A stretch of DNA of 64,000 nucleotides from Arthrobacter psychrochitiniphilus (GTDB taxonomy: Bacteria > Actinomycetota > Actinomycetes > Actinomycetales > Micrococcaceae). Positions 1 through 64,000 of this stretch are shown piece after piece. The translations under genes and the position numbers were made by a program. The DNA is taken from positions 248,001 to 312,000 of the forward strand of contig NZ_QHLZ01000004.1 in NCBI RefSeq assembly GCF_003185915.1. The letters run 5' to 3'. The notes under the pieces are model-generated. The model was not told the origin of the DNA. It ran no database searches and saw only the letters and a program-made list of their open reading frames with translations. Position 1 is the first letter of the stretch. Each line of letters opens with the position of its first letter.

Positions 1-932
1 ACGGCATACTCCATTTCCCTGAACCGGACAGTGCGCTCGGTGGCGAAAACCTTGTGTGAGAGATCGCCAAATTCCCTATTCCCCGTCAGCTTCGAAGCCG
101 TCTTGTTGAGGCGGGGAATGATGGCGGGCATCTTGCCGGATACAGTGCACAGGGCAGAATACAAGGTGTTGGAGACCAACACGTCATCCACTAAGTGATT
201 CACCGCGGACAAAGGGGAGACTCCCTGTGGCAGCCCGCCCACTGGGTGGCGCGTGTTCGTTTTGGTGAGCGCCGTATCGGTGTGTGGAAACCAGTAGAAC
301 TCAAAGTGGTCAAGGGTGGCGTTGCGTTCGGGCAACGATTCCAAAACGGCCGCCAGCCGTTCCGGGCGCTCCACAGCATGGAGCATGAATGCATCCACAC
401 ATGCCAAGGTGACCTCAACAATGATGCCCAAGGCGCCAAGGCCTACACGTGCCACGGCGAACAGGTCGGGGTTTTCAGTGGCGGAGCAGTGTTTGATTTC
501 CCCCGTGCCCGTCACCATTGTCAACGCCCGCACCTGGGTGGCAATACCGCCAAATCGCACACCCGTCCCGTGCGTGCCCGTGGAGATGGCCCCTGCTATG
601 GACTGCTTATCAATATCGCCCAGATTTTCCATGGCCAACCCGTACGGTGCCAGCAGGGCTGGGATCTCATGCAACCGCGTGCCACCTGCAACGGTGGCCA
701 GCTTCGCTTCCCGATCCACCCTGAGCAATCCGCTGATGCCATCGAGGTGCAGCTGAACGCCCTGGGTCAGGGCGATGTCAGTAAAGCTGTGCCCGGCTCC
801 CACAGCTTTGATGGTTGTGCCACTACTGGCAGCCGCTGCGACTAAGGCCGAAACCTCAGCTACTGTACTGGGCCTAGCTACGGAGCTTGGTGTGCAACGC
901 TGATCGCCTGCCCAATTGCGCCACTGACTCAT
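1..932 (-). CDS. FAD-linked sugar-1,4-lactone oxidase (ALO/GULO type), partial
   Basis: The C-terminal part is cut off by the window edge; about 310 codons are visible. It reads as a D-arabinono-1,4-lactone or L-gulono-1,4-lactone oxidase-type flavoprotein of the VAO/PCMH superfamily, which oxidises sugar lactones. It opens with MSQWRNWAGDQ, the usual start of this family. The motif VGAGHSF near residue 48 carries the His that binds FAD covalently in related enzymes. A glycine-rich FAD-binding stretch (SIAGAISTGTHGTGVRFGG) follows. The ATG overlaps the stop of the upstream PLP-enzyme gene as ATGA (929-932), so the two are translationally coupled. Physiological substrate unknown; other VAO sugar oxidases such as alditol oxidase are alternatives. 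Confidence 0.85.
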   Translation of the reverse strand, partial: MSQWRNWAGDQRCTPSSVARPSTVAEVSALVAAAASSGTTIKAVGAGHSFTDIALTQGVQLHLDGISGLLRVDREAKLATVAGGTRLHEIPALLAPYGLAMENLGDIDKQSIAGAISTGTHGTGVRFGGIATQVRALTMVTGTGEIKHCSATENPDLFAVARVGLGALGIIVEVTLACVDAFMLHAVERPERLAAVLESLPERNATLDHFEFYWFPHTDTALTKTNTRHPVGGLPQGVSPLSAVNHLVDDVLVSNTLYSALCTVSGKMPAIIPRLNKTASKLTGNREFGDLSHKVFATERTVRFREMEYA

Positions 933-2266
933 ATGAACGCCTTCCCTTCGCCTCGATAGGTGAGCGCCCTGCCTGCCCGATGGCCACCGCCGTCGATAAT
1001 TTCCAGAGCGTCAACATGCTCACAAACCTCACCGGATTTGGCATGGCGGAACCAAACTTTCTCGCCAATGCGCAGGGTTGAGGCCGCGGCCCCGCGCAAA
1101 GGGGTCTGCACCTCTCCCGCGCCCTCCGTACCAATGAGAGATAAACCGGAGGGGTAGACGGGCTCAGGGGACCTGTCCGCGCCGGCCCGGCCCGAGGCAA
1201 TCCAGCCACCGCCCAGAACCGTGACAATATCCGGGGCCGGCCGTCTCACCACGGGTGCGGCAAATCCGACGGCGTGGGCCGGGCTGAAGCGCGAGTACCC
1301 GTCAAAGAGCGTGGGACCGAAGAGGCCCGAACCTGCGGCCAGTTCCGTCACGGAGGGATCTTCAGTGGTGAGTTCCAGGCTGCCTGTGCCGCCACCGTTG
1401 ACGAATTCGAGCTCGCACAAATTGCGCACAGCAGCCACAACGTTGGCGCGGCGGTGGAGGATTTCAGCCATCGATGAGCGCTGTATTTGTTGGAGGATCT
1501 GTGACTTGGCGGCATCGGCAAACTTGTTCTTGGTGTGCGGGGTGTCCTGCAGACCAGCGATTTGGGCCTCGTACGCCATGATGCCGGTGAGCCGGAAAAG
1601 CTGTGCACCGCCCTTGACATGACGGCCGATCGCTAGAGCCAAGGCGATGGCGTCGCCCCCGGTGCGCACGGGGGAGCGGTACACGCCAATGTGACCCAGT
1701 GTGCGTCCTGCCACTGCCGGGCGCCACGAAGCGTCTAGATCCAGGCACAGCCGGATGGGGGCAGCCGGTTGGGTGCCTGCCAAAGTGGCGGCCATCCACT
1801 CCAACTGTTCTGTGGAATCCACCATGAGCGTCACGCGGGCACAGGCTTGCGGATCAGCGGCAAGGGCGCGCAGGGCGGGGGAATCGGCGGTGGGGTAGGC
1901 CACCACAATGTCAGTGAAGGCGCCGGATGGATCAGCGGCTAACCACAACGCTTCCGGAAGTGTAAATCCGAGTATGCCGGCAAAACCGGGCTGGGCCAGC
2001 ACGGCACGGAGAACGTCACGGTTCCGGATTGATTTACTAGCCACCCGGATGGGCTTGCCCGCCGCCCGCCGCAGCAGGGACCCGGCATTTGTGGACAGTG
2101 CCGCCAGGTTCAGGACGGCCAGTGGGGCGGACAGGTTGGCACAGGCCAAATCCACCCCTGCCCACATGGCCTCCTCCGCAGAGATAGCCCCAGAAGAAGG
2201 CGCAGAAGGCGTGGAAGAAGCCCCGCTGAGGCCGTCCGCCAGAGCCGATTGTAGTAGTTTCAACAT
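929..2266 (-). CDS. PLP-dependent fold-type III amino-acid deaminase/aldolase-like protein
   Basis: This 445-residue protein has the layout of D-serine dehydratase/D-threonine aldolase-like enzymes: an alanine-racemase-type PLP barrel followed by a C-terminal beta domain. The segment PIRVASKSIRNRDVL near residues 73-87 fits the PLP-lysine region of the barrel. Late in the protein FVNGGGTGSLE fits the PLP phosphate-binding loop. The C-terminal domain contains VCEHVDALEIID, where D-serine dehydratases carry metal-binding His and Cys; here the order is Cys-x-His rather than the usual His-x-Cys, so the metal site is uncertain. The first gene of a two-gene unit with the lactone oxidase, overlapping it by 4 bases. 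The reaction is not identified; action on D-amino or hydroxy-amino acids is inference from fold. Confidence 0.75.
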   Translation of the reverse strand: MLKLLQSALADGLSGASSTPSAPSSGAISAEEAMWAGVDLACANLSAPLAVLNLAALSTNAGSLLRRAAGKPIRVASKSIRNRDVLRAVLAQPGFAGILGFTLPEALWLAADPSGAFTDIVVAYPTADSPALRALAADPQACARVTLMVDSTEQLEWMAATLAGTQPAAPIRLCLDLDASWRPAVAGRTLGHIGVYRSPVRTGGDAIALALAIGRHVKGGAQLFRLTGIMAYEAQIAGLQDTPHTKNKFADAAKSQILQQIQRSSMAEILHRRANVVAAVRNLCELEFVNGGGTGSLELTTEDPSVTELAAGSGLFGPTLFDGYSRFSPAHAVGFAAPVVRRPAPDIVTVLGGGWIASGRAGADRSPEPVYPSGLSLIGTEGAGEVQTPLRGAAASTLRIGEKVWFRHAKSGEVCEHVDALEIIDGGGHRAGRALTYRGEGKAFI

Positions 2267-2476
2267 TGCTGCCCACTTTCCTACTCGCCAGTAATGCCAA
2301 CTCTGTCACATGTCAGGCTCCGGATGTGGATATGGCAGATGAAGTCATGTTTGGCACACGCCGCAGCGCAACTTGACGTGCATGGCTGAACCCGCAATAG
2401 TCACAAGTAAAGGCCGCGACGGGGAGGCCGCAGCAAGTTTTTGCATCCCCGGCACACAAGAACCAGGAGGCGCACG

Positions 2477-3475
2477 ATGACCAGCCAAGAGCAATCACCC
2501 CAAGGCGCAGCGCACGAACCGATCCCCGCCCCCACCGGGATTGTGGTCGGAATTGATGGTTCCGAGCAGAGCATTGGCGCCCTGATCTGGGCCGCCCGGC
2601 AGGCGAGATTGCGCAACGTTCCACTTCATCTGGTCACCGCCTACACTGTCCCCATTTTTGCCGCCTCGGGACTCGACGGCGGCTATGCAACAGTGGACGA
2701 CGACGTCATCCGCCAAGGTGCCGAGGCTGTCCTTCGTGAATCGGCGGCCAAAGTGGCGCATCTGGATATTGAGATGGACGCGCGGGTTGAGAACGGTGAT
2801 GCCGCCGGAGTGCTGCTGGAACTAAGCGAAACTGCCGAGCTGCTGGTCTTTGGCTCACGCGGCAGGGGCGGGTTCATTGGCAGGCTTTTAGGCAGTGTCA
2901 GTTCCGCGCTTCCCGCCCACGCCAAATGCCCCACCGTCACGGTCCCACTGAGCTGTGCCGCACGCCTGGAAGAAGGCCTTGAGGAAGGCCGGGCAGGGAT
3001 TGAAAAAGTTGTCACAGTGGGTGTGGACGGCTCGGATCAGGCCCGTTACGCGGTGCTTGTAGCGGCAGAACAAGCCCAACTTTCCGGCAGTACTCTGCGC
3101 ATCATCTGCGCCGTGCAGCCCTACACCGGATCGCTGGCCTGGATGCCCGCACCTGTAGACCGAGAAGCGTTATTCACTGAGATTCGCAGCCAGCTGGAGG
3201 CCGGTGAAAAGTGGCTGCGCAATCATTTCCCGAAGCTGCCCATTGAGATTGAACTGTTGGAAGGATCAGCCGTGGAAGCGCTGGTCAAGGCCACCGAAAC
3301 AACAGAGCTGGTGGTTATGGGAACCCGTGGCCGTGGCGGTTTTGCCGGCATGATGCTCGGCTCCACCACTGACGGTGTGCGCCACCATGCCAAGGGCCCC
3401 ATCATGGTTGTGCGCGATAGGGAAGATCCCCGTCAAGACGACCGCACCGCCTTTGGCCCACTGCTGAAGACATGA
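2477..3475 (+). CDS. tandem universal stress protein (two UspA domains)
   Basis: The 332-residue cytoplasmic protein consists of two UspA domains in tandem. Domain 1 runs from GIVVGIDGSEQS (about residue 22) to its nucleotide-binding loop GSRGRGGFIGRLLGSVS. Domain 2 runs from VVTVGVDGSDQA (about 177) to GTRGRGGFAGMMLGST. Both keep the G-2x-G-9x-G-S/T pattern of ATP-binding USPs, so both sites look intact. The start at 2477 is preceded by AGGAGG at 2465-2470 with 6-base spacing; a longer frame from 2441 has no such site. Tandem USPs are common in actinobacteria and often respond to hypoxia or stationary phase, but nothing here shows the signal. A bidirectional hairpin terminator follows. Confidence 0.92.
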   Translation: MTSQEQSPQGAAHEPIPAPTGIVVGIDGSEQSIGALIWAARQARLRNVPLHLVTAYTVPIFAASGLDGGYATVDDDVIRQGAEAVLRESAAKVAHLDIEMDARVENGDAAGVLLELSETAELLVFGSRGRGGFIGRLLGSVSSALPAHAKCPTVTVPLSCAARLEEGLEEGRAGIEKVVTVGVDGSDQARYAVLVAAEQAQLSGSTLRIICAVQPYTGSLAWMPAPVDREALFTEIRSQLEAGEKWLRNHFPKLPIEIELLEGSAVEALVKATETTELVVMGTRGRGGFAGMMLGSTTDGVRHHAKGPIMVVRDREDPRQDDRTAFGPLLKT

Positions 3476-3505
3476 TCCGGCTACTTAGCTGAGCGCGCAA
3501 AACTG

Positions 3506-3547
3506 AAGGCGCGGCATCCGCCCCCTACGGGCTGGATGCCGCGCCTT
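3506..3547. terminator. bidirectional hairpin between convergent genes
   Basis: A perfect 14-bp stem (AAGGCGCGGCATCC at 3506-3519 with its complement at 3534-3547), extendable by a GCCC/GGGC inner helix, lies between the stops of the stress-protein gene and the NlpC/P60 gene. There is no long T tract, so it may work as a weak or factor-assisted terminator for both directions. Confidence 0.75.
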
Positions 3548-3612
3548 AGCTTGCTGTCATATCTTCTTACCGTAGGGCAGAGAAGGGCCTCTGTGCTGCG
3601 TGGTTGCAGCCG

Positions 3613-5130
3613 CTAATACCTGGCCGCGTAAGGATACAGGCTCATATAGGGGGTCATGTGCGAGAGCGGGGTGATTTCCACCGGCTGGGTGTAATTCAGG
3701 GCCTGAACCACCTGGTTGTTGCCAATGTAAATGGCAACGTGACCGAAACGGCCATTGCCGTCGTCATCGAACACCAGCAGATCGCCATATTGCATCTGAG
3801 ATAGCGGAACACGGACCGGGGCAGCCCAGAACTGGTCTGAGCCTTGGCGCGGCACGCTCTTGCCAGCAGCTGCGAACGCCTGCTGAACCAGCCCGGAACA
3901 GTCAAAGGCATTGGGCCCGTTCCCGCCCCATTGGTAACGGCTGCCAATCTTGGACAGGGCGTAATTAACCATGACCTGGGTGTAGCTGCCCGTAGGCGGA
4001 GCAACAGGTGGCTTGGGTGCCGGTGGTTTAGGTGCAGGTGGCTTGGGCGCAACCGGTGGTTTAGGAGCGGGTGGCTTCGGTGCAACAGGCGGTTTAGGTG
4101 CCGGTGGCTTGGGTGCAACAGGGGGTTTAGGTGCCGGTGGCCTGGGCGCGGATGTGGTGGGAGCCGGGGGGTTGGGGGCCTGCGGTTTCGGGGCCTGCGT
4201 GACAGGCGGTTTGGGCACAGGGGGAAGCGCGGGAGGTTTGGTGCCGGTGGCCGGTGGGCGGACAGGAGCCGGGGTGTCGGCGGAGGCCTCAATCTGCTCC
4301 TTGAGGGCCTCTTCCTCGGCCTTTCGGGTGAGCTCGTCAACCCGGGCACCCTCCAACTCCACCGTGGTGTTGTGCAAGCTGGCAAGTCTTGTCAACAAAA
4401 TATCTCGCTGGCTTTGGTTCTCCGCCACTACTGCGGCCTGCGCGTCAGCGGCTCCCTGGGCTTGGGCGCGTGAGGCCTCGGCGGCCGTGGTGGCCTCGGT
4501 GGCCGCAGTGCTGGCGGCCAGGGCTTGTGCATCCAGTGCGGCGGACGTGGCAGCAGCGGCTTCGGCGGAAGCAAAGGTGTTGGCTCGATTGGAACTCAAA
4601 GCCATGAGCGTGGAGGCCTGGTAAAGGGCATCATCGCCCTCATCGCTGGTCAGCAGGGTCTGGACGCTCAGCCCAACGCCACCGGACTTGTACAAGTTGC
4701 CTGCCAGCTGCCCCAGTTGGGTCTTGGCCTTGGAATGTGCGCTCCGGGCAGCTTCGGATTTCCCCTTTGCGGTTGCGGCTTCTTCTTGGCGCTGTTCAAG
4801 CACCACCAGTGCTTCGGTGTACGAGCCGCTGGCGCTCAGCGCGGCCATGGACGTTGCCCGGAGGCGGTCATTGGCCGTGGCCAAAATGGCCTCCAGCTCG
4901 GCGGCTGCAGCCGCGGTGGCAGCCTCTGATTTTTTGGCCTTGGCAATGTCCTCTTCGCTGGGGACGGTGGGAAGGTGAGGCTGCGGGGCGAACTTTTGAA
5001 ACGCCGTCGAACTTAATCCAGGTGCCGCAGAGACAGCGGGTCCGGCCGTGGCGGGTAAGAGCAGGCCGGAAGAGGCCAAAGCGGCGCACGCCAATGTTGC
5101 AGTGCCGCGAACCAAAAAGCGCATACTCAT
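3613..5130 (-). CDS. secreted NlpC/P60 peptidoglycan endopeptidase
   Basis: The 505-residue precursor has a signal peptide (about residues 1-35, a hydrophobic run ending near ATAGPAVSAAPG). Next is a long Ala/Glu/Lys-rich coiled coil (about 55-280), a Pro/Lys-rich linker of repeated PAPKPPVAPKPP units (about 290-385), and a C-terminal NlpC/P60 domain. Catalytic Cys411 lies in NAFDCSGLVQQAF and His464 in RFGHVAIYIGN. This is the RipA-like layout of actinobacterial cell-wall hydrolases that cut D-Glu-diaminopimelate or equivalent stem-peptide bonds during cell separation. GAGG seven bases before the ATG can serve as ribosome binding site. Monocistronic, with a 160-base leader that may fold (see separate entry). 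The linker presumably spans the wall; exact bond specificity is not readable. Confidence 0.92.
   Translation of the reverse strand: MSMRFLVRGTATLACAALASSGLLLPATAGPAVSAAPGLSSTAFQKFAPQPHLPTVPSEEDIAKAKKSEAATAAAAAELEAILATANDRLRATSMAALSASGSYTEALVVLEQRQEEAATAKGKSEAARSAHSKAKTQLGQLAGNLYKSGGVGLSVQTLLTSDEGDDALYQASTLMALSSNRANTFASAEAAAATSAALDAQALAASTAATEATTAAEASRAQAQGAADAQAAVVAENQSQRDILLTRLASLHNTTVELEGARVDELTRKAEEEALKEQIEASADTPAPVRPPATGTKPPALPPVPKPPVTQAPKPQAPNPPAPTTSAPRPPAPKPPVAPKPPAPKPPVAPKPPAPKPPVAPKPPAPKPPAPKPPVAPPTGSYTQVMVNYALSKIGSRYQWGGNGPNAFDCSGLVQQAFAAAGKSVPRQGSDQFWAAPVRVPLSQMQYGDLLVFDDDGNGRFGHVAIYIGNNQVVQALNYTQPVEITPLSHMTPYMSLYPYAARY
4005..4215 (-). repeat. degenerate Pro-Lys coding repeat in the NlpC/P60 linker
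   Basis: Within the hydrolase gene a short unit coding PAPKPPVAPKPP or variants is repeated many times. The nucleotide copies are very similar (alternating GGTGGTTTAGG and GGTGGCTTGGG on the plus strand), so this tract is prone to length change by slippage or recombination. It codes a stiff, basic, proline-rich spacer between the coiled coil and the catalytic domain. Confidence 0.85.
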
Positions 5131-5262
5131 CCAGGTGCCTCACTGCAGATCGATTGGTAAATGGTGCAGCCCCCAGGCCACAGGCCGGAGACAGGTGGCT
5201 CTCGGCGAATTTACACAGCTAAGCCGACCCTACGGGTCTTAGGAATGCTTGGCAACACAGGA
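5131..5262 (-). promoter_or_regulatory. possible structured 5' leader of the NlpC/P60 gene
   Basis: On the minus strand the bases before the hydrolase start contain a hairpin (CTAAG-ACCC-GTA-GGGT-CTTAG, about 5224-5244). A GC-rich stretch with several GGCC/CCTG complementarities follows. NlpC/P60 and rpf genes of actinobacteria are often preceded by a c-di-AMP (ydaO-yuaA) riboswitch, but I could not match the conserved core by eye. I only flag the region as a folded-leader candidate. Confidence 0.25.
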
Positions 5263-5294
5263 AACAACAGCACCATGAACAACAATAGTGTCAT

Positions 5295-5702
5295 TTAGCC
5301 CCAGCCAAGCTCGTGCAAGCGCGCGTCGCTAATGCCGAAGTGGTGGGCGATCTCATGGACCACCGTTACCGTGACCTCATGGATCACTTCTTCGCGGCTG
5401 TGGCAGATCTCTAAAATGGGCGCACGGAAGATGGTGATTCGATCAGGGAGGGAACCGGCCTCCCACCAGGAATCCCGTTCCGTCAGCGGCGTCCCCTCAT
5501 ACAAGCCCAGCAACACGGTATCCGGGTGTTCTCCGGTGGCAGGCTCGTAGTCATCGGCAATGAAGATGGCCACATTGTCCATTTCGGCGCTGATATTTGC
5601 CGGAATCGCGGCGATGGCAGCCTGCACAGCAGCGTCAAATTCCTGTTCATCCATAGTGAAAGGCAGGAAGGAGGGAATGCCGGCAAGGGGATTGTGATGC
5701 AT
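5295..5702 (-). CDS. small zincin-type metallopeptidase family protein
   Basis: This 135-residue protein ends with VVHEIAHHFGISDARLHELGWG, an HExxHH motif followed by a Glu further on, as in the zincin-like MMP1/DUF1025 (Zincin_1) family of small bacterial proteins. The body, with conserved NVAIFIADDYEP and DRITIFRAPILE segments, also fits that family. No signal peptide is visible, so it is probably cytoplasmic. The start is uncertain: the longest frame begins at 5702, and an internal ATG at 5654 (MDEQEFDAAV) would match the usual family N terminus; neither has a clear ribosome binding site. Substrate unknown. Confidence 0.85.
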   Translation of the reverse strand: MHHNPLAGIPSFLPFTMDEQEFDAAVQAAIAAIPANISAEMDNVAIFIADDYEPATGEHPDTVLLGLYEGTPLTERDSWWEAGSLPDRITIFRAPILEICHSREEVIHEVTVTVVHEIAHHFGISDARLHELGWG

Positions 5703-5911
5703 GCCTCAAGCGTAGCGGTGAAACCCCGGCATCATGCGGATACAGTGCCCTCTAGAGTCACTGTCGGGGAGCTGTGGCCAACGTTTTCAGCCCCCGGTGG
5801 GCGGTTGTCGCATGTCCGTTTTGTGTTCTGAGCAAATAGGCCCTATAGTTTTTGGAGTCCACTTCGAACCGAAGCGCTGGGAACAACGCAGAGGCTACGA
5901 AGCTGACTTAG

Positions 5912-5984
5912 GCCCCCATCGTCTAGCGGCCTAGGACACCGCCCTTTCACGGCGGCGGCACGGGTTCGAATCCCGTTGGGGGTA
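5912..5984 (+). tRNA. tRNA-Glu (anticodon TTC)
   Basis: A full cloverleaf can be drawn. The acceptor stem GCCCCCA (5912-5918) pairs with TGGGGGT (5977-5983). The anticodon stem CCGCC/GGCGG encloses CTTTCAC with anticodon TTC at 5946-5948. The T arm CGGGTTCGAATCCCG is canonical. The 3' CCA is not encoded. Confidence 0.97.
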
Positions 5985-6083
5985 CTTGCGAGCAAGTGGT
6001 AAATCAGTAAGAAATTTGCTGGTACGCTATAACTCGTGAAAATCACACAAACGTGTGACGGTAACAAAATGCAGTAAACGTAT

Positions 6084-6157
6084 GGCCCTGTAGCGCAGTT
6101 GGTTAGCGCGCCGCCCTGTCACGGCGGAGGTCGCGGGTTCGAGTCCCGTCAGGGTCG
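6084..6157 (+). tRNA. tRNA-Asp (anticodon GTC)
   Basis: The acceptor stem GGCCCTG (6084-6090) pairs with CAGGGTC (6150-6156), including one G-T pair. The anticodon stem CCGCC/GGCGG encloses CTGTCAC with GTC at 6118-6120. D arm and T arm (GCGGGTTCGAGTCCCGT) are canonical. The CCA end is not encoded. It lies about 100 bases after tRNA-Glu. Confidence 0.97.
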
Positions 6158-6214
6158 CTTTGGTTTTCTTGACTAGTGCAAGAAGATCTGGTGACGAGAT
6201 TTTCAGATCACCAA

Positions 6215-6290
6215 GGCTCTGTAGCTCAGTTGGTAGAGCGTTCGACTGAAAATCGAAAGGTCACCGGATCGACGCCGGTCGGAGCCACCA
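6215..6290 (+). tRNA. tRNA-Phe (anticodon GAA)
   Basis: The acceptor stem GGCTCTG (6215-6221) pairs with CGGAGCC (6280-6286). The anticodon stem TTCGA/TCGAA encloses CTGAAAA with GAA at 6248-6250. Unlike the two preceding tRNA genes, the CCA end (6288-6290) is encoded. It is the last member of a Glu-Asp-Phe cluster and is followed directly by a terminator. Confidence 0.97.
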
Positions 6291-6292
6291 CT

Positions 6293-6320
6293 AAGAACCC
6301 CCGCTAATCCGGGGGTTCTT
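6293..6320 (+). terminator. rho-independent terminator of the tRNA cluster
   Basis: AAGAACCCCCG (6293-6303), a 6-base loop and CGGGGGTTCTT (6310-6320) form a perfect 11-bp stem three bases after the tRNA-Phe CCA, followed by a short T-containing tail. Confidence 0.9.
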
Positions 6321-6533
6321 CGCTTTAACACATAACTCGCCGCGCCTATTTGAACGTTTCGGGGGGAGCGGCCAAAACGTTTCGCGCCCGTTTGAACCAT
6401 AGCGAAAAACTCAAAGTGGGGCGAAAGTTCACTCCACCGACTCCTTTCCCGGTTGTGTGCCAGAATGACCACCAAGGGGTAGCGGCTGCCTGTTCAGCCG
6501 AGACAACAAGTGCGGCTTACAAAAGGGGTCTTC

Positions 6534-7037
6534 ATGCGAGCAGCAAGAACTTTCCGGAAAATATTCCTGCTAGTAGCGGTCCTGCTCACAGCCTCGGTAA
6601 CCGCTACTGCGTGCTCGGTAATTCCAGACCTTGGCGGCCTCTCCGGGAACTCAGGAAGCAGCCAGGAGAGCACGCAGGCACAAGCGCCCCGCGGCGAAGG
6701 CCAGCAGGAACTTGACCCCGGTGAAGTGGTGCCTGATGTGAGCGGGATGCTCGGCAACGCAGAGGCCTGTGTCAGTGTCAGCGCCGTGGTGATCACCGGT
6801 AGCACGCTGGCCTTCATAGCGAGGCTCGATCCGAGCGGAGAAGGCGCTAAGAGCATGGCGAATCAAGTCACTGAGTCCATGAAAAAGGTTCCGGCTGAAA
6901 TAAAGGGAGATCTGGAAAACCTTTTGTCGGTGATCAATGACTCTGCAATTAATGGAAATACTTTCAATGACAAAAAATTCGAACAGGCCATGAAACCCAT
7001 CAGTATGTGGGTTGAGAAAAACTGCACAAACCCATAA
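6534..7037 (+). CDS. small putative lipoprotein of unknown function
   Basis: This 167-residue protein starts MRAARTFRKIFLLVAVLLTA, an arginine-rich N region followed by a hydrophobic stretch. A Cys follows in TATACS that could be lipidated, although the residue three before Cys is Ala rather than Leu or Val, so the lipobox is weak. A Gly/Ser/Gln-rich, probably disordered stretch follows, then a helical C-terminal half (MANQVTESMKKVPAEIKGDL). The start at 6534 has AAGGGG about 7 bases upstream; a frame from 6510 lacks this. I do not recognise a family. The Asp23 operon starts 118 bases downstream on the same strand, so an envelope role is possible but only inferred. Confidence 0.7.
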   Translation: MRAARTFRKIFLLVAVLLTASVTATACSVIPDLGGLSGNSGSSQESTQAQAPRGEGQQELDPGEVVPDVSGMLGNAEACVSVSAVVITGSTLAFIARLDPSGEGAKSMANQVTESMKKVPAEIKGDLENLLSVINDSAINGNTFNDKKFEQAMKPISMWVEKNCTNP

Positions 7038-7155
7038 AAGGGTTAGGTGTCGGGACGATTTACGTTCTTCACGGCATACTCTGGCACGTAGCGGCGTTGC
7101 CCCTCAACTTTTCGGTGCATAGGCTTACCGTAAGGGAAACAGAAAGGGCTCATTC

Positions 7156-7704
7156 ATGGACTCGCAAAACCAGGCTTCGCCAGAAGTCACGCCCGGCACC
7201 GGGATTGGTGCCGGTACCGGCCCCACAATAGTGGCCGGAGAAGGACGCACAGTCATCTCAGAGACGGCAGTGGCCAAGGTGGTTGGCATTGCTGCCCGCA
7301 ATGTTGCAGGAGTCCACGCACTGGGATCAGGTACCTCACGGTCCATAGGGGCCATTCGTGAAGTGGTGGGCGGCGCAGACCTTACCCAGGGTGTGCGGGT
7401 TGAAGTTGGTGAGTCCCAGGTGGCTGTCGATCTGATTCTGCTGGCGGAATACGGCTATCCCTTGCAAACACTTGCCAACTCAGTCCGTGCGGCCGTCTAC
7501 ACGGCAGTAGAGGAACTGGTGGGCCGGGACGTTATTGAAGTGAACATTGAAATCACTGATGTGTTTATCCCGCCAGCAGATTCGGAAAAGCCTGCAGCAC
7601 GGACCCGTCTGACGGACCGTTTGGGGAACCCCAAGGTGAGCGGAACGGTTGCTCCTACAGCAGCGCAAGGCATCGATTTAACGGAAACCGGAGAGCAGAA
7701 ATGA
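7156..7704 (+). CDS. Asp23/Gls24 family envelope stress protein
   Basis: The 182-residue protein has the Asp23/Gls24 core from about residue 33 to 135. It begins with GRTVISETAVAKVVGIAARN, continues through GVRVEVGESQVAVDLILLAEYGYPL and ends in VNIEITDVFIP. In staphylococci Asp23 is a very abundant protein tethered to the membrane by AmaP and linked to cell-envelope stress. It has no signal or membrane segment and is expected at the inner face of the membrane. The start has GAAAGGGC before it. First gene of a five-gene operon in which each pair overlaps by 4 bases. The N-terminal 30 residues are Gly/Thr-rich and probably disordered. Confidence 0.9.
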   Translation: MDSQNQASPEVTPGTGIGAGTGPTIVAGEGRTVISETAVAKVVGIAARNVAGVHALGSGTSRSIGAIREVVGGADLTQGVRVEVGESQVAVDLILLAEYGYPLQTLANSVRAAVYTAVEELVGRDVIEVNIEITDVFIPPADSEKPAARTRLTDRLGNPKVSGTVAPTAAQGIDLTETGEQK

Positions 7705-7892
7705 ATCTTAGCGTGGTGTGTGCGGCGTTTGGTGCGTTTTTGGCCTTTATGGCCTTCGCTTTCGGTTTCTGGGGCTTGTTGATCAGCGCCATTTTCATCG
7801 TGGTGGGAGCATTCGTGGGCCGAGCTGCCAGCGGAAAGCTTGATTGGCGCGGTGCCCTCGATGCGCTCACAGGCCGCCGTTCGTCGTCGTGA
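7701..7892 (+). CDS. small two-helix membrane protein (DUF2273-like)
   Basis: This 63-residue protein is almost entirely hydrophobic, with two likely membrane helices (about residues 4-24 and 27-45) and a short basic tail (GKLDWRGALDALTGRRSSS). Small DUF2273-type membrane proteins are regularly found between asp23-like genes and amaP-like genes. Its ATG overlaps the stop of the preceding Asp23 gene as ATGA (7701-7704), and its own stop overlaps the GTG of the next gene. It may help anchor the Asp23-like proteins; this is inference from context. Confidence 0.8.
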   Translation: MNLSVVCAAFGAFLAFMAFAFGFWGLLISAIFIVVGAFVGRAASGKLDWRGALDALTGRRSSS

Positions 7893-8419
7893 GTCAGAAG
7901 CAAACATCCGGCGCGCCCGGACCCGCCGGCGGACAAGGCCCTACTCCTGCCCCAGGAAACGCCCAGGGACTCGGCAAAGTGCCCAATAATCCTGTCCTGG
8001 CCAAGACCCCGGAGCAGTTGGACCCAGAGCAGTTGTCCCCAGAGCAGTTGACCCCGGAGCAGTTGACTCCGCGTGAGCTGGCCGGGCACAACCGCATCAG
8101 CACTCAGGCACTGACCTCCGTGGCGAAGGTGGCTGCCGCCCGTGTGCTGGCCGTCCCGGCGGCACAGGTGCGAGTGGGGTGGAATGATGAAGGCGGCCTT
8201 TTAGCCTTGTCCATTTCCTCGGTCATCAGTGCGCCACCGCTTAGCGCTGTGAGCCGGGACGCGGCCCGTTTCCTGCCTGAGGGCAGTATTATTGCCCGAG
8301 CAACGGCAGCCAAAGCCAGGATTCAGTCCCAGGTTGAGTACCTGAGCGGCTCGCGTCTGAGCCGTGTGGATGTACGAATCTCGGGGCTCCTGATGCGCGA
8401 GGACGGGAGAGTTTCATGA
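7889..8419 (+). CDS. second Asp23/Gls24-like protein with PEQL repeat N terminus
   Basis: I place the start at GTG 7889, which overlaps the preceding stop as GTGA; a longer frame from 7844 would run deep into the membrane-protein gene. The 176-residue product has a Gly/Pro-rich N-terminal third, then four consecutive five-residue units of the type PEQLT (about residues 43-62). An Asp23-like core follows (AKVAAARVLAVPAAQVRVGW to VEYLSGSRLSRVDVRISGL). The core is shorter and more diverged than in the first Asp23 gene. Probably a partner in the same envelope-associated assembly. The repeat is unusual for the family. Confidence 0.75.
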   Translation: MSQKQTSGAPGPAGGQGPTPAPGNAQGLGKVPNNPVLAKTPEQLDPEQLSPEQLTPEQLTPRELAGHNRISTQALTSVAKVAAARVLAVPAAQVRVGWNDEGGLLALSISSVISAPPLSAVSRDAARFLPEGSIIARATAAKARIQSQVEYLSGSRLSRVDVRISGLLMREDGRVS

Positions 8420-9015
8420 GGGAACCGGTACAAGAGCGAGCCGCGGGCTTCGCGCGGCACATTCTGCGCAGGGAGACCCATTCGCCGCGGTCCGCGGCCT
8501 CCTTTATCGCAGCGATTCTGGTGGCCGCGATAGCCCTCTATTGCATGCTGGAGACGGTACTTTCGGGGTTGGGTCAACCCACCTGGTTCATCAGTCCTGG
8601 CAGGGCGATGCAGTGGGTGGCAGATCTGCCCGGCGATGCCCCGCGGTTGTTGCTTGGAGCAGCTGGCTTGTTGTTGGCCCTTGTTGGCCTGATTTTCTTT
8701 TGCCATGGGGTGCTGCCCGGGCGGCGTGCCCGCCACGTGCTTAGGCATCCGCGGGTTGCCATTGTGGTGGACGATGAAGTGGTGGCTTCCGCCTTGGCCA
8801 AAACCGCGCGGATGAGCGCCGGGGTCACCCGTGAACAGGTCATGGTGGTTGTCTCCGCCCGCCAGGTTCAGGTGATTGTGCGTCCCACCTCAGGAATTCC
8901 CTTAATGGAGGAGCGCATTCAGGCTGCCGTGGAAGCCCGGCTAAATGCCATGTCCTTGGATCCCGTACCCTCGGTGAGCGTGAAACTGGCCGAAAGTGGA
9001 GTGGTGGGCGTATGA
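8416..9015 (+). CDS. membrane protein of the Asp23 operon (DUF6286-like)
   Basis: This 199-residue protein has two membrane helices (about residues 28-50 and 75-97) and a C-terminal soluble domain (about 110-199). The domain contains HPRVAIVVDDEVVASALAKT and VSARQVQVIVRPTSGIP and resembles a short Asp23-like alpha/beta fold. It keeps the 4-base ATGA overlap with both neighbours. Family assignment to the actinobacterial DUF6286 group is from memory of gene order and length, not from a search. It likely sits in the membrane with its soluble domain facing the cytoplasm, next to the Asp23 proteins. Confidence 0.7.
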   Translation: MREPVQERAAGFARHILRRETHSPRSAASFIAAILVAAIALYCMLETVLSGLGQPTWFISPGRAMQWVADLPGDAPRLLLGAAGLLLALVGLIFFCHGVLPGRRARHVLRHPRVAIVVDDEVVASALAKTARMSAGVTREQVMVVVSARQVQVIVRPTSGIPLMEERIQAAVEARLNAMSLDPVPSVSVKLAESGVVGV

Positions 9016-9632
9016 ACGGCACACCGAGAGCGCTCAATAGGATCATACTGACGCTGATTGGCCTGCTCCTGATCATTGCCGGGGCGGGTGTGCTCACCTT
9101 GGCCGCTGTCCCTGCAGCGGCCAGCTGGTGGCAGGACTATGCTCAGAGGCAGCTGGACTGGCTGCTCGGCGTAGAGGATCACACCAGGCTGCTGCTGACC
9201 TCGCAAAGCTGGATTTGGCTGGCGGTTGCTGCGGTCTTCTTGATAGTGGTGATTGGGATGGTCACGTGGATTGGCAACCAGGGCAAGGGCCGTGCCAGTA
9301 CGTTGCTGGACTATCAGGGAAACCCGGACGACGACGGAGCCGCCGGAGCGGTGAGGCTCAGTTGCGCTGTGGCTGAGCAGGCGCTCAAAAGTGCCCTGCA
9401 AGAACGCACCGATCTGGTGGGCGTCACAGTGGCAAGTTATGACTTCCGCAAACAGACGGCCATAAAGATCCGCGTCTTACCCCGCCAAGGTGTTTCCCCT
9501 CATGTAGTGGCCAGTGATATTACAGATCTTGTGGCCGCCTTGGATAAGTTGCTGGGTTTTGAAGTCCCCATACTTCTCAGTATTGGCAGCGGGGCAAGGT
9601 CACGCTTCACCAAAGCCGAACGAGTCCGCTAG
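9012..9632 (+). CDS. AmaP-like alkaline shock membrane anchor protein
   Basis: The 206-residue protein has two N-terminal membrane helices (about residues 9-36 and 66-88) separated by a loop, then a cytoplasmic domain with an Asp23-like pattern (VRLSCAVAEQALKSALQERT, IKIRVLPRQGVSPHVVASD). This two-helix-plus-soluble-domain layout matches AmaP, which tethers Asp23 to the membrane in staphylococci. Its ATG overlaps the preceding stop (ATGA, 9012-9015). It is the last of the five overlapping genes. A weak hairpin with a T-rich loop (about 9650-9671) separates it from the repeat-protein gene. Confidence 0.75.
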   Translation: MNGTPRALNRIILTLIGLLLIIAGAGVLTLAAVPAAASWWQDYAQRQLDWLLGVEDHTRLLLTSQSWIWLAVAAVFLIVVIGMVTWIGNQGKGRASTLLDYQGNPDDDGAAGAVRLSCAVAEQALKSALQERTDLVGVTVASYDFRKQTAIKIRVLPRQGVSPHVVASDITDLVAALDKLLGFEVPILLSIGSGARSRFTKAERVR

Positions 9633-9700
9633 TCTCTGTTCAGCATTACCCTCCAGTATTTTTGCTGGGGGATCCGCAGCAAAGGATGAAGGACGGGACC

Positions 9701-10018
9701 ATGACTGAGAACAAGGCAGGCAAGCACGTAGCTGACGCCGTTGAAAACGTGAAGGACCTTGCCGGTGACGCAGCTGACTTTGCCGGCGTCGCAGCGGAGA
9801 AGGCCAAAGACGTAGCAGCCGATGCCGTTGACAAGGCGAAGGACTTCGCTGGCGATGCTGGCGAGAACATCAAAGAATTCGCTGGCGATGCTGGTGAAAA
9901 TATTAAGGACTTTGCTGAGGATGCCGGCGAGAATATCAAGGAGTTCGCTGAGGATGCCGTAGGGCATGCCAAGGGCCTGGGCGCCAAGATAGCTGGCATC
10001 TTCAAACACGACAAGTAG
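9701..10018 (+). CDS. small LEA/apolipoprotein-like 11-residue-repeat protein
   Basis: This 105-residue protein is highly charged and built from amphipathic helix repeats. The clearest are three tandem 11-residue units of the form DAGENIKEFAG (about residues 52-84), preceded and followed by looser copies (DAADFAGVAAEKAKDVAADA). This is the pattern of group 3 LEA and apolipoprotein-like proteins and of bacterial CsbD/YtxH-type stress proteins, which may coat membranes or protect during drying. No signal peptide or membrane helix. I use ATG 9701 because AAGGA lies 7 bases upstream; upstream ATGs in frame lack this. It follows the Asp23 operon by 68 bases and may be co-transcribed. Confidence 0.75.
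   Translation: MTENKAGKHVADAVENVKDLAGDAADFAGVAAEKAKDVAADAVDKAKDFAGDAGENIKEFAGDAGENIKDFAEDAGENIKEFAEDAVGHAKGLGAKIAGIFKHDK
9854..9952 (+). repeat. three tandem 33-bp coding repeats
   Basis: Three in-frame units of 33 bases beginning GATGCTGGCGAGAAC or close variants (9854-9886, 9887-9919, 9920-9952) each code for DAGENIK(E/D)FA(G/E). A fourth unit starting at 9953 has diverged. The differences are mostly in third codon positions, as expected for selection on the amphipathic helix. Confidence 0.9.
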
Positions 10019-10090
10019 CTCGGCCGCTCCCTCGCCCCGGTTCAACCCAAGGCGAAAGAGTTAGTGCAAACAAGTTAGTGCAAAAAGGTT

Positions 10091-10121
10091 AGGGCGGCGG
10101 CCGGTTTTACCCCGCCGCCCT
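10091..10121. terminator. bidirectional hairpin terminator
   Basis: AGGGCGGCGG (10091-10100) and CCGCCGCCCT (10112-10121) form a perfect 10-bp GC stem with a TTTT-containing loop. It lies between the convergent LEA-like gene and alpha-glucosidase gene. Confidence 0.75.
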
Positions 10122-10177
10122 CACCCTTATCAGCCCTGGCCCGTCCGTCCAGAATTGCTCCGGCTGGAGAACTCCTG

Positions 10178-11917
10178 TTAGCTCTCCAGCCACACGGCGG
10201 AGTTCGGGGACAGCGCTCCGTTGAGCACAGCACTGGCCGAACTGGCCAGCAGCACGGACGCCCCGGCTGGCAGCGTGATAGGGACCTCGCCGACGTTGGC
10301 CACGACGCTGATGCCCCCGTTGGTATACGCCACAACACCCACGCCCGGATCATGCGCGGCGGCCCAGAGGTGTGTTCCCACACCCAAGGCATGCTGTTTT
10401 CGCAGTGCCAGCGCGGAACGATAAAGCTCAAAAGTGGACTCGGCAACAGCAACTTGAACATCAGCTGCATAACGGGCAAAGGATTCGGGCTGCGGTAGCC
10501 ACGGCTCTGCCACCGAAATGTTCGCCACCGACGTGCGCGTCCCGTCAGCCAGCGCCCCGGAACTGAAACCGAATCCGGGCCTGCTGGCATGCCATGGCAG
10601 GGGAACTCGGCAGCCATCCCTGCCGCGCTCAGTCCCGTTGGTCCGGAAGAAGGCTGGATCCTGGCGAACGGAGGCCGGCAAGGCAGTGTGTTCTGGAAGG
10701 CCCAGTTCTTCGCCCTGATAAATATATGCTGACCCCGGCAACGCCATCATCAGCAAGGTCGCTGCACGGGCACGGGCCAGCCCCAATTCCTCGTTGGGCT
10801 GCTCATCCTCGGCGCTGATCCCCTTGGGGAATGTGGTGGGATCACTCAGGCCGAACCGTGAAGGGTGGCGGACCGTGTCATGATTCGAGAGCACCCAGGT
10901 TGCCGGTGCGCCAACAGTGGCATTGGCTGCCAAGGAATTTTCGACCGCGGTCGCGATCCGCCCGGCATCCCAGCCCGCGAGCAGGAACTCAAAGTTGAAG
11001 GCCTGCTGCATCTCATCCTCACGTACATACAATGCCAGCCTCTCCGGCTGCTCAACCCAGGCTTCGGCAACCAACATGCGCTCACCGGTGTACTCCTTGA
11101 GCACACGGTTCCAGCTGCGGTAAATCTCATGTACACCGTCCTGGTCGAAGAACGGTGACGGCGGATTCATGGCTGAACTATGCTCGGCGGGATCCTGCGT
11201 GTTTTCCTCACCCGCAACCATGGCCGCCTGCCCATCCCAATCCGGCAGCCCCGGGGCTTTCACCATTCCATGCGCCACATCCACACGGAACCCGTCCACG
11301 CCACGGTCAAGCCAGAACCGCAAAACAGATTCCATTTCGGTGTGCACCTGCGGGTTGTCCCAATTCAGGTCAGGCTGTTTGGTGTCAAAAAGGTGCAGAT
11401 ACCACTGCCCCGGCACGCCGTTGTCCATGATGCGGGTCCAGGCCGGGCCACCAAAAATTGACTGCCAGTTGTTGGGAGGAACGTTTCCATCCTTGCCCAG
11501 CCCGTCCCGGAACAAGTAGCGGTTGCGGGCCGGTGAACCTTCCGGGGATTCTAGCGCATCCTGGAACCACACGTGCTCATCCGAGGTGTGGTTGGGGACC
11601 AAATCCACAATAACCCGCAAATTCAAGCCATGGGCCTTGGCAAGCATGGCGTCGAAGTCGGCTAAATCGCCAAACCGCGGGTCCACCTGGCGATAGTCGG
11701 CCACATCATATCCGGCGTCCGCCTGCGGTGAAAGGTAAAACGGGGAGAGCCAAATCGCATCGATTCCCAACCCAGCCAGATACTCCAATTTTCCGGAAAT
11801 TCCGGGTAGATCGCCCATGCCGTCATTGTTTCCATCGGCAAAGGAACGCGGGTAGATCTGATAAATAACGGCGCTTGACCACCACGGCGTAGTAGCGGTT
11901 GCCTGAAAAACAGTCAT
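10178..11917 (-). CDS. GH13 alpha-glucosidase (oligo-1,6/alpha-glucosidase type)
   Basis: The 579-residue protein is a complete glycoside hydrolase family 13 enzyme without signal peptide, so it acts in the cytoplasm on imported oligosaccharides. Conserved regions are in order: DLVPNHTS (region I), GVDGFRVDVAHG with nucleophile Asp213 (II), VAEAWVE with acid/base Glu285 (III) and LSNHDTVRH with stabiliser Asp347 (IV). The start YQIYPRSFADGNNDGMGDL is typical of oligo-1,6-glucosidases, trehalulose hydrolases and alpha-glucosidases; exact linkage preference cannot be read. It faces away from the oligosaccharide importer across a shared region containing a LacI-type operator, which suggests joint control. 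The length is normal for the subfamily. Confidence 0.93.
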   Translation of the reverse strand: MTVFQATATTPWWSSAVIYQIYPRSFADGNNDGMGDLPGISGKLEYLAGLGIDAIWLSPFYLSPQADAGYDVADYRQVDPRFGDLADFDAMLAKAHGLNLRVIVDLVPNHTSDEHVWFQDALESPEGSPARNRYLFRDGLGKDGNVPPNNWQSIFGGPAWTRIMDNGVPGQWYLHLFDTKQPDLNWDNPQVHTEMESVLRFWLDRGVDGFRVDVAHGMVKAPGLPDWDGQAAMVAGEENTQDPAEHSSAMNPPSPFFDQDGVHEIYRSWNRVLKEYTGERMLVAEAWVEQPERLALYVREDEMQQAFNFEFLLAGWDAGRIATAVENSLAANATVGAPATWVLSNHDTVRHPSRFGLSDPTTFPKGISAEDEQPNEELGLARARAATLLMMALPGSAYIYQGEELGLPEHTALPASVRQDPAFFRTNGTERGRDGCRVPLPWHASRPGFGFSSGALADGTRTSVANISVAEPWLPQPESFARYAADVQVAVAESTFELYRSALALRKQHALGVGTHLWAAAHDPGVGVVAYTNGGISVVANVGEVPITLPAGASVLLASSASAVLNGALSPNSAVWLES

Positions 11918-11952
11918 GAGTTCTCCTTCGGTGACGAATTGCTAACAAATAA

Positions 11953-11966
11953 TGTAAGCGCTTGCA
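11953..11966. promoter_or_regulatory. LacI/GalR-type operator between alpha-glucosidase and importer genes
   Basis: TGTAAGCGCTTGCA is a nearly perfect 14-base palindrome centred on CG and matches the TGNAANCGNTTNCA pattern bound by LacI-family regulators. It lies 36 bases from the alpha-glucosidase start and about 98 bases before the binding-protein gene. The LacI gene at 15690-16703 is the obvious candidate to bind it. Confidence 0.8.
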
Positions 11967-12063
11967 CTATCGCATTACATCCTACTAGTGTGATTCAGAC
12001 CACTCAAACCCGGCCCCCTGGGGGTGTGCCAGGAACTCATCATTTGACACCAGGAGAATTGCG

Positions 12064-13353
12064 ATGCCAAAGAAAATTTCCAGAATGCTGCTGCCGGTGG
12101 CCACCGCCGCAACATTTGCCCTTCTGCTTTCAGCCTGCAGTGGCGGGAGCGGAGGCGGTGGAGGCGGCGGCGGTGGAGCTGCCACTGAAAACCTTGACGG
12201 TCGCGGACCCATCACATACGTGCAGGGCAAGGACAATTCGGACGTGGTGCGCCCCCTCATTGAGAAGTGGAATGCGGCGCATCCGGATGAAAAGGTCACG
12301 TTCAAGGAACAGTCAGATAACGCAGACCAGCAGCATGATGATCTGGTGAAAAACTTTCAGGCAAAGAACGTCGATTACGATGTGGCCAGTGTTGATGTCA
12401 TCTGGACCGCCGAATTTGCAGCCCAAGGCTGGTTGCAGCCGCTGAAGGACACCATGGCCGTCTCTACTGAAGGCATGCTGCCCGCCACGGTGAAGACCGG
12501 AACGTACCGGGATGTGTTGTACACACTGCCCCAGACTTCTGATGGCGGCATGCTCTACTACCGCAAGGATCTGGTTCCTACCCCGCCCAAGACTTGGGAT
12601 GAAATGATGTCCATGTGCCCCATTGCCAAGGAGAAGGGCATTGACTGCTACGCCGGCCAGTTCGCGCAGTATGAAGGCCTGACGGTCAACGTCGCGGAAG
12701 CCATCAACAGCCAGGGCGGGACCATAGTTGGCAGTGACGGCAAAGCAACGGTGAACTCGGCCGAGGCCAAAGCCGGCCTGGGGAATCTCGTTGAAGCCTA
12801 CAAGAGCGGCAATATTCCCAAGCAGGCACTGACTTATCAGGAAGAGCAAGGCCGGCAGTCGTTTGAGGACGGCAAGCTGATGTTCCTGCGGAACTGGCCG
12901 TATGTGTACAACCTGGCCAAAACCGATGGCTCCTCAACCGTGAAAGATACATTTGGGATTGCCCCGCTGCCCGGCAAGGATGGGCCCGGTGCCTCAACCC
13001 TTGGGGGTCACAACCTAGGCGTCAGTGTCTACTCGAAGAACAAGGCTACGGCCAAGGACTTTCTGGCATTCATGACCAGTGAGGAGACACAGAAGTTCTA
13101 CTCCACTCAAGGATCTCTTGCGCCGGTGCTTGAATCCCTCTACACGGACCCCACGCTGGTGGAAAAGCTGCCGTACCTGCCCGTGCTCCTGACCTCCATC
13201 CAGAACGCTGTCCCGCGCCCGGTGACCCCGTTCTATCCTGCCGTCACACAGGCCATTCAGCAGAACAGCTTCGCGGCCCTGCAAGGCACCAAGACCGTGG
13301 ACCAGGCTTTGACTGACATGGAAGCAGCTATCAACACCACTGTGTCGAAGTAG
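12064..13353 (+). CDS. oligosaccharide ABC transporter substrate-binding lipoprotein
   Basis: The 429-residue precursor begins with a lipoprotein signal (MPKKISRMLLPVATAATFAL then LLSAC, lipidated Cys25) and a Gly/Ser-rich spacer containing a run of glycines. It then has a family 1 solute-binding fold (ITYVQGKDNSDVVRPLIEKW, VDVIWTAEFAAQGWL, a late SIQNAVPRPVTPFYPAVTQA). The last motif is typical of maltose- or trehalose-type binding proteins. AGGAGA lies 7 bases before the ATG. It is the first gene of an importer operon without an ATPase gene; a shared MsiK/UgpC-type ATPase elsewhere would complete it. Together with the neighbouring alpha-glucosidase, an alpha-glucoside is the likely ligand. 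Confidence 0.9.
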   Translation: MPKKISRMLLPVATAATFALLLSACSGGSGGGGGGGGGAATENLDGRGPITYVQGKDNSDVVRPLIEKWNAAHPDEKVTFKEQSDNADQQHDDLVKNFQAKNVDYDVASVDVIWTAEFAAQGWLQPLKDTMAVSTEGMLPATVKTGTYRDVLYTLPQTSDGGMLYYRKDLVPTPPKTWDEMMSMCPIAKEKGIDCYAGQFAQYEGLTVNVAEAINSQGGTIVGSDGKATVNSAEAKAGLGNLVEAYKSGNIPKQALTYQEEQGRQSFEDGKLMFLRNWPYVYNLAKTDGSSTVKDTFGIAPLPGKDGPGASTLGGHNLGVSVYSKNKATAKDFLAFMTSEETQKFYSTQGSLAPVLESLYTDPTLVEKLPYLPVLLTSIQNAVPRPVTPFYPAVTQAIQQNSFAALQGTKTVDQALTDMEAAINTTVSK

Positions 13354-13359
13354 TGCAGC

Positions 13360-13392
13360 GCGGCCCGGCAGAGATCAGCCCTGCCGGGCCGC
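13360..13392 (+). terminator. intercistronic hairpin after the binding-protein gene
   Basis: A perfect 12-bp stem, GCGGCCCGGCAG (13360-13371) with CTGCCGGGCCGC (13381-13392), begins 7 bases after the stop codon and lacks a T tract. Such hairpins between binding-protein and permease genes usually stabilise the upstream message or partly terminate, giving more binding protein than permease. Confidence 0.7.
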
Positions 13393-13446
13393 CGCCCTCC
13401 TTGCCCGCGGGCGGTAATTTCATCAAGCACGAAGAAAGGAGCGGCC

Positions 13447-14483
<1,037 letters not shown>

Positions 14484-14487
<4 letters not shown>

Positions 14488-15374
14488 GCACATTGACGCA
14501 AACCTCAACAGAACACGCGGCGGCCGCTAAGAATGTTGCGCTGAGGCGCAACCGCTGGGCCAGTTCGCGGACTTACATCAGCGCGGCCATCATTGTGATC
14601 TGGTGCCTGCTGCCGTTCTACTGGATGGTTGTCACGGCATTCCGCGATGTTGGCTACACCTTTGACCCAACCCCTTTCTTCACCCACGTCACGTTGGATA
14701 ACTTCGCCACGGCCTTCTCCTCGGAAATGGGTAACCATTTGGACCGGGCGTTGTTGAACTCCCTGTTCATTTCAGGGGTCACCACCGTGGTGGCACTGCT
14801 TTTCGGCATATTTGCCGCCTATGCGCTGGCCAGGCTGAACTTCCGTGGGAAGTTTCTGGTGCTGGGACTCATTCTGGGAGCCTCCATGTTCCCTGGTGTG
14901 GCCATTGTTACCCCGCTGTTTCAGCTTTTTACCAACATCAACTGGGTAGGCACCTACCAGGCAATGATCATTCCCAATATCTCCTTTGTGCTTCCCCTGA
15001 CGGTTTACACCCTGACCTCATTCTTCCGTGAGATGCCGTGGGAGTTGGAAGAAGCAGCCCGCATTGACGGGTGCACGGCCGGGCAGGCCTTCCGCAAGGT
15101 GATTATGCCGCTGGCAGCACCTGCCGTATTCACAACAGCTATTTTGGCTTTCATTGCCGCCTGGAATGAGTACCTGATTGCCAGCATCCTCTCCAACGAT
15201 GCAACGCAGACGGTAACGGTAGCTATTGCCAGTTTTGCCGGTTCTCAGCCGCATCAGGAACCCTATACGGCCGTCATGGCCGCCGGAACAGTGGTCACGA
15301 TCCCACTGGTGGTGCTGGTGTTGATCTTCCAGCGCAAGATCGTTTCCGGACTCACCGCTGGGGCGGTGAAGTAG
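14484..15374 (+). CDS. sugar ABC transporter permease (MalG/UgpE type)
   Basis: This 296-residue permease has six membrane helices and the EAA loop WELEEAARIDGCTAGQAFRK (about residues 186-205). It is the usual second subunit of carbohydrate importers of the CUT1 class. Its ATG overlaps the stop of the first permease. The C-terminal RKIVSGLTAGAVK is the classic end of MalG-like proteins. Confidence 0.93.
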
Positions 15375-15377
15375 GCC

Positions 15378-15647
15378 GTGGCGCGCAACCAGCGCAAGCA
15401 TGATGCCGGGACCAATGCCTTACACATCCCAACCAGTAAGCAGAAGAGCGCCGAGGATTTTGACATCATCATTGGGTTTCTCGGCTTTTGGGCCCTCGTG
15501 CTTTTCTCCGTCACCGTGTGGTTGGAGGTGACAGGGAAGCCCGCCCTGATTTGGGCGCTAGGATTGCTGCTGGTTTGCCTGGCGCTGTGGGGAATGCTCC
15601 GATTGCGCAGGAAGCTGCCTCAGAGGCGTGGGAGGCGACCCCGCTAG
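15378..15647 (+). CDS. small membrane protein of the sugar-import operon
   Basis: The 89-residue protein starts with GTG three bases after the permease stop. It has a polar N-terminal third, two membrane helices (about residues 30-50 and 54-72) and a very basic tail (RLRRKLPQRRGRRPR). I do not recognise a family. Its position between the permease and LacI genes, with close spacing, indicates translation in the operon. A role in transporter assembly is possible but unsupported. Confidence 0.6.
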   Translation: MARNQRKHDAGTNALHIPTSKQKSAEDFDIIIGFLGFWALVLFSVTVWLEVTGKPALIWALGLLLVCLALWGMLRLRRKLPQRRGRRPR

Positions 15648-15689
15648 CTTCACAACGGCCAGCATGCAGTGTGAGAGGAAGGGCCTGAA

Positions 15690-16703
15690 ATGAGCGTCAG
15701 CATTGAGGACGTCGCCAAACGCGCGGAAGTTTCCACAGCCACCGTCTCACGTGCGCTCCGCGGCCTGCCCAAGGTCAGCCCCGCCACACGGGAGAGAGTT
15801 CTGGCAGTGGCGGCCGAGCTTGGCTATGTGCCGTCGCCTTCAGCGACGGGGCTAGCCACCGGCCGGACCAAGACCGTCGGAGTGTTGATGCCCTTTGTTG
15901 ACCGCTGGTATTTTGGGCACGCGCTAGAAGGTGTCGATCAAGAACTGCGCAGCAGAGGTTACAACCTGTTGCTCTTGAGCCTAGGTGGATACTTGCACGG
16001 CAATAAGCGCCGCTTCACCGAACAAATGGTGCGCAAACAAATAGACGGCCTTGTGGTGCTGTGCATGGGCTTGTCCCAGAGCGAGCTGGAAGAGTTAGCG
16101 AAAACACAAATGCCGGTGGTAGCGGTCGGCGGGCCGATCGAGGGCTGTGTTGGCGTCCACATTGACGATTTTGCCGCAGCAACAGCGGCCACCACTCATC
16201 TTATTGATTTGGGTCACCGCAAAATCGCCCACTTGCGCGGTGGCGTCAAGGATGAGATCAACTTTGTAGTACCGGGTCTGCGAGCTGAGGGATTCGCCGC
16301 AACAATGCGCAGCGCAGGGTTGGAATTACGTCCGGAATTCAGTGTTGCGGGAGACTTCACGGCAGCTCAGGGGGCCGCCGCCGCGGGCCGGATTTTCGAT
16401 CTCCCAGGAGAAAAACCAACAGCAGTTTTCTGTGGGTCGGATGAAATGGCGCTGGGGCTCATGTTTGAGGCGCGGCGGCGCGGCATCCGTATTCCGGAAG
16501 ACCTCTCTGTTGTGGGCATCGACAACCATGACTTCTCGGTGCTGGCCGGGCTCACCACCATCGCTCAGGATCCGGTGGAGCATGGGCGGCAGGCAGCGGC
16601 AATTTTGTTGGATGCGGTAGAGGGTAAGCCGGAGGCCATCACACAAAAATACATGCCCTTCCAGCTCCTGAAACGTGAATCAACTGCCCGCCTACCAAGC
16701 TGA
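15690..16703 (+). CDS. LacI-family transcriptional regulator
   Basis: The 337-residue protein has an N-terminal LacI helix-turn-helix (SIEDVAKRAEVSTATVSRAL, residues 3-22), the hinge helix region near residue 50, and a periplasmic-binding-protein-like effector domain (TVGVLMPFVDRWYFGHALEG onward). GGAAGG precedes the ATG. As last gene of the sugar-import locus it probably represses the importer and alpha-glucosidase through the TGTAAGCGCTTGCA operator, released by the imported sugar; the ligand is not readable. Confidence 0.92.
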   Translation: MSVSIEDVAKRAEVSTATVSRALRGLPKVSPATRERVLAVAAELGYVPSPSATGLATGRTKTVGVLMPFVDRWYFGHALEGVDQELRSRGYNLLLLSLGGYLHGNKRRFTEQMVRKQIDGLVVLCMGLSQSELEELAKTQMPVVAVGGPIEGCVGVHIDDFAAATAATTHLIDLGHRKIAHLRGGVKDEINFVVPGLRAEGFAATMRSAGLELRPEFSVAGDFTAAQGAAAAGRIFDLPGEKPTAVFCGSDEMALGLMFEARRRGIRIPEDLSVVGIDNHDFSVLAGLTTIAQDPVEHGRQAAAILLDAVEGKPEAITQKYMPFQLLKRESTARLPS

Positions 16704-16731
16704 GCGGACTCGTTAGCTCAATGAGGGCTGC

Positions 16732-17574
16732 TCAGTTGGCCCTTGCCAGCTGCCGCACCGGCATCCAACGGTTCGCCAGCCGGCGGTAGGCTGCAGCAGC
16801 ACCGCCAATATCGCCGTCGGCCAGGCATTGCAGTCCCATGTTCACATCGGCGGGGGAATCATCCGGGTGTACCCGCTGGGCCACCGGACCGTAGTCCAAC
16901 TCCACGGCTCCACCCTCATGGAAGCCGCTGAGCCACTGTCGCAGATCTGCAAGTTCCTCAAAAAGGTCAAGCTCAGGGGCCATGGTTGCCAGCATGCGCA
17001 GTGTTCTTTCCACTCTGCCCAAGGCAATGGAAAGGGGAACCTGAATCCGCACTGTCAGTACCAGGCCGTTGGACTCCACCACTTCCATGCGGTCATTGGC
17101 ATAGACCAGGGTGAACCAGCTAAGCGGGATTCCCCAGGTCGAATTACGGGTCTGCACAGGAAGCTCAAGATGCTCGGTTGCGGAGGCGTGTTCTAGTTGC
17201 CGAGTCCACTCCTCCTGCCGAAGGATCATGGCCGCCAGTGGTTCCATGCTTCCCGAGAAGAGCTCGGCGGCACTGGCTAGTGACCGGGCAACGAGCTGGT
17301 TGGGGGCGTACAGCAGCGGCATTCCGTCAGCCATACTGAGCACGCGCACCCGCTCTCCCTCCGGCGTCGGCAGCGGATTGGGGCTGCCCCGGCTCACACG
17401 CCCCAACGAATCCGCCAACTCCCCGGCATCAACACTGGTCCCATTTTGCCCCGGGACGTGTAATCCCTGCACAAAGGCGAATTCTGTGGCCGTATATGCC
17501 TCGCGGGGCAAGTAAACGCGCAGTGTGGAGATGAAGGGGAGTTGCACCCCGCCCAGATACAGCCCGCTACTCAA
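16732..17574 (-). CDS. conserved hypothetical protein linked to exonuclease III
   Basis: This 280-residue protein has no signal peptide, membrane helix or motif I can name. Visible features are an N-terminal stretch of beta character (LPFISTLRVYLPREAYTA), an acidic helical middle (ELDLFEELADLRQWL) and a helical C-terminal end (LADGDIGGAAAAYRRLANRW). It starts three bases after the exonuclease III stop, so the two are almost certainly one transcript. The tight coupling suggests a possible link to DNA repair, but this is only context. Confidence 0.75.
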   Translation of the reverse strand: MSSGLYLGGVQLPFISTLRVYLPREAYTATEFAFVQGLHVPGQNGTSVDAGELADSLGRVSRGSPNPLPTPEGERVRVLSMADGMPLLYAPNQLVARSLASAAELFSGSMEPLAAMILRQEEWTRQLEHASATEHLELPVQTRNSTWGIPLSWFTLVYANDRMEVVESNGLVLTVRIQVPLSIALGRVERTLRMLATMAPELDLFEELADLRQWLSGFHEGGAVELDYGPVAQRVHPDDSPADVNMGLQCLADGDIGGAAAAYRRLANRWMPVRQLARAN

Positions 17575-17577
17575 CGC

Positions 17578-18381
17578 TCAGCCCAATTCCACAATGACGG
17601 GGGCATGGTCCGAGGCACCCTTACCCTTGCGTTCTTCCCTATCAATCTCGGCGCCAGTTACGCGCGCCGCCAGGGCTGGGGAGGCCAGGACAAAGTCAAT
17701 CCGCATGCCTTCCTTCTTGGGGAAGCGCAACTGGGTGTAGTCCCAGTACGTGTAGACGCCGGGGCCCGGGTGCAGGGGGCGGACCACATCGGTAAACCCG
17801 CCCGCTTCAAACGCCGAGAAAGCTGCCCGCTCAGGTTCGCTGACGTGAGTGAGGCCTTGGGTTCGGAAAAGCTCGATGTCCCAAACGTCCTCGTCTTGCG
17901 GGGCAATGTTGAAGTCTCCCATGAGGGCGATCTGGGCGTTGGGGTCTTCGGCGAGCCAGCCCGTGGCCTGGTTCTTGAGCGTTTCGAGCCACTGCAGCTT
18001 GTACGGCATGTGCTCGTCATCCAGGGCACGGCCATTGGGAACGTAGAGGCTCCAGATACGTACGCCATTGCAGGTGGCGGCAATGGCGCGTGCTTCCTGG
18101 ACGGGATCCTTGCCGCCCTTGCCAAATTCTGGCTGGCCGGAGAAGGTCCGTTCCACATCCGTGAGCCCAACGCGGGAGGCGATGGCCACTCCGTTCCACT
18201 GGCTGAAGCCAAAGTGAGCCACTTCGTAGCCGTTGTTTTCAAAGAGCTCCCACGGGAAGTTCTCGTCTTTGCATTTGGTTTCTTGAATAGCCAGCACATC
18301 GGCGTCGGTACGGCGCAGCCAGTCCTCGACACGGTCGGCACGGGCACGCAGGGAGTTCACATTCCAGGTAGCAATCTTCAC
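17578..18381 (-). CDS. xthA: exodeoxyribonuclease III / AP endonuclease
   Basis: The 267-residue enzyme belongs to the exonuclease III family, which cuts DNA at abasic sites and removes 3' blocks in base-excision repair. Conserved motifs appear in order: MKIATWNVNSLRAR (Asn for metal), AIQETKCKD (catalytic Glu), RIWSLYVPNGR, ALMGDFNIAPQDEDV (Asp and Asn), MRIDFVLAS and SDHAPVIVELG with the catalytic His. The length matches E. coli Xth (268). It is followed at once by the unknown 280-residue gene. Confidence 0.96.
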   Translation of the reverse strand: MKIATWNVNSLRARADRVEDWLRRTDADVLAIQETKCKDENFPWELFENNGYEVAHFGFSQWNGVAIASRVGLTDVERTFSGQPEFGKGGKDPVQEARAIAATCNGVRIWSLYVPNGRALDDEHMPYKLQWLETLKNQATGWLAEDPNAQIALMGDFNIAPQDEDVWDIELFRTQGLTHVSEPERAAFSAFEAGGFTDVVRPLHPGPGVYTYWDYTQLRFPKKEGMRIDFVLASPALAARVTGAEIDREERKGKGASDHAPVIVELG

Positions 18382-18907
18382 TCCTCCAAGCTATCAAGTT
18401 AAGTAGGGCCGGGGCGCTGGACATTCCCGCCCCGCGGGCGAGAATTGTGAGCAGAGACACTGCCGTGGGTGCGATTATGTTGCCTAGAGTTACAAAGCTG
18501 TAACGCTTGCCTCGCCCCGCGGATGCGGCGTGGGGAGCGCTGGAAAGTACCGGGATGGTGGTCTAACGCGCGGAAATTATGCCCGTAGCGAAAGTGTCTT
18601 TGTTAGCGTGGAGGCGAACCAGTAGACCGACAAGCCTGCGGGCAACTGCCACAATCCGCCCACGGTGATGACGAATCATCACCCCGGAGCGTGGCAGCCA
18701 GACACAGGCCGTCGAACTGGCGGTAGGGATAGCCTCCCGACTCTTGACCCTTGTGGCAAGACCGTCTTTCCTTGGAGCCCCGGCCGGGGCGTCCGGGGGA
18801 GCGAAGAGTTTGACGCGTAACAACGCCTGCAGCACGAGATCACCAATCGCGCTTGTTTAGATCACCCGCTCAAGCGGGCCCTAAACCTGCGTGTAGATGG
18901 ATACTAC
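18382..18907 (+). promoter_or_regulatory. 526-base gene-free region with hairpins before the betaine transporter
   Basis: I see no convincing gene here. It holds the divergent promoters of exonuclease III and the betaine transporter. An inverted repeat GTTACA-AAGC-TGTAAC lies at 18489-18504. A nested structure follows, with outer CTGCCAC/GTGGCAG (18646-18652 with 18691-18697) around a perfect GGTGATGA-CGAA-TCATCACC hairpin (18664-18683). A third hairpin at 18855-18886 (GTTTAG, CCCGCT / AGCGGG, CTAAAC) lies just before the transporter start. These could belong to a long structured mRNA leader controlling the transporter. Confidence 0.45.
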
Positions 18908-20254
18908 GTGTACCAATCCACAGAAAAACTGACACCAGAGCAGGACTTGATGCCCGCAGCTGGGCACGAACCGGCCCAGCATGATGTTGCCCTGAAAGTA
19001 AGCAATGTTTATAAAGTTTTCGGAAAACGCCCCGCCGAAGTAATCAAGCGTCTTCGAGGGGGAAAGAAGCGTGCGGAGCTGACTGCGCTGGGAACAGCCG
19101 CCGTCATCGACGCTTCCTTTGAGGTAAAAAAGGGTGAGATCTTTGTGGTCATGGGCCTCTCCGGCTCCGGAAAGTCCACACTCATCCGTACCCTCAACGG
19201 GCTGTGGGCACCCACGGAGGGGTCCGTGGTGGTGGGCGGCACTGATATTTCAAAGATCAGTGAGAAGGAATTGCGCCGAGTTCGCCAGCAGAAGATCTCC
19301 ATGGTGTTCCAGCACTTCGCTTTGATGCCGCACCGAACTGTTATGGAAAACGCCGCTTATGCTCTTGAAGTCCAGGGTGTGGCGAAGATTGAACGCCGGG
19401 CCCGTGCCGAAAAAATCCTCGCTTTAGTAGGTCTTGAAGGCTGGGGTGAAAAGTACCCCAGCGAACTCTCCGGTGGCATGCAGCAACGTGTTGGTCTGGC
19501 ACGTGCCCTCTGCGCCGAGACTGACATTCTGCTCATGGATGAGGCGTTCTCCGCGCTTGACCCGCTGATCCGCCGCGAAATGCAAGAACAGCTGGTGCTG
19601 CTCCAATCCGAGTTGGAAAAGACCATCATCTTTATCACCCACGATCTCAACGAAGCCATGTTCTTAGGTGACCGGATCGCCGTCATGCGTGACGGGGAGA
19701 TTGTCCAAATCGGCACCCCGGATGAGATCCTCACGAGCCCGGCCAATGATTACGTGGCCCAGTTTGTGCAGGATGTTGACAGGACCCGTGTGCTCACCGC
19801 CGGGGGTGTCATGGAGCCGCCACTGGCAGTGGTCAACTTATCCGGTGGGCCCCGCAATGCCTTGCGAACCATGCGTGATTTGCAGGTCTCGGCCGCCTTC
19901 GTGGTGGACCGCCGCCGTAATTATCTAGGCACCGTCCGGGACCGTGACGTGATGAAGCAGGTGGAGGCGCACAGTTCCGATCTGGGCGCCGTTGTCCGCA
20001 ACAGCATTGAAGCGGTCAGCCCGGACACGGCGCTCAATGACCTCTTTGGTCGCGCCGTGGAGAGCCCCATCCCGCTTCCTGTGGTGGACGACGCCGGACG
20101 GTTGGTGGGTGCCTTGCCGCGAGTGACGCTGTTGGCTGCCTTGGGCAATGTGCCCTCCACTACGAGTGAATTCCCCATAGTGGATGTAGCTGTTGCTCCG
20201 CTGCCGGAACAAGTTGTCACCGACGCGCTGGCCAAGACTGAAGGAGACGCATAG
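18908..20254 (+). CDS. proV: glycine betaine/proline ABC transporter ATP-binding protein
   Basis: The 448-residue ATPase has Walker [11 protein letters not shown] (about residue 80), Q-loop, signature [15 protein letters not shown], Walker [13 protein letters not shown] and switch His in [11 protein letters not shown]-terminal pair of CBS domains follows (about 305-430, [20 protein letters not shown] and [20 protein letters not shown]). This is the ProV/OpuAA arrangement, in which the CBS module senses ionic strength. The N-terminal region contains the family hallmark [16 protein letters not shown]. Start is uncertain: GTG 18908 gives the longest form, while ATG 18950 with a nearby AGG would remove 14 residues. 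Its stop and the permease GTG share one base. Confidence 0.93.
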
Positions 20255-21108
20255 TGGAACCGAAATTTAGGATCCCGCTGGGCGACTGGGTGGAAGTGGG
20301 CCTTGACTGGCTGACAGGCACCTTCGACGTTGTCTTTGACGCGATTCGCAGTATTTTTGTTGGCGCCTACGACGGCCTTGATTGGCTGCTGACGGCACCT
20401 CCCTTCTGGGCGATCATCATAATCTTTGCCGCGATTGCTTGGTGGGCGAGTGGCTGGAAGTTGGGTGTGGGCACAGCCATCAGCTTCGCCCTCATCGTTG
20501 GTGTGAACCAATGGGAGAACGCCATGGATACGTTGGCGTTGGTAACCATTGCCACCGTTGTTGCCGTGGTGATCAGTGTCCCGCTGGGCATTTGGGCGGC
20601 AAGCTCGGACAGGGCCTCCTCCATCATCCGTCCCGTACTGGACTTCATGCAGACCATGCCCGCCATGGTGTACCTGATCCCTGCCTTGGTCATGTTCCGG
20701 GTGGGCGTGGTGCCGGGCATCATCGCCACCATCATTTTCGCCATGGCTCCGGGTGTCCGTTTCACGGAGCTGGGCATCCGTGGCGTGGACAAGGAAGTAG
20801 TGGAGGCTGGGTACGCCTTCGGATCCAGCCCGTCACGGATCTTGCGCCAAATCCAGCTGCCCCTGGCCCGGCCCACCATTATGGCCGGCATCAATCAGGT
20901 CATCATGCTCTCGTTGTCCATGGTGGTCATTGCCGGCATGGTCGGCGCCGGTGGTCTGGGTGGGGACATCGTCGCCGCCTTGAATCGCATTGACGCAGGG
21001 TTGGGCTTCGAGGCGGGCATTGCCGTGGTCATTCTGGCAATCTTCCTGGACCGGGTGACGGCCAGCTTCGGTAAAAGCTCTTCGAGCGGACGTAGCAAGG
21101 AAGCGTAA
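20254..21108 (+). CDS. proW: glycine betaine/proline ABC transporter permease
   Basis: The 284-residue membrane protein has an amphipathic N-terminal segment (VEVGLDWLTGTFDVVFDAIR) and about six membrane helices. The coupling loop ELGIRGVDKEVVEAGYAFGS (about residues 171-190) is characteristic of ProW/OpuAB. The GTG start is preceded by AAGGAG and overlaps the ATPase stop by one base. It forms the channel for betaine-type osmolytes. Confidence 0.93.
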   Translation: MEPKFRIPLGDWVEVGLDWLTGTFDVVFDAIRSIFVGAYDGLDWLLTAPPFWAIIIIFAAIAWWASGWKLGVGTAISFALIVGVNQWENAMDTLALVTIATVVAVVISVPLGIWAASSDRASSIIRPVLDFMQTMPAMVYLIPALVMFRVGVVPGIIATIIFAMAPGVRFTELGIRGVDKEVVEAGYAFGSSPSRILRQIQLPLARPTIMAGINQVIMLSLSMVVIAGMVGAGGLGGDIVAALNRIDAGLGFEAGIAVVILAIFLDRVTASFGKSSSSGRSKEA

Positions 21109-21181
21109 AGCTTCCACACAACAAGTTTTGAACCAATCGGGTAGCCACTCTTGGAAGGGCTGCCAATGAAAGGAAAGAATC

Positions 21182-22075
21182 ATGAAGAAGAAATTTCTAG
21201 GAACACTCGCCATTGCGGCAACACTGGCACTGGGTCTGTCCTCCTGTGGATCCGGCTCGGATGAAGTAGCCACGGTTGACAACGGTGACAAGCAGGATCT
21301 TAAGATTGTCGTGTTCAACGGCTGGGACGAAGGCGTAGCCGCATCCCAGCTGTGGAAGTCGATCCTCACCGAGAAGGGTTACAACGTCACGTTAGAAAAT
21401 GCTGATGCGGCACCCGTTTACTCGGGTCTTTCCGCTGGTGACTATGACGTTGTGCTGGATACTTGGCTGCCCGTCACGCACAAGACTTACATCGAAGAGT
21501 ACGGCGAGAAGATGGAAGACTTGGGTGCCTGGTACGACGATGCCAAGCTCACGATCGCCGTCAACGAGGACGCCCCCATTGACTCCCTCGAGGACTTGGC
21601 GGCCAATGCGGACAAGTTCGGCAACAAGATCATCGGCATTGAGCCCGGTGCGGGCCTGACGGAAGCAACCAGCAATGAGGTCATCCCCGGCTATGGGCTG
21701 GAGAAGATGGACTACATCACTTCATCCACCCCGGCCATGCTCTCCGAACTGAAGACCGCAACCACCAAGGGCGAGAACATTGTTCTCACCCTGTGGCGCC
21801 CGCACTGGGCCTACGACGCATTCCCTGTCAAGGACCTCAAGGATCCCAAGGGTACCCTCGGCGCGGCTGAAGGCATTCACAGCTTCTCACGCCTGGACTT
21901 CGACAAGGACTACCCCAAGCTCGATGGCTGGTTGAAGGACTTCAAGATGGACTCCGACACGCTGTCATCGCTGGAGAACGCCATGTTCAACGGTGTCGAC
22001 ACCGATGATTACACTGCGATCGTGGAGAAGTGGATCGGTGAAAACCAGGACTACGTTGACTCCCTGACCAAGTAG
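21182..22075 (+). CDS. proX: glycine betaine-type substrate-binding lipoprotein
   Basis: The 297-residue precursor has a lipoprotein signal ending in LGLSSC (Cys22). It then has an OpuAC/ProX fold with the aromatic residues expected for quaternary-amine binding (VVFNGWDEGVAASQLWKSIL, DVVLDTWLPVTHKTY, LTLWRPHWAYDAF). GAAAGGAAAG precedes the ATG. It completes the importer with the two genes upstream; betaine, proline betaine or carnitine are the likely ligands. A repeat-rich convergent region follows. Confidence 0.92.
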   Translation: MKKKFLGTLAIAATLALGLSSCGSGSDEVATVDNGDKQDLKIVVFNGWDEGVAASQLWKSILTEKGYNVTLENADAAPVYSGLSAGDYDVVLDTWLPVTHKTYIEEYGEKMEDLGAWYDDAKLTIAVNEDAPIDSLEDLAANADKFGNKIIGIEPGAGLTEATSNEVIPGYGLEKMDYITSSTPAMLSELKTATTKGENIVLTLWRPHWAYDAFPVKDLKDPKGTLGAAEGIHSFSRLDFDKDYPKLDGWLKDFKMDSDTLSSLENAMFNGVDTDDYTAIVEKWIGENQDYVDSLTK

Positions 22076-22083
22076 TCTCCCGC

Positions 22084-22206
22084 CCATTGGGATAGCCTCC
22101 CCGTCCCATCTGGACGCTATCCCACCAATGGTGTGATTTTTGGGAACGCTATCTCACTCAGTGCGATAGCGTTCCCGATTTTCCCGCCAAAGGTGGGATA
22201 GCGTCT
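22084..22206. repeat. cluster of inverted repeats with a GGGATAGCGT core
   Basis: Five copies, in both orientations, of a GGGATAGCGT-like motif lie between the convergent proX and acyl-CoA synthetase genes. The first pair forms CCATTGGGATAGC with a bulged complement ending CCAATGG. The middle pair forms a 12-bp perfect stem, GGGAACGCTATC (22142-22153) with GATAGCGTTCCC (22165-22176), whose loop contains CACT/AGTG. A single GGGATAGCGTC follows at about 22195-22205. It may act as a double terminator, and looks like a dispersed palindromic element of the REP/BIME kind. Confidence 0.75.
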
Positions 22207-22247
22207 CTTGCGGGTACGGGGGGGTTGTGCGGTGTGGGGTGGGGAAA

Positions 22248-23996
22248 TTAGCTGAAGTCTGACTCCAAATATTCCCTTGCCAGCCCGTCCAGTGTTGGCT
22301 GCGTGCCGGCGCCGTGGCGGGATTCCTCGTTCGCCCGCAGTTCCACCCGCCGGATCTTGCCGGAGATGGTCTTGGGCAGCTCCGAAAATTCCAGCCGACG
22401 GATGCGCTTGTACGCTGGCAGGTGCTCGCGGCAGTACGCGAAAATCTCCCGCGCCGTATCCTCACCCGGCTGATAAGCCGCTGTCAGTACAACATAGGCC
22501 TTGGGCACGTTCAGGCGTAGCGCGTCAGGGGAGGGCACCACGGCGGCCTCCGCCACGGCCGGATGTTCCAGCAGAACGCTCTCCAGCTCGAAGGGTGAGA
22601 GGCGGTAGTCGGAAGATTTGAACACGTCATCGCTTCGCCCCACATAGGTCAAGATGCCGTTCTCATCCCGACTGGCCACGTCCCCGGTGTGGTAATAACC
22701 GCCACGGAAGGCTTCGGCCGTTTTCTCCGGGTCGCCGTAGTAACCCTTGGTGAGCCCCACAGGGGCCGGGTTCAAGCGCAAGCACAGTTCGCCGTCGTCC
22801 GTTTCTTCTCCTGTGAAAAGGTCCAGCAGGACTACGTCATAACCGGGCAACGGGCGGCCCATGGAACCAATTTTCACCGGCTGTCCGGGCGTGTTGGCAA
22901 CCTGCACCGTGGTCTCGGTCTGGCCAAAGCCGTCACGGATCAGTTGACCCCAAGCCCGCTCAACCTGACCGATCACCTCGGCATTTAGCGGCTCGCCGGC
23001 TGAGACCACCTTGGTGGGCGGGTTTTTCAGAAGCGTGAGATCGGCCTGGATCAGCATCCGCCAGACGGTGGGCGGAGCACAAAAACTGGTGACGTGTTCC
23101 TTGTCCATTTGCGCCATGAGGGCGGCGGCATCAAAGCGTGAATAGTTGTAAATGAACACGCAGGCTTCGGCGATCCACGGGGTGAACACATTGGACCAGG
23201 CGTGCTTGGCCCAGCCCGGCGAGGCCACATTCAGGTGGACATCGCCTGGCTCCAGCCCGATCCAAAACATGGTGGACAGGTGTCCCACGGGGTAGGAGGT
23301 ATGCGTATGCTCCACCAATTTTGCCTTGGACGTGGTGCCCGAGGTGAAGTACAGCAGCATGGTGTCATTGGCCAGCGTGGGCGCGTCCGGAGTGAAGGTT
23401 TCCTCTTCGGTGATGGAGGCCGCGTAATTGAGAACCGGGCGCCCTGCGCCAGCCATTGCGTGAGCACCAGTGTTGGCTGCGCCGCCTTCTAACCCAATCC
23501 CCACCAAGGTGTAATCACCTGGAACCTCGGCGAACTTCGCGGCGTCCTCCTCCCGCGCACCCACCCAGCGGGCCGCACCGCGCGCCACCCGGTCACGCAG
23601 ATCCGCGGGGCCCATCATGGTGGTGGTCGGGATCATGACCACACCCAATTTGATGCAGGCCAGCATCAGCTCCCAAAGTTCAACCTGGTTTCCCAGCATG
23701 ATGATCATGTGGTCCCCGCGTTTGATGCCCCGCCCACGGAGCCAGTTGGCCACCTGGTTGGAGCGGAGCGAGAGGTCCTTGAAGCTACGCCGCGTAGATG
23801 TGCCGTCCTGCTCAACAATGACCAGTGCCGGATTTTTTCCGGTGAGCGGGTCTGCGGCAATCTTGTCGATCCAGTCCAAGGCAAAGTTGAACTCGCTAAA
23901 CTGGGGCCATTGAAATTCTCGTTGTGCCCGGGCATTATCCAGACGCATGTCCAGAAGCTTATTGCGGGCCGCTCGGAATTCCTCTGTGACGTTCAT
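22248..23996 (-). CDS. acyl-CoA synthetase (AMP-binding, medium-chain type)
   Basis: I use the ATG at 23996 (MNVTEEFRAARNKLLD), with AAAGGTGG 5 bases upstream; the longer frame would run into nadE. The 582-residue enzyme has the adenylate-forming core: P-loop LLYFTSGTTSKAKLVEHTH, FGQTETTVQ, YHTGDVASRDENG, GRSDDVFKSSDYRLSP and the C-terminal Lys in LPKTISGKIRR. It resembles medium-chain acyl-CoA or benzoate-CoA-type ligases that activate a carboxylate with ATP and CoA. No pathway genes adjoin, so the substrate stays open. P-loop has TSKAK where many family members have TGxPK, a modest variation. Confidence 0.88.
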   Translation of the reverse strand: MNVTEEFRAARNKLLDMRLDNARAQREFQWPQFSEFNFALDWIDKIAADPLTGKNPALVIVEQDGTSTRRSFKDLSLRSNQVANWLRGRGIKRGDHMIIMLGNQVELWELMLACIKLGVVMIPTTTMMGPADLRDRVARGAARWVGAREEDAAKFAEVPGDYTLVGIGLEGGAANTGAHAMAGAGRPVLNYAASITEEETFTPDAPTLANDTMLLYFTSGTTSKAKLVEHTHTSYPVGHLSTMFWIGLEPGDVHLNVASPGWAKHAWSNVFTPWIAEACVFIYNYSRFDAAALMAQMDKEHVTSFCAPPTVWRMLIQADLTLLKNPPTKVVSAGEPLNAEVIGQVERAWGQLIRDGFGQTETTVQVANTPGQPVKIGSMGRPLPGYDVVLLDLFTGEETDDGELCLRLNPAPVGLTKGYYGDPEKTAEAFRGGYYHTGDVASRDENGILTYVGRSDDVFKSSDYRLSPFELESVLLEHPAVAEAAVVPSPDALRLNVPKAYVVLTAAYQPGEDTAREIFAYCREHLPAYKRIRRLEFSELPKTISGKIRRVELRANEESRHGAGTQPTLDGLAREYLESDFS

Positions 23997-24090
23997 GGTG
24001 TCCACCTTTCGGCGCAGTTGCCGCTCTTGGTTACCTTGAATATACGCCGAGGAATTTAGGTCCAAGCCCTGTACGGGTATTCGCCCGCGG

Positions 24091-24912
24091 CTAGCGCCAC
24101 CACGTATCGAGCAGTGACACCGGGGTAGTGCGCTTGTGCCGGCTCTGGAGGAAACGGCGCTCAATGCCCTCGGCGGCGGCTTCGCTGACTTCTTTGCCTT
24201 CCAGATAGTCATCAATATCGTCGTAAGTGATGCCCAGTTCATCTTCATCGGTGCGTCCGGGGACGCCGTCGAGAAGATCAGCGGTGGGAACCTTGGCCCA
24301 CAGCTGCTCCGGTGCGCCGAGTTCTTGCAAAAGGGCACGGTTTTGGCGTTTGTTCAGGGTGTAGAGGGGCAGAATATCTGCACCGCCGTCCCCAAATTTT
24401 GTGAAGAATCCGGTGACGGATTCGGCGGCGTGATCGGTGCCGATGACCAGAAGGTTTTCCTCCCCGGCCAGCGCGTATTGGGCGATCATACGGGAGCGGG
24501 CCTTGACGTTGCCCTTGTTGAAATCAGAAATTCCGCGGCCGGCGGTCTTAGCGAATTCCGCCTCAAAGCCGTCCACGGCAGGAGCAACATTGAACGTCCA
24601 CTCCGTCTGGGCGTTGATGAACTTCATGGCCGCCTGGGCGTCATCTTCATCGTGTTGAACGCCGTAGGGCAGGCGGACTGCAATGAAGTTGGCCTCCACG
24701 CCTTCTGCGGCCAGTTCTTCCACGGCCAGCTGTGCAAGCCGTCCGGCAAGCGTGGAGTCGAGGCCGCCGCTGATGCCCAAAACATAGCCGCGGGTTCCTG
24801 TTGCTTTGAGATAGTCCTTGAGGAATTGCACCCGCCGCGTGATTTCCGCAGCAGGGTCAATAGCCGGCTGGACGCCGAGTTCAGCAATGATCTGTCCCTG
24901 TAATTCGCGCAT
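24091..24912 (-). CDS. nadE: ammonia-dependent NAD+ synthetase
   Basis: The 273-residue product, counted from the ATG at 24912 ([14 protein letters not shown]), matches E. coli NadE (275) in length; a frame from 24960 would overlap the pyrE region. It has the N-type ATP pyrophosphatase loop [60 protein letters not shown] and the C-terminal SRHKRTTP. It converts nicotinate adenine dinucleotide to NAD with ammonia and ATP. It is divergent to pyrE, with starts only about 60 bases apart. Confidence 0.95.
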
Positions 24913-24974
24913 GAGACTAGCGTATCCTGCACGTGTTTCGACGGTGTCCCGTGCGCCCAATTAGAATGGATCCC

Positions 24975-25541
24975 ATGACCTCAACTCTTGCCGCTGACCG
25001 CGCCCGCCTGCTCGAACTCGTTAAGGAACTCGCCGTTGTCCACGGCAAGGTGATCCTCTCCTCCGGCAAGGAGGCCGATTACTACATTGATCTGCGCCGC
25101 ATTACCCTCCATCACGAGGCTTCCCGACTCGCCGGGCGTGTCATGCTGGCCATGTTGGACGACGCCGGCATTGACTTTGAGACCGCCGGCGGCTTGACCA
25201 TGGGCGCAGACCCCGTCGGCACGGCACTGATGCATGCAGCCGGAGATGCCGGCCGTGCCATCGATGCGTTTGTGGTCCGTAAGGCGCAGAAGTCCTACGG
25301 CATGGGCCGCCAGGTTGAAGGCCCCAGCGTTGACGGACGCAAGGTAGTGGTGCTGGAAGATACCTCCACCACCGGCGGATCCGCACTGGCCGCTGTTGAA
25401 GGCGTGCGCAAGGCCGGCGGCAACATCCAGGCCGTCGCCGTCATCGTGGACCGCGATACCGGAGCCAAAGAGCGTATCGAAGCAGAAGCCAACGTCCCGT
25501 ACCTGTTCATCTTCGGCAAGGATGAGCTCGGCCTCTCGTAG
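24975..25541 (+). CDS. pyrE: orotate phosphoribosyltransferase
   Basis: The 188-residue protein has the PRPP loop KVVVLEDTSTTGGSALAAVE (about residues 118-137), GGLTMGADPVGTALMHA and DAFVVRKAQKSYGMGRQVEG, all typical of PyrE, which makes orotidine 5'-phosphate from orotate and PRPP. ATG 24975 is chosen; an ATG 9 bases upstream is also possible and the message may be nearly leaderless, as no good ribosome binding site is visible. Other pyrimidine genes are not adjacent. A 57-bp tandem repeat follows the stop. Confidence 0.95.
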   Translation: MTSTLAADRARLLELVKELAVVHGKVILSSGKEADYYIDLRRITLHHEASRLAGRVMLAMLDDAGIDFETAGGLTMGADPVGTALMHAAGDAGRAIDAFVVRKAQKSYGMGRQVEGPSVDGRKVVVLEDTSTTGGSALAAVEGVRKAGGNIQAVAVIVDRDTGAKERIEAEANVPYLFIFGKDELGLS

Positions 25542-25544
25542 TCC

Positions 25545-25731
25545 CCACACCCTCCCACTGCTCGCGGGCTCGCAGCGGGTCCCTCGGGCGCGTGGGCCCA
25601 TCCACACCCTCCCACTGCTCGCGGGCTCGCAGCGGGTCCCTCGGGCGCGTGGGCCCATCCACGCCCTCCCACTGATCGCAGGCTCGCAGCGGGTCCCTCG
25701 GGCGCGTGGGCCCATCCACACCCTCCCACTG
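25545..25731. repeat. 57-bp tandem repeat, three full copies and a partial one
   Basis: Units starting CCACACCCTCCCACTG begin at 25545, 25602, 25659 and (16 bases only) 25716, exactly 57 bases apart. The first two copies are identical and the third has a few changes (CCACGCC, TGATCGCAGG). Each unit holds GGTCCCTCGGGCGCGTGGGC. Because 57 is a multiple of three, all frames through the array stay open on the minus strand with a 19-residue repeat, but no start signal or conservation supports a gene. It lies between pyrE and the thymidine kinase gene. Confidence 0.95.
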
Positions 25732-25754
25732 CCTAACGATTTGGAAGGCTTGTT

Positions 25755-26381
25755 TTGTCGAAGTTGTATTTCCGTCACGGCGCCATGAATTCAGGCAAGT
25801 CCACCGGCTTGCTGCAGGCCGCGTTCAACTATGAAGAACGCGGCCAGCGGGTTCTGTTGGCCAAGCCCGGCGTGGACACGAAGGGTGAGAGCGCAATAGT
25901 CTCGCGCCTGGGGGTGAGCCGTGACGTTGACTTCGTCATCCCGCCTGGCACCGACGCGCGGGAACTGTTCGCCAGCCACATGCGCGGTGACGATCCCGAT
26001 GCGCTGCTCAAACACATGGACATGGCACCTGTCGCGTGCCTGTTGGTGGATGAGGCCCAGTTCCTTGACCCTGCCCAAGTGGATGACCTTTTCCGGATCG
26101 CCGTCCTGGACGGAGTCCCCGTGCTGGCCTACGGGCTGCGCACCGACTTCCGCACCAAGGCTTTCCCCGGCGCGGCGCGGCTGCTGGAAATTGCACACTC
26201 TCTAGAAGAGCTCAAAACCATCTGCCGCTGTGGCCGGAAAGCCATGTTCAACACCCGCCGCGTGGGCGAAGATGTAGTGTTCGACGGCGACCAGGTCGCC
26301 ATCGAGGGTGCCGAGGTTTGGTACGAATCGCTGTGCGGCAACTGCTATCTGGAACTCTCCGGCGGGCAGCTGGGCCGTTAG
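25755..26381 (+). CDS. tdk: thymidine kinase (type II)
   Basis: The 208-residue enzyme has the P-loop HGAMNSGKSTGLLQAA at the N terminus, Walker B ACLLVDEAQFLDPAQV, the lasso segment and two zinc-binding CxxC-type pairs (CRCGRK and CGNCY) near the C terminus. It phosphorylates thymidine in the salvage pathway. The start is TTG 25755, with GGAAGG at 25743-25748 six bases upstream; no ATG fits. Monocistronic, behind the tandem repeat. Confidence 0.95.
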   Translation: MSKLYFRHGAMNSGKSTGLLQAAFNYEERGQRVLLAKPGVDTKGESAIVSRLGVSRDVDFVIPPGTDARELFASHMRGDDPDALLKHMDMAPVACLLVDEAQFLDPAQVDDLFRIAVLDGVPVLAYGLRTDFRTKAFPGAARLLEIAHSLEELKTICRCGRKAMFNTRRVGEDVVFDGDQVAIEGAEVWYESLCGNCYLELSGGQLGR

Positions 26382-26399
26382 AGAACTGGGCTGCTAGGC

Positions 26400-26918
26400 C
26401 TAGTCCAGGATCTTTTGGAAGAGCTCGTGGTCTTGCCAGCGTCCGGCAATTTTCAGGTACTTCGGCGCCATCCCGAAACGGGTGAAGCCGTTCTTCGCTA
26501 GAACACGTTGCGAACCGGCATTGTGAAGCAAGGCTTCAGCCTGTAAGCGGTGCAAGCCGAGGCTATTTCTGGCATGTTCGACGGCGTCTGCCACGGCTGC
26601 CGTGGCTAGGCCGGCACCGTTTTCGGTACGGGACACCCAATAGCCCAGACTCGCAGACTGGAGAGAGCCACGGACGATTCCGTTGATGTTCAAGAAACCG
26701 GCCAGCTGCCCTCCCTGATTCAGAATGAGTAACGGCACCCGGGTACCAGCTGCATGGGCTTCCAAGGCAGCCTCTGCCAGAGCTCGTTGTTTGGTCTCGG
26801 TGTGGAAATCTTTATCACGGAGCGGTTCCCACGGAGCTAAGAATTCCCGGTTTTCACTGCACAGTGCGGTCAGCTCCGGAACATCGCTGAGCTGCAACAA
26901 TCTTGTTACGCGGTCCAC
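26400..26918 (-). CDS. GNAT acetyltransferase (RimJ/RimL type)
   Basis: I place the start at GTG 26918 (VDRVTRLLQLSDVPELTALC), where GGGGAGG lies just upstream; the longer open frame to 27263 has no such signal and lacks domain homology. The 172-residue product has the RimJ/RimL-like N-acetyltransferase pattern: REFLAPWEPLRDKDFHT, LGYWVSRTENGAGLATAAVA (acetyl-CoA loop variant) and HNAGSQRVLAKNGF. Such enzymes acetylate protein N termini or small amines; the target is unknown. Convergent with thymidine kinase. Confidence 0.88.
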   Translation of the reverse strand: MDRVTRLLQLSDVPELTALCSENREFLAPWEPLRDKDFHTETKQRALAEAALEAHAAGTRVPLLILNQGGQLAGFLNINGIVRGSLQSASLGYWVSRTENGAGLATAAVADAVEHARNSLGLHRLQAEALLHNAGSQRVLAKNGFTRFGMAPKYLKIAGRWQDHELFQKILD

Positions 26919-27181
26919 GCTGGCCTCCCCTACTTGAAGTGCTTGGCCGTTTGCGACGTCTAAAACTAACGGCCCTACCAAGGGTAGTGCTGCGGAGCCC
27001 CGATCTAGATTTGAGAGCCCGGTGAGAGAGTGTTTGTTGCCCGGCTGTCCTGCAGGCTTTTTGCAGATGAATAGTGGGTACCATCTGGGGTGAGTTCTCC
27101 CCATCGCGGAAATTTGATCCGGCCAATAGGCTCCTGGGAGGGCTGCAGTGCGCCCGGTTGGTTCAAATGAAAGAGTCTCAC

Positions 27182-27970
27182 ATGTCAGAGCAGCCTCCGT
27201 GGCCGGACTATCCCGCTCACGTCCCAGACCCCAACACGGGCCAGCAGTATCCGCAGTACGCACCCCGGCAACAGCATGCCCAGCCCTACTATGGGACGCC
27301 GCATTTCATACAGCCGGCACCCAAGAAGAAGCCAGCACTGCCTTGGATTCTGGCCGGTGGCGGGGTGCTCGCGCTGGCTGGCGTAATTGGCGCGGTGGTG
27401 CTGGTTTCCACTTTGCTAGGTGGCGGGGTCAAAGCGAACATGGTGGCGGCACCTGTAACGGGAGCCTCATTCCAATACCCAGAGGGCTGGCTCCGCACCG
27501 ATGAAAACAAGACTGTCATCAATAGTGACGGGAGCCAGCCGGAGGAACGCTTCAGCGCCATTAACAAAGTCAAGGATGCCACAGCACTAATGGTCTACGA
27601 GGGCGGCGCCCGGCCTGAAGCCGCCGTCACCCCAGAGAAAATCCATACTGCGATCGATCAAGGACTGGCGGGACAGCTTGCTGCATCCCCAGACGAGTTA
27701 CTCTATTACCGCAGCACGGCGGGCTTTGGCTGCCTAGATGATTTCGGGTACACCAACGAGCCAGCCATTGTGGAGCGGGACGGCATGTATGGATACAGCT
27801 ACGGTTACACCTGCCACAGTTACCAAGGCAATGTCACCGGAGAATACTTCGTTGCCTACGATTCCACGGGAGTCAGCCACCGCATGACGGTTGAAGCCAA
27901 ATCCTCTGAATGGGCCAGCAGCAAACGTTTGCTACAGTCCATCACCGCATCACTGCACCCTGCTGCCTAA
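27182..27970 (+). CDS. membrane-anchored protein with Pro-rich N terminus, function unknown
   Basis: The 262-residue protein starts at ATG 27182 (MSEQPPWPDYPAHVPDPN), with AAAGAG about 7 bases upstream; frames from 27074 or 27167 are less likely. It has a Pro/Gln/Tyr-rich cytoplasmic tail (1-45), one membrane helix (about 50-78, PWILAGGGVLALAGVIGAVV) and an external domain with two Cys (GFGCLDDFGY, GYTCHSYQG) that could pair. This is a common actinobacterial surface-protein layout; a PsbP- or Mog1-like fold is conceivable for the domain but not shown. Divergent from the acetyltransferase gene. Confidence 0.8.
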   Translation: MSEQPPWPDYPAHVPDPNTGQQYPQYAPRQQHAQPYYGTPHFIQPAPKKKPALPWILAGGGVLALAGVIGAVVLVSTLLGGGVKANMVAAPVTGASFQYPEGWLRTDENKTVINSDGSQPEERFSAINKVKDATALMVYEGGARPEAAVTPEKIHTAIDQGLAGQLAASPDELLYYRSTAGFGCLDDFGYTNEPAIVERDGMYGYSYGYTCHSYQGNVTGEYFVAYDSTGVSHRMTVEAKSSEWASSKRLLQSITASLHPAA

Positions 27971-27985
27971 GAGACAGGAACAGAA

Positions 27986-28780
27986 TTAAACGTGGGGGAT
28001 TAGATCAGCTACCGAATTCATGGTTTGATCCGGACGGAACGGGTAGGCATCGATGTCTTCGGGTTGAGTGATTCCGCTGAACACCAGTACCGTGTGCAGT
28101 CCTGCTTCCATCCCCGCAATGATGTCGGTATCCATCCGGTCACCAATCATGGCGGTCGTCTCGGAATGCGCCTGAATCCGGTTCATGGCTGAACGGAACA
28201 TCATGGGATTCGGCTTACCCACAATATAAGGTTCACGGCCGGTGGCCTTGGTGATCAGTGCTGCCACGGCGCCGGTGGCCGGCATGGGGCCCTCTTTGGA
28301 GGGGCCGGTAGCATCCGGGTTGGTGCAGATGAAACGGGCACCGTCACCAATGAGCCGGATCGCCTGGGTGATGGCTTCGAAGGAGTAGGTGCGGGTTTCA
28401 CCGAGCACCACGTAGTCAGGTTTCTGGTCGGTGAGGATAAAACCAGCCTCATGCAATGCCGTGGTCAACCCGGCTTCACCAATCACAAAGGCGCGCCCAT
28501 GCGGCATTTGAGATTTCAAAAATTGGGCCGTGGCCAGCGCAGATGTCCACAGGTTTTCCTCGGGGATATCCAGTCCTGACGCTTTCAGCCGGGCTGCAAG
28601 ATCGCGCGGGGTGAAGATGGAGTTGTTTGTTAGCACCAAGAAGCGTTTGGAGGTATCCACCCAGCGCTGAATCAACTCAGCGGCACCGGGTACAGCCTTG
28701 TTCTCGTGGACTAAAACGCCGTCCATGTCGGTAAGCCAGCATTCAATATCGGCAGGCTGGCGTGAAGATTGCTGTGTCAT
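27986..28780 (-). CDS. HAD-superfamily class IIA hydrolase (NagD-like)
   Basis: The ATG at 28780 (MTQQSSRQPADIECWL) has AAGGAG 5 bases upstream and gives 264 residues; the longer frame is not supported. HAD motifs: CWLTDMDGVLVHE (motif I, nucleophile Asp and DxDG), VLTNNSIFTPRDLA (motif II), a Lys in VGKPNPMMFRSAM (motif III) and MIGDRMDTDIIAGMEAGL (motif IV). Class IIA members act on phosphate esters such as p-nitrophenyl phosphate, UMP or phosphoglycolate; the substrate here is unknown. Confidence 0.92.
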   Translation of the reverse strand: MTQQSSRQPADIECWLTDMDGVLVHENKAVPGAAELIQRWVDTSKRFLVLTNNSIFTPRDLAARLKASGLDIPEENLWTSALATAQFLKSQMPHGRAFVIGEAGLTTALHEAGFILTDQKPDYVVLGETRTYSFEAITQAIRLIGDGARFICTNPDATGPSKEGPMPATGAVAALITKATGREPYIVGKPNPMMFRSAMNRIQAHSETTAMIGDRMDTDIIAGMEAGLHTVLVFSGITQPEDIDAYPFRPDQTMNSVADLIPHV

Positions 28781-28870
28781 GAGGCTCCTTGGGCGTGGAT
28801 TTAGGATTCCAGTCTTGCAGAGAATGGCCCCGTTGCATTGATGCCGGGCACATGTGCGTAAAGTTGAACG

Positions 28871-29548
28871 GTGAGTAAAACCGGTGAAACCCCAGCCCCA
28901 GATGATGCTTTGAGCCCCGAGCATCCGGAATTGCACCATGAAGTCGGTCTTGGTCCGTGGGAGGGGCCGCTACCTGAAGGGGACCAGTGGGACCCTGAAC
29001 TCCTGGCCAACGGGGACCGGCGCAACGTTCTGGACGAGTACCGGTACTGGTCTATGGAAGCCATTGTGGCCGAGCTGGACACCCGCCGCCACGACTTCCA
29101 TGTGGCCATTGAAAACTGGCAGCATGACATGAACATTGGCACCGTAGTGCGCACCGCAAATGCGTTCCTGGCCAAGGAAGTGCACATTATTGGAAGGCGG
29201 CGGTGGAATAAGCGTGGCGCAATGGTCACCGACCGCTACCAGCACGTCCGCCACCACCCCACCGTTGAGGACTTTGTTTCGTGGGCACAGGGTGAGGGTT
29301 TGGTGATCATTGGCATCGATATTTTCCCGGACTCCGAACAGCTGGAAACCTATGAACTGCCCAAGAACTGCGTTTTTGTTTTTGGCCAGGAAGGCCCCGG
29401 GCTAAGTGATGAGGTGCACGCCGCTGCACAAACCACCCTGTCCATTGAACAGTTCGGCTCCACCCGCTCCATCAACGCAGCCTCGGCCGCCGGCATTGCC
29501 ATGCACGCATGGATTCGCAGGCACGTCTTCAACCAGCATGTGCTTTAA
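28871..29548 (+). CDS. SpoU/TrmH-family RNA 2'-O-methyltransferase
   Basis: The 225-residue protein has the three SPOUT motifs: NIGTVVRTANAFLAKEVHII (motif 1, Asn and Arg), VFVFGQEGPGLSDEV (motif 2) and STRSINAASAAGIAMHAWIR (motif 3), which form the knotted SAM site. Such enzymes methylate tRNA or rRNA ribose. The N-terminal 70 residues are polar with no known domain. The start is GTG 28871 and has only a weak ribosome binding site. Divergent from the HAD gene. Confidence 0.9.
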   Translation: MSKTGETPAPDDALSPEHPELHHEVGLGPWEGPLPEGDQWDPELLANGDRRNVLDEYRYWSMEAIVAELDTRRHDFHVAIENWQHDMNIGTVVRTANAFLAKEVHIIGRRRWNKRGAMVTDRYQHVRHHPTVEDFVSWAQGEGLVIIGIDIFPDSEQLETYELPKNCVFVFGQEGPGLSDEVHAAAQTTLSIEQFGSTRSINAASAAGIAMHAWIRRHVFNQHVL

Positions 29549-29655
29549 ATAAAAGATTCATAGCTTCTTCCCAGACTCTAGTCAGCCAAAACACAGCGGG
29601 TCTAGGCTCGGCAGTGTGCGGGCGCAAAGGGTGCCTGCCCGGTGAAGGATCTCTG

Positions 29656-31641
29656 ATGAGAACATCATTCAAACCGCGAAAATTTTTCAGCAAAACTCTG
29701 GCCATCGGTGCTGCCATGGCCTGCGTTCTCGCCTTTGGCACGACAGCGGCAACGGCCGCCCCAACATCCTCAGACACGGCGTATCCCGGCGGTGTGCCCA
29801 GTTGGGCCCAACCGGCAAACAATGAGGGGGCCGCAGCCGCGGACACAACAGTTGAAGGCGAAATTTACTTCCAGCTCCGCGATCTCAGGGGCGCCAAGGC
29901 GCTGGCCACGGCAGTCTCCACACCCGGAAACCGCAGCTACGGCCAGTGGCTTTCGCCGGCCCAATGGATTGGCAGGTATTCGCCGACCCAAAAGTCGTAT
30001 GACTCCGTGCTCACCTACCTCAAAGATCAGGGTTTGGTTATCACCGGAACGCCTGAGAGCCGCCTGTTCGTGGTGTTTCGGGGCACCGTGGCACAACTGA
30101 ACGCCACGTTTAACGCCGAGCTACACAACTATGACTTCAAGGGAACCACTGTGGTGGGCCCGTCCAAGGCGCCAACCCTGCCGGCGAGTATTGCGGCCCC
30201 GGTTGCCGGGGTCTCGGTTGATCAGGGCAGCCTGCTCACCCACCCGAACTACGCCACGCCCGACGGCGGCACCCAGCCAACGCCGCAGGCGCGCCACACC
30301 CAGCCGCCAGCACCAACAGCGGCCTGCTCAAACTACTTTGGGCAGCACAGCGATACGGTTCCCAGCGCCTATGGCAAGACCAGCTATCCGACGTACGTGT
30401 GTGGTTACACTCCACATCAGATCCAGTCTGCCTACGGCAAGGGCGATCTGACCAAGACGGGCCACGGCCGCCCAGCCGCTGACGGCAGGGGGCAAACCGT
30501 GGCGATCATTGACGCCTACGCATCGCCCACCATGCTCTCAGACATTAACACGTACTCGGCCACCTATGGGTTGCCGCAAATGGATGGGCACAGCTACCTG
30601 CAGATTGTCCCAGATCCCAGCGAGTTTGTTGATCAGGATCTCTGTGGCGGACCTAGCGGATGGCAGCCAGAACAGGCCCTTGACGTGGCCTCAGTCCACG
30701 GCACAGCACCTGCGGCCAAGATCCTGTACGTTGGCGGGTTCAACTGTGGCGGCGGGCTGGACGTTGCCATGTCCAAAATCCTCGACCACAAACTGGCCAA
30801 CATTGTCAGCAACAGTTACGGCAACCTTGGCGAGGCGCTCCCGGCGGATGTCATCCTCGGCGAGGTCAACATCCAACTGCAGGCAGCAGGTGAAGGGATC
30901 GGGTTGTACTTCTCCAGCGGTGATTCGGGCGATGAAGCCGCAAACCTTGGCTACACATCCCCGGACTTCCCTGCCAGCTCGCCGTGGGTCACCGCGGTGG
31001 GAGGCACAAGCCTTGCGGTGTCCAAGAAGGGCACGTACATGTTTGAGACAGGGTGGGGCAGTGTGCGTGACCAGATCGTTGACGGCGCCTATGTATCGGC
31101 CCTCCCCGGGGCCGAATTTCGTGGAGGTGCCGGGGGCGGCGTCAGCGCAGTCTTTGCCCAACCCACCTACCAAAAAGGTGTGGTGCCCCGTTCGCTCTCA
31201 CTCGGCCAGCGGGTTGTACCTGATATTTCCTCGCTGGCGGATCCTTACACCGGATACGTGATCGGCATCAGCCCCATCAACAATGACAGCACCCTGACCA
31301 CCGATCCTTTCACCATCCAAACGTACGGAGGCACGTCCCTGGCCGCGCCCTTGTCGGCCGGACAGATGGCTGTGGCCCAGCAAGTCAGCGGCAAAACGCT
31401 CGGCTTCGCGAACCCCGTCATCTACTCCACCAGCCGCCAGCAACGGGGAACGTTCACCGACGTGGTATCGCCGCGCAGGCAACAGGCACTGGCATTTACC
31501 AGCCCTAGTACGGGGAACCAGTACCTGGTATCGATGAACCTTGACACGTCCCTGACCACCACCAAAGGCTATGACAATGTCACGGGCATCGGCAGTATGA
31601 ACTACGGCTTCGCCCTGGCCATCAGCCGGCACGGCAGATAA
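29656..31641 (+). CDS. secreted sedolisin-family (S53) serine-carboxyl protease
   Basis: I use ATG 29656 (MRTSFKPRKFFSKTLAIGA) with GAAGGA 7 bases upstream. The 661-residue precursor has a signal peptide (about 1-36), a pro-kumamolisin propeptide (about 60-210) and the S53 catalytic domain. The Ser-Glu-Asp triad is visible: Glu339 and Asp343 in WQPEQALDVASVHGT, Ser561 in TYGGTSLAAPLSAGQ, and the oxyanion Asp423 in YFSSGDSGDEAANLG. The C-terminal calcium site is GYDNVTGIGSM. Such proteases are usually active at acid pH outside the cell after self-cleavage of the propeptide. A strong hairpin follows the stop. Confidence 0.92.
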   Translation: MRTSFKPRKFFSKTLAIGAAMACVLAFGTTAATAAPTSSDTAYPGGVPSWAQPANNEGAAAADTTVEGEIYFQLRDLRGAKALATAVSTPGNRSYGQWLSPAQWIGRYSPTQKSYDSVLTYLKDQGLVITGTPESRLFVVFRGTVAQLNATFNAELHNYDFKGTTVVGPSKAPTLPASIAAPVAGVSVDQGSLLTHPNYATPDGGTQPTPQARHTQPPAPTAACSNYFGQHSDTVPSAYGKTSYPTYVCGYTPHQIQSAYGKGDLTKTGHGRPAADGRGQTVAIIDAYASPTMLSDINTYSATYGLPQMDGHSYLQIVPDPSEFVDQDLCGGPSGWQPEQALDVASVHGTAPAAKILYVGGFNCGGGLDVAMSKILDHKLANIVSNSYGNLGEALPADVILGEVNIQLQAAGEGIGLYFSSGDSGDEAANLGYTSPDFPASSPWVTAVGGTSLAVSKKGTYMFETGWGSVRDQIVDGAYVSALPGAEFRGGAGGGVSAVFAQPTYQKGVVPRSLSLGQRVVPDISSLADPYTGYVIGISPINNDSTLTTDPFTIQTYGGTSLAAPLSAGQMAVAQQVSGKTLGFANPVIYSTSRQQRGTFTDVVSPRRQQALAFTSPSTGNQYLVSMNLDTSLTTTKGYDNVTGIGSMNYGFALAISRHGR

Positions 31642-31658
31642 CTACAGCAAGCACACCA

Positions 31659-31704
31659 GCACGACGGCGCGTCCCGGCACTGAAGCCGGGGCGCGCCGTC
31701 GTGC
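31659..31704 (+). terminator. long hairpin after the S53 protease gene
   Basis: A 20-bp stem with one G-T pair (31659-31678 with 31685-31704, starting GCACGACGGCGCG) and a 6-base loop ACTGAA begins 18 bases after the stop. It lacks a T tract but is the only terminator-like structure before the aldolase gene. Confidence 0.75.
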
Positions 31705-31838
31705 CTGGCCAGTCCACAAATTGGGCAGCAGCGACACGAACTTCGCTGCCGTGAGGGCACTGGCTAAGATGGGAGTAGTCATGCGGGAGCTGGCCTGTTG
31801 CCAGACTCTTAGTACCGTTCAGCCCAGAGGAGCTTTCA

Positions 31839-32861
31839 ATGCCCATCGCAACACCGGACAAGTATGCCGAAATGATCGACCGCGCCAAAGCTGGCGGATT
31901 CGCCTACCCGGCGGTCAACGTGACGTCTTCCCAGACACTGAACGCAACCCTCCAGGGCTTCGCCGATGCCGGAACTGACGGCATCATCCAGGTTTCCACC
32001 GGTGGCGCAGCCTACTGGTCCGGCGCCAGCGTCAAGGACATGGTTGCCGGTTCCTTGGGCTTCGCAGCGTTCGCACGCGAAGTTGCCAAGAACTACCCCA
32101 TCAACGTGGCCCTGCACACCGACCACTGCCCCAAGGACAAGCTGGACGGCTTTGTCCTTCCCCTCTTGGAAGCTTCCGAGGCTGAGGTCAAGGCCGGCCG
32201 GGACCCCATCTTCAACTCCCACATGTGGGATGGCTCGCACGAGACTCTCGAAGAGAACCTGCGCATTGGCCGCGAACTGCTGGCCCGCACGCACGCAGCC
32301 AAAATGATCCTTGAAGTTGAGATCGGTGCTGTTGGTGGCGAAGAAGACGGCGTTGAGAACGCCATCAACGACAAGCTGTACTCCACCATTGAAGACGGCC
32401 TGGCCACCGTTGCCGCGCTGGGATCAGGCGAATTTGGCCGCTACATCACGGCACTGACCTTCGGTAACGTACACGGCGTGTACAAGGCTGGCAACGTCAA
32501 GCTGCGCCCGGAGCTCCTGAAGGAAATCCAGGCAGCTGTTGGCGCCAAGATCGGCAAGGAAAACCCCTTCGATCTGGTCTTCCACGGCGGCTCGGGCTCC
32601 TCTGACCAGGAAATTGCTGACGCCGTTTCCTTCGGTGTCATCAAGATGAACGTCGATACCGACACCCAGTACGCCTACACCCGCCCTGTGGTTGATCACA
32701 TGTTCACCAACTACAACGGCGTGCTGAAGGTTGACGGCGAAGTGGGCAACAAGAAGACCTACGACCCCCGCGTTTGGGGTGCAGCCGCCGAAAAGGGTCT
32801 GGCAGCACGCGTTGTTGAAGCAGCCTCACAGCTGGGCTCCGCTGGCAAGACGTTCAAGTAA
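31839..32861 (+). CDS. fbaA: class II fructose-bisphosphate aldolase
   Basis: The 340-residue enzyme has the zinc ligands and motifs of class II aldolases: ALHTDHCPKDKLDGF, LEVEIGAVGGEEDG, LTFGNVHGVYKAGNVKL and LVFHGGSGSSDQEI. It splits fructose 1,6-bisphosphate in glycolysis and reverses this in gluconeogenesis. AGGAG lies before the ATG. It is followed one base later by the DUF3151 gene, a linkage common in actinobacteria. Codon use is strongly biased toward C-ending codons, as expected for high expression. Confidence 0.97.
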   Translation: MPIATPDKYAEMIDRAKAGGFAYPAVNVTSSQTLNATLQGFADAGTDGIIQVSTGGAAYWSGASVKDMVAGSLGFAAFAREVAKNYPINVALHTDHCPKDKLDGFVLPLLEASEAEVKAGRDPIFNSHMWDGSHETLEENLRIGRELLARTHAAKMILEVEIGAVGGEEDGVENAINDKLYSTIEDGLATVAALGSGEFGRYITALTFGNVHGVYKAGNVKLRPELLKEIQAAVGAKIGKENPFDLVFHGGSGSSDQEIADAVSFGVIKMNVDTDTQYAYTRPVVDHMFTNYNGVLKVDGEVGNKKTYDPRVWGAAAEKGLAARVVEAASQLGSAGKTFK

Positions 32862-32862
32862 T

Positions 32863-33288
32863 ATGAGCGATTCTTTCCGCCGAAATCTCCTCGGTCCCGA
32901 GCCCACGTTGCTCCCGGTCGAGGCGGAGGTCCAGTCACGTCTGGATGCAGGGGATGAGGCCGTTGACCTGGCCGCTACCAACCCGACGTCATCGCTTTTG
33001 TGGGCCATTTTGGCAGACGAGGCATATGCCGAGGGCCGGACCATTGAGTCCTACGCGTATGCCCGCACCGGCTACCACCGCGGCTTGGACGCATTGCGCC
33101 GCAACGGCTGGCGCGGCACGGGTCCGGTTCCCTACACTCATGAGGGCAACCGCGGATTCCTGCGGGCGCTCTATGCTCTGGGACGGGCCGCCGGCGCCAT
33201 TGGTGAATCCGATGAAGCTGCACGCATCACCACGTTCCTGAACGACTCCGACCCGTTGGCCACGGCCGCGATCGAAGCCGCTCTGTAA
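32863..33288 (+). CDS. DUF3151 family protein
   Basis: The ATG at 32863 follows the aldolase stop by one base; longer frames would overlap that gene. The 141-residue product (MSDSFRRNLLGPEPTLLPVE) matches the small actinobacterial DUF3151 family, with conserved EAYAEGRTIESYAYARTGYH and RNGWRGTGPVPYTHEGNRGF. It is helical and TPR-like in character. No function is known; co-translation with the aldolase suggests a central-metabolism link. A very strong terminator follows. Confidence 0.88.
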   Translation: MSDSFRRNLLGPEPTLLPVEAEVQSRLDAGDEAVDLAATNPTSSLLWAILADEAYAEGRTIESYAYARTGYHRGLDALRRNGWRGTGPVPYTHEGNRGFLRALYALGRAAGAIGESDEAARITTFLNDSDPLATAAIEAAL

Positions 33289-33314
33289 GGTCCGCGCGTT
33301 TCGTTTCCAAAAGG

Positions 33315-33372
33315 GACGGCGCTTGCGGATTCGGACACCTGTCTACCGGTGTCCGAATCCGCAAGCGCCGTC
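33315..33372. terminator. bidirectional rho-independent terminator, 25-bp stem
   Basis: A perfect 25-bp stem (33315-33339 with 33348-33372, beginning GACGGCGCTTGCGG) with an 8-base loop is followed by TTTTTT and preceded by AAAA, so it can stop transcription from the aldolase operon and from the opposite DUF2249 gene. Confidence 0.95.
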
Positions 33373-33407
33373 TTTTTTGTGTTCGAGTGCCGGCTGAAGC
33401 GTCCGCG

Positions 33408-34175
33408 TTAGTTTCGGACCATGGACAGCTTCCACAATTCCGGACCGTTCTCCACGTAGGTGACGTCAAACTTACCGGCCGAGCGCTGTTCCAGTTGGGC
33501 TAGTAGCGGCAGCGGGTTGTGATTGGCGATCAGCAGAATGCCTTTTCCTGGGTTCAGTCCCTCCAACGCGCCGAAAATGGTGGCGTGGCGGATGGCGTGG
33601 GGGATGACGCGCGTATCCAGCTCTGACAGGCCTGGCTCGTCGTGCCCGCCGCAGGCACACCCGCCCAACGCCGGCGCCTGGCTCGGCAGCGCTGTCCCGG
33701 CGGTGCGTGCCGGGAGGATTGCCGCGAGTGAGAGCGTTGGTTCCTGCGCCAGAGCCGGCAGCAACAGCTCATTGGCCTGGTTTAGGAACGCAGTGGCGGC
33801 TTCTTGTAACCGGCCGTCGGCATGCACCATTTTCAGTGACAATTCTTGAACTTCCAAGCCCTTTGTTGCCTCGATGAGCCGGGCATGGTGCCCAGAAGCC
33901 AAGGCGGCAACCACGTTCAGTGGCCCGGCTTCTTTGTTTGCTGCAAGGAAGGCCCCTGACAGTGCTGCGGCCAAGGGAAGCAGTTCCTGTTCGGCAAATT
34001 CAACCAATGCGCCTTGATCTGCTTCTACCAGAGACGCCCCGGAGGGGTTGGCGGCAGCCGCGAGCAAGTTATTGCTCAACGTCCCTAGGGTGCCGGCGGC
34101 TTCCGCCAGCCGGGTGTGCGCCTCCTCGAGGGCTGCTGCCTCGGTGGCGGATGAGGCAAGGATGAGGTTGTTCAC
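33408..34175 (-). CDS. DUF2249 protein with helical N-terminal domain
   Basis: The 255-residue protein has a helical N-terminal part (about 1-150) whose pattern, including SGHHARLIEATKG, is hemerythrin-like although few metal ligands remain. A Cys-containing hinge (GGCACGGHDEPG) follows, then a C-terminal DUF2249 domain (about 178-255, DTRVIPHAIRHATIFGALEG to VTYVENGPELWKLSMV). DUF2249 is related to TusA/SirA folds and is regularly encoded near denitrification and NO genes. It lies divergent to the SufR-like regulator and next to the nitrite reductase locus. Role unknown; NO or redox sensing is inference. Confidence 0.82.
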   Translation of the reverse strand: MNNLILASSATEAAALEEAHTRLAEAAGTLGTLSNNLLAAAANPSGASLVEADQGALVEFAEQELLPLAAALSGAFLAANKEAGPLNVVAALASGHHARLIEATKGLEVQELSLKMVHADGRLQEAATAFLNQANELLLPALAQEPTLSLAAILPARTAGTALPSQAPALGGCACGGHDEPGLSELDTRVIPHAIRHATIFGALEGLNPGKGILLIANHNPLPLLAQLEQRSAGKFDVTYVENGPELWKLSMVRN

Positions 34176-34250
34176 GAGGGGAACCTTTCATAACGGCGCG
34201 AGCGTAGCGGGGAATGGAGATTATGCGAATATATTACTACACTTAATTCC

Positions 34251-35069
34251 GTGGAAAATAAACTAGCGGTTGCACCACCAAACGGGCCCAGGCAATGCGG
34301 CGGTGAACCAGTAATTCCCATGTCCAAAGCGCGGACCACCGTGCTGGCCCGCTTGCGCCTGCATGATGCCACCTTGAGCGTTGAAGAGCTGTCTGCGGAA
34401 ACGGGCCAGCACCCCAACACTGTGCGCGAGCATCTAGAAGCGCTCGTAGAGACTTCCTATGCAACAAGGACTGCAGCGCCCAAGGTGGGACGCGGCCGGC
34501 CAGCCTGGCAGTACCAGGCCTCCGCTTCGCCGGCCGGGCCTGTTGGTTATGCGGCGCTGGCAGCGGCCCTTGCCAAACACATTGCCCTCCACAGTCACCA
34601 TCCTGCTGCCGAGGGAGAAGCCGCGGGGCGTGCCTGGGCTCAAGCCCTGAAGCCTGCCGGAAATTCGCCAGATAATCTGCCAGAATTCAGCGCCGCTACG
34701 GCTCCTGAGGGCGGAGGCGCCGCGGCTAAAACCATCAGCAAGGCCGCCGCTAAAACGGCGCGGTCAGGTGTCAGTAATGCTCTGGTCGAGGCAGGGTTTG
34801 GTGTCCAGAAAAATCGGGACGCAACGGAGCTGGTGCTGACAACCTGCCCCATTGTGGAGGCCGCCCGGGATAATCCGGAGGTGGTATGTGCCGTACACCT
34901 GGGCCTGGTCAAGGGACTCCTCACAGGTAGTGGACTTGCCGAGAGTGAGGTGGAGTTGTTGCCGTTTTCCGGACTGGGCCGGTGTACTCTGCACCTCCCG
35001 CTGGGTGCCGCGGCTGGCACACAAGCAACAGGTAAAGAAACAACAGCTCACGCAGCCGGAACTCCATGA
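34251..35069 (+). CDS. SufR-like helix-turn-helix regulator with conserved cysteines
   Basis: The 272-residue protein starts at GTG 34251, possibly leaderless; ATG 34320 (MSKARTTVLARLRLH) is an alternative. It has a winged helix-turn-helix (LSVEELSAETGQHPNTVREH, about residues 41-60) and a C-terminal domain. Cys199, Cys213 and Cys245 lie in TTCPIVEAARDNPEVVCAVH and GLGRCTLHL. This arrangement resembles SufR-type repressors that hold an iron-sulfur cluster. Its ATGA overlap with the next gene and its place in front of the nitrite reductase suggest it senses NO, nitrite or oxygen through a cluster and controls the locus; this is inference. A low-complexity Ala/Lys segment (about 150-180) is unusual. 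Confidence 0.8.
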   Translation: MENKLAVAPPNGPRQCGGEPVIPMSKARTTVLARLRLHDATLSVEELSAETGQHPNTVREHLEALVETSYATRTAAPKVGRGRPAWQYQASASPAGPVGYAALAAALAKHIALHSHHPAAEGEAAGRAWAQALKPAGNSPDNLPEFSAATAPEGGGAAAKTISKAAAKTARSGVSNALVEAGFGVQKNRDATELVLTTCPIVEAARDNPEVVCAVHLGLVKGLLTGSGLAESEVELLPFSGLGRCTLHLPLGAAAGTQATGKETTAHAAGTP

Positions 35070-36208
35070 AATCCACCGCCGCCGTTGGAACAAGCGCAAA
35101 AGCTGCACCGAAACGCAAAATCAGTGTGCTGCGCAGACCCGTTTTCCGGATGTTGGTCCTGTTGCCGGCCGGGGTGGTCCTGATGATTGGGTTGAACGCT
35201 GGTCTGCAGCTTCTGGGTACGGATGCGCCGCTGAAAGTGGACCGCTTCCCACAAGTCCACGGCATGGCGTTGGTCCTCAGCTTTGTGGGCACAGTCATTG
35301 CCCTTGAACGTTCGGTGGCCCTGAATAAGGCGTTGGGCTACGTCTCCCCGGCACTGCTGGGAATCGCCGGGCTGCTACTGATTTCCCCGCTGGAGCTGTG
35401 GATTGGTAAGACTGTTTTGCTGGCCGGGACCATCGCCATGACTCTGGTCTACCTCCCATTGTGGCGCCGTCAGTATGAGAACGTGGTGCTCATTCAGATA
35501 CTGGGTGCCATCAGCGCCATTGCCGCAGCAGCCCTCTGGTTGCGGATCCCCAGCATCCCGGCGCTGTTGCCCTTTCTGATCACCTTTGTTGTTCTGACCA
35601 TTGCGGGGGGACGCCTGGAACTGGCACGGATCGGCATCCGCAGCCCTCACGCCGAGCCACTCCTGCTGGCCAACTCCTTGGCCCTGCTCGGCGCCACCTG
35701 CGCAACACTGCTGTGGCCCGCCGTGGGCTACGCGCTCTACGGCGTTCTGCTCCTGAGCCTCGTCGCCTGGCTGACCGGGTACGACGCCGCCCGCAAAACC
35801 ATCCGCGGTGTGGGGCTGCCGCGCTACATTGGCGCGTGCCTTCTGGCGGGTTATGGCTGGTTGGCTGTGGCCGGCGTGGTGCTTGCCCTGCAGGAGGGGC
35901 CACTGACCGGCGCCTCCTACGACGTCGCCATCCACGCCGTCTTCCTTGGTTTTACGATCTCCATGATCATGGCGCACGCACCCGTGATCCTGCCCGCCGT
36001 GCTGCGCAAACCACTGCCGTACACGCCCGGCTTCTGGTTGCCGGCGGCCCTGTTGCACCTGTCCCTGATCATCCGCTTGGGAATGGGCGACGGCGCGGGG
36101 AACCACGGCGCGTGGGTCACCGGCGGCGTCCTGAACGTCATCTGCATCCTGTTGTTTGCCGTCATGGCCATCTGGCAGTCCACCCATGCAAAGAAGGTAA
36201 CAGCGTGA
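35066..36208 (+). CDS. NnrS-like polytopic membrane protein
   Basis: The 380-residue protein has about ten to twelve membrane helices. Histidines are placed as in NnrS-family proteins: VDRFPQVHGMALVLSFVGT, AIHAVFLGFTISMIMAHAPV and LLHLSLIIRLGMGD. NnrS is a heme- and copper-containing membrane protein linked to NO stress in denitrifiers. The ATG overlaps the regulator stop and its own stop overlaps the GTG of the nitrite reductase gene. Similarity is by pattern only, so I call it NnrS-like. Confidence 0.72.
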   Translation: MKSTAAVGTSAKAAPKRKISVLRRPVFRMLVLLPAGVVLMIGLNAGLQLLGTDAPLKVDRFPQVHGMALVLSFVGTVIALERSVALNKALGYVSPALLGIAGLLLISPLELWIGKTVLLAGTIAMTLVYLPLWRRQYENVVLIQILGAISAIAAAALWLRIPSIPALLPFLITFVVLTIAGGRLELARIGIRSPHAEPLLLANSLALLGATCATLLWPAVGYALYGVLLLSLVAWLTGYDAARKTIRGVGLPRYIGACLLAGYGWLAVAGVVLALQEGPLTGASYDVAIHAVFLGFTISMIMAHAPVILPAVLRKPLPYTPGFWLPAALLHLSLIIRLGMGDGAGNHGAWVTGGVLNVICILLFAVMAIWQSTHAKKVTA

Positions 36209-38928
36209 GAATCGGCTCCGCACCCGCAGCCTCCGGTAACTTGGCGGCCAAGCCGTCCATGGACAGATCCCGCTGGCATCTGCGAGCCAATGCGCCGGCC
36301 GTTCTGTGGCTCGTGGTCCTGGTGGTGGTGGTTCTTTTCCACCGCAACATTCCTGTCTCCAGCTGGCTCATGGTGCACTTGCTGTTACTTGGCGCAGTGA
36401 CGAACTCGATCCTGGTGTGGAGCTGGCACTTCGCCCAAGCGTTGTTGCGCGGACCCACGCCCAATAACCGTGCCATGGTGGCCCGGCTGGTCGCTTTGAA
36501 CATCTCCATTGTGGTGGTGGTTGTGTCCATGGTGGCCAATATCTGGCTGCTGACGCTCCTTGGCAGTATTGGTGTTGGGCTGGCGGTGGCGTGGCATGCA
36601 CTGGTTCTGGGTATCCGCGCCCACAAAGCCTTACCGTCCCGCTTTGGGCCTACCGTTTGGTACTACGTTGCCGGGTGCCTGCTGCTTCCCGTGGGTGCAG
36701 GGGTGGGGGCTGCGCTCGCCGCCGGTCTCACAGGTGAAGCGCATGTGCGGTTGCTTTTGGTTCATATGAGCGTGAATATTTTGGGGTTTGTGGGGCTGGC
36801 CGTGCTGGGGACGTTGATGACGTTGCTGCCCACCATGCTGCGCACCAGAGTGGCCGACGGCGCTGAGGCAGTAGCGCGGCGAGGTGTTGTTCCGCTGTTG
36901 GCCGGGGTGCTTTTGACCGCAGCCGGTGCCGGGGCGGGGGTGCTGTTCCTGTGTTCCGTGGGGCTGCTCGTTTATCTTGGCGGGGTGGCATATATTTTGT
37001 GGCCGCTGGCCAAGGTTGTACGGGCTAAGCCACCCACCACGTTCGCTCCGCTTTCTGCCATTGCAGCCCTGCTGTGGTTGCTGGTGGGGCTGATTTGGCT
37101 TGTGGCGCTGACGTTCACCAGCAGCGGGTGGGAGAGCCTGCACCACGGAATTGATGCTGTTGTGCCGGTACTGGCCGCCGGATTTGTGGCACAGGTGCTG
37201 GGCTCCGCGTTGACCTACTTGATGCCCGTGGTGTTGGGCGGCGGCCCGGCAGCTCTCAAACGCAGAACAGCGGTGCTCAATCAAGCTGGTTGGTTCAGGG
37301 TGGCACTGACTAATGCTGCACTGGTGGTGTCGCTGCTGCCCGTGCCCAGTCTTGTACGGGTAGGCACCTCCGTGCTGGTCCTGGTGGGGTTGGCCTGGTT
37401 CCTGCCGCTCTTGGCGATGGCAGTACCCAAAAAATCTTCGGACGCTGTGCGGGCGCCAAGAGCGCCAGCGGCTGAAACAGAGCCCGGCGCCAAGGCTCCG
37501 TCCACGGCCCCTGCGAGTGCGGGGTATGACCCCGCCCCGCGCAGGAGGTTGGGACAGGCCGCGGCCGCGCTTGCCGTGGTGGTACTTGTTATTGTGGCGG
37601 GAATTCTTGCCGATCCACAGGCACTGCCAGGGGTCACAGGCGCGAATACCGGGCAAACAGCTCTCACGGCCACCGGTGAAACAACCACGGTGGAGATGAG
37701 TATGAAAAACATGCGGTTCAGCCCCGAAAGCATCGAGGTCCCGGTAGGCAACAAGCTGGTGATCAACCTGGTCAACAATGATGACATGGTCCATGACCTG
37801 GTGACCGCCATTGGCAAAGATTCCGGGCGTCTTTATCCCGGGCAGAAGACTACGGTGGACGTGGGTGTCATTGGCGCTGATATTGCAGGCTGGTGCAGTG
37901 TTGCCGGGCATAAACAGCAGGGCATGGTATTTAGCATTGTGGCCACGGGTGTTGCGCCCGCTGCGCCAGCCACCCCCGGCGACGGGATGGACATGCCCGG
38001 GATGGATCATGGGCCGGCCGGGCCGCCCGCCGTGTTCGATTTCATGAAAGAACCGGCTGCCGGATTCACCGCGCACAGCGCCGTGCTGCCACCGCTTCCT
38101 GCCACGGCGCAGGGGAGCGAACCCGCCGGGACCGTGCATGAGCTGACCATGAAGGTGACAGAGGAGGAACGCGAGGTATCCCCTGGCGTCACCCAAAAAC
38201 TGTGGCTATTCAATGGCACAGCCCCCGGGCCTGTGCTGCACGGCAAGGTGGGCGACACGTTCAAGATCACCCTCGTCAATGACGGCTCCATGGGGCACTC
38301 CATTGACTTCCACGCCGGTGCCCTAGCCCCCGATAAACCCATGCGCACCATCAACCCGGGGGAATCGCTGAGCTACAACTTCACGGCCACGCGCGCCGGA
38401 ATTTGGATGTATCACTGCAGCACCATGCCCATGAGCCAACACATCGCCAATGGCATGTTCGGCGCCGTGGTCATTGACCCGCCCAACCTGAAACCGGTGG
38501 ACAAGGAATACGTCCTGGTGCAGTCCGAGATTTACGCGGGGCCGCAGGGCGGGGTGGCGGACTTGGCCAAGATCCAGGCCGATGACCCGGACGCCGTGGT
38601 GTTCAACGGCTACGCCAACCAGTACAAGTTCAGCCCACTGCCGGCAAAGGTGGGCGAGAGGGTGCGGATCTGGCTGCTCGACGCCGGACCTAGCCGAGCG
38701 AGCTCGTTCCATGTGGTGGGTGGCCAGTTCGATACCGTGTGGAGTGAGGGGCGGTACCTGCTGGACGGGACCGACCCGGCTGCGGGTGCTCAGGTGCTGC
38801 CGCTGGCCGCAGCTCAGGGCGGGTTCGTGGAGCTGGAATTCCCCGAGGCTGGCAATTACCCGTTCGTCTCACACAGCATGGTCGACGCCGAACGCGGCGC
38901 CGCCGGGGTGTTCCACGTGGAGAAATAG
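36205..38928 (+). CDS. nirK: copper nitrite reductase fused to membrane and cupredoxin domains
   Basis: I place the start at GTG 36205, overlapping the preceding stop (GTGA); the longer frame lies inside the upstream gene. The 907-residue protein has three parts. Residues about 25-405 hold roughly ten membrane helices, with another near 450. Residues about 490-582 form a type-1 copper cupredoxin with ligands His530, Cys564, His569 and Met574. Residues about 638-907 form a two-domain NirK. Its ligands are all present: type-1 His698, Cys738, His746, Met751; type-2 His703, His737, His890; catalytic Asp701 and His836. A Met/His-rich linker (GDGMDMPGMDHG) joins the parts. It should reduce nitrite to NO outside the membrane, with electrons passing through the attached cupredoxin. 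Confidence 0.9.
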   Translation: MRIGSAPAASGNLAAKPSMDRSRWHLRANAPAVLWLVVLVVVVLFHRNIPVSSWLMVHLLLLGAVTNSILVWSWHFAQALLRGPTPNNRAMVARLVALNISIVVVVVSMVANIWLLTLLGSIGVGLAVAWHALVLGIRAHKALPSRFGPTVWYYVAGCLLLPVGAGVGAALAAGLTGEAHVRLLLVHMSVNILGFVGLAVLGTLMTLLPTMLRTRVADGAEAVARRGVVPLLAGVLLTAAGAGAGVLFLCSVGLLVYLGGVAYILWPLAKVVRAKPPTTFAPLSAIAALLWLLVGLIWLVALTFTSSGWESLHHGIDAVVPVLAAGFVAQVLGSALTYLMPVVLGGGPAALKRRTAVLNQAGWFRVALTNAALVVSLLPVPSLVRVGTSVLVLVGLAWFLPLLAMAVPKKSSDAVRAPRAPAAETEPGAKAPSTAPASAGYDPAPRRRLGQAAAALAVVVLVIVAGILADPQALPGVTGANTGQTALTATGETTTVEMSMKNMRFSPESIEVPVGNKLVINLVNNDDMVHDLVTAIGKDSGRLYPGQKTTVDVGVIGADIAGWCSVAGHKQQGMVFSIVATGVAPAAPATPGDGMDMPGMDHGPAGPPAVFDFMKEPAAGFTAHSAVLPPLPATAQGSEPAGTVHELTMKVTEEEREVSPGVTQKLWLFNGTAPGPVLHGKVGDTFKITLVNDGSMGHSIDFHAGALAPDKPMRTINPGESLSYNFTATRAGIWMYHCSTMPMSQHIANGMFGAVVIDPPNLKPVDKEYVLVQSEIYAGPQGGVADLAKIQADDPDAVVFNGYANQYKFSPLPAKVGERVRIWLLDAGPSRASSFHVVGGQFDTVWSEGRYLLDGTDPAAGAQVLPLAAAQGGFVELEFPEAGNYPFVSHSMVDAERGAAGVFHVEK

Positions 38929-38943
38929 CTTGTAGCCAGCCGT

Positions 38944-40596
38944 TCAGGACCCGCCCTCACGTGCGGTTCTACGTGATGCGGCGGCCACAAAGAACGAGCC
39001 CACCAGGCCGATGAACAAGAACATGGCTGCGGCAAGGACCGCAGCGCTCGCAGCCTGGGCGAAACCGGAGGACATCGCCTCCACCGCGGCGGGACCGGCA
39101 GCACCGAGTGGACCATGCGTGCCCAGTTGCGCCAGTTGAGGCACGACGCCGCCCGCTGAGTCACGCAGTTGCCCCGCCAAGGTGCCCACCTGACTTGCGG
39201 GGAGTCCTTGCACCGCTTCGAGGGCCTTGGTGCCGGCGGACACCGCAAAGTGGGCCAGTACAGTGCCCATGATGGCCGAGCCGAGGGCCGCACCGAGCTG
39301 CCGCACGGTGCTTTGGGTGGCAGAGCCCTGACCGGAGACGGTCGTGGGGATGTCAGCTAGAACCGTGCCCGTCAACTGTGCCGAGGCCAAGCCAAGGCCC
39401 AACCCGTAAACCACCAGCAGGGCCGCGATCAGCCAGATGGACGTGGTTGAGGTGATGACCAGGGCCAGCACCAGTAGCCCTGCCGTCTCCAGAGCCAAGC
39501 CAATGATGACCACGGTGGGCGGCCCCAAACGGGAGGCCAAGTGGCGGGCGGAGGCACCAGAGAAGAACGCGCCCAGGGCCATGGCTGCCAGGACGAAGCC
39601 GGCGTCGAGGGTCCCCAATCCCAGAATGTTGATCAAGTACAGGGGCAGGATCAGGAGTAGGCCAAATTCTCCGATGGCCACCATAGCCGCCACTGCGTTA
39701 CCCCAGGAAAATGTCCGGACGCGGAACAAGGTCAGGTCCAAGATGGCGGAGCGGCCAACCGTGGCCCGGTGCTTTTCCCACAGTACGAAGCTGATGAGTA
39801 AAACAATGCCTGCGGCCAGGGTCAGCGGTACGGCAGAGATGGTGGCGTCGGCAGGCCAGCTGATCAGGCCAAGTTTCAGGGCACTCTTCGCGGACCACCA
39901 GCCCAGCGTTGGCCCCTCGATCAAGGCGAACACAAACAGTCCAAATCCGGCGGCGCTGAGCAGCAGGCCCAGAATGTCGAAGCCGGCAGCGTCATTGGGG
40001 GAGCGGGTTTCCGGCACGAAGAGCACGGCGCCCACCAGCACGGCAAGGCCCAGGGGGATGTTCACAATGAAGATCCACTGCCAGGCGAAGGAGGAGGTCA
40101 GCCAACCACCCAGCAGCGGGCCTATTGCCGCCATCCCGGAGATGACAGCACCCCAGATGGCAAAAGCCGTGGTCCGGTCCTTGCCGAAAAAGGTGGAATT
40201 GACGCTGGAGAGGGTCGCAGGGAGTACGGCCGCACCACCCACACCCTGCAGGACGCGGCTAAGGATTAACCCGCCGGCGTCGTGGGAGAGTGCGGCGAAA
40301 ATGCTCCCTGCCATGAACAGCACCACGCCAGCCATGAAGAGTTTGCGGCGCCCTATCCGGTCACCCAACCGGCCACTGCTCAGCAGGAGGGCGGCCAGGA
40401 CCACCGAATACAGGCTGTTGACCCATTGCGCTTCATTGAGGTCCAAGTGGAGGTCCGCAATGATGGTGGGCAGCGAAACGCCAACAATCGTGCCGTCAAT
40501 GACAATCATGGACAGCCCGGCGGCCAAGACGCCAAGCCCTGCCCACTTGTTCCGGGAGGTTCCTGTGGAGCCAGCACTTACCTTGAGCTGTTGCAT
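38944..40596 (-). CDS. MFS drug exporter of the EmrB/QacA (DHA2) family
   Basis: The 550-residue protein has about 14 membrane helices and the motif A region GRLGDRIGRRKLFMAGVVLF between helices 2 and 3. It also has the DHA2 start VIDGTIVGVSLPTIIADLHL and motif C-like GPLLGGWLTSSFAWQWIFIV. Such exporters use the proton gradient to expel drugs or dyes. No ribosome binding site is obvious at 40596. A perfect palindrome 34 bases upstream is a probable operator, although no regulator gene adjoins. It lies convergent with the nitrite reductase gene, 15 bases apart. Confidence 0.9.
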   Translation of the reverse strand: MQQLKVSAGSTGTSRNKWAGLGVLAAGLSMIVIDGTIVGVSLPTIIADLHLDLNEAQWVNSLYSVVLAALLLSSGRLGDRIGRRKLFMAGVVLFMAGSIFAALSHDAGGLILSRVLQGVGGAAVLPATLSSVNSTFFGKDRTTAFAIWGAVISGMAAIGPLLGGWLTSSFAWQWIFIVNIPLGLAVLVGAVLFVPETRSPNDAAGFDILGLLLSAAGFGLFVFALIEGPTLGWWSAKSALKLGLISWPADATISAVPLTLAAGIVLLISFVLWEKHRATVGRSAILDLTLFRVRTFSWGNAVAAMVAIGEFGLLLILPLYLINILGLGTLDAGFVLAAMALGAFFSGASARHLASRLGPPTVVIIGLALETAGLLVLALVITSTTSIWLIAALLVVYGLGLGLASAQLTGTVLADIPTTVSGQGSATQSTVRQLGAALGSAIMGTVLAHFAVSAGTKALEAVQGLPASQVGTLAGQLRDSAGGVVPQLAQLGTHGPLGAAGPAAVEAMSSGFAQAASAAVLAAAMFLFIGLVGSFFVAAASRRTAREGGS

Positions 40597-40629
40597 AACT
40601 TCAAACTATGCCCGGAGGCTCGAAGGCGG

Positions 40630-40647
40630 ATCAACCATCTGGTTGAT
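40630..40647. promoter_or_regulatory. palindromic operator candidate before the MFS gene
   Basis: ATCAACCA-TC-TGGTTGAT is an inverted repeat with perfect 8-base arms centred about 42 bases before the exporter start. Its form fits a TetR- or MarR-type operator. No such regulator is adjacent in this window. Confidence 0.6.
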
Positions 40648-40876
40648 TGAGGTTTATGCCACTGAACTTGGACATTGTTGTAGTCAATGTGCGCCTTTGG
40701 GGGCCGTACAGTAAACTTACGGGGTAAGACCCCCTTGATCGGACGCTTATATTGCCGTAAAACAGCAAAAGCGCAGCGATTCCCAAGGGGCATTTTCGTG
40801 TCCGGACACCGTACGGCGGAACTACCGCCGAACACTGCAGTGCCCGGCTCAACTTATGAGCAAGGGGGAGGGTCCC

Positions 40877-42169
40877 ATGCCAGCAATCGTAATCGTCGGA
40901 GCCCAATGGGGTGACGAAGGTAAAGGCAAGGCCACAGATCTTCTAGGTGGTTTGGTCGACTATGTAGTGAAGCCCAACGGCGGTAACAATGCCGGGCACA
41001 CCGTTGTTGTAGGCGGTGAGAAGTATGAGCTCAAGCTCCTTCCCGCCGGTATTCTGAGCCCCAACGCAACACCCATCATTGGCAACGGCTGTGTGGTCAA
41101 TCTGGAGGCGCTCTTCGAGGAAATCGAGGGACTCCAGGCACGCGGCGCTGACACATCCAAGCTGCGCATTTCAGCTAACGCCCATCTGGTGGCTCCGTAC
41201 CATCAGGTACTGGATAAGGTCACCGAGCGGTTCCTGGGCAAGCGCGCCATTGGCACCACGGGACGCGGCATTGGCCCGGCCTACATGGACAAGGTGGCCC
41301 GCCTGGGCATCCGCGTTCAGGACCTCTTTGACGAGTCCATCCTGCGCCAAAAGGTGGAAGGCTCACTCAAGCAAAAGAACGAGCTCCTCGTGAAGGTGTA
41401 CAACCGCCGCGATGTGGAGGTGGAGGAAATTGTTGACTACTTTCTCGCCTTCGCCGAGCGCGTACGCCCCATGGTCATTGACGCAACCTATGTGCTCAAT
41501 GAGGCCCTGGACCGCGGCGAAGTAGTGCTCATGGAAGGCGGCCAGGCCACGTTCCTGGACGTTGACCACGGCACCTACCCGTTCGTCACCTCCTCCAACC
41601 CGACCGCCGGCGGCGCCTCGGTTGGCTCGGGCATTGGCCCCACTCGCATCACCCGCTCCGTGGGCATCATCAAGGCCTACACCACGCGTGTTGGTGCCGG
41701 TCCGTTCCCCACGGAACTCTTCGATGACATGGGCATTTACCTGCAAAAGACCGGCGGCGAATTCGGCGTCAACACCGGCCGTCCTCGCCGCTGCGGCTGG
41801 TATGACGCCGTCTTGGCCCGCCACGCCTCCCGCGTGAACGGCTTCACGGACTACTTCGTCACCAAGCTGGACGTGCTCACCGGCATCGAGTCCATCCCTG
41901 TTGCCGTAGCTTACGACGTTGACGGGGTGCGCCATGATGAAATGCCCATGACACAAACCGAATTCCACCACGCCAAGCCCATTTTCGAGTACTTCCCGGG
42001 CTGGACCGAGGACATCACCACGGCCCGCACCATGGAGGACCTACCCGAGAACGCGCGCAACTACATCCTTGCGCTCGAGGGCATGTCCGGCACCAGGATC
42101 TCCGCCATTGGCGTGGGCCCGGACCGCGATCAGACCATTGTGCGCCACGATCTGATCAACGACAACTAG
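40877..42169 (+). CDS. purA: adenylosuccinate synthetase
   Basis: The 430-residue enzyme starts [20 protein letters not shown], with the GTP-binding QWGDEGKGK loop and the catalytic Asp and His of the family. Later it has [26 protein letters not shown] and the guanine-binding VTKLDVLTG. It joins IMP and aspartate in the first AMP-specific step. GGGGGAGGG lies just before ATG 40877; a start at 40856 would include this site and is rejected. A hairpin terminator follows. The 280-base upstream region may hold a leader, with CCCCTTG and CAAGGGG about 55 bases apart. Confidence 0.97.
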
Positions 42170-42195
42170 CCCAACCCGGCCAAAGTGCAAAGACT

Positions 42196-42231
42196 AGGAC
42201 GGCCCTGGAACGTAAGTTCCCGGGCCGTCCT
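42196..42231 (+). terminator. rho-independent terminator of purA
   Basis: AGGACGGCCC, one mismatch, GGAAC, loop GTAA, GTTCC, and GGGCCGTCCT form a 15-bp stem (42196-42231) followed by TTACCTTTTT, 27 bases after the purA stop. Confidence 0.93.
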
Positions 42232-42278
42232 TACCTTTTTGCCAGGCTGGAACAGGTGCCCTCTCCTGGCACCTTCCC

Positions 42279-42579
42279 TTAATGAACTCCGGAGAGCGCA
42301 AGCTGGACCGCGGCCTCGGCATGCAACAAGGTGGTGGGGAAAACGGGCACGGGGCTGGCGCACCAGCGATTCAATGATCTCAATGTAGCGCCGGCTTGAG
42401 CCTTCCGAGACGATTCCCCGCACCAGCTCGGAGTAGATAATCCGGTAAAAGTCCTCGTCCGTGATGCACCGGGCCGAGTGATGCCCGCCCAAACTGTCCC
42501 GTGTCATCTCATTGATCAGCCGATAGTACAGGGCAGAACTTTCCTAGCTCATACCGCCCAACAACCCAATAGCCTTCAT
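42279..42579 (-). pseudogene. decayed aspartate/glutamate racemase gene
   Basis: Reading the minus strand from ATG 42579 gives MKAIGLLGGMS, then an in-frame TAG (42544-42546) exactly where racemases have Trp, then ESSALYYRLINEMTRDSLGG and HHSARC. The next residues jump to TDEDFYRIIYSELVRGIVSE and GSSRRYIEIIESLV, which belong near the end of the family, so about 120 residues are missing. After SLV the frame changes, and another frame continues with PVPVFPTTLLHAEAAVQLAL and a stop at 42279-42281, the family C terminus; the GCTEI active-site block is gone. Thus one nonsense change and two deletions or frameshifts. An intact homologue would be about 230 residues. Confidence 0.9.
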
Positions 42580-42666
42580 CAGCGCATCTTACTTGCGCAC
42601 CGCCGTGGCGTGGCGGCGGACGGACTAGGCTGGATGCACAGCAACCGAACGGAGAGGACCATAGCC

Positions 42667-43473
42667 ATGAAGGTCAGCGTTGGACAATTTAACCCAGGCG
42701 CAGAAGTTAGTGCCAATTTGGCCACCATGGGCATGCTTGCGGCAACCGCGGCTCAAGAAGGCAGCAAGCTGATCGTGTTCCCGGAGGAGGCCATGTTTTC
42801 CGTGGGGCAGGTCAAGGGCGACTTCGCCGCAGCCGTCGATGCCCACTGGACCACCTTTGTGCAGGGTCTGTCCCTGATCTGCTCCGAAATAGGGATTGCC
42901 ATCATCGCCGGCGGCTACGAATCCAGTGGCGAGAACCGGCCCTACAACACCGTGGTTGCCCTTGACGAGACCGGCGAGATCCTAGGCACTTACCGCAAAC
43001 TGCACCTCTACGATGCCTTCTCCTACCAGGAGTCCACCCGGATCAAACCCAGTGACCGAGGGATTGCTGTTGTGGAAATAGGCGGTTTCAAAGTTGGCAT
43101 CATGACTTGTTATGATCTTCGCTTCCCGGAGTTGGCCCGGGCGTTGGCCCTTTCAGGGGCAGAGCTGATTTGCGTATCCGCAGCGTGGTTCAAGGGCGAA
43201 CACAAGATTGATCACTGGGAAACGCTGTTGAAGGCCCGTGCCATTGAAAACACCTGTTGGGTGGTGGCTGCCGGAACCTCCAGCGACCATTGCATTGGGC
43301 ACTCCGCCATCCTTGATCCCATGGGCATTGCCATTGACTTCCTCAATGATGAGGCGGAAGGAGTTGCCACCGCCGATGTTACCCACCGGCGCATTGAAGA
43401 AGTCCGCGAATTCCTGCCGGTGCTGCGCAACCGCCGGTTCGAGAACAACACAGCGGTGGTTCCGGCCGGCTGA
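42667..43473 (+). CDS. carbon-nitrogen hydrolase (nitrilase/omega-amidase family)
   Basis: The 268-residue protein starts at ATG 42667 with GGAGAGG upstream; longer frames run through the racemase pseudogene. The nitrilase triad is present: a Glu at 40 or 41 in IVFPEEAMF, Lys111 in TYRKLHLYD and Cys148 in IMTCYDLRFPELAR. Members of this branch hydrolyse amides such as alpha-ketoglutaramate, deaminated glutathione or N-carbamoyl compounds. The substrate is not readable. Cytoplasmic. Monocistronic, or joined with the small acidic gene 64 bases downstream. Confidence 0.92.
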   Translation: MKVSVGQFNPGAEVSANLATMGMLAATAAQEGSKLIVFPEEAMFSVGQVKGDFAAAVDAHWTTFVQGLSLICSEIGIAIIAGGYESSGENRPYNTVVALDETGEILGTYRKLHLYDAFSYQESTRIKPSDRGIAVVEIGGFKVGIMTCYDLRFPELARALALSGAELICVSAAWFKGEHKIDHWETLLKARAIENTCWVVAAGTSSDHCIGHSAILDPMGIAIDFLNDEAEGVATADVTHRRIEEVREFLPVLRNRRFENNTAVVPAG

Positions 43474-43536
43474 AAATCCACCGTTGACGCGAGTTGATGC
43501 TGTGGTTAGTGTCAAGACTAAGGGCAGGAGGAAATC

Positions 43537-44052
43537 ATGAACGACGCCAGTATTTGGGCGGTGTTGGAAGCGATGTACCCGGTAGCGCTCGAGGATGTTC
43601 CCTTGGATGGGCAGTGGCTCAAACCGCCCTTCGCTAATGACAGCTCCGGACGTGCAATTGTGTGTAACGACGGAGATTTCCAATTTGTTGTGGTGGATCG
43701 CAACAGCTCCGCCATGTTGTACGTCTGCGAGGACGATGAAAGCATCATTGCCTCATCACTGCAGAGACTACCTGCCATTGTTGCCGCCTGGGGCTCCATC
43801 GACAGGGATACCGCCGGGCCCGAAGATGACGAAGACTTCTCCGAGGTCAAAAAGTCATTCGAGACCCAATTGCAAGCCCTTGACCCGGCCGCAGCCGCCG
43901 CCAATGAGTTTTGGGCACTGTACACCGACGAGCTCACGAGCGAAGACTATGTGGACATTGACGATCTTCCCGCTGAGGAAGAGGATGAGCCCGCATCCGA
44001 CTCCGGAGATAACGAACGGCCAGGCATCGACGAATCATTCGTGGACGCCTGA
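43537..44052 (+). CDS. acidic conserved hypothetical protein
   Basis: The 171-residue protein has AGGAGG before its ATG. It begins with a compact N-terminal domain (MNDASIWAVLEAMYPVALED, with FQFVVVDRNSSAMLYVCEDD) and ends in a very acidic tail (DIDDLPAEEEDEPASDSGDN). The N-terminal part recalls SUKH/SMI1-like immunity proteins in pattern, but this is not firm, and no toxin gene is nearby. No signal peptide. Function unknown. Confidence 0.75.
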   Translation: MNDASIWAVLEAMYPVALEDVPLDGQWLKPPFANDSSGRAIVCNDGDFQFVVVDRNSSAMLYVCEDDESIIASSLQRLPAIVAAWGSIDRDTAGPEDDEDFSEVKKSFETQLQALDPAAAAANEFWALYTDELTSEDYVDIDDLPAEEEDEPASDSGDNERPGIDESFVDA

Positions 44053-44132
44053 CCATTGTATGCCTGTATGCCTGGACGCTAGGGCCATGGCTGCTGAAGC
44101 TTAGGGTTTAGCGGCTGGGGGTTGTTATTTTT

Positions 44133-45029
44133 CTACGTCCATCTGCGCACAGCCCACTTCTCGGCCACGCCCAACAGGGCATCCGTGGCCTTGCCTAGGA
44201 TAGCCAGCAGCACAATAGCTAGCAGCAGCCGGTCCGTACGGCCATTGTTTTGCGAATCCGTGAGCAGGAATCCGAGCCCCATGGAGGACGCAATGAGCTC
44301 TGCCGCCACGAGGAACAGCCACGCCTGAGCCAGGGCCAGGCGAAGGCCAGAGAAGATGGCCGGGACCACCGCGGGCAGCTGGATTGTTGTCAGCAACTTC
44401 AAGCCCTTCAGGCCAAACGCGCGGCCGGCTTCCACGAGGTTCTTGTCCACGTGACGCAGAGCCAGTGAGACGGTAGTGAAGACGGGAAAGAACGCGCCAA
44501 TAATGATGAGCGTGATCTTGGAATCCTCCCCGATCTTCATCCACAGAATCAACAACGGAACCCAAGCCAGCGAGGGGACGGCGCGCAGGGCGCCAAGGGT
44601 GGGGCCGAGCAGGATGTCAGCCACCTTGGACAGCCCCAACAATGCGCCCAGTCCCAAACCTAGAAGGGCTCCACCGGCAAAACCGAGCAGCACACGCTGG
44701 GTGGAAATAGCCACATGGCCAAAGAGCTCATTACGCTCAATAAGCCCCCTGCCGGCCTCAAAAACTGCGGCCGGCGGCGGTAGTTGAACAGCGGAGAACA
44801 GCCCTGCCGCCGTGCTCAGCTGCCAGGCCAGCAACACCAAGGCCGGGAAGATCAGGCCCAGGCCCAGTACTACCCAGCGGTTTCCCAGCAGCTTGTTGGC
44901 CGCCGGAACTGCTCGTGTGGGAGAAGAGCCTGTCCGTGGCAGAAGGTTCACGCCTGTTGCGGCGAAACCCTCCACACTGCTGGGGACGGTGCTAGAACCC
45001 GTAGCGCCGGGGTTGCCAAGGTCAATCAT
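44133..45029 (-). CDS. ssuC: sulfonate/nitrate-type ABC transporter permease
   Basis: The 298-residue permease has about six membrane helices and the EAA-type loop VDKNLVEAGRAFGLKGLKLL (about residues 197-216), as in SsuC/TauC/NrtB proteins. The N-terminal 40 residues are polar. Its ATG overlaps the binding-protein stop by 4 bases. With the two genes upstream it forms a complete importer; a sulfur compound is the likely cargo because the operon has a SAM riboswitch-like leader. Confidence 0.88.
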   Translation of the reverse strand: MIDLGNPGATGSSTVPSSVEGFAATGVNLLPRTGSSPTRAVPAANKLLGNRWVVLGLGLIFPALVLLAWQLSTAAGLFSAVQLPPPAAVFEAGRGLIERNELFGHVAISTQRVLLGFAGGALLGLGLGALLGLSKVADILLGPTLGALRAVPSLAWVPLLILWMKIGEDSKITLIIIGAFFPVFTTVSLALRHVDKNLVEAGRAFGLKGLKLLTTIQLPAVVPAIFSGLRLALAQAWLFLVAAELIASSMGLGFLLTDSQNNGRTDRLLLAIVLLAILGKATDALLGVAEKWAVRRWT

Positions 45030-46063
45030 GATGCGTCCTTGATGGAGGAGGCATCTGCCTTCTTAGCCAGTGAGTCATCGAGTAGGGAGTTCAGTGCGGC
45101 ATCAACCTGACCCTGGTTTTCAACATCGCCCAGGGCCACGAAGGTGGGGCCGATCTTGGCCAGTACAGCACGCTGCTTCTCGCCCGGGACACCGCTAACG
45201 TCCAGGTTGCTGCGCTCCGCGATGACGGTGGTGGCAACGGGCAGGTCCAATCCGGCAACGTTGGCCAGGACCTGTGCCGTCTCTTCGGGATTGGCCACTG
45301 CCCAGATGCGGGCCTTCTCATAGGCGTCCACAACGGTCTGGGCCAGTTCGGGGCTGCCCGTGAGGAAGGACTCTGTGGCGTTCAAGAAACCGTAGGTGTT
45401 GAAGTCCAAGTTGCGGAAGAAGAGCTTGCTGCCGTTCTCTTGCGCCCCGGCCATGATCGGGTCCAGACCTGACCATGCATCTACGGAACCGTTCTCCAAG
45501 GCGGTGCGGCCGTCCGCATGCTGCAGGTTCTGCACGGTTACGTCCGAGGTGCTCAATCCCGCCGATTCGAGGGCCTGCACCAGGAAGAAGTAAGGGTCCG
45601 TTCCTTTGGTGGCAGCTACATTCTTGCCCTTGAGCTGCTCAACTGAGGTGATGGCCGAACCTTTGCCGGTGACCAGAGCAGCCCACTCTGGCTGCGAATA
45701 GATGCTGATGGTCTTGATGGGTGAACCATTGGCGCGGGCCAGCAGAGCTGCGGAGCCTGCTGTAGATCCAACATCAACAGCGCCCGAGCGCAGCGCCTCA
45801 TTGGCCTTGTTGGAACCGGCAGACTGCAGCCAGTTAACCTTCACGCCCTTCGGTGCGAGAGTAGCCTCGAGCCAGCCTTTCTCCTTGATGACCAAAGAAA
45901 GCGGGTTGTAGGTGGCGAAGTCTATGTTCAAGGTGGATTTGCTCGCGGCGGCAGCATCGCCGCCAGCCTTTTCGCCCGAGACGCAACCGGTCATAGCCAG
46001 AGCGGAGACGGCAGCGGCGGCGCCGAGGAAGGAACGGCGGTTTAAATGGCGTGAAACAGACAT
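45026..46063 (-). CDS. ssuA: sulfonate-type substrate-binding lipoprotein
   Basis: The 345-residue precursor starts MSVSRHLNRRSFLGAAAAVS with a twin-arginine-like RRSFLG and a lipobox ending MTGC (Cys27), so it is probably a Tat-exported lipoprotein. The mature part is an SsuA/NrtA-type binding fold (TLNIDFATYNPLSLVIKEKG, GAVDVGSTAGSAALLARANG, VAATKGTDPYFFLVQALESA, VDAWSGLDPIMAGAQ), as in alkanesulfonate binders. Middle gene of the operon in the order ATPase, binding protein, permease. Confidence 0.88.
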   Translation of the reverse strand: MSVSRHLNRRSFLGAAAAVSALAMTGCVSGEKAGGDAAAASKSTLNIDFATYNPLSLVIKEKGWLEATLAPKGVKVNWLQSAGSNKANEALRSGAVDVGSTAGSAALLARANGSPIKTISIYSQPEWAALVTGKGSAITSVEQLKGKNVAATKGTDPYFFLVQALESAGLSTSDVTVQNLQHADGRTALENGSVDAWSGLDPIMAGAQENGSKLFFRNLDFNTYGFLNATESFLTGSPELAQTVVDAYEKARIWAVANPEETAQVLANVAGLDLPVATTVIAERSNLDVSGVPGEKQRAVLAKIGPTFVALGDVENQGQVDAALNSLLDDSLAKKADASSIKDAS

Positions 46064-46152
46064 GGAAGATCCTCACAGGGGTGGTTTTTGAAAGTCGGGT
46101 ACGCAAAGGATGGGGGCGCAAAAAGCATGGTGCTTTGGCGGGGACTAGCTGA

Positions 46153-47025
46153 TTAGTGGTGCGAAACACCGAGGCTGGCGAGCAGTGAACTGCGCAGTTG
46201 TGCCAGCGAAGCGTTGCTGCGCGGACGTGCACCAGGAACCTCAACGGTGCGCACAATAGTGGCACCGCTGTGGACGGAACTTTTCGCTGTGCCTGAGTCA
46301 TCACTGCCAAGGACAATGATGCGGTCTGCCAGGGCCAATGCCTCGTCAACATCATGCGTCACGAGCAGCACGGTGGTGGGCTCTGCAGTGTGAATTTCCA
46401 GCAACAAGTCCTGCATTTTTATCCGTGTCAACGCGTCGAGCGCACCAAAAGGCTCATCCAATAGCAGCACACCCGGGTTGCGGGCCAAGGCGCGCGCCAG
46501 TGAGGCACGCTGTGCCATACCGCCTGAAATCTCACGCGGACGGTGACCGGCAAATTCGCTCAGACCTACCAGAGCCAGCAGGTCCTCAACCGTTGACGGG
46601 ACTCCGCGCCGGCGCTTAGCCGAACCGGACGGAAGGCCCAGCGCCACGTTCTCTGTCACGGACTTCCACGGCATGAGCCGCGGTTCCTGAAAGGCAAAGG
46701 CGCAGCGCGGATCAATCCCCGAGACTACGGAACCGTCAATGAGGACCTCTCCGGCAGTGGGGGAGTCAAGCCCCGCTGCGGCACGCAACAGAGTGGATTT
46801 GCCGCAACCGGACGGGCCTAGAATTGCTACTATTTCTCCGGCACGCACAGTGAAAGTGACATCTTCCAACACAGTCCGCGAGGTGGTGCCCTCGCCGAAG
46901 GAACGGCCCAGGCCACGGAAGGAAACTCCCATGGCTGTGGTTCCGGCGTGGGTGTGCCGTGGAGTGGTGGCGGGTTTAGGCAGCGGTGCGGCGGTGGGCT
47001 GCGCCGAGGCAAGGGTGGTGCTCAT
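46153..47025 (-). CDS. ssuB: sulfonate-type ABC transporter ATP-binding protein
   Basis: I use the ATG at 47025 (MSTTLASAQPTAAPLPKPAT), with GGAG about 7 bases upstream; the longer frame enters the riboswitch. The 290-residue ATPase has Walker A ILGPSGCGKSTLLRAAAGLD, Q-loop CAFAFQEPRLMPW, signature ISGGMAQRASLARAL, Walker B VLLLDEPFGALD and switch His in LLVTHDVDEALALADR. The short N-terminal Pro/Thr-rich extension is not part of the fold. First gene of the operon, so its translation is the likely target of the leader. Confidence 0.9.
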   Translation of the reverse strand: MSTTLASAQPTAAPLPKPATTPRHTHAGTTAMGVSFRGLGRSFGEGTTSRTVLEDVTFTVRAGEIVAILGPSGCGKSTLLRAAAGLDSPTAGEVLIDGSVVSGIDPRCAFAFQEPRLMPWKSVTENVALGLPSGSAKRRRGVPSTVEDLLALVGLSEFAGHRPREISGGMAQRASLARALARNPGVLLLDEPFGALDALTRIKMQDLLLEIHTAEPTTVLLVTHDVDEALALADRIIVLGSDDSGTAKSSVHSGATIVRTVEVPGARPRSNASLAQLRSSLLASLGVSHH

Positions 47026-47034
47026 ATGGCTACT

Positions 47035-47205
47035 CCATCGGTCCTGGCAGTAGCACCCTACGGTGAAACGTCTTACGGTACCGGCCTGCAAGGCCGGAAC
47101 CGTACCCAGACGAATTCCTTGTTATTGAACGGCATCGGGGACGATGACCGCCAACCAGGGTTGCTGCGGCTTCACTGAGCCAGATCTCTCGGCCGCTCGG
47201 GATGG
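47035..47205 (-). promoter_or_regulatory. SAM riboswitch-like leader of the ssuBAC operon
   Basis: On the minus strand the leader has the S-box landmarks in order. First comes GAGCGGCCGAGAGATCTGGC, then TCAGTGAAGCCGCAGCAACC (cf. the family TGA-CC-GCAACC core). A variable hairpin region follows (GGCCTTGCAGGCC about 47081-47093), then GGTGCTACTGCCAGGACC. The closing helix P1 is formed by CCATC (47205-47201) and GATGG (47039-47035). GATGG overlaps the GGAG ribosome binding site of ssuB, so SAM binding should hide it and stop translation. This fits repression of sulfur uptake when SAM is plentiful. The subclass (SAM-I or SAM-IV) needs covariance scoring. Confidence 0.88.
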
Positions 47206-47308
47206 TCACTTTCAAAGTAGCCTGATGGCCGCTGTAAGGCGAAATTTGATGCACACTTGCCGTAACAATTGCCGCGGCAAGAAAGGTTGGGGGAAGTAGG
47301 CTCGAGCT

Positions 47309-47725
47309 ATGGATTATCAAAACAACCCTGCCGTCATTGAGCGGCTCCTAAAGACCCCGGCACGCTGGGCTGTGGTGGGGCTGTCCAATAACCCGCTCCG
47401 CGCAGCCCTTGGTGTCTCTTATTTTCTGCAGCAGGAGCTGGGCCATGAGATTATTCCCGTGAGTCTGAAGGGCGAGGACGTTCATGGGGCAAAGGGCTAC
47501 AAGATGCTGTCCGAGATTCCCGGGCACATTGATGTAGTTGATTGCTTTGTAAACTCTCAGCGGGTGGGTCAGGTGGTTGACCAGGCCATTGCGGTAGGTG
47601 CACAAGCCGTGTGGCTGCAATTGGGTGTGATTGATAAGGACGCCGCGCAACGCGCCCGGCTTGCGGGACTAGACGTGGTCATGAACACCTGCCCCAAGAT
47701 TGAGGCAGTCAGACTGGGAATTTAG
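47309..47725 (+). CDS. CoA-binding protein (YccU-like)
   Basis: The 138-residue protein is a single Rossmann-type CoA-binding domain: RWAVVGLSNNPLRAALGVSY, then IIPVSLKGEDVHGAKGYKML, IDVVDCFVNSQRVGQVVDQA and VMNTCPKIEAVRLGI. This matches the YccU/COG1832 family of cytoplasmic proteins of unknown role. Divergent from the riboswitch-controlled operon. A hairpin with CTTGCCG/CGGCAAG (47256-47281) lies just before it. Confidence 0.9.
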   Translation: MDYQNNPAVIERLLKTPARWAVVGLSNNPLRAALGVSYFLQQELGHEIIPVSLKGEDVHGAKGYKMLSEIPGHIDVVDCFVNSQRVGQVVDQAIAVGAQAVWLQLGVIDKDAAQRARLAGLDVVMNTCPKIEAVRLGI

Positions 47726-47779
47726 GTCCGGCCACGGCACACCCCCGCACCAGCTTGTGAGCAAACTAAGAAGGTAGAT

Positions 47780-48739
47780 ATGCCACGTCATCTTGACCGC
47801 AGTCCCCGCCGGGGGGCTCTGTTCAGTTTCATAGCTCTCGCCGTAGCCATTGTCCTCGTGGCAACCGGGATCTGGTGGGTGGCAGCCCATTTCGAGCCCA
47901 CCGCGCAAGAGCTGTCACAGCCGGGAGCCAGTACATCCAGCCTTGCGGACAGCACTGCAGCGGACAGCACTTCAGCCCACAGCCCTTCAGCCTCGAGCGC
48001 CCCCGCCGCAAGCACCCCGGCACCAGGTGCCACAACGACGCCAACACAAGGTCCGGCGTCGTCTATTCCCACCAGCGCAACCACCAACCCGGCAACCGGG
48101 CGGGTGGATACGCTGGATGGATTGGTGCCTGACTACGTGCTGCCACCCATTGAAAACGGGATGGTGCCAGTGTTGACCAAGATTCCCACCGAGCAAAAAG
48201 TGGTTTTTTTGACCATCGACGACGGTGCCGTGAAACGGGATTCGGATCTGGCGCTGCTTCAGAAGCACGGCATTAGGGCGTCACTGTTTCTGGCTAAGAC
48301 TTTTATTGCCGGGTCACCGGATTTTTACCAGCAATACATAGCGGCCGGGCACCTCATCGAGAATCACACCATGAGCCACAACTTGGACTTCATTCACCTC
48401 AGCTACGCGCAGCAGAAGGCCGAAATTTGTGGCATGGCAGACTTTGAGGAGCAGCAGTTTGGGCGCCGACCGGTCTTCTTCAGACCCCCTGGGGGGCCCT
48501 ACACTATGGCGATCCGGAAGGCTGTAGCGGAGTGCGGCATGAAGGCAATTGTGGACTGGGAGAGCAAGGCAAATGCGGGAGGAATGGACTACCAGGTGGG
48601 TGCGGGGCTGCGCCCTGGAGACATAGTGCTGATGCACTTCCGGCCAGAATTTCCGGCCGATCTGGCAGCCTTCCTCAAGGCTCAGAAGGCGGCCGGGCTC
48701 AAGGTGGTCCTGCTGGAGGACTACCTGGGTGTGAAGTAG
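47780..48739 (+). CDS. membrane-anchored polysaccharide deacetylase (CE4)
   Basis: The 319-residue protein has an N-terminal membrane helix (about 14-36), a Ser/Thr/Pro/Ala-rich linker (about 45-110) and a NodB-type CE4 domain. Motifs: FLTIDDGA (metal Asp; Ile replaces the usual Phe), HTMSHNLDF (metal His pair), FFRPPGGPYT and IVLMHF. It probably removes acetyl groups from peptidoglycan or another surface glycan outside the cell. AAGAAGG precedes the ATG. Confidence 0.88.
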   Translation: MPRHLDRSPRRGALFSFIALAVAIVLVATGIWWVAAHFEPTAQELSQPGASTSSLADSTAADSTSAHSPSASSAPAASTPAPGATTTPTQGPASSIPTSATTNPATGRVDTLDGLVPDYVLPPIENGMVPVLTKIPTEQKVVFLTIDDGAVKRDSDLALLQKHGIRASLFLAKTFIAGSPDFYQQYIAAGHLIENHTMSHNLDFIHLSYAQQKAEICGMADFEEQQFGRRPVFFRPPGGPYTMAIRKAVAECGMKAIVDWESKANAGGMDYQVGAGLRPGDIVLMHFRPEFPADLAAFLKAQKAAGLKVVLLEDYLGVK

Positions 48740-48749
48740 CGTTGAGACC

Positions 48750-49319
48750 ATGACGCGCATTGTTTATTACACGGCAACCACGATCAACGGTTATCTGGCT
48801 GACAGTGCGAACTCCCTCAAATGGCTGTTTGCCGTGGACACCGAGGGCGGGCCGGACATTGGCGCGTTCATGGACACGGCAGGGGTGTTTGTGGAGGGCT
48901 CCACCACCTACGAATGGGTGCTGCAAGCGGAAAACCTGCTCGCGGAACCCCACAAGTGGCAGCCATTCTACGGCGCTAAGCCCACCTACGTCTTCACCTC
49001 ACGCGAACTGCCCGTACCCGAAGGGGCCGACGTCCGCTTTGTCCGCGGAGCCGTACCTGAGGTGCTGGAAGAGATCAGGGCGGCCGCTGGCGAACTGAAT
49101 GTGTGGGTGGTTGGCGGCGGTGATCTGGCCGGGCAGTTCCTGGATGCGGGGGCGCTGGACGAACTCGTCCTCACCCTGGCCCCAGCCACCCTTACCTCTG
49201 GCGCGCCTCTGCTGCCGCGCAATGTGGGAACGGATCGGCTAAAACTTCGCAGCGCCGTGCAGCAGGGCGCATTTGCCGTGCTGAACTATGAGGTCCTGGC
49301 GCTGGGTGGTGAGTCGTAA
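48750..49319 (+). CDS. RibD C-terminal/dihydrofolate reductase-like protein
   Basis: The 189-residue protein has the DHFR-like fold of RibD C-terminal proteins: RIVYYTATTINGYLADSANS, FVEGSTTYEWVL, TYVFTSRELPVPEGADVRFV and LNVWVVGGGDLAGQFLDAGA. The last is the NADPH-binding loop. It likely reduces a pteridine-like or other substrate with NADPH; the substrate is unknown. It starts 10 bases after the deacetylase stop, and its own stop shares a base with the next ATG (TAATG). Confidence 0.88.
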   Translation: MTRIVYYTATTINGYLADSANSLKWLFAVDTEGGPDIGAFMDTAGVFVEGSTTYEWVLQAENLLAEPHKWQPFYGAKPTYVFTSRELPVPEGADVRFVRGAVPEVLEEIRAAAGELNVWVVGGGDLAGQFLDAGALDELVLTLAPATLTSGAPLLPRNVGTDRLKLRSAVQQGAFAVLNYEVLALGGES

Positions 49320-49726
49320 TGAGCATTACCGTAGATACTTTACGCACAGCCGCGCTGGCTTTAGGTGGAGCGTATGAGGACTTTCCGTTCGGGCCGGAAA
49401 TCAGCGTGTTCAAAGTCAAGGCGCCCAGCAGCGGCGGGGTAGAGCGTGCTGGGAAGGTGTTCGCCCTCGGCAACCTCGATAGTGAACCCTTGAGTATCAG
49501 CCTCAAATGCGACCCCGAACTGGCCCCGGCCCTGCGGGCTGCACACCCTGGCATCACGGGTGCCTATCATATGAACAAACGGCATTGGAATGGCGTTGAC
49601 ACCTCCACCGTGGAGGCGCAGATGGTGTTGGAAATGCTGGAAGACTCATACGATCTTGTGGTGGCTGGGTTTCCCAAGAAACAGCAACTTGCATTGGAGT
49701 GGAACGCATATGTCGCCAAAAGCTGA
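49319..49726 (+). CDS. MmcQ/YjbR family protein
   Basis: The 135-residue protein has the YjbR double-wing fold pattern: LRTAALALGGAYEDFPFGPE, KVFALGNLD, LSISLKCDPELAPALRAAHP, GITGAYHMNKRHWNGVDTST and a C-terminal helix. These small DNA-binding-like cytoplasmic proteins have no settled function. Translation is coupled to the upstream reductase gene by the TAATG overlap. Confidence 0.9.
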   Translation: MSITVDTLRTAALALGGAYEDFPFGPEISVFKVKAPSSGGVERAGKVFALGNLDSEPLSISLKCDPELAPALRAAHPGITGAYHMNKRHWNGVDTSTVEAQMVLEMLEDSYDLVVAGFPKKQQLALEWNAYVAKS

Positions 49727-50288
49727 CAGAGGTTCGTTGGATTACCCGTATCTGGGCCTGACCCGCCTGGCCGCGCAACAAGCTGCCGCAGACATTGACT
49801 GGCCCAAGGGCTTTAATCACGTGGACAAGACGCTCGCCGTAGGGGCCGGGCAAGAGGGCTTTGACGCGCTGGCTGAGGGCATCATGAGCTGGGAAATTCA
49901 ACGCCGTGCCGGGCTCGAAGTTAACGCTCCGCCGCGGGCCGTTGTTGGCGCGCGGGTTATCAGTGGATTCGGGGTGGGTGCGCTCCGTCTCCCCATCCCG
50001 TGCGAGGTGGTGTGGGCCATGGAACCGCAATGGGCGCCCAGCCCTGACGGACAGGATATTGAACTTGCCGGTTTCGGATACGGAACCTTGCCGGGGCACC
50101 CGGCGCTGGGTGAGGAAGCATTCATTGCCATGAAGAAGCCCGACGGCGGCGTCCACTTCAGGCTGTTGGCGTTCAGTAAACCGGCGGGCCTCATCTACGC
50201 TTTGGGATCACCCATTACGAAGTTGACCCAAGCGGGCGTGACCCGGTCATATCTGCAAGCAGCCCGGACGTTAGCCGGCGGCTTCTAG
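49710..50288 (+). CDS. DUF1990 family protein
   Basis: I use ATG 49710 (MSPKADRGSLDYPYLGLTRL), with GGAG upstream, overlapping the YjbR gene by 17 bases; the longer frame is out of frame with known family sequence. The 192-residue protein fits DUF1990: FNHVDKTLAVGAGQEGFDAL, LRLPIPCEVVWAME, GYGTLPGHPALGEEAFIAM and VHFRLLAFSKPAGLIYALGS. Possibly a small-molecule binding START-like fold. Function unknown. Last of four closely spaced genes. Confidence 0.87.
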   Translation: MSPKADRGSLDYPYLGLTRLAAQQAAADIDWPKGFNHVDKTLAVGAGQEGFDALAEGIMSWEIQRRAGLEVNAPPRAVVGARVISGFGVGALRLPIPCEVVWAMEPQWAPSPDGQDIELAGFGYGTLPGHPALGEEAFIAMKKPDGGVHFRLLAFSKPAGLIYALGSPITKLTQAGVTRSYLQAARTLAGGF

Positions 50289-50313
50289 CAAACCGGGTGG
50301 GCCCACAACTCCT

Positions 50314-50381
50314 TGGGCCCACGCGCCCGAGGGGCCCCATGAATGGGTCGTTAGCGACCCATTCATGGGGAGGGCGTGGGG
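50314..50381. repeat. hairpin element sharing arms with the 57-bp repeat
   Basis: Between the convergent DUF1990 and purL genes lies TGGGCCCACGCGCCCGAGGG (50314-50333), a perfect 16-bp stem with a TTAG loop (CCCCATGAATGGGTCG at 50335-50350 with its complement at 50355-50370), and GGGAGGGCGTGGGG (50368-50381). The two outer arms are the reverse complement of the arms in the tandem repeat at 25545-25731, but the core between them is different. The hairpin probably also works as a bidirectional terminator. Confidence 0.85.
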
Positions 50382-50382
50382 A

Positions 50383-52701
50383 CTAGCCGAAGTACTTCGG
50401 CAAAGTTCCCTCGTGTGCAACGCGCAATTCGTCCAGCTCGGCGGTGAACAGGCCTTGAATATCCAGGGCGGCACCTGCCGCATCCACCACGCCGATGCGT
50501 GAGAGCGGGAAGTTCCGGGCCGTGCACATGTCGTTGAAGCGGACTTCTTCGCTGCGCGGAACCGACACGATGGCGCGTCCCTGTGTCTCGGAGAACAACA
50601 AAGTGAACACGTCCACGCCGTCCCGGGCCGCCACGTCATCCAGGGCAACTCGTGCCCCGGTGTTGAAGCGTAGCGCCGACTCAACGAGGGCTGCGGCGAG
50701 GCCGCCTTCGGAGAGGTCGTGGGCGGAATCGATCATGCCGTCGCGGGAGGCGTTGATTAGGATTGCACCTAATTCACGCTCGCGCTCCAGGTTCACCGCT
50801 GGCGGGAGGCCGCCTAGGTGGCCGCGCATGTTGGCCCATTCGGAACCGTCCAGGTCATCGGCCGTGGTGCCGAGCAGGTAGATGGCCTGGCCATCCTCAG
50901 CCCATCCCGAGGGCGTGCGGCGCGCAACGTCGTCGAACTTGCCCAAAACAGCCACAACAGGTGTGGGGTGGATGGGGGTGGTGCCCGTCTGGTTGTACAG
51001 CGAGACGTTGCCGCCCGTGACCGGGATGCCCAACACCATGCAGGCGTCGGAGAGCCCGCGGATCGCTTCGGCCAATTGCCACATGACATCCGGGTCCTCA
51101 GGGGAACCGAAGTTCAGGCAGTCGGAGACGGCCATGGGCACGGCGCCGGAGGTTGCCACGTTGCGGTAGGCCTCAGCCAGGGCCAGCTGTGCGCCGTGGT
51201 ACGGATCTAGGAAGGTGTAGCGGCCGTTGGCGTCGGTGGCCACGGCAAAGCCCAGACCGGTTTCCTCATCAACGCGGATCACGCCGGCGTCATCGGGGAA
51301 CGCCAGTGCGGTGTTGCCGCCAACATAGCGATCGTACTGGTTGGTGATCCAGTCCTTTGAGCACATGTTCGGCGATGCAACGAGCTCCAGCATGGCAGCC
51401 TTGAGCTCCTCCGGTGTGGAGGGACGGGCGGCGTCTTGAACCGAGCCGGTGAACGTGTCAGCCTGCAGGGCATCCTGCCACTCGGGGCGGGCGTAGGGGC
51501 GGTCGTAGACCGGGCCGTCGTGCGCAACGGTGCGGGGATCGACGTCCACAATGACTTCGCCGTCCCACTTGATGATCAGGCGGCCCGTGTCGGTGACCTC
51601 GCCAAGCCAGGAGTACTCCACGGCCCACTTCTCCATGACGGCTTCAAACGCTGCAATGTTCTCCGGGGAGACAACAGCCATCATGCGTTCCTGCGACTCT
51701 GACATCAGGATTTCGCCCGGGGTCAAGGTGGGGTCGCGCAACAGTACGGAGGTCAGCTCAACTTCCATGCCGCCGTCGCCGTTTGAGGCCAGTTCGCTGG
51801 TGGCGCAGGAAATACCTGCCGCGCCCAAGTCCTGGATGCCCTCAACCAGGGAACCCTTGAACAGTTCAAGGCAGCACTCGATCAGGACCTTTTCGGCGAA
51901 GGGGTCGCCCACCTGGACGGCGGGGCGCTTGGAGGGCTTGGAGTTGTCGAAGGACTCGGAGGACAGGATCGAGGCCCCACCGATGCCGTCGCCGCCGGTG
52001 CGTGCACCGAACAAGACAACCTTGTTGCCCTTGCCCGAGGCATTGGCCAGGCGGATGTCCTCGTGGCGCATGACGCCCACGGCGAGGGCGTTGACCAGCG
52101 GGTTGCCCTGGTAAACGGAGTCAAAGACCATTTCGCCGCCAATGTTCGGCAGGCCCAGCGAGTTGCCGTAGCCGCCGATGCCGGCAACGGCACCGTGCAT
52201 GACGCGTGCGGTGTCCGGGTGGTCGATGGCGCCAAAACGCAGCGGATCCATGACGGCAACCGGGCGGGCGCCCATGGAGATGATGTCGCGGACAATGCCG
52301 CCGATGCCGGTTGCGGCACCCTGGTACGGTTCGATCATCGTGGGGGAGTTGTGGGACTCGATCTTGAACGTCACGGCCCAGCCGTCGCCCAAGTTGGTGA
52401 CGCCGGCGTTCTCACCGATGCCCACCAGCATGTCCTTCTTCATCTCCTCCGTGACCTTCTCGCCGAACTGGCGAAGATGGTTCTTGGAGGACTTGTAGGA
52501 GCAGTGCTCACTCCACATGACCGAATACATGGCCAGTTCCGCGGCGGTGGGGCGGCGGCCCAAAACCTTCACGACGTCGTCGAACTCGTTTTGCTTCAGG
52601 CCCAGCTCGGCCCACGGCAGTTCAACATCCGGGGTGATGGCGGCATTGGCAACCGTGTCCATGTTGAACTTTTTCGCGGATTCTGTTGAGATCTCGCTCA
52701 T
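50383..52701 (-). CDS. purL: phosphoribosylformylglycinamidine synthase, PurL subunit
   Basis: The 772-residue protein is the small-type Pur[71 protein letters not shown] and [16 protein letters not shown]. With PurS and PurQ it converts FGAR to FGAM in purine synthesis, using ATP and ammonia from glutamine. Its ATG directly follows the purQ stop (TAAATG). The three genes form one operon in the order purS, purQ, purL. Confidence 0.97.
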
Positions 52702-53454
52702 TTATTTGTCTCCCAGAAGAGTGTTCAAAACTGAGTTGAAGAAGCCCAGGCCGTCGGTGCCCGTGTGGCCAGGGCCGTACCCGGCTTCAACGGCGTGCTC
52801 GGGGTGCGGCATGAGGCCCACTACGTTGCCGGCAGCGTTGGAGATGCCGGCAATGTCGCGGCGGGAGCCGTTCGGGTTCCCGCCCATGTAGCGGAAAGCC
52901 ACGAGTCCCTCAGCCTCAAGAGCGTCCAGAGTCTTCTCATCGGCAATGTACTGGCCGTCCTGGTTCTTCAGGACAATGGTGATGTCCTCGCCGGCGGCAT
53001 AGGCGTTGGTCCATGCGGTGGTGTTGTTCTCCACGCGCAGTACCTGATCGCGGCACAAGAACTTCAAGTGATCGTTTTTGATCATGGAGCCGGGCAGAAG
53101 GTGCGCCTCGGTCAGGATCTGGAAGCCATTGCAAATACCCAAAACAGGCAGCTTCGCATCGGAGTTGGCGGCATCTACAATCTTGGTCATCAGCGGCGCG
53201 AAGCGGGAGATGGCGCCTGCGCGCAGGTAATCACCGTAGGAGAATCCGCCCGGGATGATGACGGCGTCAACATCGGCCAGCTCGGTGTCGGCATGCCATA
53301 GTTCAACCGCGGTGGCACCGGAGAGGCGCACTGCGCGGACGGCGTCGCGGTCATCCAAGGTACCGGGGAAGGTGACCACGCCAATGCGTGCACCCGCCAG
53401 ACGGGAATCAACCGGAGCCAGGGTGGCTCCACCAATCAAGGGAGTTTCACTCAT
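52702..53454 (-). CDS. purQ: phosphoribosylformylglycinamidine synthase, PurQ glutaminase
   Basis: The 250-residue class I glutamine amidotransferase has the nucleophile Cys in [11 protein letters not shown] and the His-Glu of [25 protein letters not shown] is typical of PurQ. It supplies ammonia to PurL. It begins two bases after the purS stop and abuts purL. An N-terminal extension of about 20 residues ([20 protein letters not shown]) precedes the usual start [10 protein letters not shown], so a later start is conceivable, but no later Met lies there. Confidence 0.97.
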
Positions 53455-53456
53455 AA

Positions 53457-53708
53457 CTAGTCCGCCACAACTTCGACGTTGACAACGTCTTCAATCACCG
53501 GGTTCGAGAGCATGGTTTCAGCAGCTTCGCGGGCCTGGGCCAGGATTTCCTCGGTCACCTCGCCGTCCACGGTCAATTCAAAGCGCTTGCCCTGGCGGAC
53601 TGCGGAGAATGCGGTGAATCCCAGGCGAGGGAGTGCGCCAACAATGGCTTTCCCCTGCGGGTCCAGAATTTCGGGCTTGAGCATGACGTCGACAACGATC
53701 CGGGGCAT
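53457..53708 (-). CDS. purS: phosphoribosylformylglycinamidine synthase, PurS subunit
   Basis: The 83-residue protein ([20 protein letters not shown], then [20 protein letters not shown]) is PurS, the small structural subunit that joins PurQ and PurL. AGGAG lies 8 bases before the ATG. First gene of the purSQL operon, with only two bases to purQ. Confidence 0.96.
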
Positions 53709-54313
53709 CGAAGGAACTCCTGGTGATTAAGAGGGGGTGCCGCGGAGGTGCCGTCTTACGCTGTCTTTGGGCCAGGGTGTTTGGGCCTGAAAACCTATAA
53801 GGGAAGCGCTCCGCGAGCTTGCCATCCCATTCTACGCAAGTGTGTGCAAACTCTGGAATTCGTGTGGTGCACATCTCATGTGCGGGCGCAGAGTTCGTGA
53901 TCCTAGCTAGAGGACCAAATGAAATCCGCCAGCTTGCACCGCCGATGGAAGAAGCCCGGAGCGGCCGGTGGACCACCCGGTTGGGTCAGCCTTTTTCTCC
54001 GTTTGCGGATTCCTTGATAACCGAGAACGTCAGGCCCGCCAGCGCTACAGTGGGCGGCTAGCGAAACGTTGGCGGGTTTCGGGGGCTCTGTTGTTAGCCA
54101 GGGCCTCCCTATGTCTTGAGTCGGAATTTAGATCTGCGCTTGAGGACCGCATGTCTCACGCCTCATTTACCCAAGTCATATTTGAGAGCCACTTCACAGA
54201 GTGATGCATAACACCGTACGATAGGGCGGACGTCCTATGTCCAGTGGGTTGGGCGCGCAACGTTGAGCGTTTGACCGTTTTTACCGGCCGCTTTGGCCGC
54301 TCGAGAGGAATAG
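53709..54313. promoter_or_regulatory. 605-base region between purS and the sialidase gene
   Basis: I see no gene here. It holds the divergent control regions of purSQL and the sialidase gene. On the plus strand TTCACA (54193-54198) and TACGAT (54217-54222), 18 bases apart, form a plausible vegetative promoter for the sialidase. The remaining sequence shows no ribosome binding site with a conserved frame, and no tRNA or terminator. Confidence 0.6.
54221..54238. promoter_or_regulatory. palindromic operator candidate over the sialidase promoter
   Basis: ATAGGGCGGACGTCCTAT is an imperfect palindrome (7 of 9 base pairs; ATAGG at one end and CCTAT at the other). It overlaps the end of the proposed -10 element and the expected transcription start. 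Its length and symmetry suit a GntR- or similar dimeric repressor responding to sialic acid or another sugar; the regulator is not in this window. Confidence 0.5.
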
Positions 54314-57300
54314 ATGAAATCTATCAACAGGGTGCCCCGCTTAAAACGCGGAAAAGTAGTGGGCACCGCAGTTCTGCTAGCTGGCGGGCTGCTTGCCGGT
54401 ATGGTGGCCGGGCCAGCCTTCGCCCAGGATCCTGCTCCTGCCCCGCTGGCAGTGACAAGTAGCTATACAGAACAGATTTTGGCTCAGAACGGCGATAACA
54501 AGATTGACCCCTCGCTGGGCCGTTACTACCGCATCCCCGCACTCGTAGATCTTGGCAACGGGATCGTCCTGGCCTCCTATGATGGACGCCCCGACGGTGC
54601 TGACGCACCCTCGCCCAACTCCATAGTTCAACGCCGCAGCACCGATGGCGGCAAAACGTGGGGTGCCCCCACCTACATTGCCCGCGGTCAAGAGGCCAAG
54701 AACGGCAATCTGCGCTACGGCTTCAGCGATCCCAGCTACATTTTTGACCAAGAGACAGGGGATGTTTTCAACTTCCATGTCTATTCAAAGGACGTTAGTT
54801 TCCAGGGCAGCGGCTATGGCAATGACGACGCGGACCGCAATATCATCAGCTCCGCGGTGGCCGTTTCAAAGGACAAGGGTCTGACCTGGTCCACCGATCC
54901 GGGCAACATGCCTAACCTCCCGCCGTCGGACTACACGGCCGAGTCAGCCTATGCCGGCCTTGATGGTCCCCTCATCACGGACATCGTGAAGCCTAATGGT
55001 GACGCCAACAACGTTGGCGGGATCTCCGGTGTCTTCGCCGCCTCCGGCGAGGGCATCCAGCTCAAGTACGGCCCCAACAAGGGCCGTTTGATCCAGCAGT
55101 TCACCGGCAAGGTCAAACAGGCCAACGGCAATGTCCCGTACCAGGCGTACAGTGTCTACTCCGATGACCACGGCAAGACGTGGGAGCGCGGCGCCTTCAC
55201 CGGCACCGGCATGGATGAGAACAAGTCCGTGGAACTCTCCAACGGTGATGTCATGCTCAACTCACGCGCCAGCTCCGGTGAACGCGCCCGCAAGGTTGCT
55301 ATTTCCAAGGATGGAGGCCAGAGTTACGGCCCTGTCACGGTGGATACCAACTTGGTTGACCCGGTCAACAACGCCTCCATTACCCGCATGTACCCGCATG
55401 CTGCCCAGGGGTCCGCCGAGGCCAAGATGCTCTTGTTCTCCAACGCGAACTCGAGTAACGGCCGCAGCAACGGCACCATCCGCTACTCCTGCGACGACGG
55501 CACCACCTGGAGCGCGGGCAAGCAGTTCAAGGCTGGCGCCATGAGCTACTCAACCGCCACGGCCCTCAGCGATGGCGCCTTCGGCGTCTTCTACGAGGGC
55601 GATAACAACACCATGACGTTCGGCAAGTTCGACGCCGCGTGGCTGGAAGTTGACTGCGGGGCAGCCATGAACGCAACACTGTCAGGAGCGGCCGCCATTG
55701 GCGCCAACGGTGCCACGGTTCAGGCGACCTTGACGGTTCGCAATAACGCTGAGACTACTTTGTCCGGTGCGACGGCGTCATTCGCGCCTAAGACGGGGTG
55801 GACCTTCGGTTCCACGATTGTCCCCGATGTCGCTGCTGGTGCGTCGGTTGACGTGCAGGTACCCGTCACGATCCCCAGCTTCCTCAAGGCCGGAAATATC
55901 ACCGTGAGCGCCACATTGAGCCGGGGCGCCTTCAAGGTCACTTCCAACGTGAGTGTAACTGTCACTGGCGGCGCAGCCAGCAACATTGCCGGCCTTGATA
56001 TCAAGGGGTTGGCCACTGACACCGCACGCGATCTGGCGGCGACCCCCTACACGGTTGGCAGCCTAGTGCCCTACAAGTTCCAGGTTGATAGCCTGAGCAA
56101 CGTAGCCGTTGAAGCAATCCCCACCTCGGGCAACTTCAACCCACTGTTGCGCGTAGCAGAGGGTGGAACTACAGATACAGGGAACTGCCGTTTCGGAAAC
56201 CTAGGAGTTGGCAACGGCTACCCTTGCACCACTCCGAAGCATGCCGTCACCGCCGCCGAGCTGGCTAACGGTTTCTTTGTTCCGCTGACCACTTGGGAAG
56301 CACGTGCCACAGGCGCGGAAACCAAAAAATACACCATCACCGGTGCCGAAGTTGACCTGTTGGTGCGCAAGCCGTCGGTGACGGCTACCATCACAGCTGG
56401 TGAGCTCGTGGACGTTGACGAGAGCGGGTTCGCTTCAGTTGGCGACACCGTCACCTACACCTCTGTTGTTACCAATAACGGGAACGTCAACCTCTCGGAT
56501 ATCACGGTTTCAGGGTGGGATAAATTTAGCCTCGCCGCAGGCGAGAGCAAAACAGTCACGTCCCTCTACACCCTGACCGCAGCAGATGTTGCGGCCAATA
56601 TGGTTGGAGCCAAGGGATTGGCTGTAACGGCAAAGAACGGTCTGAAATCTGCTGCGGCAACGGCTTCTTCAGCCTCCGTCATTGCCTGTTCAGATGCGTT
56701 GTGTGGGGCCCGTGCTCCCATGGCCAACCAGATCCCACAGAATCAGCTCACCATCAAGTCAGTTTCCTCCCAGGAACTGGTCGGTGAGGCAGCACCCAAC
56801 GGTCCTGCAAAGGCCCTCATTGACGGCAACATTGATTCTTTCTGGCACACCAAGTGGCAGGGCGGGACCGATCCGTTCCCCCACTCTGTGGTTTTTGACC
56901 TCGGTGCCAGCTATGACGTCACTGGTTTTGAATACACACAGCGCCAGAATGGGCCCAACGGCAGGATCAAGGACTACGAGATCTTTGTTTCGGACAGCCC
57001 CACTGAGTTCGGTACCAAGGTAGCCAGCGGTACATTCACCAGCGTTCTCGAAGGCCAACGCATCACCATAGAAGGCAACAAGTCGGGCCGCTACCTAAAG
57101 CTCGTTGCGTTGAACTCGATCGCCAACAATGCTTATGCTGGTGGAGCCGAAGTCAACATTGCCGGCGTGGCCGTCTCAACTGTCCCTGCCGTCATCAGTG
57201 CCACCCCCGGCACTGTTGCAGCAGGCAGCGACATCACGGTTTCACTCTCCGGATTCCCCGCAGATAGCGTTGTTGAGCTCACGCTCAACAACGGGCTGTC

Positions 57301-58825
57301 ACTGGGCACCGTCACCACCGATGCCGCAGGCGCTGTTACTAAGACTGTGACCGTTCCTGCAAACACACCCGCTGCCAGCCACGAGCTGAGAGCAACCTCT
57401 GGAACCACCACCGCCACCACGGCACTCGTTGTTACGCTCAAGCCTGTTGTGGGCGCCACCGTCACCGGTGAGCGAGCCGACAAAGACCGTGACCTGGCCA
57501 CGAGCCCGTACACGGTTGGACAGTCACTGCCGTACAACTTTGTTGTCAAGAGCACCGCGAACGTAACCTCCGCCGTCTACCCAACGGCTGGCGAGTTCAC
57601 CGGCTTCAACATCACCGGGACGCCGAACTGCCGCTACCGGGACCTCGCCGCAGGGGCAGCTTTCACATGCACCACAGCCAAGCGCGTCATCACGGCCGAA
57701 GATGTTGCCAACGGCTTCTTCACTCCTGTCACGAAGTGGGCTGCTGAAGCTACCGGTGCAACGAAGGTTGAATTCACGGCCGACGGCGGCGAAGTGGACG
57801 TTCTTATCCGCAAGCCTTCCCTGGCGCTGACCATTGGTGCAGGCGTTCTCGCCACCCAGGACGAAAGCTCCTACGCAAGCGAGGGCGACGTAGTCACCTA
57901 CGCCGTCACGCTCAAGAATGACGGCAACGTCGCCTTGACGGGTGTTAGCGTGCCGGGTGTTGACGGTATCGCCGCAACGCTGGCAGCCGGTGCGAGCAGC
58001 ACAGGAACTATCAAGCACACGGTGACGGCCAACGACCTCACGGCAACTGCCATTGATGCCAAGTCCTTCACTGCCACGGCAAGCAACGGTTCAAAGGCCG
58101 CGTCAAAGGAGGCAACACGGGAGTCGTTCGCGCTTCTCGCAGCACCCACCACGGAGCCGACGACGGCACCGCCCACGACGGATCCGACGACGGCACCGCC
58201 GACAACGGCACCGCCGACAACGGCACCGCCCACGGCAGATCCGACAACGGCACCGCCGACGACGGTACCGCCCAGCACTGCACCAGGTGCTGATGAAGCC
58301 ACAGGCGAAGTGAATGTGGCGAACGTGGTTGCAGGTCAGAAAGTGACCATCACCGGTAAGAATTTCAAGCCGGGAACCACTGCCACCTTCACGCTGCATT
58401 CTGAGCCTGGAGTGCTCGGCGAGGCAATAGTTGGGAAGGGCGGCACCGTGAGCCTGACAACCACCATCCCGGTCAGTCTTCCTGCCGGTCAGCACACGGT
58501 TGTCATCACGGGAACGGATGCCTCGGGCGCCGATGCTGCAGTCAGCATCGAACTGCAGGTGACCGCAGCCGGTGGTACGCCGAGCGCGGCTGCCACTGCG
58601 ACTGCCACGGACACCGCAACTGAAACGGCAACCGCGACTGCCACTGCCACGGATACCGCTACCACTTCGGACGCGGCCACCACGGTAGGCACTGACAACT
58701 CAAACGGCGAGCTGGCCAGTACGGGCTTCGGCCTCATGCCTCTGGGCCTCGCCGGAGCAGTACTCGTCCTGCTAGGTGGCGTCCTCGCCATGCGCAGGGC
58801 CTCAATGAAGGGTGCCCGGCACTAG
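54314..58825 (+). CDS. nanH: cell-wall-anchored multidomain sialidase (GH33)
   Basis: The 1503-residue precursor has a signal peptide (1-37, ending GPAFA). A GH33 sialidase domain (about 45-450) follows with YYRIPALVDL and five Asp-box-like repeats (RSTDGGKTWG, VSKDKGLTWS, YSDDHGKTWE, ISKDGGQSYG, YSCDDGTTWS). Then come a NEW3-like beta domain (about 455-555), a module starting GLDIKGLATDTARDLAATPY (about 557-790), an F5/8-type C carbohydrate-binding domain (about 815-955), and a second copy of the module (about 1045-1270). A Thr/Pro repeat (about 1276-1320), another beta domain and a sorting signal end the protein: LASTG (1467-1471), a hydrophobic stretch and RR...R tail, as for class E sortases. 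AGAGGA precedes the ATG. It should release sialic acid from host or environmental glycans at the cell surface. Confidence 0.93.
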   Translation: MKSINRVPRLKRGKVVGTAVLLAGGLLAGMVAGPAFAQDPAPAPLAVTSSYTEQILAQNGDNKIDPSLGRYYRIPALVDLGNGIVLASYDGRPDGADAPSPNSIVQRRSTDGGKTWGAPTYIARGQEAKNGNLRYGFSDPSYIFDQETGDVFNFHVYSKDVSFQGSGYGNDDADRNIISSAVAVSKDKGLTWSTDPGNMPNLPPSDYTAESAYAGLDGPLITDIVKPNGDANNVGGISGVFAASGEGIQLKYGPNKGRLIQQFTGKVKQANGNVPYQAYSVYSDDHGKTWERGAFTGTGMDENKSVELSNGDVMLNSRASSGERARKVAISKDGGQSYGPVTVDTNLVDPVNNASITRMYPHAAQGSAEAKMLLFSNANSSNGRSNGTIRYSCDDGTTWSAGKQFKAGAMSYSTATALSDGAFGVFYEGDNNTMTFGKFDAAWLEVDCGAAMNATLSGAAAIGANGATVQATLTVRNNAETTLSGATASFAPKTGWTFGSTIVPDVAAGASVDVQVPVTIPSFLKAGNITVSATLSRGAFKVTSNVSVTVTGGAASNIAGLDIKGLATDTARDLAATPYTVGSLVPYKFQVDSLSNVAVEAIPTSGNFNPLLRVAEGGTTDTGNCRFGNLGVGNGYPCTTPKHAVTAAELANGFFVPLTTWEARATGAETKKYTITGAEVDLLVRKPSVTATITAGELVDVDESGFASVGDTVTYTSVVTNNGNVNLSDITVSGWDKFSLAAGESKTVTSLYTLTAADVAANMVGAKGLAVTAKNGLKSAAATASSASVIACSDALCGARAPMANQIPQNQLTIKSVSSQELVGEAAPNGPAKALIDGNIDSFWHTKWQGGTDPFPHSVVFDLGASYDVTGFEYTQRQNGPNGRIKDYEIFVSDSPTEFGTKVASGTFTSVLEGQRITIEGNKSGRYLKLVALNSIANNAYAGGAEVNIAGVAVSTVPAVISATPGTVAAGSDITVSLSGFPADSVVELTLNNGLSLGTVTTDAAGAVTKTVTVPANTPAASHELRATSGTTTATTALVVTLKPVVGATVTGERADKDRDLATSPYTVGQSLPYNFVVKSTANVTSAVYPTAGEFTGFNITGTPNCRYRDLAAGAAFTCTTAKRVITAEDVANGFFTPVTKWAAEATGATKVEFTADGGEVDVLIRKPSLALTIGAGVLATQDESSYASEGDVVTYAVTLKNDGNVALTGVSVPGVDGIAATLAAGASSTGTIKHTVTANDLTATAIDAKSFTATASNGSKAASKEATRESFALLAAPTTEPTTAPPTTDPTTAPPTTAPPTTAPPTADPTTAPPTTVPPSTAPGADEATGEVNVANVVAGQKVTITGKNFKPGTTATFTLHSEPGVLGEAIVGKGGTVSLTTTIPVSLPAGQHTVVITGTDASGADAAVSIELQVTAAGGTPSAAATATATDTATETATATATATDTATTSDAATTVGTDNSNGELASTGFGLMPLGLAGAVLVLLGGVLAMRRASMKGARH

Positions 58826-58841
58826 TCACGGCGCATTAAAA

Positions 58842-58890
58842 AACTAAGGCGGGTTGCCGGCATCCAGGATGCCGGCAACCCGCCTTAGTT
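58842..58890. terminator. long bidirectional hairpin terminator
   Basis: AACTAAGGCGGGTTGCC and onward (58842-58865) pairs perfectly with 58867-58890 over 24 bases, leaving an effective stem of about 22 bp. It is preceded by AAAAA and followed by CTTT, between the sialidase and the convergent gene. Confidence 0.93.
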
Positions 58891-58907
58891 CTTTAACCCC
58901 AGAGCCC

Positions 58908-59828
58908 TCAGCGCGTGGCGCCCAGCACATCCAGGGCTGCACCCAGACGCTCGCGCAGCACGGCGGATTCGGCGCTGAACGCGCGCTGGTGCGCTACGTA
59001 ATCGGCCTTGCCAGAAGCCGTCTCAATCTCAATGGGAGGATATCCCCAGGCAGCGAGGTCGTACGGGGAGGCTTGCATGTCCATGGCCCGGATCCGCCAC
59101 GACAGTTCAAAGCAGTCCATGACCAGCTCACTTGGCAGCGCGGGCGAGAGCTTGTACGCCCACTTGTAGAGGTCCATGTTCGCGTGCAGGCAGCCGGGCT
59201 GTTCCAACTCGCGCTGGTTCTCCCGCGTGGGCCGCAGCTCATTGAGGCCGGACGCTTGAGGAGTATAAAAACGGTACGCGTCAAAGTGCGTGCAGCGGAT
59301 CTTGTTGTCCTCAACAACCTGGTCGGTTCCCGTGGAGCCGAGCCGGAGTTCAAGGTATTCGTGCCTAATCTGGTTGGCTTCCTGCTGGTAGACCATGGCC
59401 CATTCGTGCAGCCCAAAGCAACCGAACTGGGCCGGGCGCAATGCTGTGCGGCCCAGAATGATCCGCGCAAAATCCACGGCTTCCTTGCGCTGCTCCAGAA
59501 ACTTTCCCAGATCAAGCACCACGCCGGAGCCTTGCCCAGGCGCCCCGCTCGCCTCGAGCTCCTCTGGCGTCGCTTCCCGGTAAAATTTCCAGCCGAGCCG
59601 TTCGGCCGCTGCGGTTCCCGTCAGAACCGTGCCCGCACCGGGGTGCCAGCGGGAAAGCTGACCCGGTTTTTGTGTGTAGTACGTGAAAAGGAAGTCCTCA
59701 ACAGGGTGTTTTGCTCCTGCTGACCGGCGAGCCAGATAGGGTGCGGCATACCGGTCAACACGGTGGCGGTGCGCCAAGGCACTGGCTTGCCAGGCATTCT
59801 CGGCAAGGGATAGTGGGGCAGGGATCAT
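58908..59828 (-). CDS. conserved actinobacterial hypothetical protein
   Basis: The 306-residue cytoplasmic protein begins LAENAWQASALAHRHRVDRY and contains AKHPVEDFLFTYYTQKPGQL, FGCFGLHEWAMVYQQ, CTHFDAYRFYTPQA and LHANMDLYKWAYKLSP. It belongs to a conserved actinobacterial group often labelled 3-methyladenine DNA glycosylase in databases (from memory), but I see no helix-hairpin-helix or known glycosylase motif, so I do not adopt that name. The conserved His and Asp residues suggest an enzyme. It lies 4 bases after the MarR stop, so both probably share a transcript. Confidence 0.75.
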   Translation of the reverse strand: MIPAPLSLAENAWQASALAHRHRVDRYAAPYLARRSAGAKHPVEDFLFTYYTQKPGQLSRWHPGAGTVLTGTAAAERLGWKFYREATPEELEASGAPGQGSGVVLDLGKFLEQRKEAVDFARIILGRTALRPAQFGCFGLHEWAMVYQQEANQIRHEYLELRLGSTGTDQVVEDNKIRCTHFDAYRFYTPQASGLNELRPTRENQRELEQPGCLHANMDLYKWAYKLSPALPSELVMDCFELSWRIRAMDMQASPYDLAAWGYPPIEIETASGKADYVAHQRAFSAESAVLRERLGAALDVLGATR

Positions 59829-59832
59829 GGCC

Positions 59833-60333
59833 TCAATTATCCGTCATGGCGGCGTGGGGTGAGTCAACGGCGGCAGGGGCCATCGCGCCGCAGTCCGCGT
59901 GAGTGGCGGAATCAATCAGGGCCATCATGGACCTATGCAGATCCATGGCGCCAGCGCGGTCAAGTCCGAGCCGGGCCATCATGGTGCCCGGCACGGAAAG
60001 CGCCTTGGTGCGGAGCTCGGATCCAGCCGCAGTGAGGTCCACTGCCAAGGCGCGTTCGTCAGCGCTGTCCTTGGTGCGGGTGAGGTAGCCCAAGATCTCC
60101 AGGCGTTTGAGTAGCGGGGAGAGCGTGGCGGACTCCAGCAAGAGGGTGCTGCCAATGTCCTTGACACGGCGCGGCGCCTGCTCCCAGAGTGCCAACATCA
60201 CAAGATACTGCGGATGTGTCAGGTTCAGCTCGGCCAGCACAGGCTTGTAGGCGGCAATGACACTGCGGGCGGCCACACTCAGGCCAAAGCACAGTTGACG
60301 TTCAAGCAGGAGATCATTCTCCACGATACTCAC
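59833..60333 (-). CDS. MarR-family regulator, OhrR-like
   Basis: The 166-residue protein has the MarR winged helix (VKDIGSTLLLESATLSPLLK recognition region, then TRTKDSADERALAVDLTAAG wing). It also has an N-terminal Cys in ERQLCFGLSVAARS at the place of the peroxide-sensing Cys of OhrR, followed by NLTHPQYLVMLALWEQ. It therefore probably senses organic peroxides by thiol oxidation. No ohr gene adjoins; the unknown gene downstream is the nearest candidate target. A perfect palindrome lies 20 bases before the start, suggesting self-repression. The Ala/His-rich C-terminal tail (about 148-166) is extra. Confidence 0.88.
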   Translation of the reverse strand: MSIVENDLLLERQLCFGLSVAARSVIAAYKPVLAELNLTHPQYLVMLALWEQAPRRVKDIGSTLLLESATLSPLLKRLEILGYLTRTKDSADERALAVDLTAAGSELRTKALSVPGTMMARLGLDRAGAMDLHRSMMALIDSATHADCGAMAPAAVDSPHAAMTDN

Positions 60334-60353
60334 TCAAGTCACCCCTCATTTAG

Positions 60354-60365
60354 TTAGTGCACTAA
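60354..60365. promoter_or_regulatory. palindromic operator candidate of the MarR regulator
   Basis: TTAGTGCACTAA is a perfect 12-base palindrome embedded in TTAGTTAGTGCACTAAGTAA, 21 bases before the regulator start and about 85 bases before the divergent small gene. Form and place fit a MarR dimer site controlling one or both directions. Confidence 0.65.
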
Positions 60366-60449
60366 GTAACACTGTACTATGGGCCGTATTGTCTTTATTA
60401 GCCGGGTTGAGAAGGTGTTTTTCAGCCCCCACGCCTCGAGGAAAGTCCT

Positions 60450-60674
60450 ATGCCCAAGTTGTCCCCGGTACAGAAGCTGATGCGGTTCACCGGACACCTG
60501 CGCTACATTTTAGGCCCCGCCAGCAGCAGCCCATTGGACCATGAGATGACTCCGGAGAATAAGCAGCTCCTTGCGCAACAACAGGCGGCTAGCCAGGCAT
60601 TTGTTACTGTGACGCGAGCCGATGGCAGCAGCTATCTGGTACCTATTGACCCCAAGGATCAATCCCTGCGCTAA
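60450..60674 (+). CDS. small hypothetical protein
   Basis: The 74-residue protein (MPKLSPVQKLMRFTGHLRYI) has GAGGAAAG before its ATG. It has a basic helical start, a central PASSSPLDHEMTPENKQLLA segment and an end of beta character (AFVTVTRADGSSYLVPIDPK). No signal peptide. I know no family. It is divergent to the MarR gene and may be controlled by the same operator. Confidence 0.65.
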   Translation: MPKLSPVQKLMRFTGHLRYILGPASSSPLDHEMTPENKQLLAQQQAASQAFVTVTRADGSSYLVPIDPKDQSLR

Positions 60675-60772
60675 ACGTTGGACGCCACATTTACATCCGT
60701 GCCTTTGGTGTGCTTCAGGCGTAAACTAAAGAAATCTTGCACGCAAATTTCTCCTGTGGAGAGGGGGTGTTG

Positions 60773-61003
60773 ATGATGACGAGCGGTGACAAGTTCGTGA
60801 ACAAATTCATGCATGCCACAGAGAAGTTCCAGGTGCTGTTCGGACCTGCTGACCAAGGGGACATGGATTCCCCCGTGGTGCATCGCCACGACGAGTTCGA
60901 AGACAGCAGTGATGAGCAACTGACCCACTTTGATGAGCACACGGATTCAAGCGGCCACCATTACGCTGTCCGCAAGGATGAAGAGCCAGCCGAGGAACAT
61001 TAG
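60773..61003 (+). CDS. small His/Asp-rich hypothetical protein
   Basis: I use ATG 60773, where GAGGGGG lies 5 bases upstream; an upstream in-frame ATG at 60737 is less likely. The 76-residue product (MMTSGDKFVNKFMHATEKFQ) has a short helical start and then a very acidic, histidine-rich half (VVHRHDEFEDSSDEQLTHFD, EHTDSSGHHYAVRKDEEPAE). The density of His, Asp and Glu could bind metals, but nothing proves it. A terminator follows. Confidence 0.65.
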   Translation: MMTSGDKFVNKFMHATEKFQVLFGPADQGDMDSPVVHRHDEFEDSSDEQLTHFDEHTDSSGHHYAVRKDEEPAEEH

Positions 61004-61013
61004 CCCCAATAAG

Positions 61014-61048
61014 AAGCTGACCCACAGAATTCTGCGGGTCAGCTTTTT
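61014..61048. terminator. bidirectional rho-independent terminator
   Basis: AAGCTGACCC, one mismatch, CAG, loop AATT, CTG, and GGGTCAGCTT form a stem at 61014-61045, followed by TTT, between the small His-rich gene and the convergent aspartate kinase gene. Confidence 0.92.
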
Positions 61049-61056
61049 GGTGGGGA

Positions 61057-62343
61057 CTAGCGGCCCGTGCCGCCGTAAACAGTGGCCTCGTCTTCGCTGT
61101 CCAAACCAAAGGCCTGGTGCACCGCGCGGACAGCCGTATCCAGCAGGTCCGCACGCGTGACTACGGAGATGCGGATCTCTGAGGTGGAGATCAAATCAAT
61201 GTTTACGCCGGCGTCGGACAGGGCCTTGAAGAAGCTGTAGGAGACGCCCGGGTTGGAGCGCATGCCTGCGCCGATGAGGGAGAGCTTGCCGATCTTATCG
61301 TCATAAATCAGATCCTCGAAGCCAACCTCATCTTGCTGGGCGCGCAAGGCTGCCAGCGCATCTTCGCCTTCGATCATGGGCAAGGTGAAGGAAATATCCG
61401 TCTTGCCGGAACCGTGCGTGGAAATATTCTGCACGATCATGTCGATGTTGGTGTGTGCGCCGGCGATGATGCCGAAGATCATGGCAGCCTTGCCGGGGAT
61501 GTCCGGCACGCCAACAACGGTGACTTTACCTTCGGACCGGTCGTGGGCCACGCCGGAGATGATTGGCTGCTCCAAGGCAACTCCCTCTGAGATTTTGATT
61601 TTGTCGTCAGGGCTGGGCAGAACCCAAGTTCCCTCGTTGTCGCTAAAAGATGAGCGCACATGGATGGGCAGGCCAAAACGCCGTGCATATTCCACGCAGC
61701 GCAGGTGCAAGATTTTGGCGCCAGAGGCTGCCATTTCCAGCATTTCTTCGCTGGAGATCTTGCTGATCTTCTGGGCGGTGGGAACCACGCGCGGATCGGC
61801 CGTGTAGATACCGTCAACGTCGGTGTAGATTTCGCAAACATCAGCGTTCAAGGCCGCGGCGAGTGCAACGGCGGTGGTGTCCGAACCGCCGCGACCCATG
61901 GTGGTGATCTCATGCGTTTGGCGGCTCATGCCCTGGAAACCGGCAACAATCGCCACCTTGCCCTTGTCCAGGGCGGTGCGGACGCGGTGCGGGTCCACAT
62001 CAATGATGCGGGCCTTGCCGTGAATGCCGTCGGTGATCATGCCGGCCTGGCTGCCTGTGAAAGACTGCGCCACACCGCCCTGTGAGCTGATTGCCATGGC
62101 CAGCAGAGCCATGGAAATTCGCTCTCCAGCGGTCATCAACATATCCAGCTCGCGCGCCGGGGGATGCTCGGAAACCTGCGCGGCCAAATCCAACAGCTCA
62201 TCGGTGGTGTCACCCATGGCTGAAACGACAACGACTACCTCGTGGCCTGCCGCCTGGGTGCTAACAACCCGACGGGCAACGCGAAGAATGCCCGCGGCGT
62301 CGGACACGGAGGAACCACCGTACTTTTGAACAATCAGGCTCAT
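61057..62343 (-). CDS. lysC: aspartate kinase
   Basis: The 428-residue enzyme starts [20 protein letters not shown] (the KYGGSS ATP/aspartate motif), then has [20 protein letters not shown] and [20 protein letters not shown]. Two C-terminal ACT domains follow (about 265-345 and 350-420), which bind lysine and threonine as feedback inhibitors. It makes aspartyl phosphate for lysine, threonine and methionine. The length matches Corynebacterium LysC (421), in which a beta subunit starts inside the gene; an internal Met near residue 218 ([14 protein letters not shown]) could serve similarly here. The usual partner asd does not follow. Confidence 0.96.
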
Positions 62344-62727
62344 GGTTGCACACTCATTGACTTACCTAACGCGAAACTAGGAGAAGGAAATTTGGCTGCC
62401 ACTCGCGCCTTGCCACGCCTTGCGCTAGGCCAGTGCGGCATCATCAGCGCGGAAGGCAGTTGAGGAAAGTTTAGCGCGGAAGGGGTGTCAACGTGGAATT
62501 ATTGTGTCCACATGGTGGTCCATGACGCCGCCACTTTGCTGGCTTGGCGTCTCTTTTTCTTCCCGTACTCCAGCTTTGCGGGCAAACACGCACAATATCA
62601 GTCGACGGGATGAGGACGGGGTGCACGCCTGCGCCTATGCTGATCCAAAGGCCGCTACCGCGGCATAACCGCGGGAGAGTCCAGCGGCACCGCCCGCGGC
62701 GAGACCGCGGCACAGAGGGAGGCCACG
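62344..62727. other. 384-base intergenic region between lysC and the ABC exporter genes
   Basis: This stretch holds the divergent promoters of lysC and the exporter. I see no gene or RNA. Its only notable feature is three CCGCGG palindromes at about 62657-62700 just before the exporter ATPase gene. Confidence 0.5.
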
Positions 62728-63753
62728 ATGACCGAGTTCTTGCCACCACCGCCCGCCACGGCTTCACCGCCACAGCCAGCAGCGCAGCCAAGCCCAGAGC
62801 AACTTGCGCCAGACGGGATTTTCCCGCCTGAGGGTTTTCGCGGACTCAGCGCCAAAGGGCTCTCCCGCAGCTTCGGTTCCGTGCACGCCGTAGTTGATAT
62901 GGAGCTTCTTGCTCCGGCTGGGCAGGTAACGGCACTCATTGGGCCTAACGGCGCAGGCAAAACCACGTTGCTGCTCATGCTTGCCTCGCTGCTGGCTCCA
63001 GATACCGGGAGTATCAGCGTCATGGGGATTGACCCCGTCAAGGACCCCACCGTGGCTCGGGCCAAAATTGGTTGGATGCCGGACACCTTAGGGGTGTGGG
63101 AATCCCTGACTGTGCGCGAAATCCTGACCACCATGGGTCATTTTTATCATCTACCCAAAGCCGGAATTCCGGGCCGTGTGGAGGAACTGCTGACGCTAGT
63201 GAGCCTTTCGCCGCTGGCGGATCAGAAGGCGCGCGTGCTTTCCCGCGGGCAGCAGCAGCGGCTCAGTCTGGCCCGGGCCCTGATTCATGATCCGGAGGTG
63301 CTGTTGCTGGACGAACCGGCCTCCGGGCTCGATCCGGGATCACGCGTGGCCCTGCGACGTATTCTGCGGAATTTAGCCGCACACGGAAAAGTAGTGGTGG
63401 TTTCCTCCCACGTTCTTGCAGAACTCGATGAAATTGCTGACGGTGCCGTGTTCGTCAACCAAGGCCGGACGGTACTGGCACAGACAGTTGCGCAGGCTGC
63501 GGACCAGGGCCGTAGATACTGTATTGCAGCCCTTGACCCCGCTGCGCTCGCGGAAGCGTTGGGAAATTTGGGTGTGGAATTTTCCCACGGCACGGTCCGA
63601 GCAGAAAGCGTTCTGGTTACTGTTGGCTCCGAGGTAGGGGCCGCGAAACTATTGCAGGACCTCATGGCTGCGGGCGTGGCTGTGCATGATTTTGGGCCCG
63701 CAACAGGGGCCTTGGAAGAGACCTATATGAGCATGGGGGTGGAACAGCCGTGA
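62728..63753 (+). CDS. ABC transporter ATP-binding protein (ABC-2 exporter type)
   Basis: The 341-residue ATPase has GGGAGG before its ATG. A Pro/Ala-rich N-terminal stretch (1-40) leads to Walker A LIGPNGAGKTTLLLMLASLL, signature LSRGQQQRLSLARAL (SRGQ instead of SGGQ), Walker B VLLLDEPASGLDPGSR and switch His in VVVSSHVLAELDEIADG. The C-terminal 80 residues resemble the DrrA/NatA-type tail. With the overlapping permease gene it forms an export pump; the cargo is unknown. Its stop overlaps the GTG of the next gene. Confidence 0.92.
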   Translation: MTEFLPPPPATASPPQPAAQPSPEQLAPDGIFPPEGFRGLSAKGLSRSFGSVHAVVDMELLAPAGQVTALIGPNGAGKTTLLLMLASLLAPDTGSISVMGIDPVKDPTVARAKIGWMPDTLGVWESLTVREILTTMGHFYHLPKAGIPGRVEELLTLVSLSPLADQKARVLSRGQQQRLSLARALIHDPEVLLLDEPASGLDPGSRVALRRILRNLAAHGKVVVVSSHVLAELDEIADGAVFVNQGRTVLAQTVAQAADQGRRYCIAALDPAALAEALGNLGVEFSHGTVRAESVLVTVGSEVGAAKLLQDLMAAGVAVHDFGPATGALEETYMSMGVEQP

Positions 63754-64000
63754 CAACAACAGAAACTACGCCGTCAGCACCGGGCCTAGATACAGTTCCC
63801 GGACAGAGCAATAAATTCCGCCGTTATATGAATGGCATCAGCGCAGTCATGGGCATGGAACTGCGCCAGCGGCTGCGCTCTCGCGGCTGGTACATCATGC
63901 TAAGCATCTGGTTTGTCCTCATTGGCCTGGTTGCTGTTCTCACCTGGGTCAGCTGGCAGGCTCAGACGAATAGGACAGATTTTTCCTATGTTCCACCGGA
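63750..64000 (+). CDS. ABC-2 type exporter permease, partial
   Basis: The gene starts with GTG 63750, overlapping the ATPase stop as GTGA, and is cut by the window end after about 83 codons. The visible part has a polar start, then MNGISAVMGMELRQRLRSRG and the first membrane helix (WYIMLSIWFVLIGLVAVLTW). This is the usual beginning of ABC-2 membrane subunits. Confidence 0.8.
   Translation, partial: MTTTETTPSAPGLDTVPGQSNKFRRYMNGISAVMGMELRQRLRSRGWYIMLSIWFVLIGLVAVLTWVSWQAQTNRTDFSYVPP

Follow-up and report, generated by a model that had tools for sequence, protein, structure and literature searches.

The locus and the fusion gene

The window, a stretch of 64,000 nucleotides from the soil actinobacterium Arthrobacter psychrochitiniphilus, contains on its + strand a gene (36205..38928) whose 907-residue product joins an oxidase-fold membrane domain, an anchor helix, a cupredoxin and a NirK. 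The first-pass annotation had assigned this gene one 907-residue reading frame combining membrane helices, a type-1 copper cupredoxin and NirK, and was correct in both coordinates and length. The frame opens with a GTG codon at 36205, overlapping the stop codon of the preceding gene, and a likely ribosome-binding site, AAGAAGG, can be read in the sequence at 36191..36197 (+ strand); weak Shine-Dalgarno-like sequences also occur at the internal ATG codons 498 and 500 and the TTG codon 449, and an internal start yielding NirK alone is conceivable. A chance reading frame was ruled out because 453 related stretches exist. The best 80 of these were taken as named loci, in all of which a single open frame spans the whole fusion, and 80/80 is therefore a biased sample.

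All parts of the fusion lie on the + strand. The membrane domain (residues 20-410; 36262..37434) was modelled by AlphaFold2 and compared by Foldseek and VIA-align, and the model shows about 12 helices, rather than the ten or so proposed earlier, plus a 13th (residues 445-469; 37537..37611; helix 426-450 of the model) that precedes the cupredoxin and presumably spans the membrane. The cupredoxin extends over about residues 485-590 (37657..37974, the domain ends being approximate) and the NirK over about residues 620-907 (38062..38925). The Pfam/NCBIfam search returned Cupredoxin_1 at residues 489-553 and Cu-oxidase_3 at residues 651-761, Pfam also matched PF00127, and neither collection placed a family before residue 455. 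The match to TIGR02376 (residues 637-906) scored 163.9 bits, under the equivalog cut-off of 296.3; as that cut-off is a curated score and not a mechanistic feature, the term NirK-type is based here on residues and PDB matches.

Conservation was counted over 79 non-redundant relatives (<90% identity). The type-1 copper ligands of the cupredoxin, H530, C564, H569 and M574, are each present in 79/79, and the set is complete, as had been claimed. The residues named earlier for NirK align with the corresponding motifs of 3wi9, the best PDB match of this part, and are kept in 73-79 of the 79, with H698, D701, H703, H737, C738, H746 and H836 in every one, H890 in 78 (one gap) and M751 in 73 (six Leu). 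The NirK part has the residues for a type-1 copper (two His, Cys, Met), a type-2 copper (three His) and the catalytic Asp and His. The domain order also supports the view that one chain combines a membrane platform with a donor-like cupredoxin. Judged by its residues, the fusion may be a self-contained, membrane-bound copper nitrite reductase that would turn nitrite into NO.

Neighbouring genes

The gene that overlaps the start of the fusion (35066..36208, + strand) encodes a 380-residue membrane protein, and a homolog lies directly upstream of the fusion in 76/80 loci. Its model (pLDDT 94.2) aligns with the oxidase subunit I fold at a VIA-align Z of 28.0; this assignment rests on VIA-align, since the best oxidase match in Foldseek has E 1.5e-3 and none reaches 0.001. 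H65, H290, H304 and many charged residues are invariant in this partner. Profile comparison between partner and fused domain was not significant (prob 2.2%; P 0.029), so that their kinship rests on the fold. The profile that finds the partner in 76 of the named loci finds none in the other four, nor in any of 38 regions surrounding forms that are divergent, short or encoded by separate genes (18 + 20, hand-picked from match lists, several because coordinates already showed the neighbours); two of these partner-less regions, L168 and L169, have a fusion-type membrane domain.

Further upstream lies an HTH regulator (34251..35069, + strand) with invariant C199, C213, H216 and C245, a possible Fe-S or NO sensor; 73/80 loci contain a homolog of it at some position. 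A DUF2249 protein recognised by Pfam (33408..34175, - strand) may be an accessory; homologs occur in the fetched flanks of 45/80 loci, at varying distance and on either strand.

The membrane domain

Neither Pfam nor NCBIfam has a family name for the membrane domain, and a PDB hmmsearch with its profile gave a chance match alone (E 1.8). Sequence-only searches having given no family, the fold is known solely through structure prediction, a step that the first-pass annotation had proposed. The model (pLDDT 93.2) matched cbb3 in Foldseek at E 2.7e-4, and VIA-align gave Z 30.7 to cbb3 CcoN (8smr_E; 381 residues aligned, 3.4 A) and Z 28.9 to an NO reductase, values far above that program's guidance level for unrelated helical bundles. 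The prediction thus argues strongly for a heme-copper-oxidase subunit I fold of 12 helices. Profile links to the oxidases are modest: helices 5-8 resemble the oxidase profile in the two stretches that bear heme ligands, helices I-III (P 4.4e-4) and IX-X (P 1.4e-3), and the whole domain matches more weakly (P 0.003). The fusion protein has no COX1 match and the Pfam COX1 cut-off was not reached; among 70 membrane-domain relatives one had a COX1 match (E 2.3e-4), and for the relative G060 a score of 24.7 bits against the cut-off of 34.8 was not reproduced by hmmscan. Within the domain, helices 1-4 and 5-8 align with each other so that the motifs around H58 and H187 coincide (P 6.4e-5). A circularly permuted oxidase fold, also considered for this domain, would be hard to tell from the ordinary one given the internal pseudo-symmetry.

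Two histidines stand out, H58 on helix 2 (codon 36376..36378, + strand) and H187 on helix 6 (codon 36763..36765, + strand), both proposed heme ligands and both present in 79/79 relatives and in 25/25 distant sequences, as divergent as about 27% identity. H46 (78/79) and H131 (77/79) are nearly invariant among the relatives and vary in the distant sequences, whereas H58 and H187 do not. The oxidases have a six-histidine set (one each on helices II and VI, two each on VII and X), found in 40-41 of 41 true oxidase-family members aligned; only H58 and H187 are invariant in the fused domain, and helices VII and X have no invariant His. NO reductase activity of the membrane domain was rejected because the ligands of helices VII and X are missing.

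The suggestion that histidines of the membrane part might hold a cofactor had cited two motifs, of which HMSVNILGF contains H187 and LHHG proved variable, H313 being His in 22/79 and H314 in 3/79; H58, His in 79/79, had not been named. The idea gains from the oxidase fold and the invariant pair and loses the LHHG histidines. Fold and histidines together indicate that the membrane part is no arbitrary anchor and that the cofactor idea is better supported than before; as judged from model and alignment, the domain likely carries one b-heme.

Distribution and separate-gene relatives

Listing how far the fusion occurs, as had been proposed, showed it to be widespread in actinobacteria. Among distant Actinobacteriota the membrane domain has a gene of its own, which occurs together with NirK: a NirK-type match (threshold E 1e-20, which admits divergent multicopper proteins) was found in 36/43 non-fusion genomes with the domain, about 9 being expected by a statistic that ignores the shared ancestry of genomes. 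It adjoins cupredoxin or NirK genes in 8/43, the denominator being all non-fusion genomes with the domain, and in L204 the NirK, cupredoxin and membrane domain are three consecutive frames. Conversely, a membrane-domain match at E 1e-5 is lacking from 45 of the 89 genomes in which a NirK-type match was found.

A free-standing 450-residue membrane protein from the denitrification islands of rhizobia (pSymA, L115:23235-24590) matches the fused domain by profile and, like it, has invariant histidines on helices 2 and 6. In the first profile matches the two were offset by four helices (P 4e-4; P 7.8e-5); with a wider alignment the in-register match became the best (P 5e-5) and a shifted one second (P 2.9e-4). 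Six loci of this family were fetched. The bacteria with these islands have cytochromes or pseudoazurin as donors, and this speaks for a different or broader role of the membrane-domain family.

A possible electron inlet and its alternatives

Starting from the computed domain order, fold, conserved residues, operon partner and separate-gene relatives, we infer a heme, a membrane topology, oxidation of quinol and a direction of electron flow. The N-terminal half would be a degenerate heme-copper-oxidase subunit I that has lost its binuclear oxygen- or NO-reducing centre, and H58 and H187, at equivalent positions of neighbouring pseudo-repeats, would hold a single b-type heme between them, much as oxidases ligate their low-spin heme. 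In ordinary oxidases helices 2 and 6 frame a pore and are not known to hold a heme between them. Electrons from menaquinol would reach this heme either directly or via the similarly folded partner (35066-36208, which has H65 and H290), move on to the type-1 copper of the tethered cupredoxin on the outer side of the membrane, and continue to the type-1 and then the type-2 coppers of NirK, where nitrite would be reduced to NO. That menaquinol electrons reach the tethered cupredoxin and NirK through a degenerate oxidase fold with one b-heme seems to us an evenly balanced proposition. In its favour, NarG is matched above cut-off in this genome, whose matches to the cytochrome c family PF13442 are confined to two in one 273-residue (diheme) frame on the contig that carries the COX1 gene. 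Counting against it are the modest profile links to oxidases, the donors of the bacteria with the rhizobial family, the genomes with NirK and no membrane-domain match, the loci without the partner, and the dispensable cupredoxin reported for Hyphomicrobium NirK. The fuller version is more tentative and somewhat short of even: the membrane half would be a repurposed oxidase subunit without a catalytic site, acting as a menaquinol:cupredoxin oxidoreductase with its single heme between helices 2 and 6, and fused and free domains together would form an electron inlet.

It is also possible, if doubtful, that the membrane part merely relays electrons and that quinol is oxidised by the partner or by the bcc complex; the partner variant overlaps the favoured explanation, so the likelihoods given here are not exclusive. 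The position, fold and invariant residues of the partner speak for such a relay, but its absence from four named loci and all 38 other regions does not. The bc1 route assumed in the Intrasporangium study (PMC6349771) also speaks for it.

The main rival holds that the oxidase-fold domain and the partner use heme to bind, sense or buffer the NO made by NirK and so protect the cell, on the model of NnrS, a membrane protein of denitrification loci, like the fused domain, that binds heme and copper and has a presumed protective role against NO. It would suit an operon adjoined by a regulator with invariant cysteines, and a genome without an NO-reductase-like COX1 protein; such proteins occur in 5 of 34 fusion genomes, hand-picked from 63 with a fused-type domain (56 + 7). 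It would also suit the rhizobial relatives, with NnrS nearby in five of six loci, nirK in four and DUF2249 genes in all six. However, a sensor role does not readily account for a tethered cupredoxin that keeps its copper ligands, and NnrS itself was not matched, either by Pfam (PF05940; fusion, partner and 70 membrane-domain members) or in a profile comparison with a single NnrS sequence, and we regard this reading as unlikely.

That the membrane part only positions NirK, its oxidase fold being a cofactor-free relic, would agree with the missing helix VII and X ligands and with genomes that have cupredoxin-NirK and no membrane-domain match; it is improbable given two histidines invariant down to about 27% identity and a domain that persists as a separate protein, where no fusion anchors NirK. 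In 6/6 loci the rhizobial relatives lie among DUF2249 and metal-sulfur assembly genes, which could point to a maturation factor that supplies NirK or other enzymes with copper or heme; but assembly factors are not usually fused permanently and one-to-one, which makes this very improbable.

Actinobacteria abound in soil, and the NO produced by NirK is the precursor of N2O. The oxidase-like shape predicted for the membrane part suggests a membrane-side electron feed to nitrite reductase. If the electron-inlet reading is true, NirK bypasses the bc complex and any soluble carrier, and an oxidase fold has been turned from terminal oxidase into electron donor. Were the fused domain the quinol-side donor, the energetics and control of actinobacterial denitrification would change, and a domain of "unknown function" would become testable by two point mutations; in a published model electrons travel via bc1 (PMC6349771).

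Comparison with known systems

The fusion architecture is already known; the oxidase-like shape of its membrane part is the new element. Relevant passages of Helen et al. 2016 (PMC4770552) describe, for Propionibacterium acnes and other actinobacteria, NirK proteins of ~900 residues with the order membrane domain, cupredoxin, NirK and a ~400-residue "transmembrane domain of unknown function". The present protein, of similar length and the same parts, is of this type, and we found no paper stating what the ~400-residue domain is; to that account are added here the oxidase fold, the two-histidine core, the partner gene and the separate-gene relatives. The Hyphomicrobium NirK also has an extra fused cupredoxin, N-terminal, reportedly too far from the core and dispensable for activity, and the passage on it in PMC4770552 mentions no membrane domain. 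Halobacterial NirK-plastocyanin fusions likewise combine cupredoxin and NirK, with no membrane domain mentioned in the relevant part of PMC11237513. Chloroflexi NirK, as presented in part of PMC8756737, shares the N-terminal cupredoxin and fused carrier domains, with a cytochrome c domain where the present fusion has an oxidase-fold domain, although its authors regard that form as a possible assembly artifact. With cbb3 CcoN and NorB both the membrane domain and the partner share a predicted fold, but the fused domain, unlike these, lacks the invariant histidines of helices VII and X and would be expected to have no catalytic centre.

The fusion protein and its membrane domain

The fusion is encoded by a single forward-strand (+) reading frame of 907 residues (36205-38928), whose GTG start overlaps the stop codon of the preceding gene and is plausibly served by a ribosome-binding site in front of it. 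Pfam and NCBIfam place a cupredoxin at residues 489-553 and a NirK-type copper protein at residues 637-906, and recognise no family before residue 455; the best PDB matches of the C-terminal part are nitrite reductases (top 3wi9, E 2e-49). The first-pass annotation had read the protein as a membrane-cupredoxin-NirK fusion, which the frame, the domain matches and the conserved residues bear out; the copper and catalytic residues that it named are correct and are conserved across 79 non-redundant relatives.

Structure prediction of the membrane part, also proposed there, points to the fold of oxidase subunit I. An AlphaFold2 model of residues 20-475, built on 70 homologs (pLDDT 93.2, pTM 0.91), contains 12 helices, with a 13th running to the cupredoxin. 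Foldseek against the PDB ranks CcoN of cbb3 oxidase first, ahead of further heme-copper oxidases and NO reductase, and VIA-align superposes the domain on CcoN (8smr_E; Z 30.7, 381 residues, 3.4 A) and on NO reductase 4xyd (Z 28.9), identity being 11-14%. By these matches the membrane domain, as modelled, has the oxidase subunit I fold.

Distribution and gene context

The fusion architecture was already known before this analysis: Helen et al. 2016 (PMC4770552), who cite earlier work, describe actinobacterial NirK of ~900 residues bearing a ~400-residue transmembrane domain to which they assign no function. Within the open-licence literature no title or abstract found on NirK architecture names the fold of the membrane domain. 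The spread of the full fusion among actinobacteria, which remained to be listed, can be described as common, since all of the best 80 of 453 relatives are full-length fusions in one frame each and come from many genera (Arthrobacter, Sinomonas, Oerskovia, Nocardioides, Rhodococcus, Mycolicibacterium, Streptomyces, Microbacterium, Cryobacterium and others), and since the membrane domain occurs in 56 of 197 sampled genomes of the organism's own family. The 453 were drawn from 507 pattern matches in a scan of genomes from 84,980 species. Fusions typical of actinobacteria also stand under the titles Sporosarcina (L034; 75% identity) and Bacillus (L070; 51%), two records that are probably misnamed or contaminated.

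The gene that overlaps the fusion on its upstream side (35066-36208, same strand) encodes a 380-residue partner that has no Pfam match. Its model (pLDDT 94.2) takes the oxidase subunit I fold by VIA-align (Z 28.0, 350 residues, 3.6 A), with Foldseek E-values all above 0.001; many charged residues are invariant, as are H65, H290 and H304 in 66 aligned sequences. Among the best 80 of the 453 relatives, 76 loci have an upstream homolog in the same orientation, and in 75 of these it ends no more than about 75 bases from where the aligned fusion begins, so that the operon usually encodes a free oxidase-fold protein alongside the fused one. The partner is not obligatory, because it has no homolog in the other four loci or in any of 38 regions around divergent, short or separate-gene forms. 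Four residues (C199, C213, H216 and C245) of an HTH regulator encoded at 34251-35069 do not vary among 73 aligned sequences, and the protein may be an Fe-S or NO-responsive repressor. Convergent with the fusion is a DHA2-type MFS efflux gene (38944-40596, minus strand); it probably lies outside the system, as only five of the same best 80 loci have a homolog.

The membrane domain is also found as a separate gene. In a sample of the phylum it occurs in 51 of 396 genomes (E 1e-5) and a NirK-type match in 89 (E 1e-20); the two coincide in 44 genomes against about 11 expected and, once eight fusion genomes are set aside, in 36 of 43, leaving seven that have no NirK-type match, both statistics ignoring relatedness. 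The two genes adjoin in eight of the 43. In one of these loci (L204) NirK, cupredoxin and membrane domain occupy consecutive frames, apparently the parts of the fusion; in two others (L171, L203) the NirK gene and the free-standing membrane-domain gene have overlapping stop-to-stop frames. Not every such NirK requires the domain, given that 13 of 18 regions have cupredoxin/NirK frames and no membrane-domain frame (three of the 13 on contigs below 10 kb), and that the membrane domain gives no match at E 1e-5 in 45 of the 89 genomes with a NirK-type match. One genome of the organism's own family (L168:7908-9380) encodes the membrane domain with its anchor helix but neither cupredoxin nor NirK, and its 17-kb region lacks any NirK match; elsewhere (L169:6635-8862) the fusion is split into two frames after the cupredoxin, by either an assembly error or a pseudogene.

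Possible role and histidine core

The organism's own genome encodes NarG (1561 bits) and a single COX1-type protein, and its only PF13442 cytochrome c domains lie within a 273-residue frame that shares a contig with the COX1 gene. NO-reductase-like COX1 proteins, all resembling NorB of pSymA, occur in five of 34 chosen fusion genomes; nitrite is therefore expected to be reduced to NO, most often with no oxidase-type NO reductase present. An Intrasporangium calvum study takes bc1 as the electron route to NirK (PMC6349771). The best single account of the fusion, at about an even chance of being right, is that the membrane domain would pass menaquinol electrons through a b-heme to the cupredoxin and on to NirK. 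The main rival, in which the domain handles NO, draws on an unnamed 450-residue membrane protein encoded in denitrification islands of rhizobia (on pSymA at L115:23235-24590, minus strand), which matches the domain profile in register (P 5e-5). Its six fetched relatives all have DUF2249 and metal-sulfur assembly genes alongside; NnrS is near in five, nirK in four and nos genes in the other two, one of which carries pseudoazurin. In Bradyrhizobium, cytochrome CycA is described as the NirK donor (PMC6710368). Such hosts have other donors, which argues against electron donation as the only role of the family.

The H58 and H187 motifs correspond when the first and second four-helix units are aligned by profile (P 6.4e-5); in the oxidase profile, the second unit finds matches at helices I-III (P 4.4e-4) and IX-X (P 1.4e-3). 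A quasi-threefold axis relates helices II, VI and X of oxidases, whose low-spin heme sits between neighbouring helices of this kind; on these grounds a single bis-histidine heme is predicted between H58 and H187. Both histidines are kept throughout a set of 25 distant sequences, made up of L168, L169 and 23 that are not fused to NirK; in this set Y154, G326 and Q330 are each kept in 24, and H46 and H131 are mostly lost.

New here are the recognition of what the membrane domain is, the two histidines at its core, the oxidase-fold partner and the separate-gene relatives. An alignment of 41 true oxidases and NO reductases shows their six histidines in 40-41 of them; those near-invariant in the fused domain are 46, 58, 131 and 187; in the rhizobial protein the histidines on helices 2 and 6 are invariant in seven sequences, where the fused-domain family has H58 and H187.
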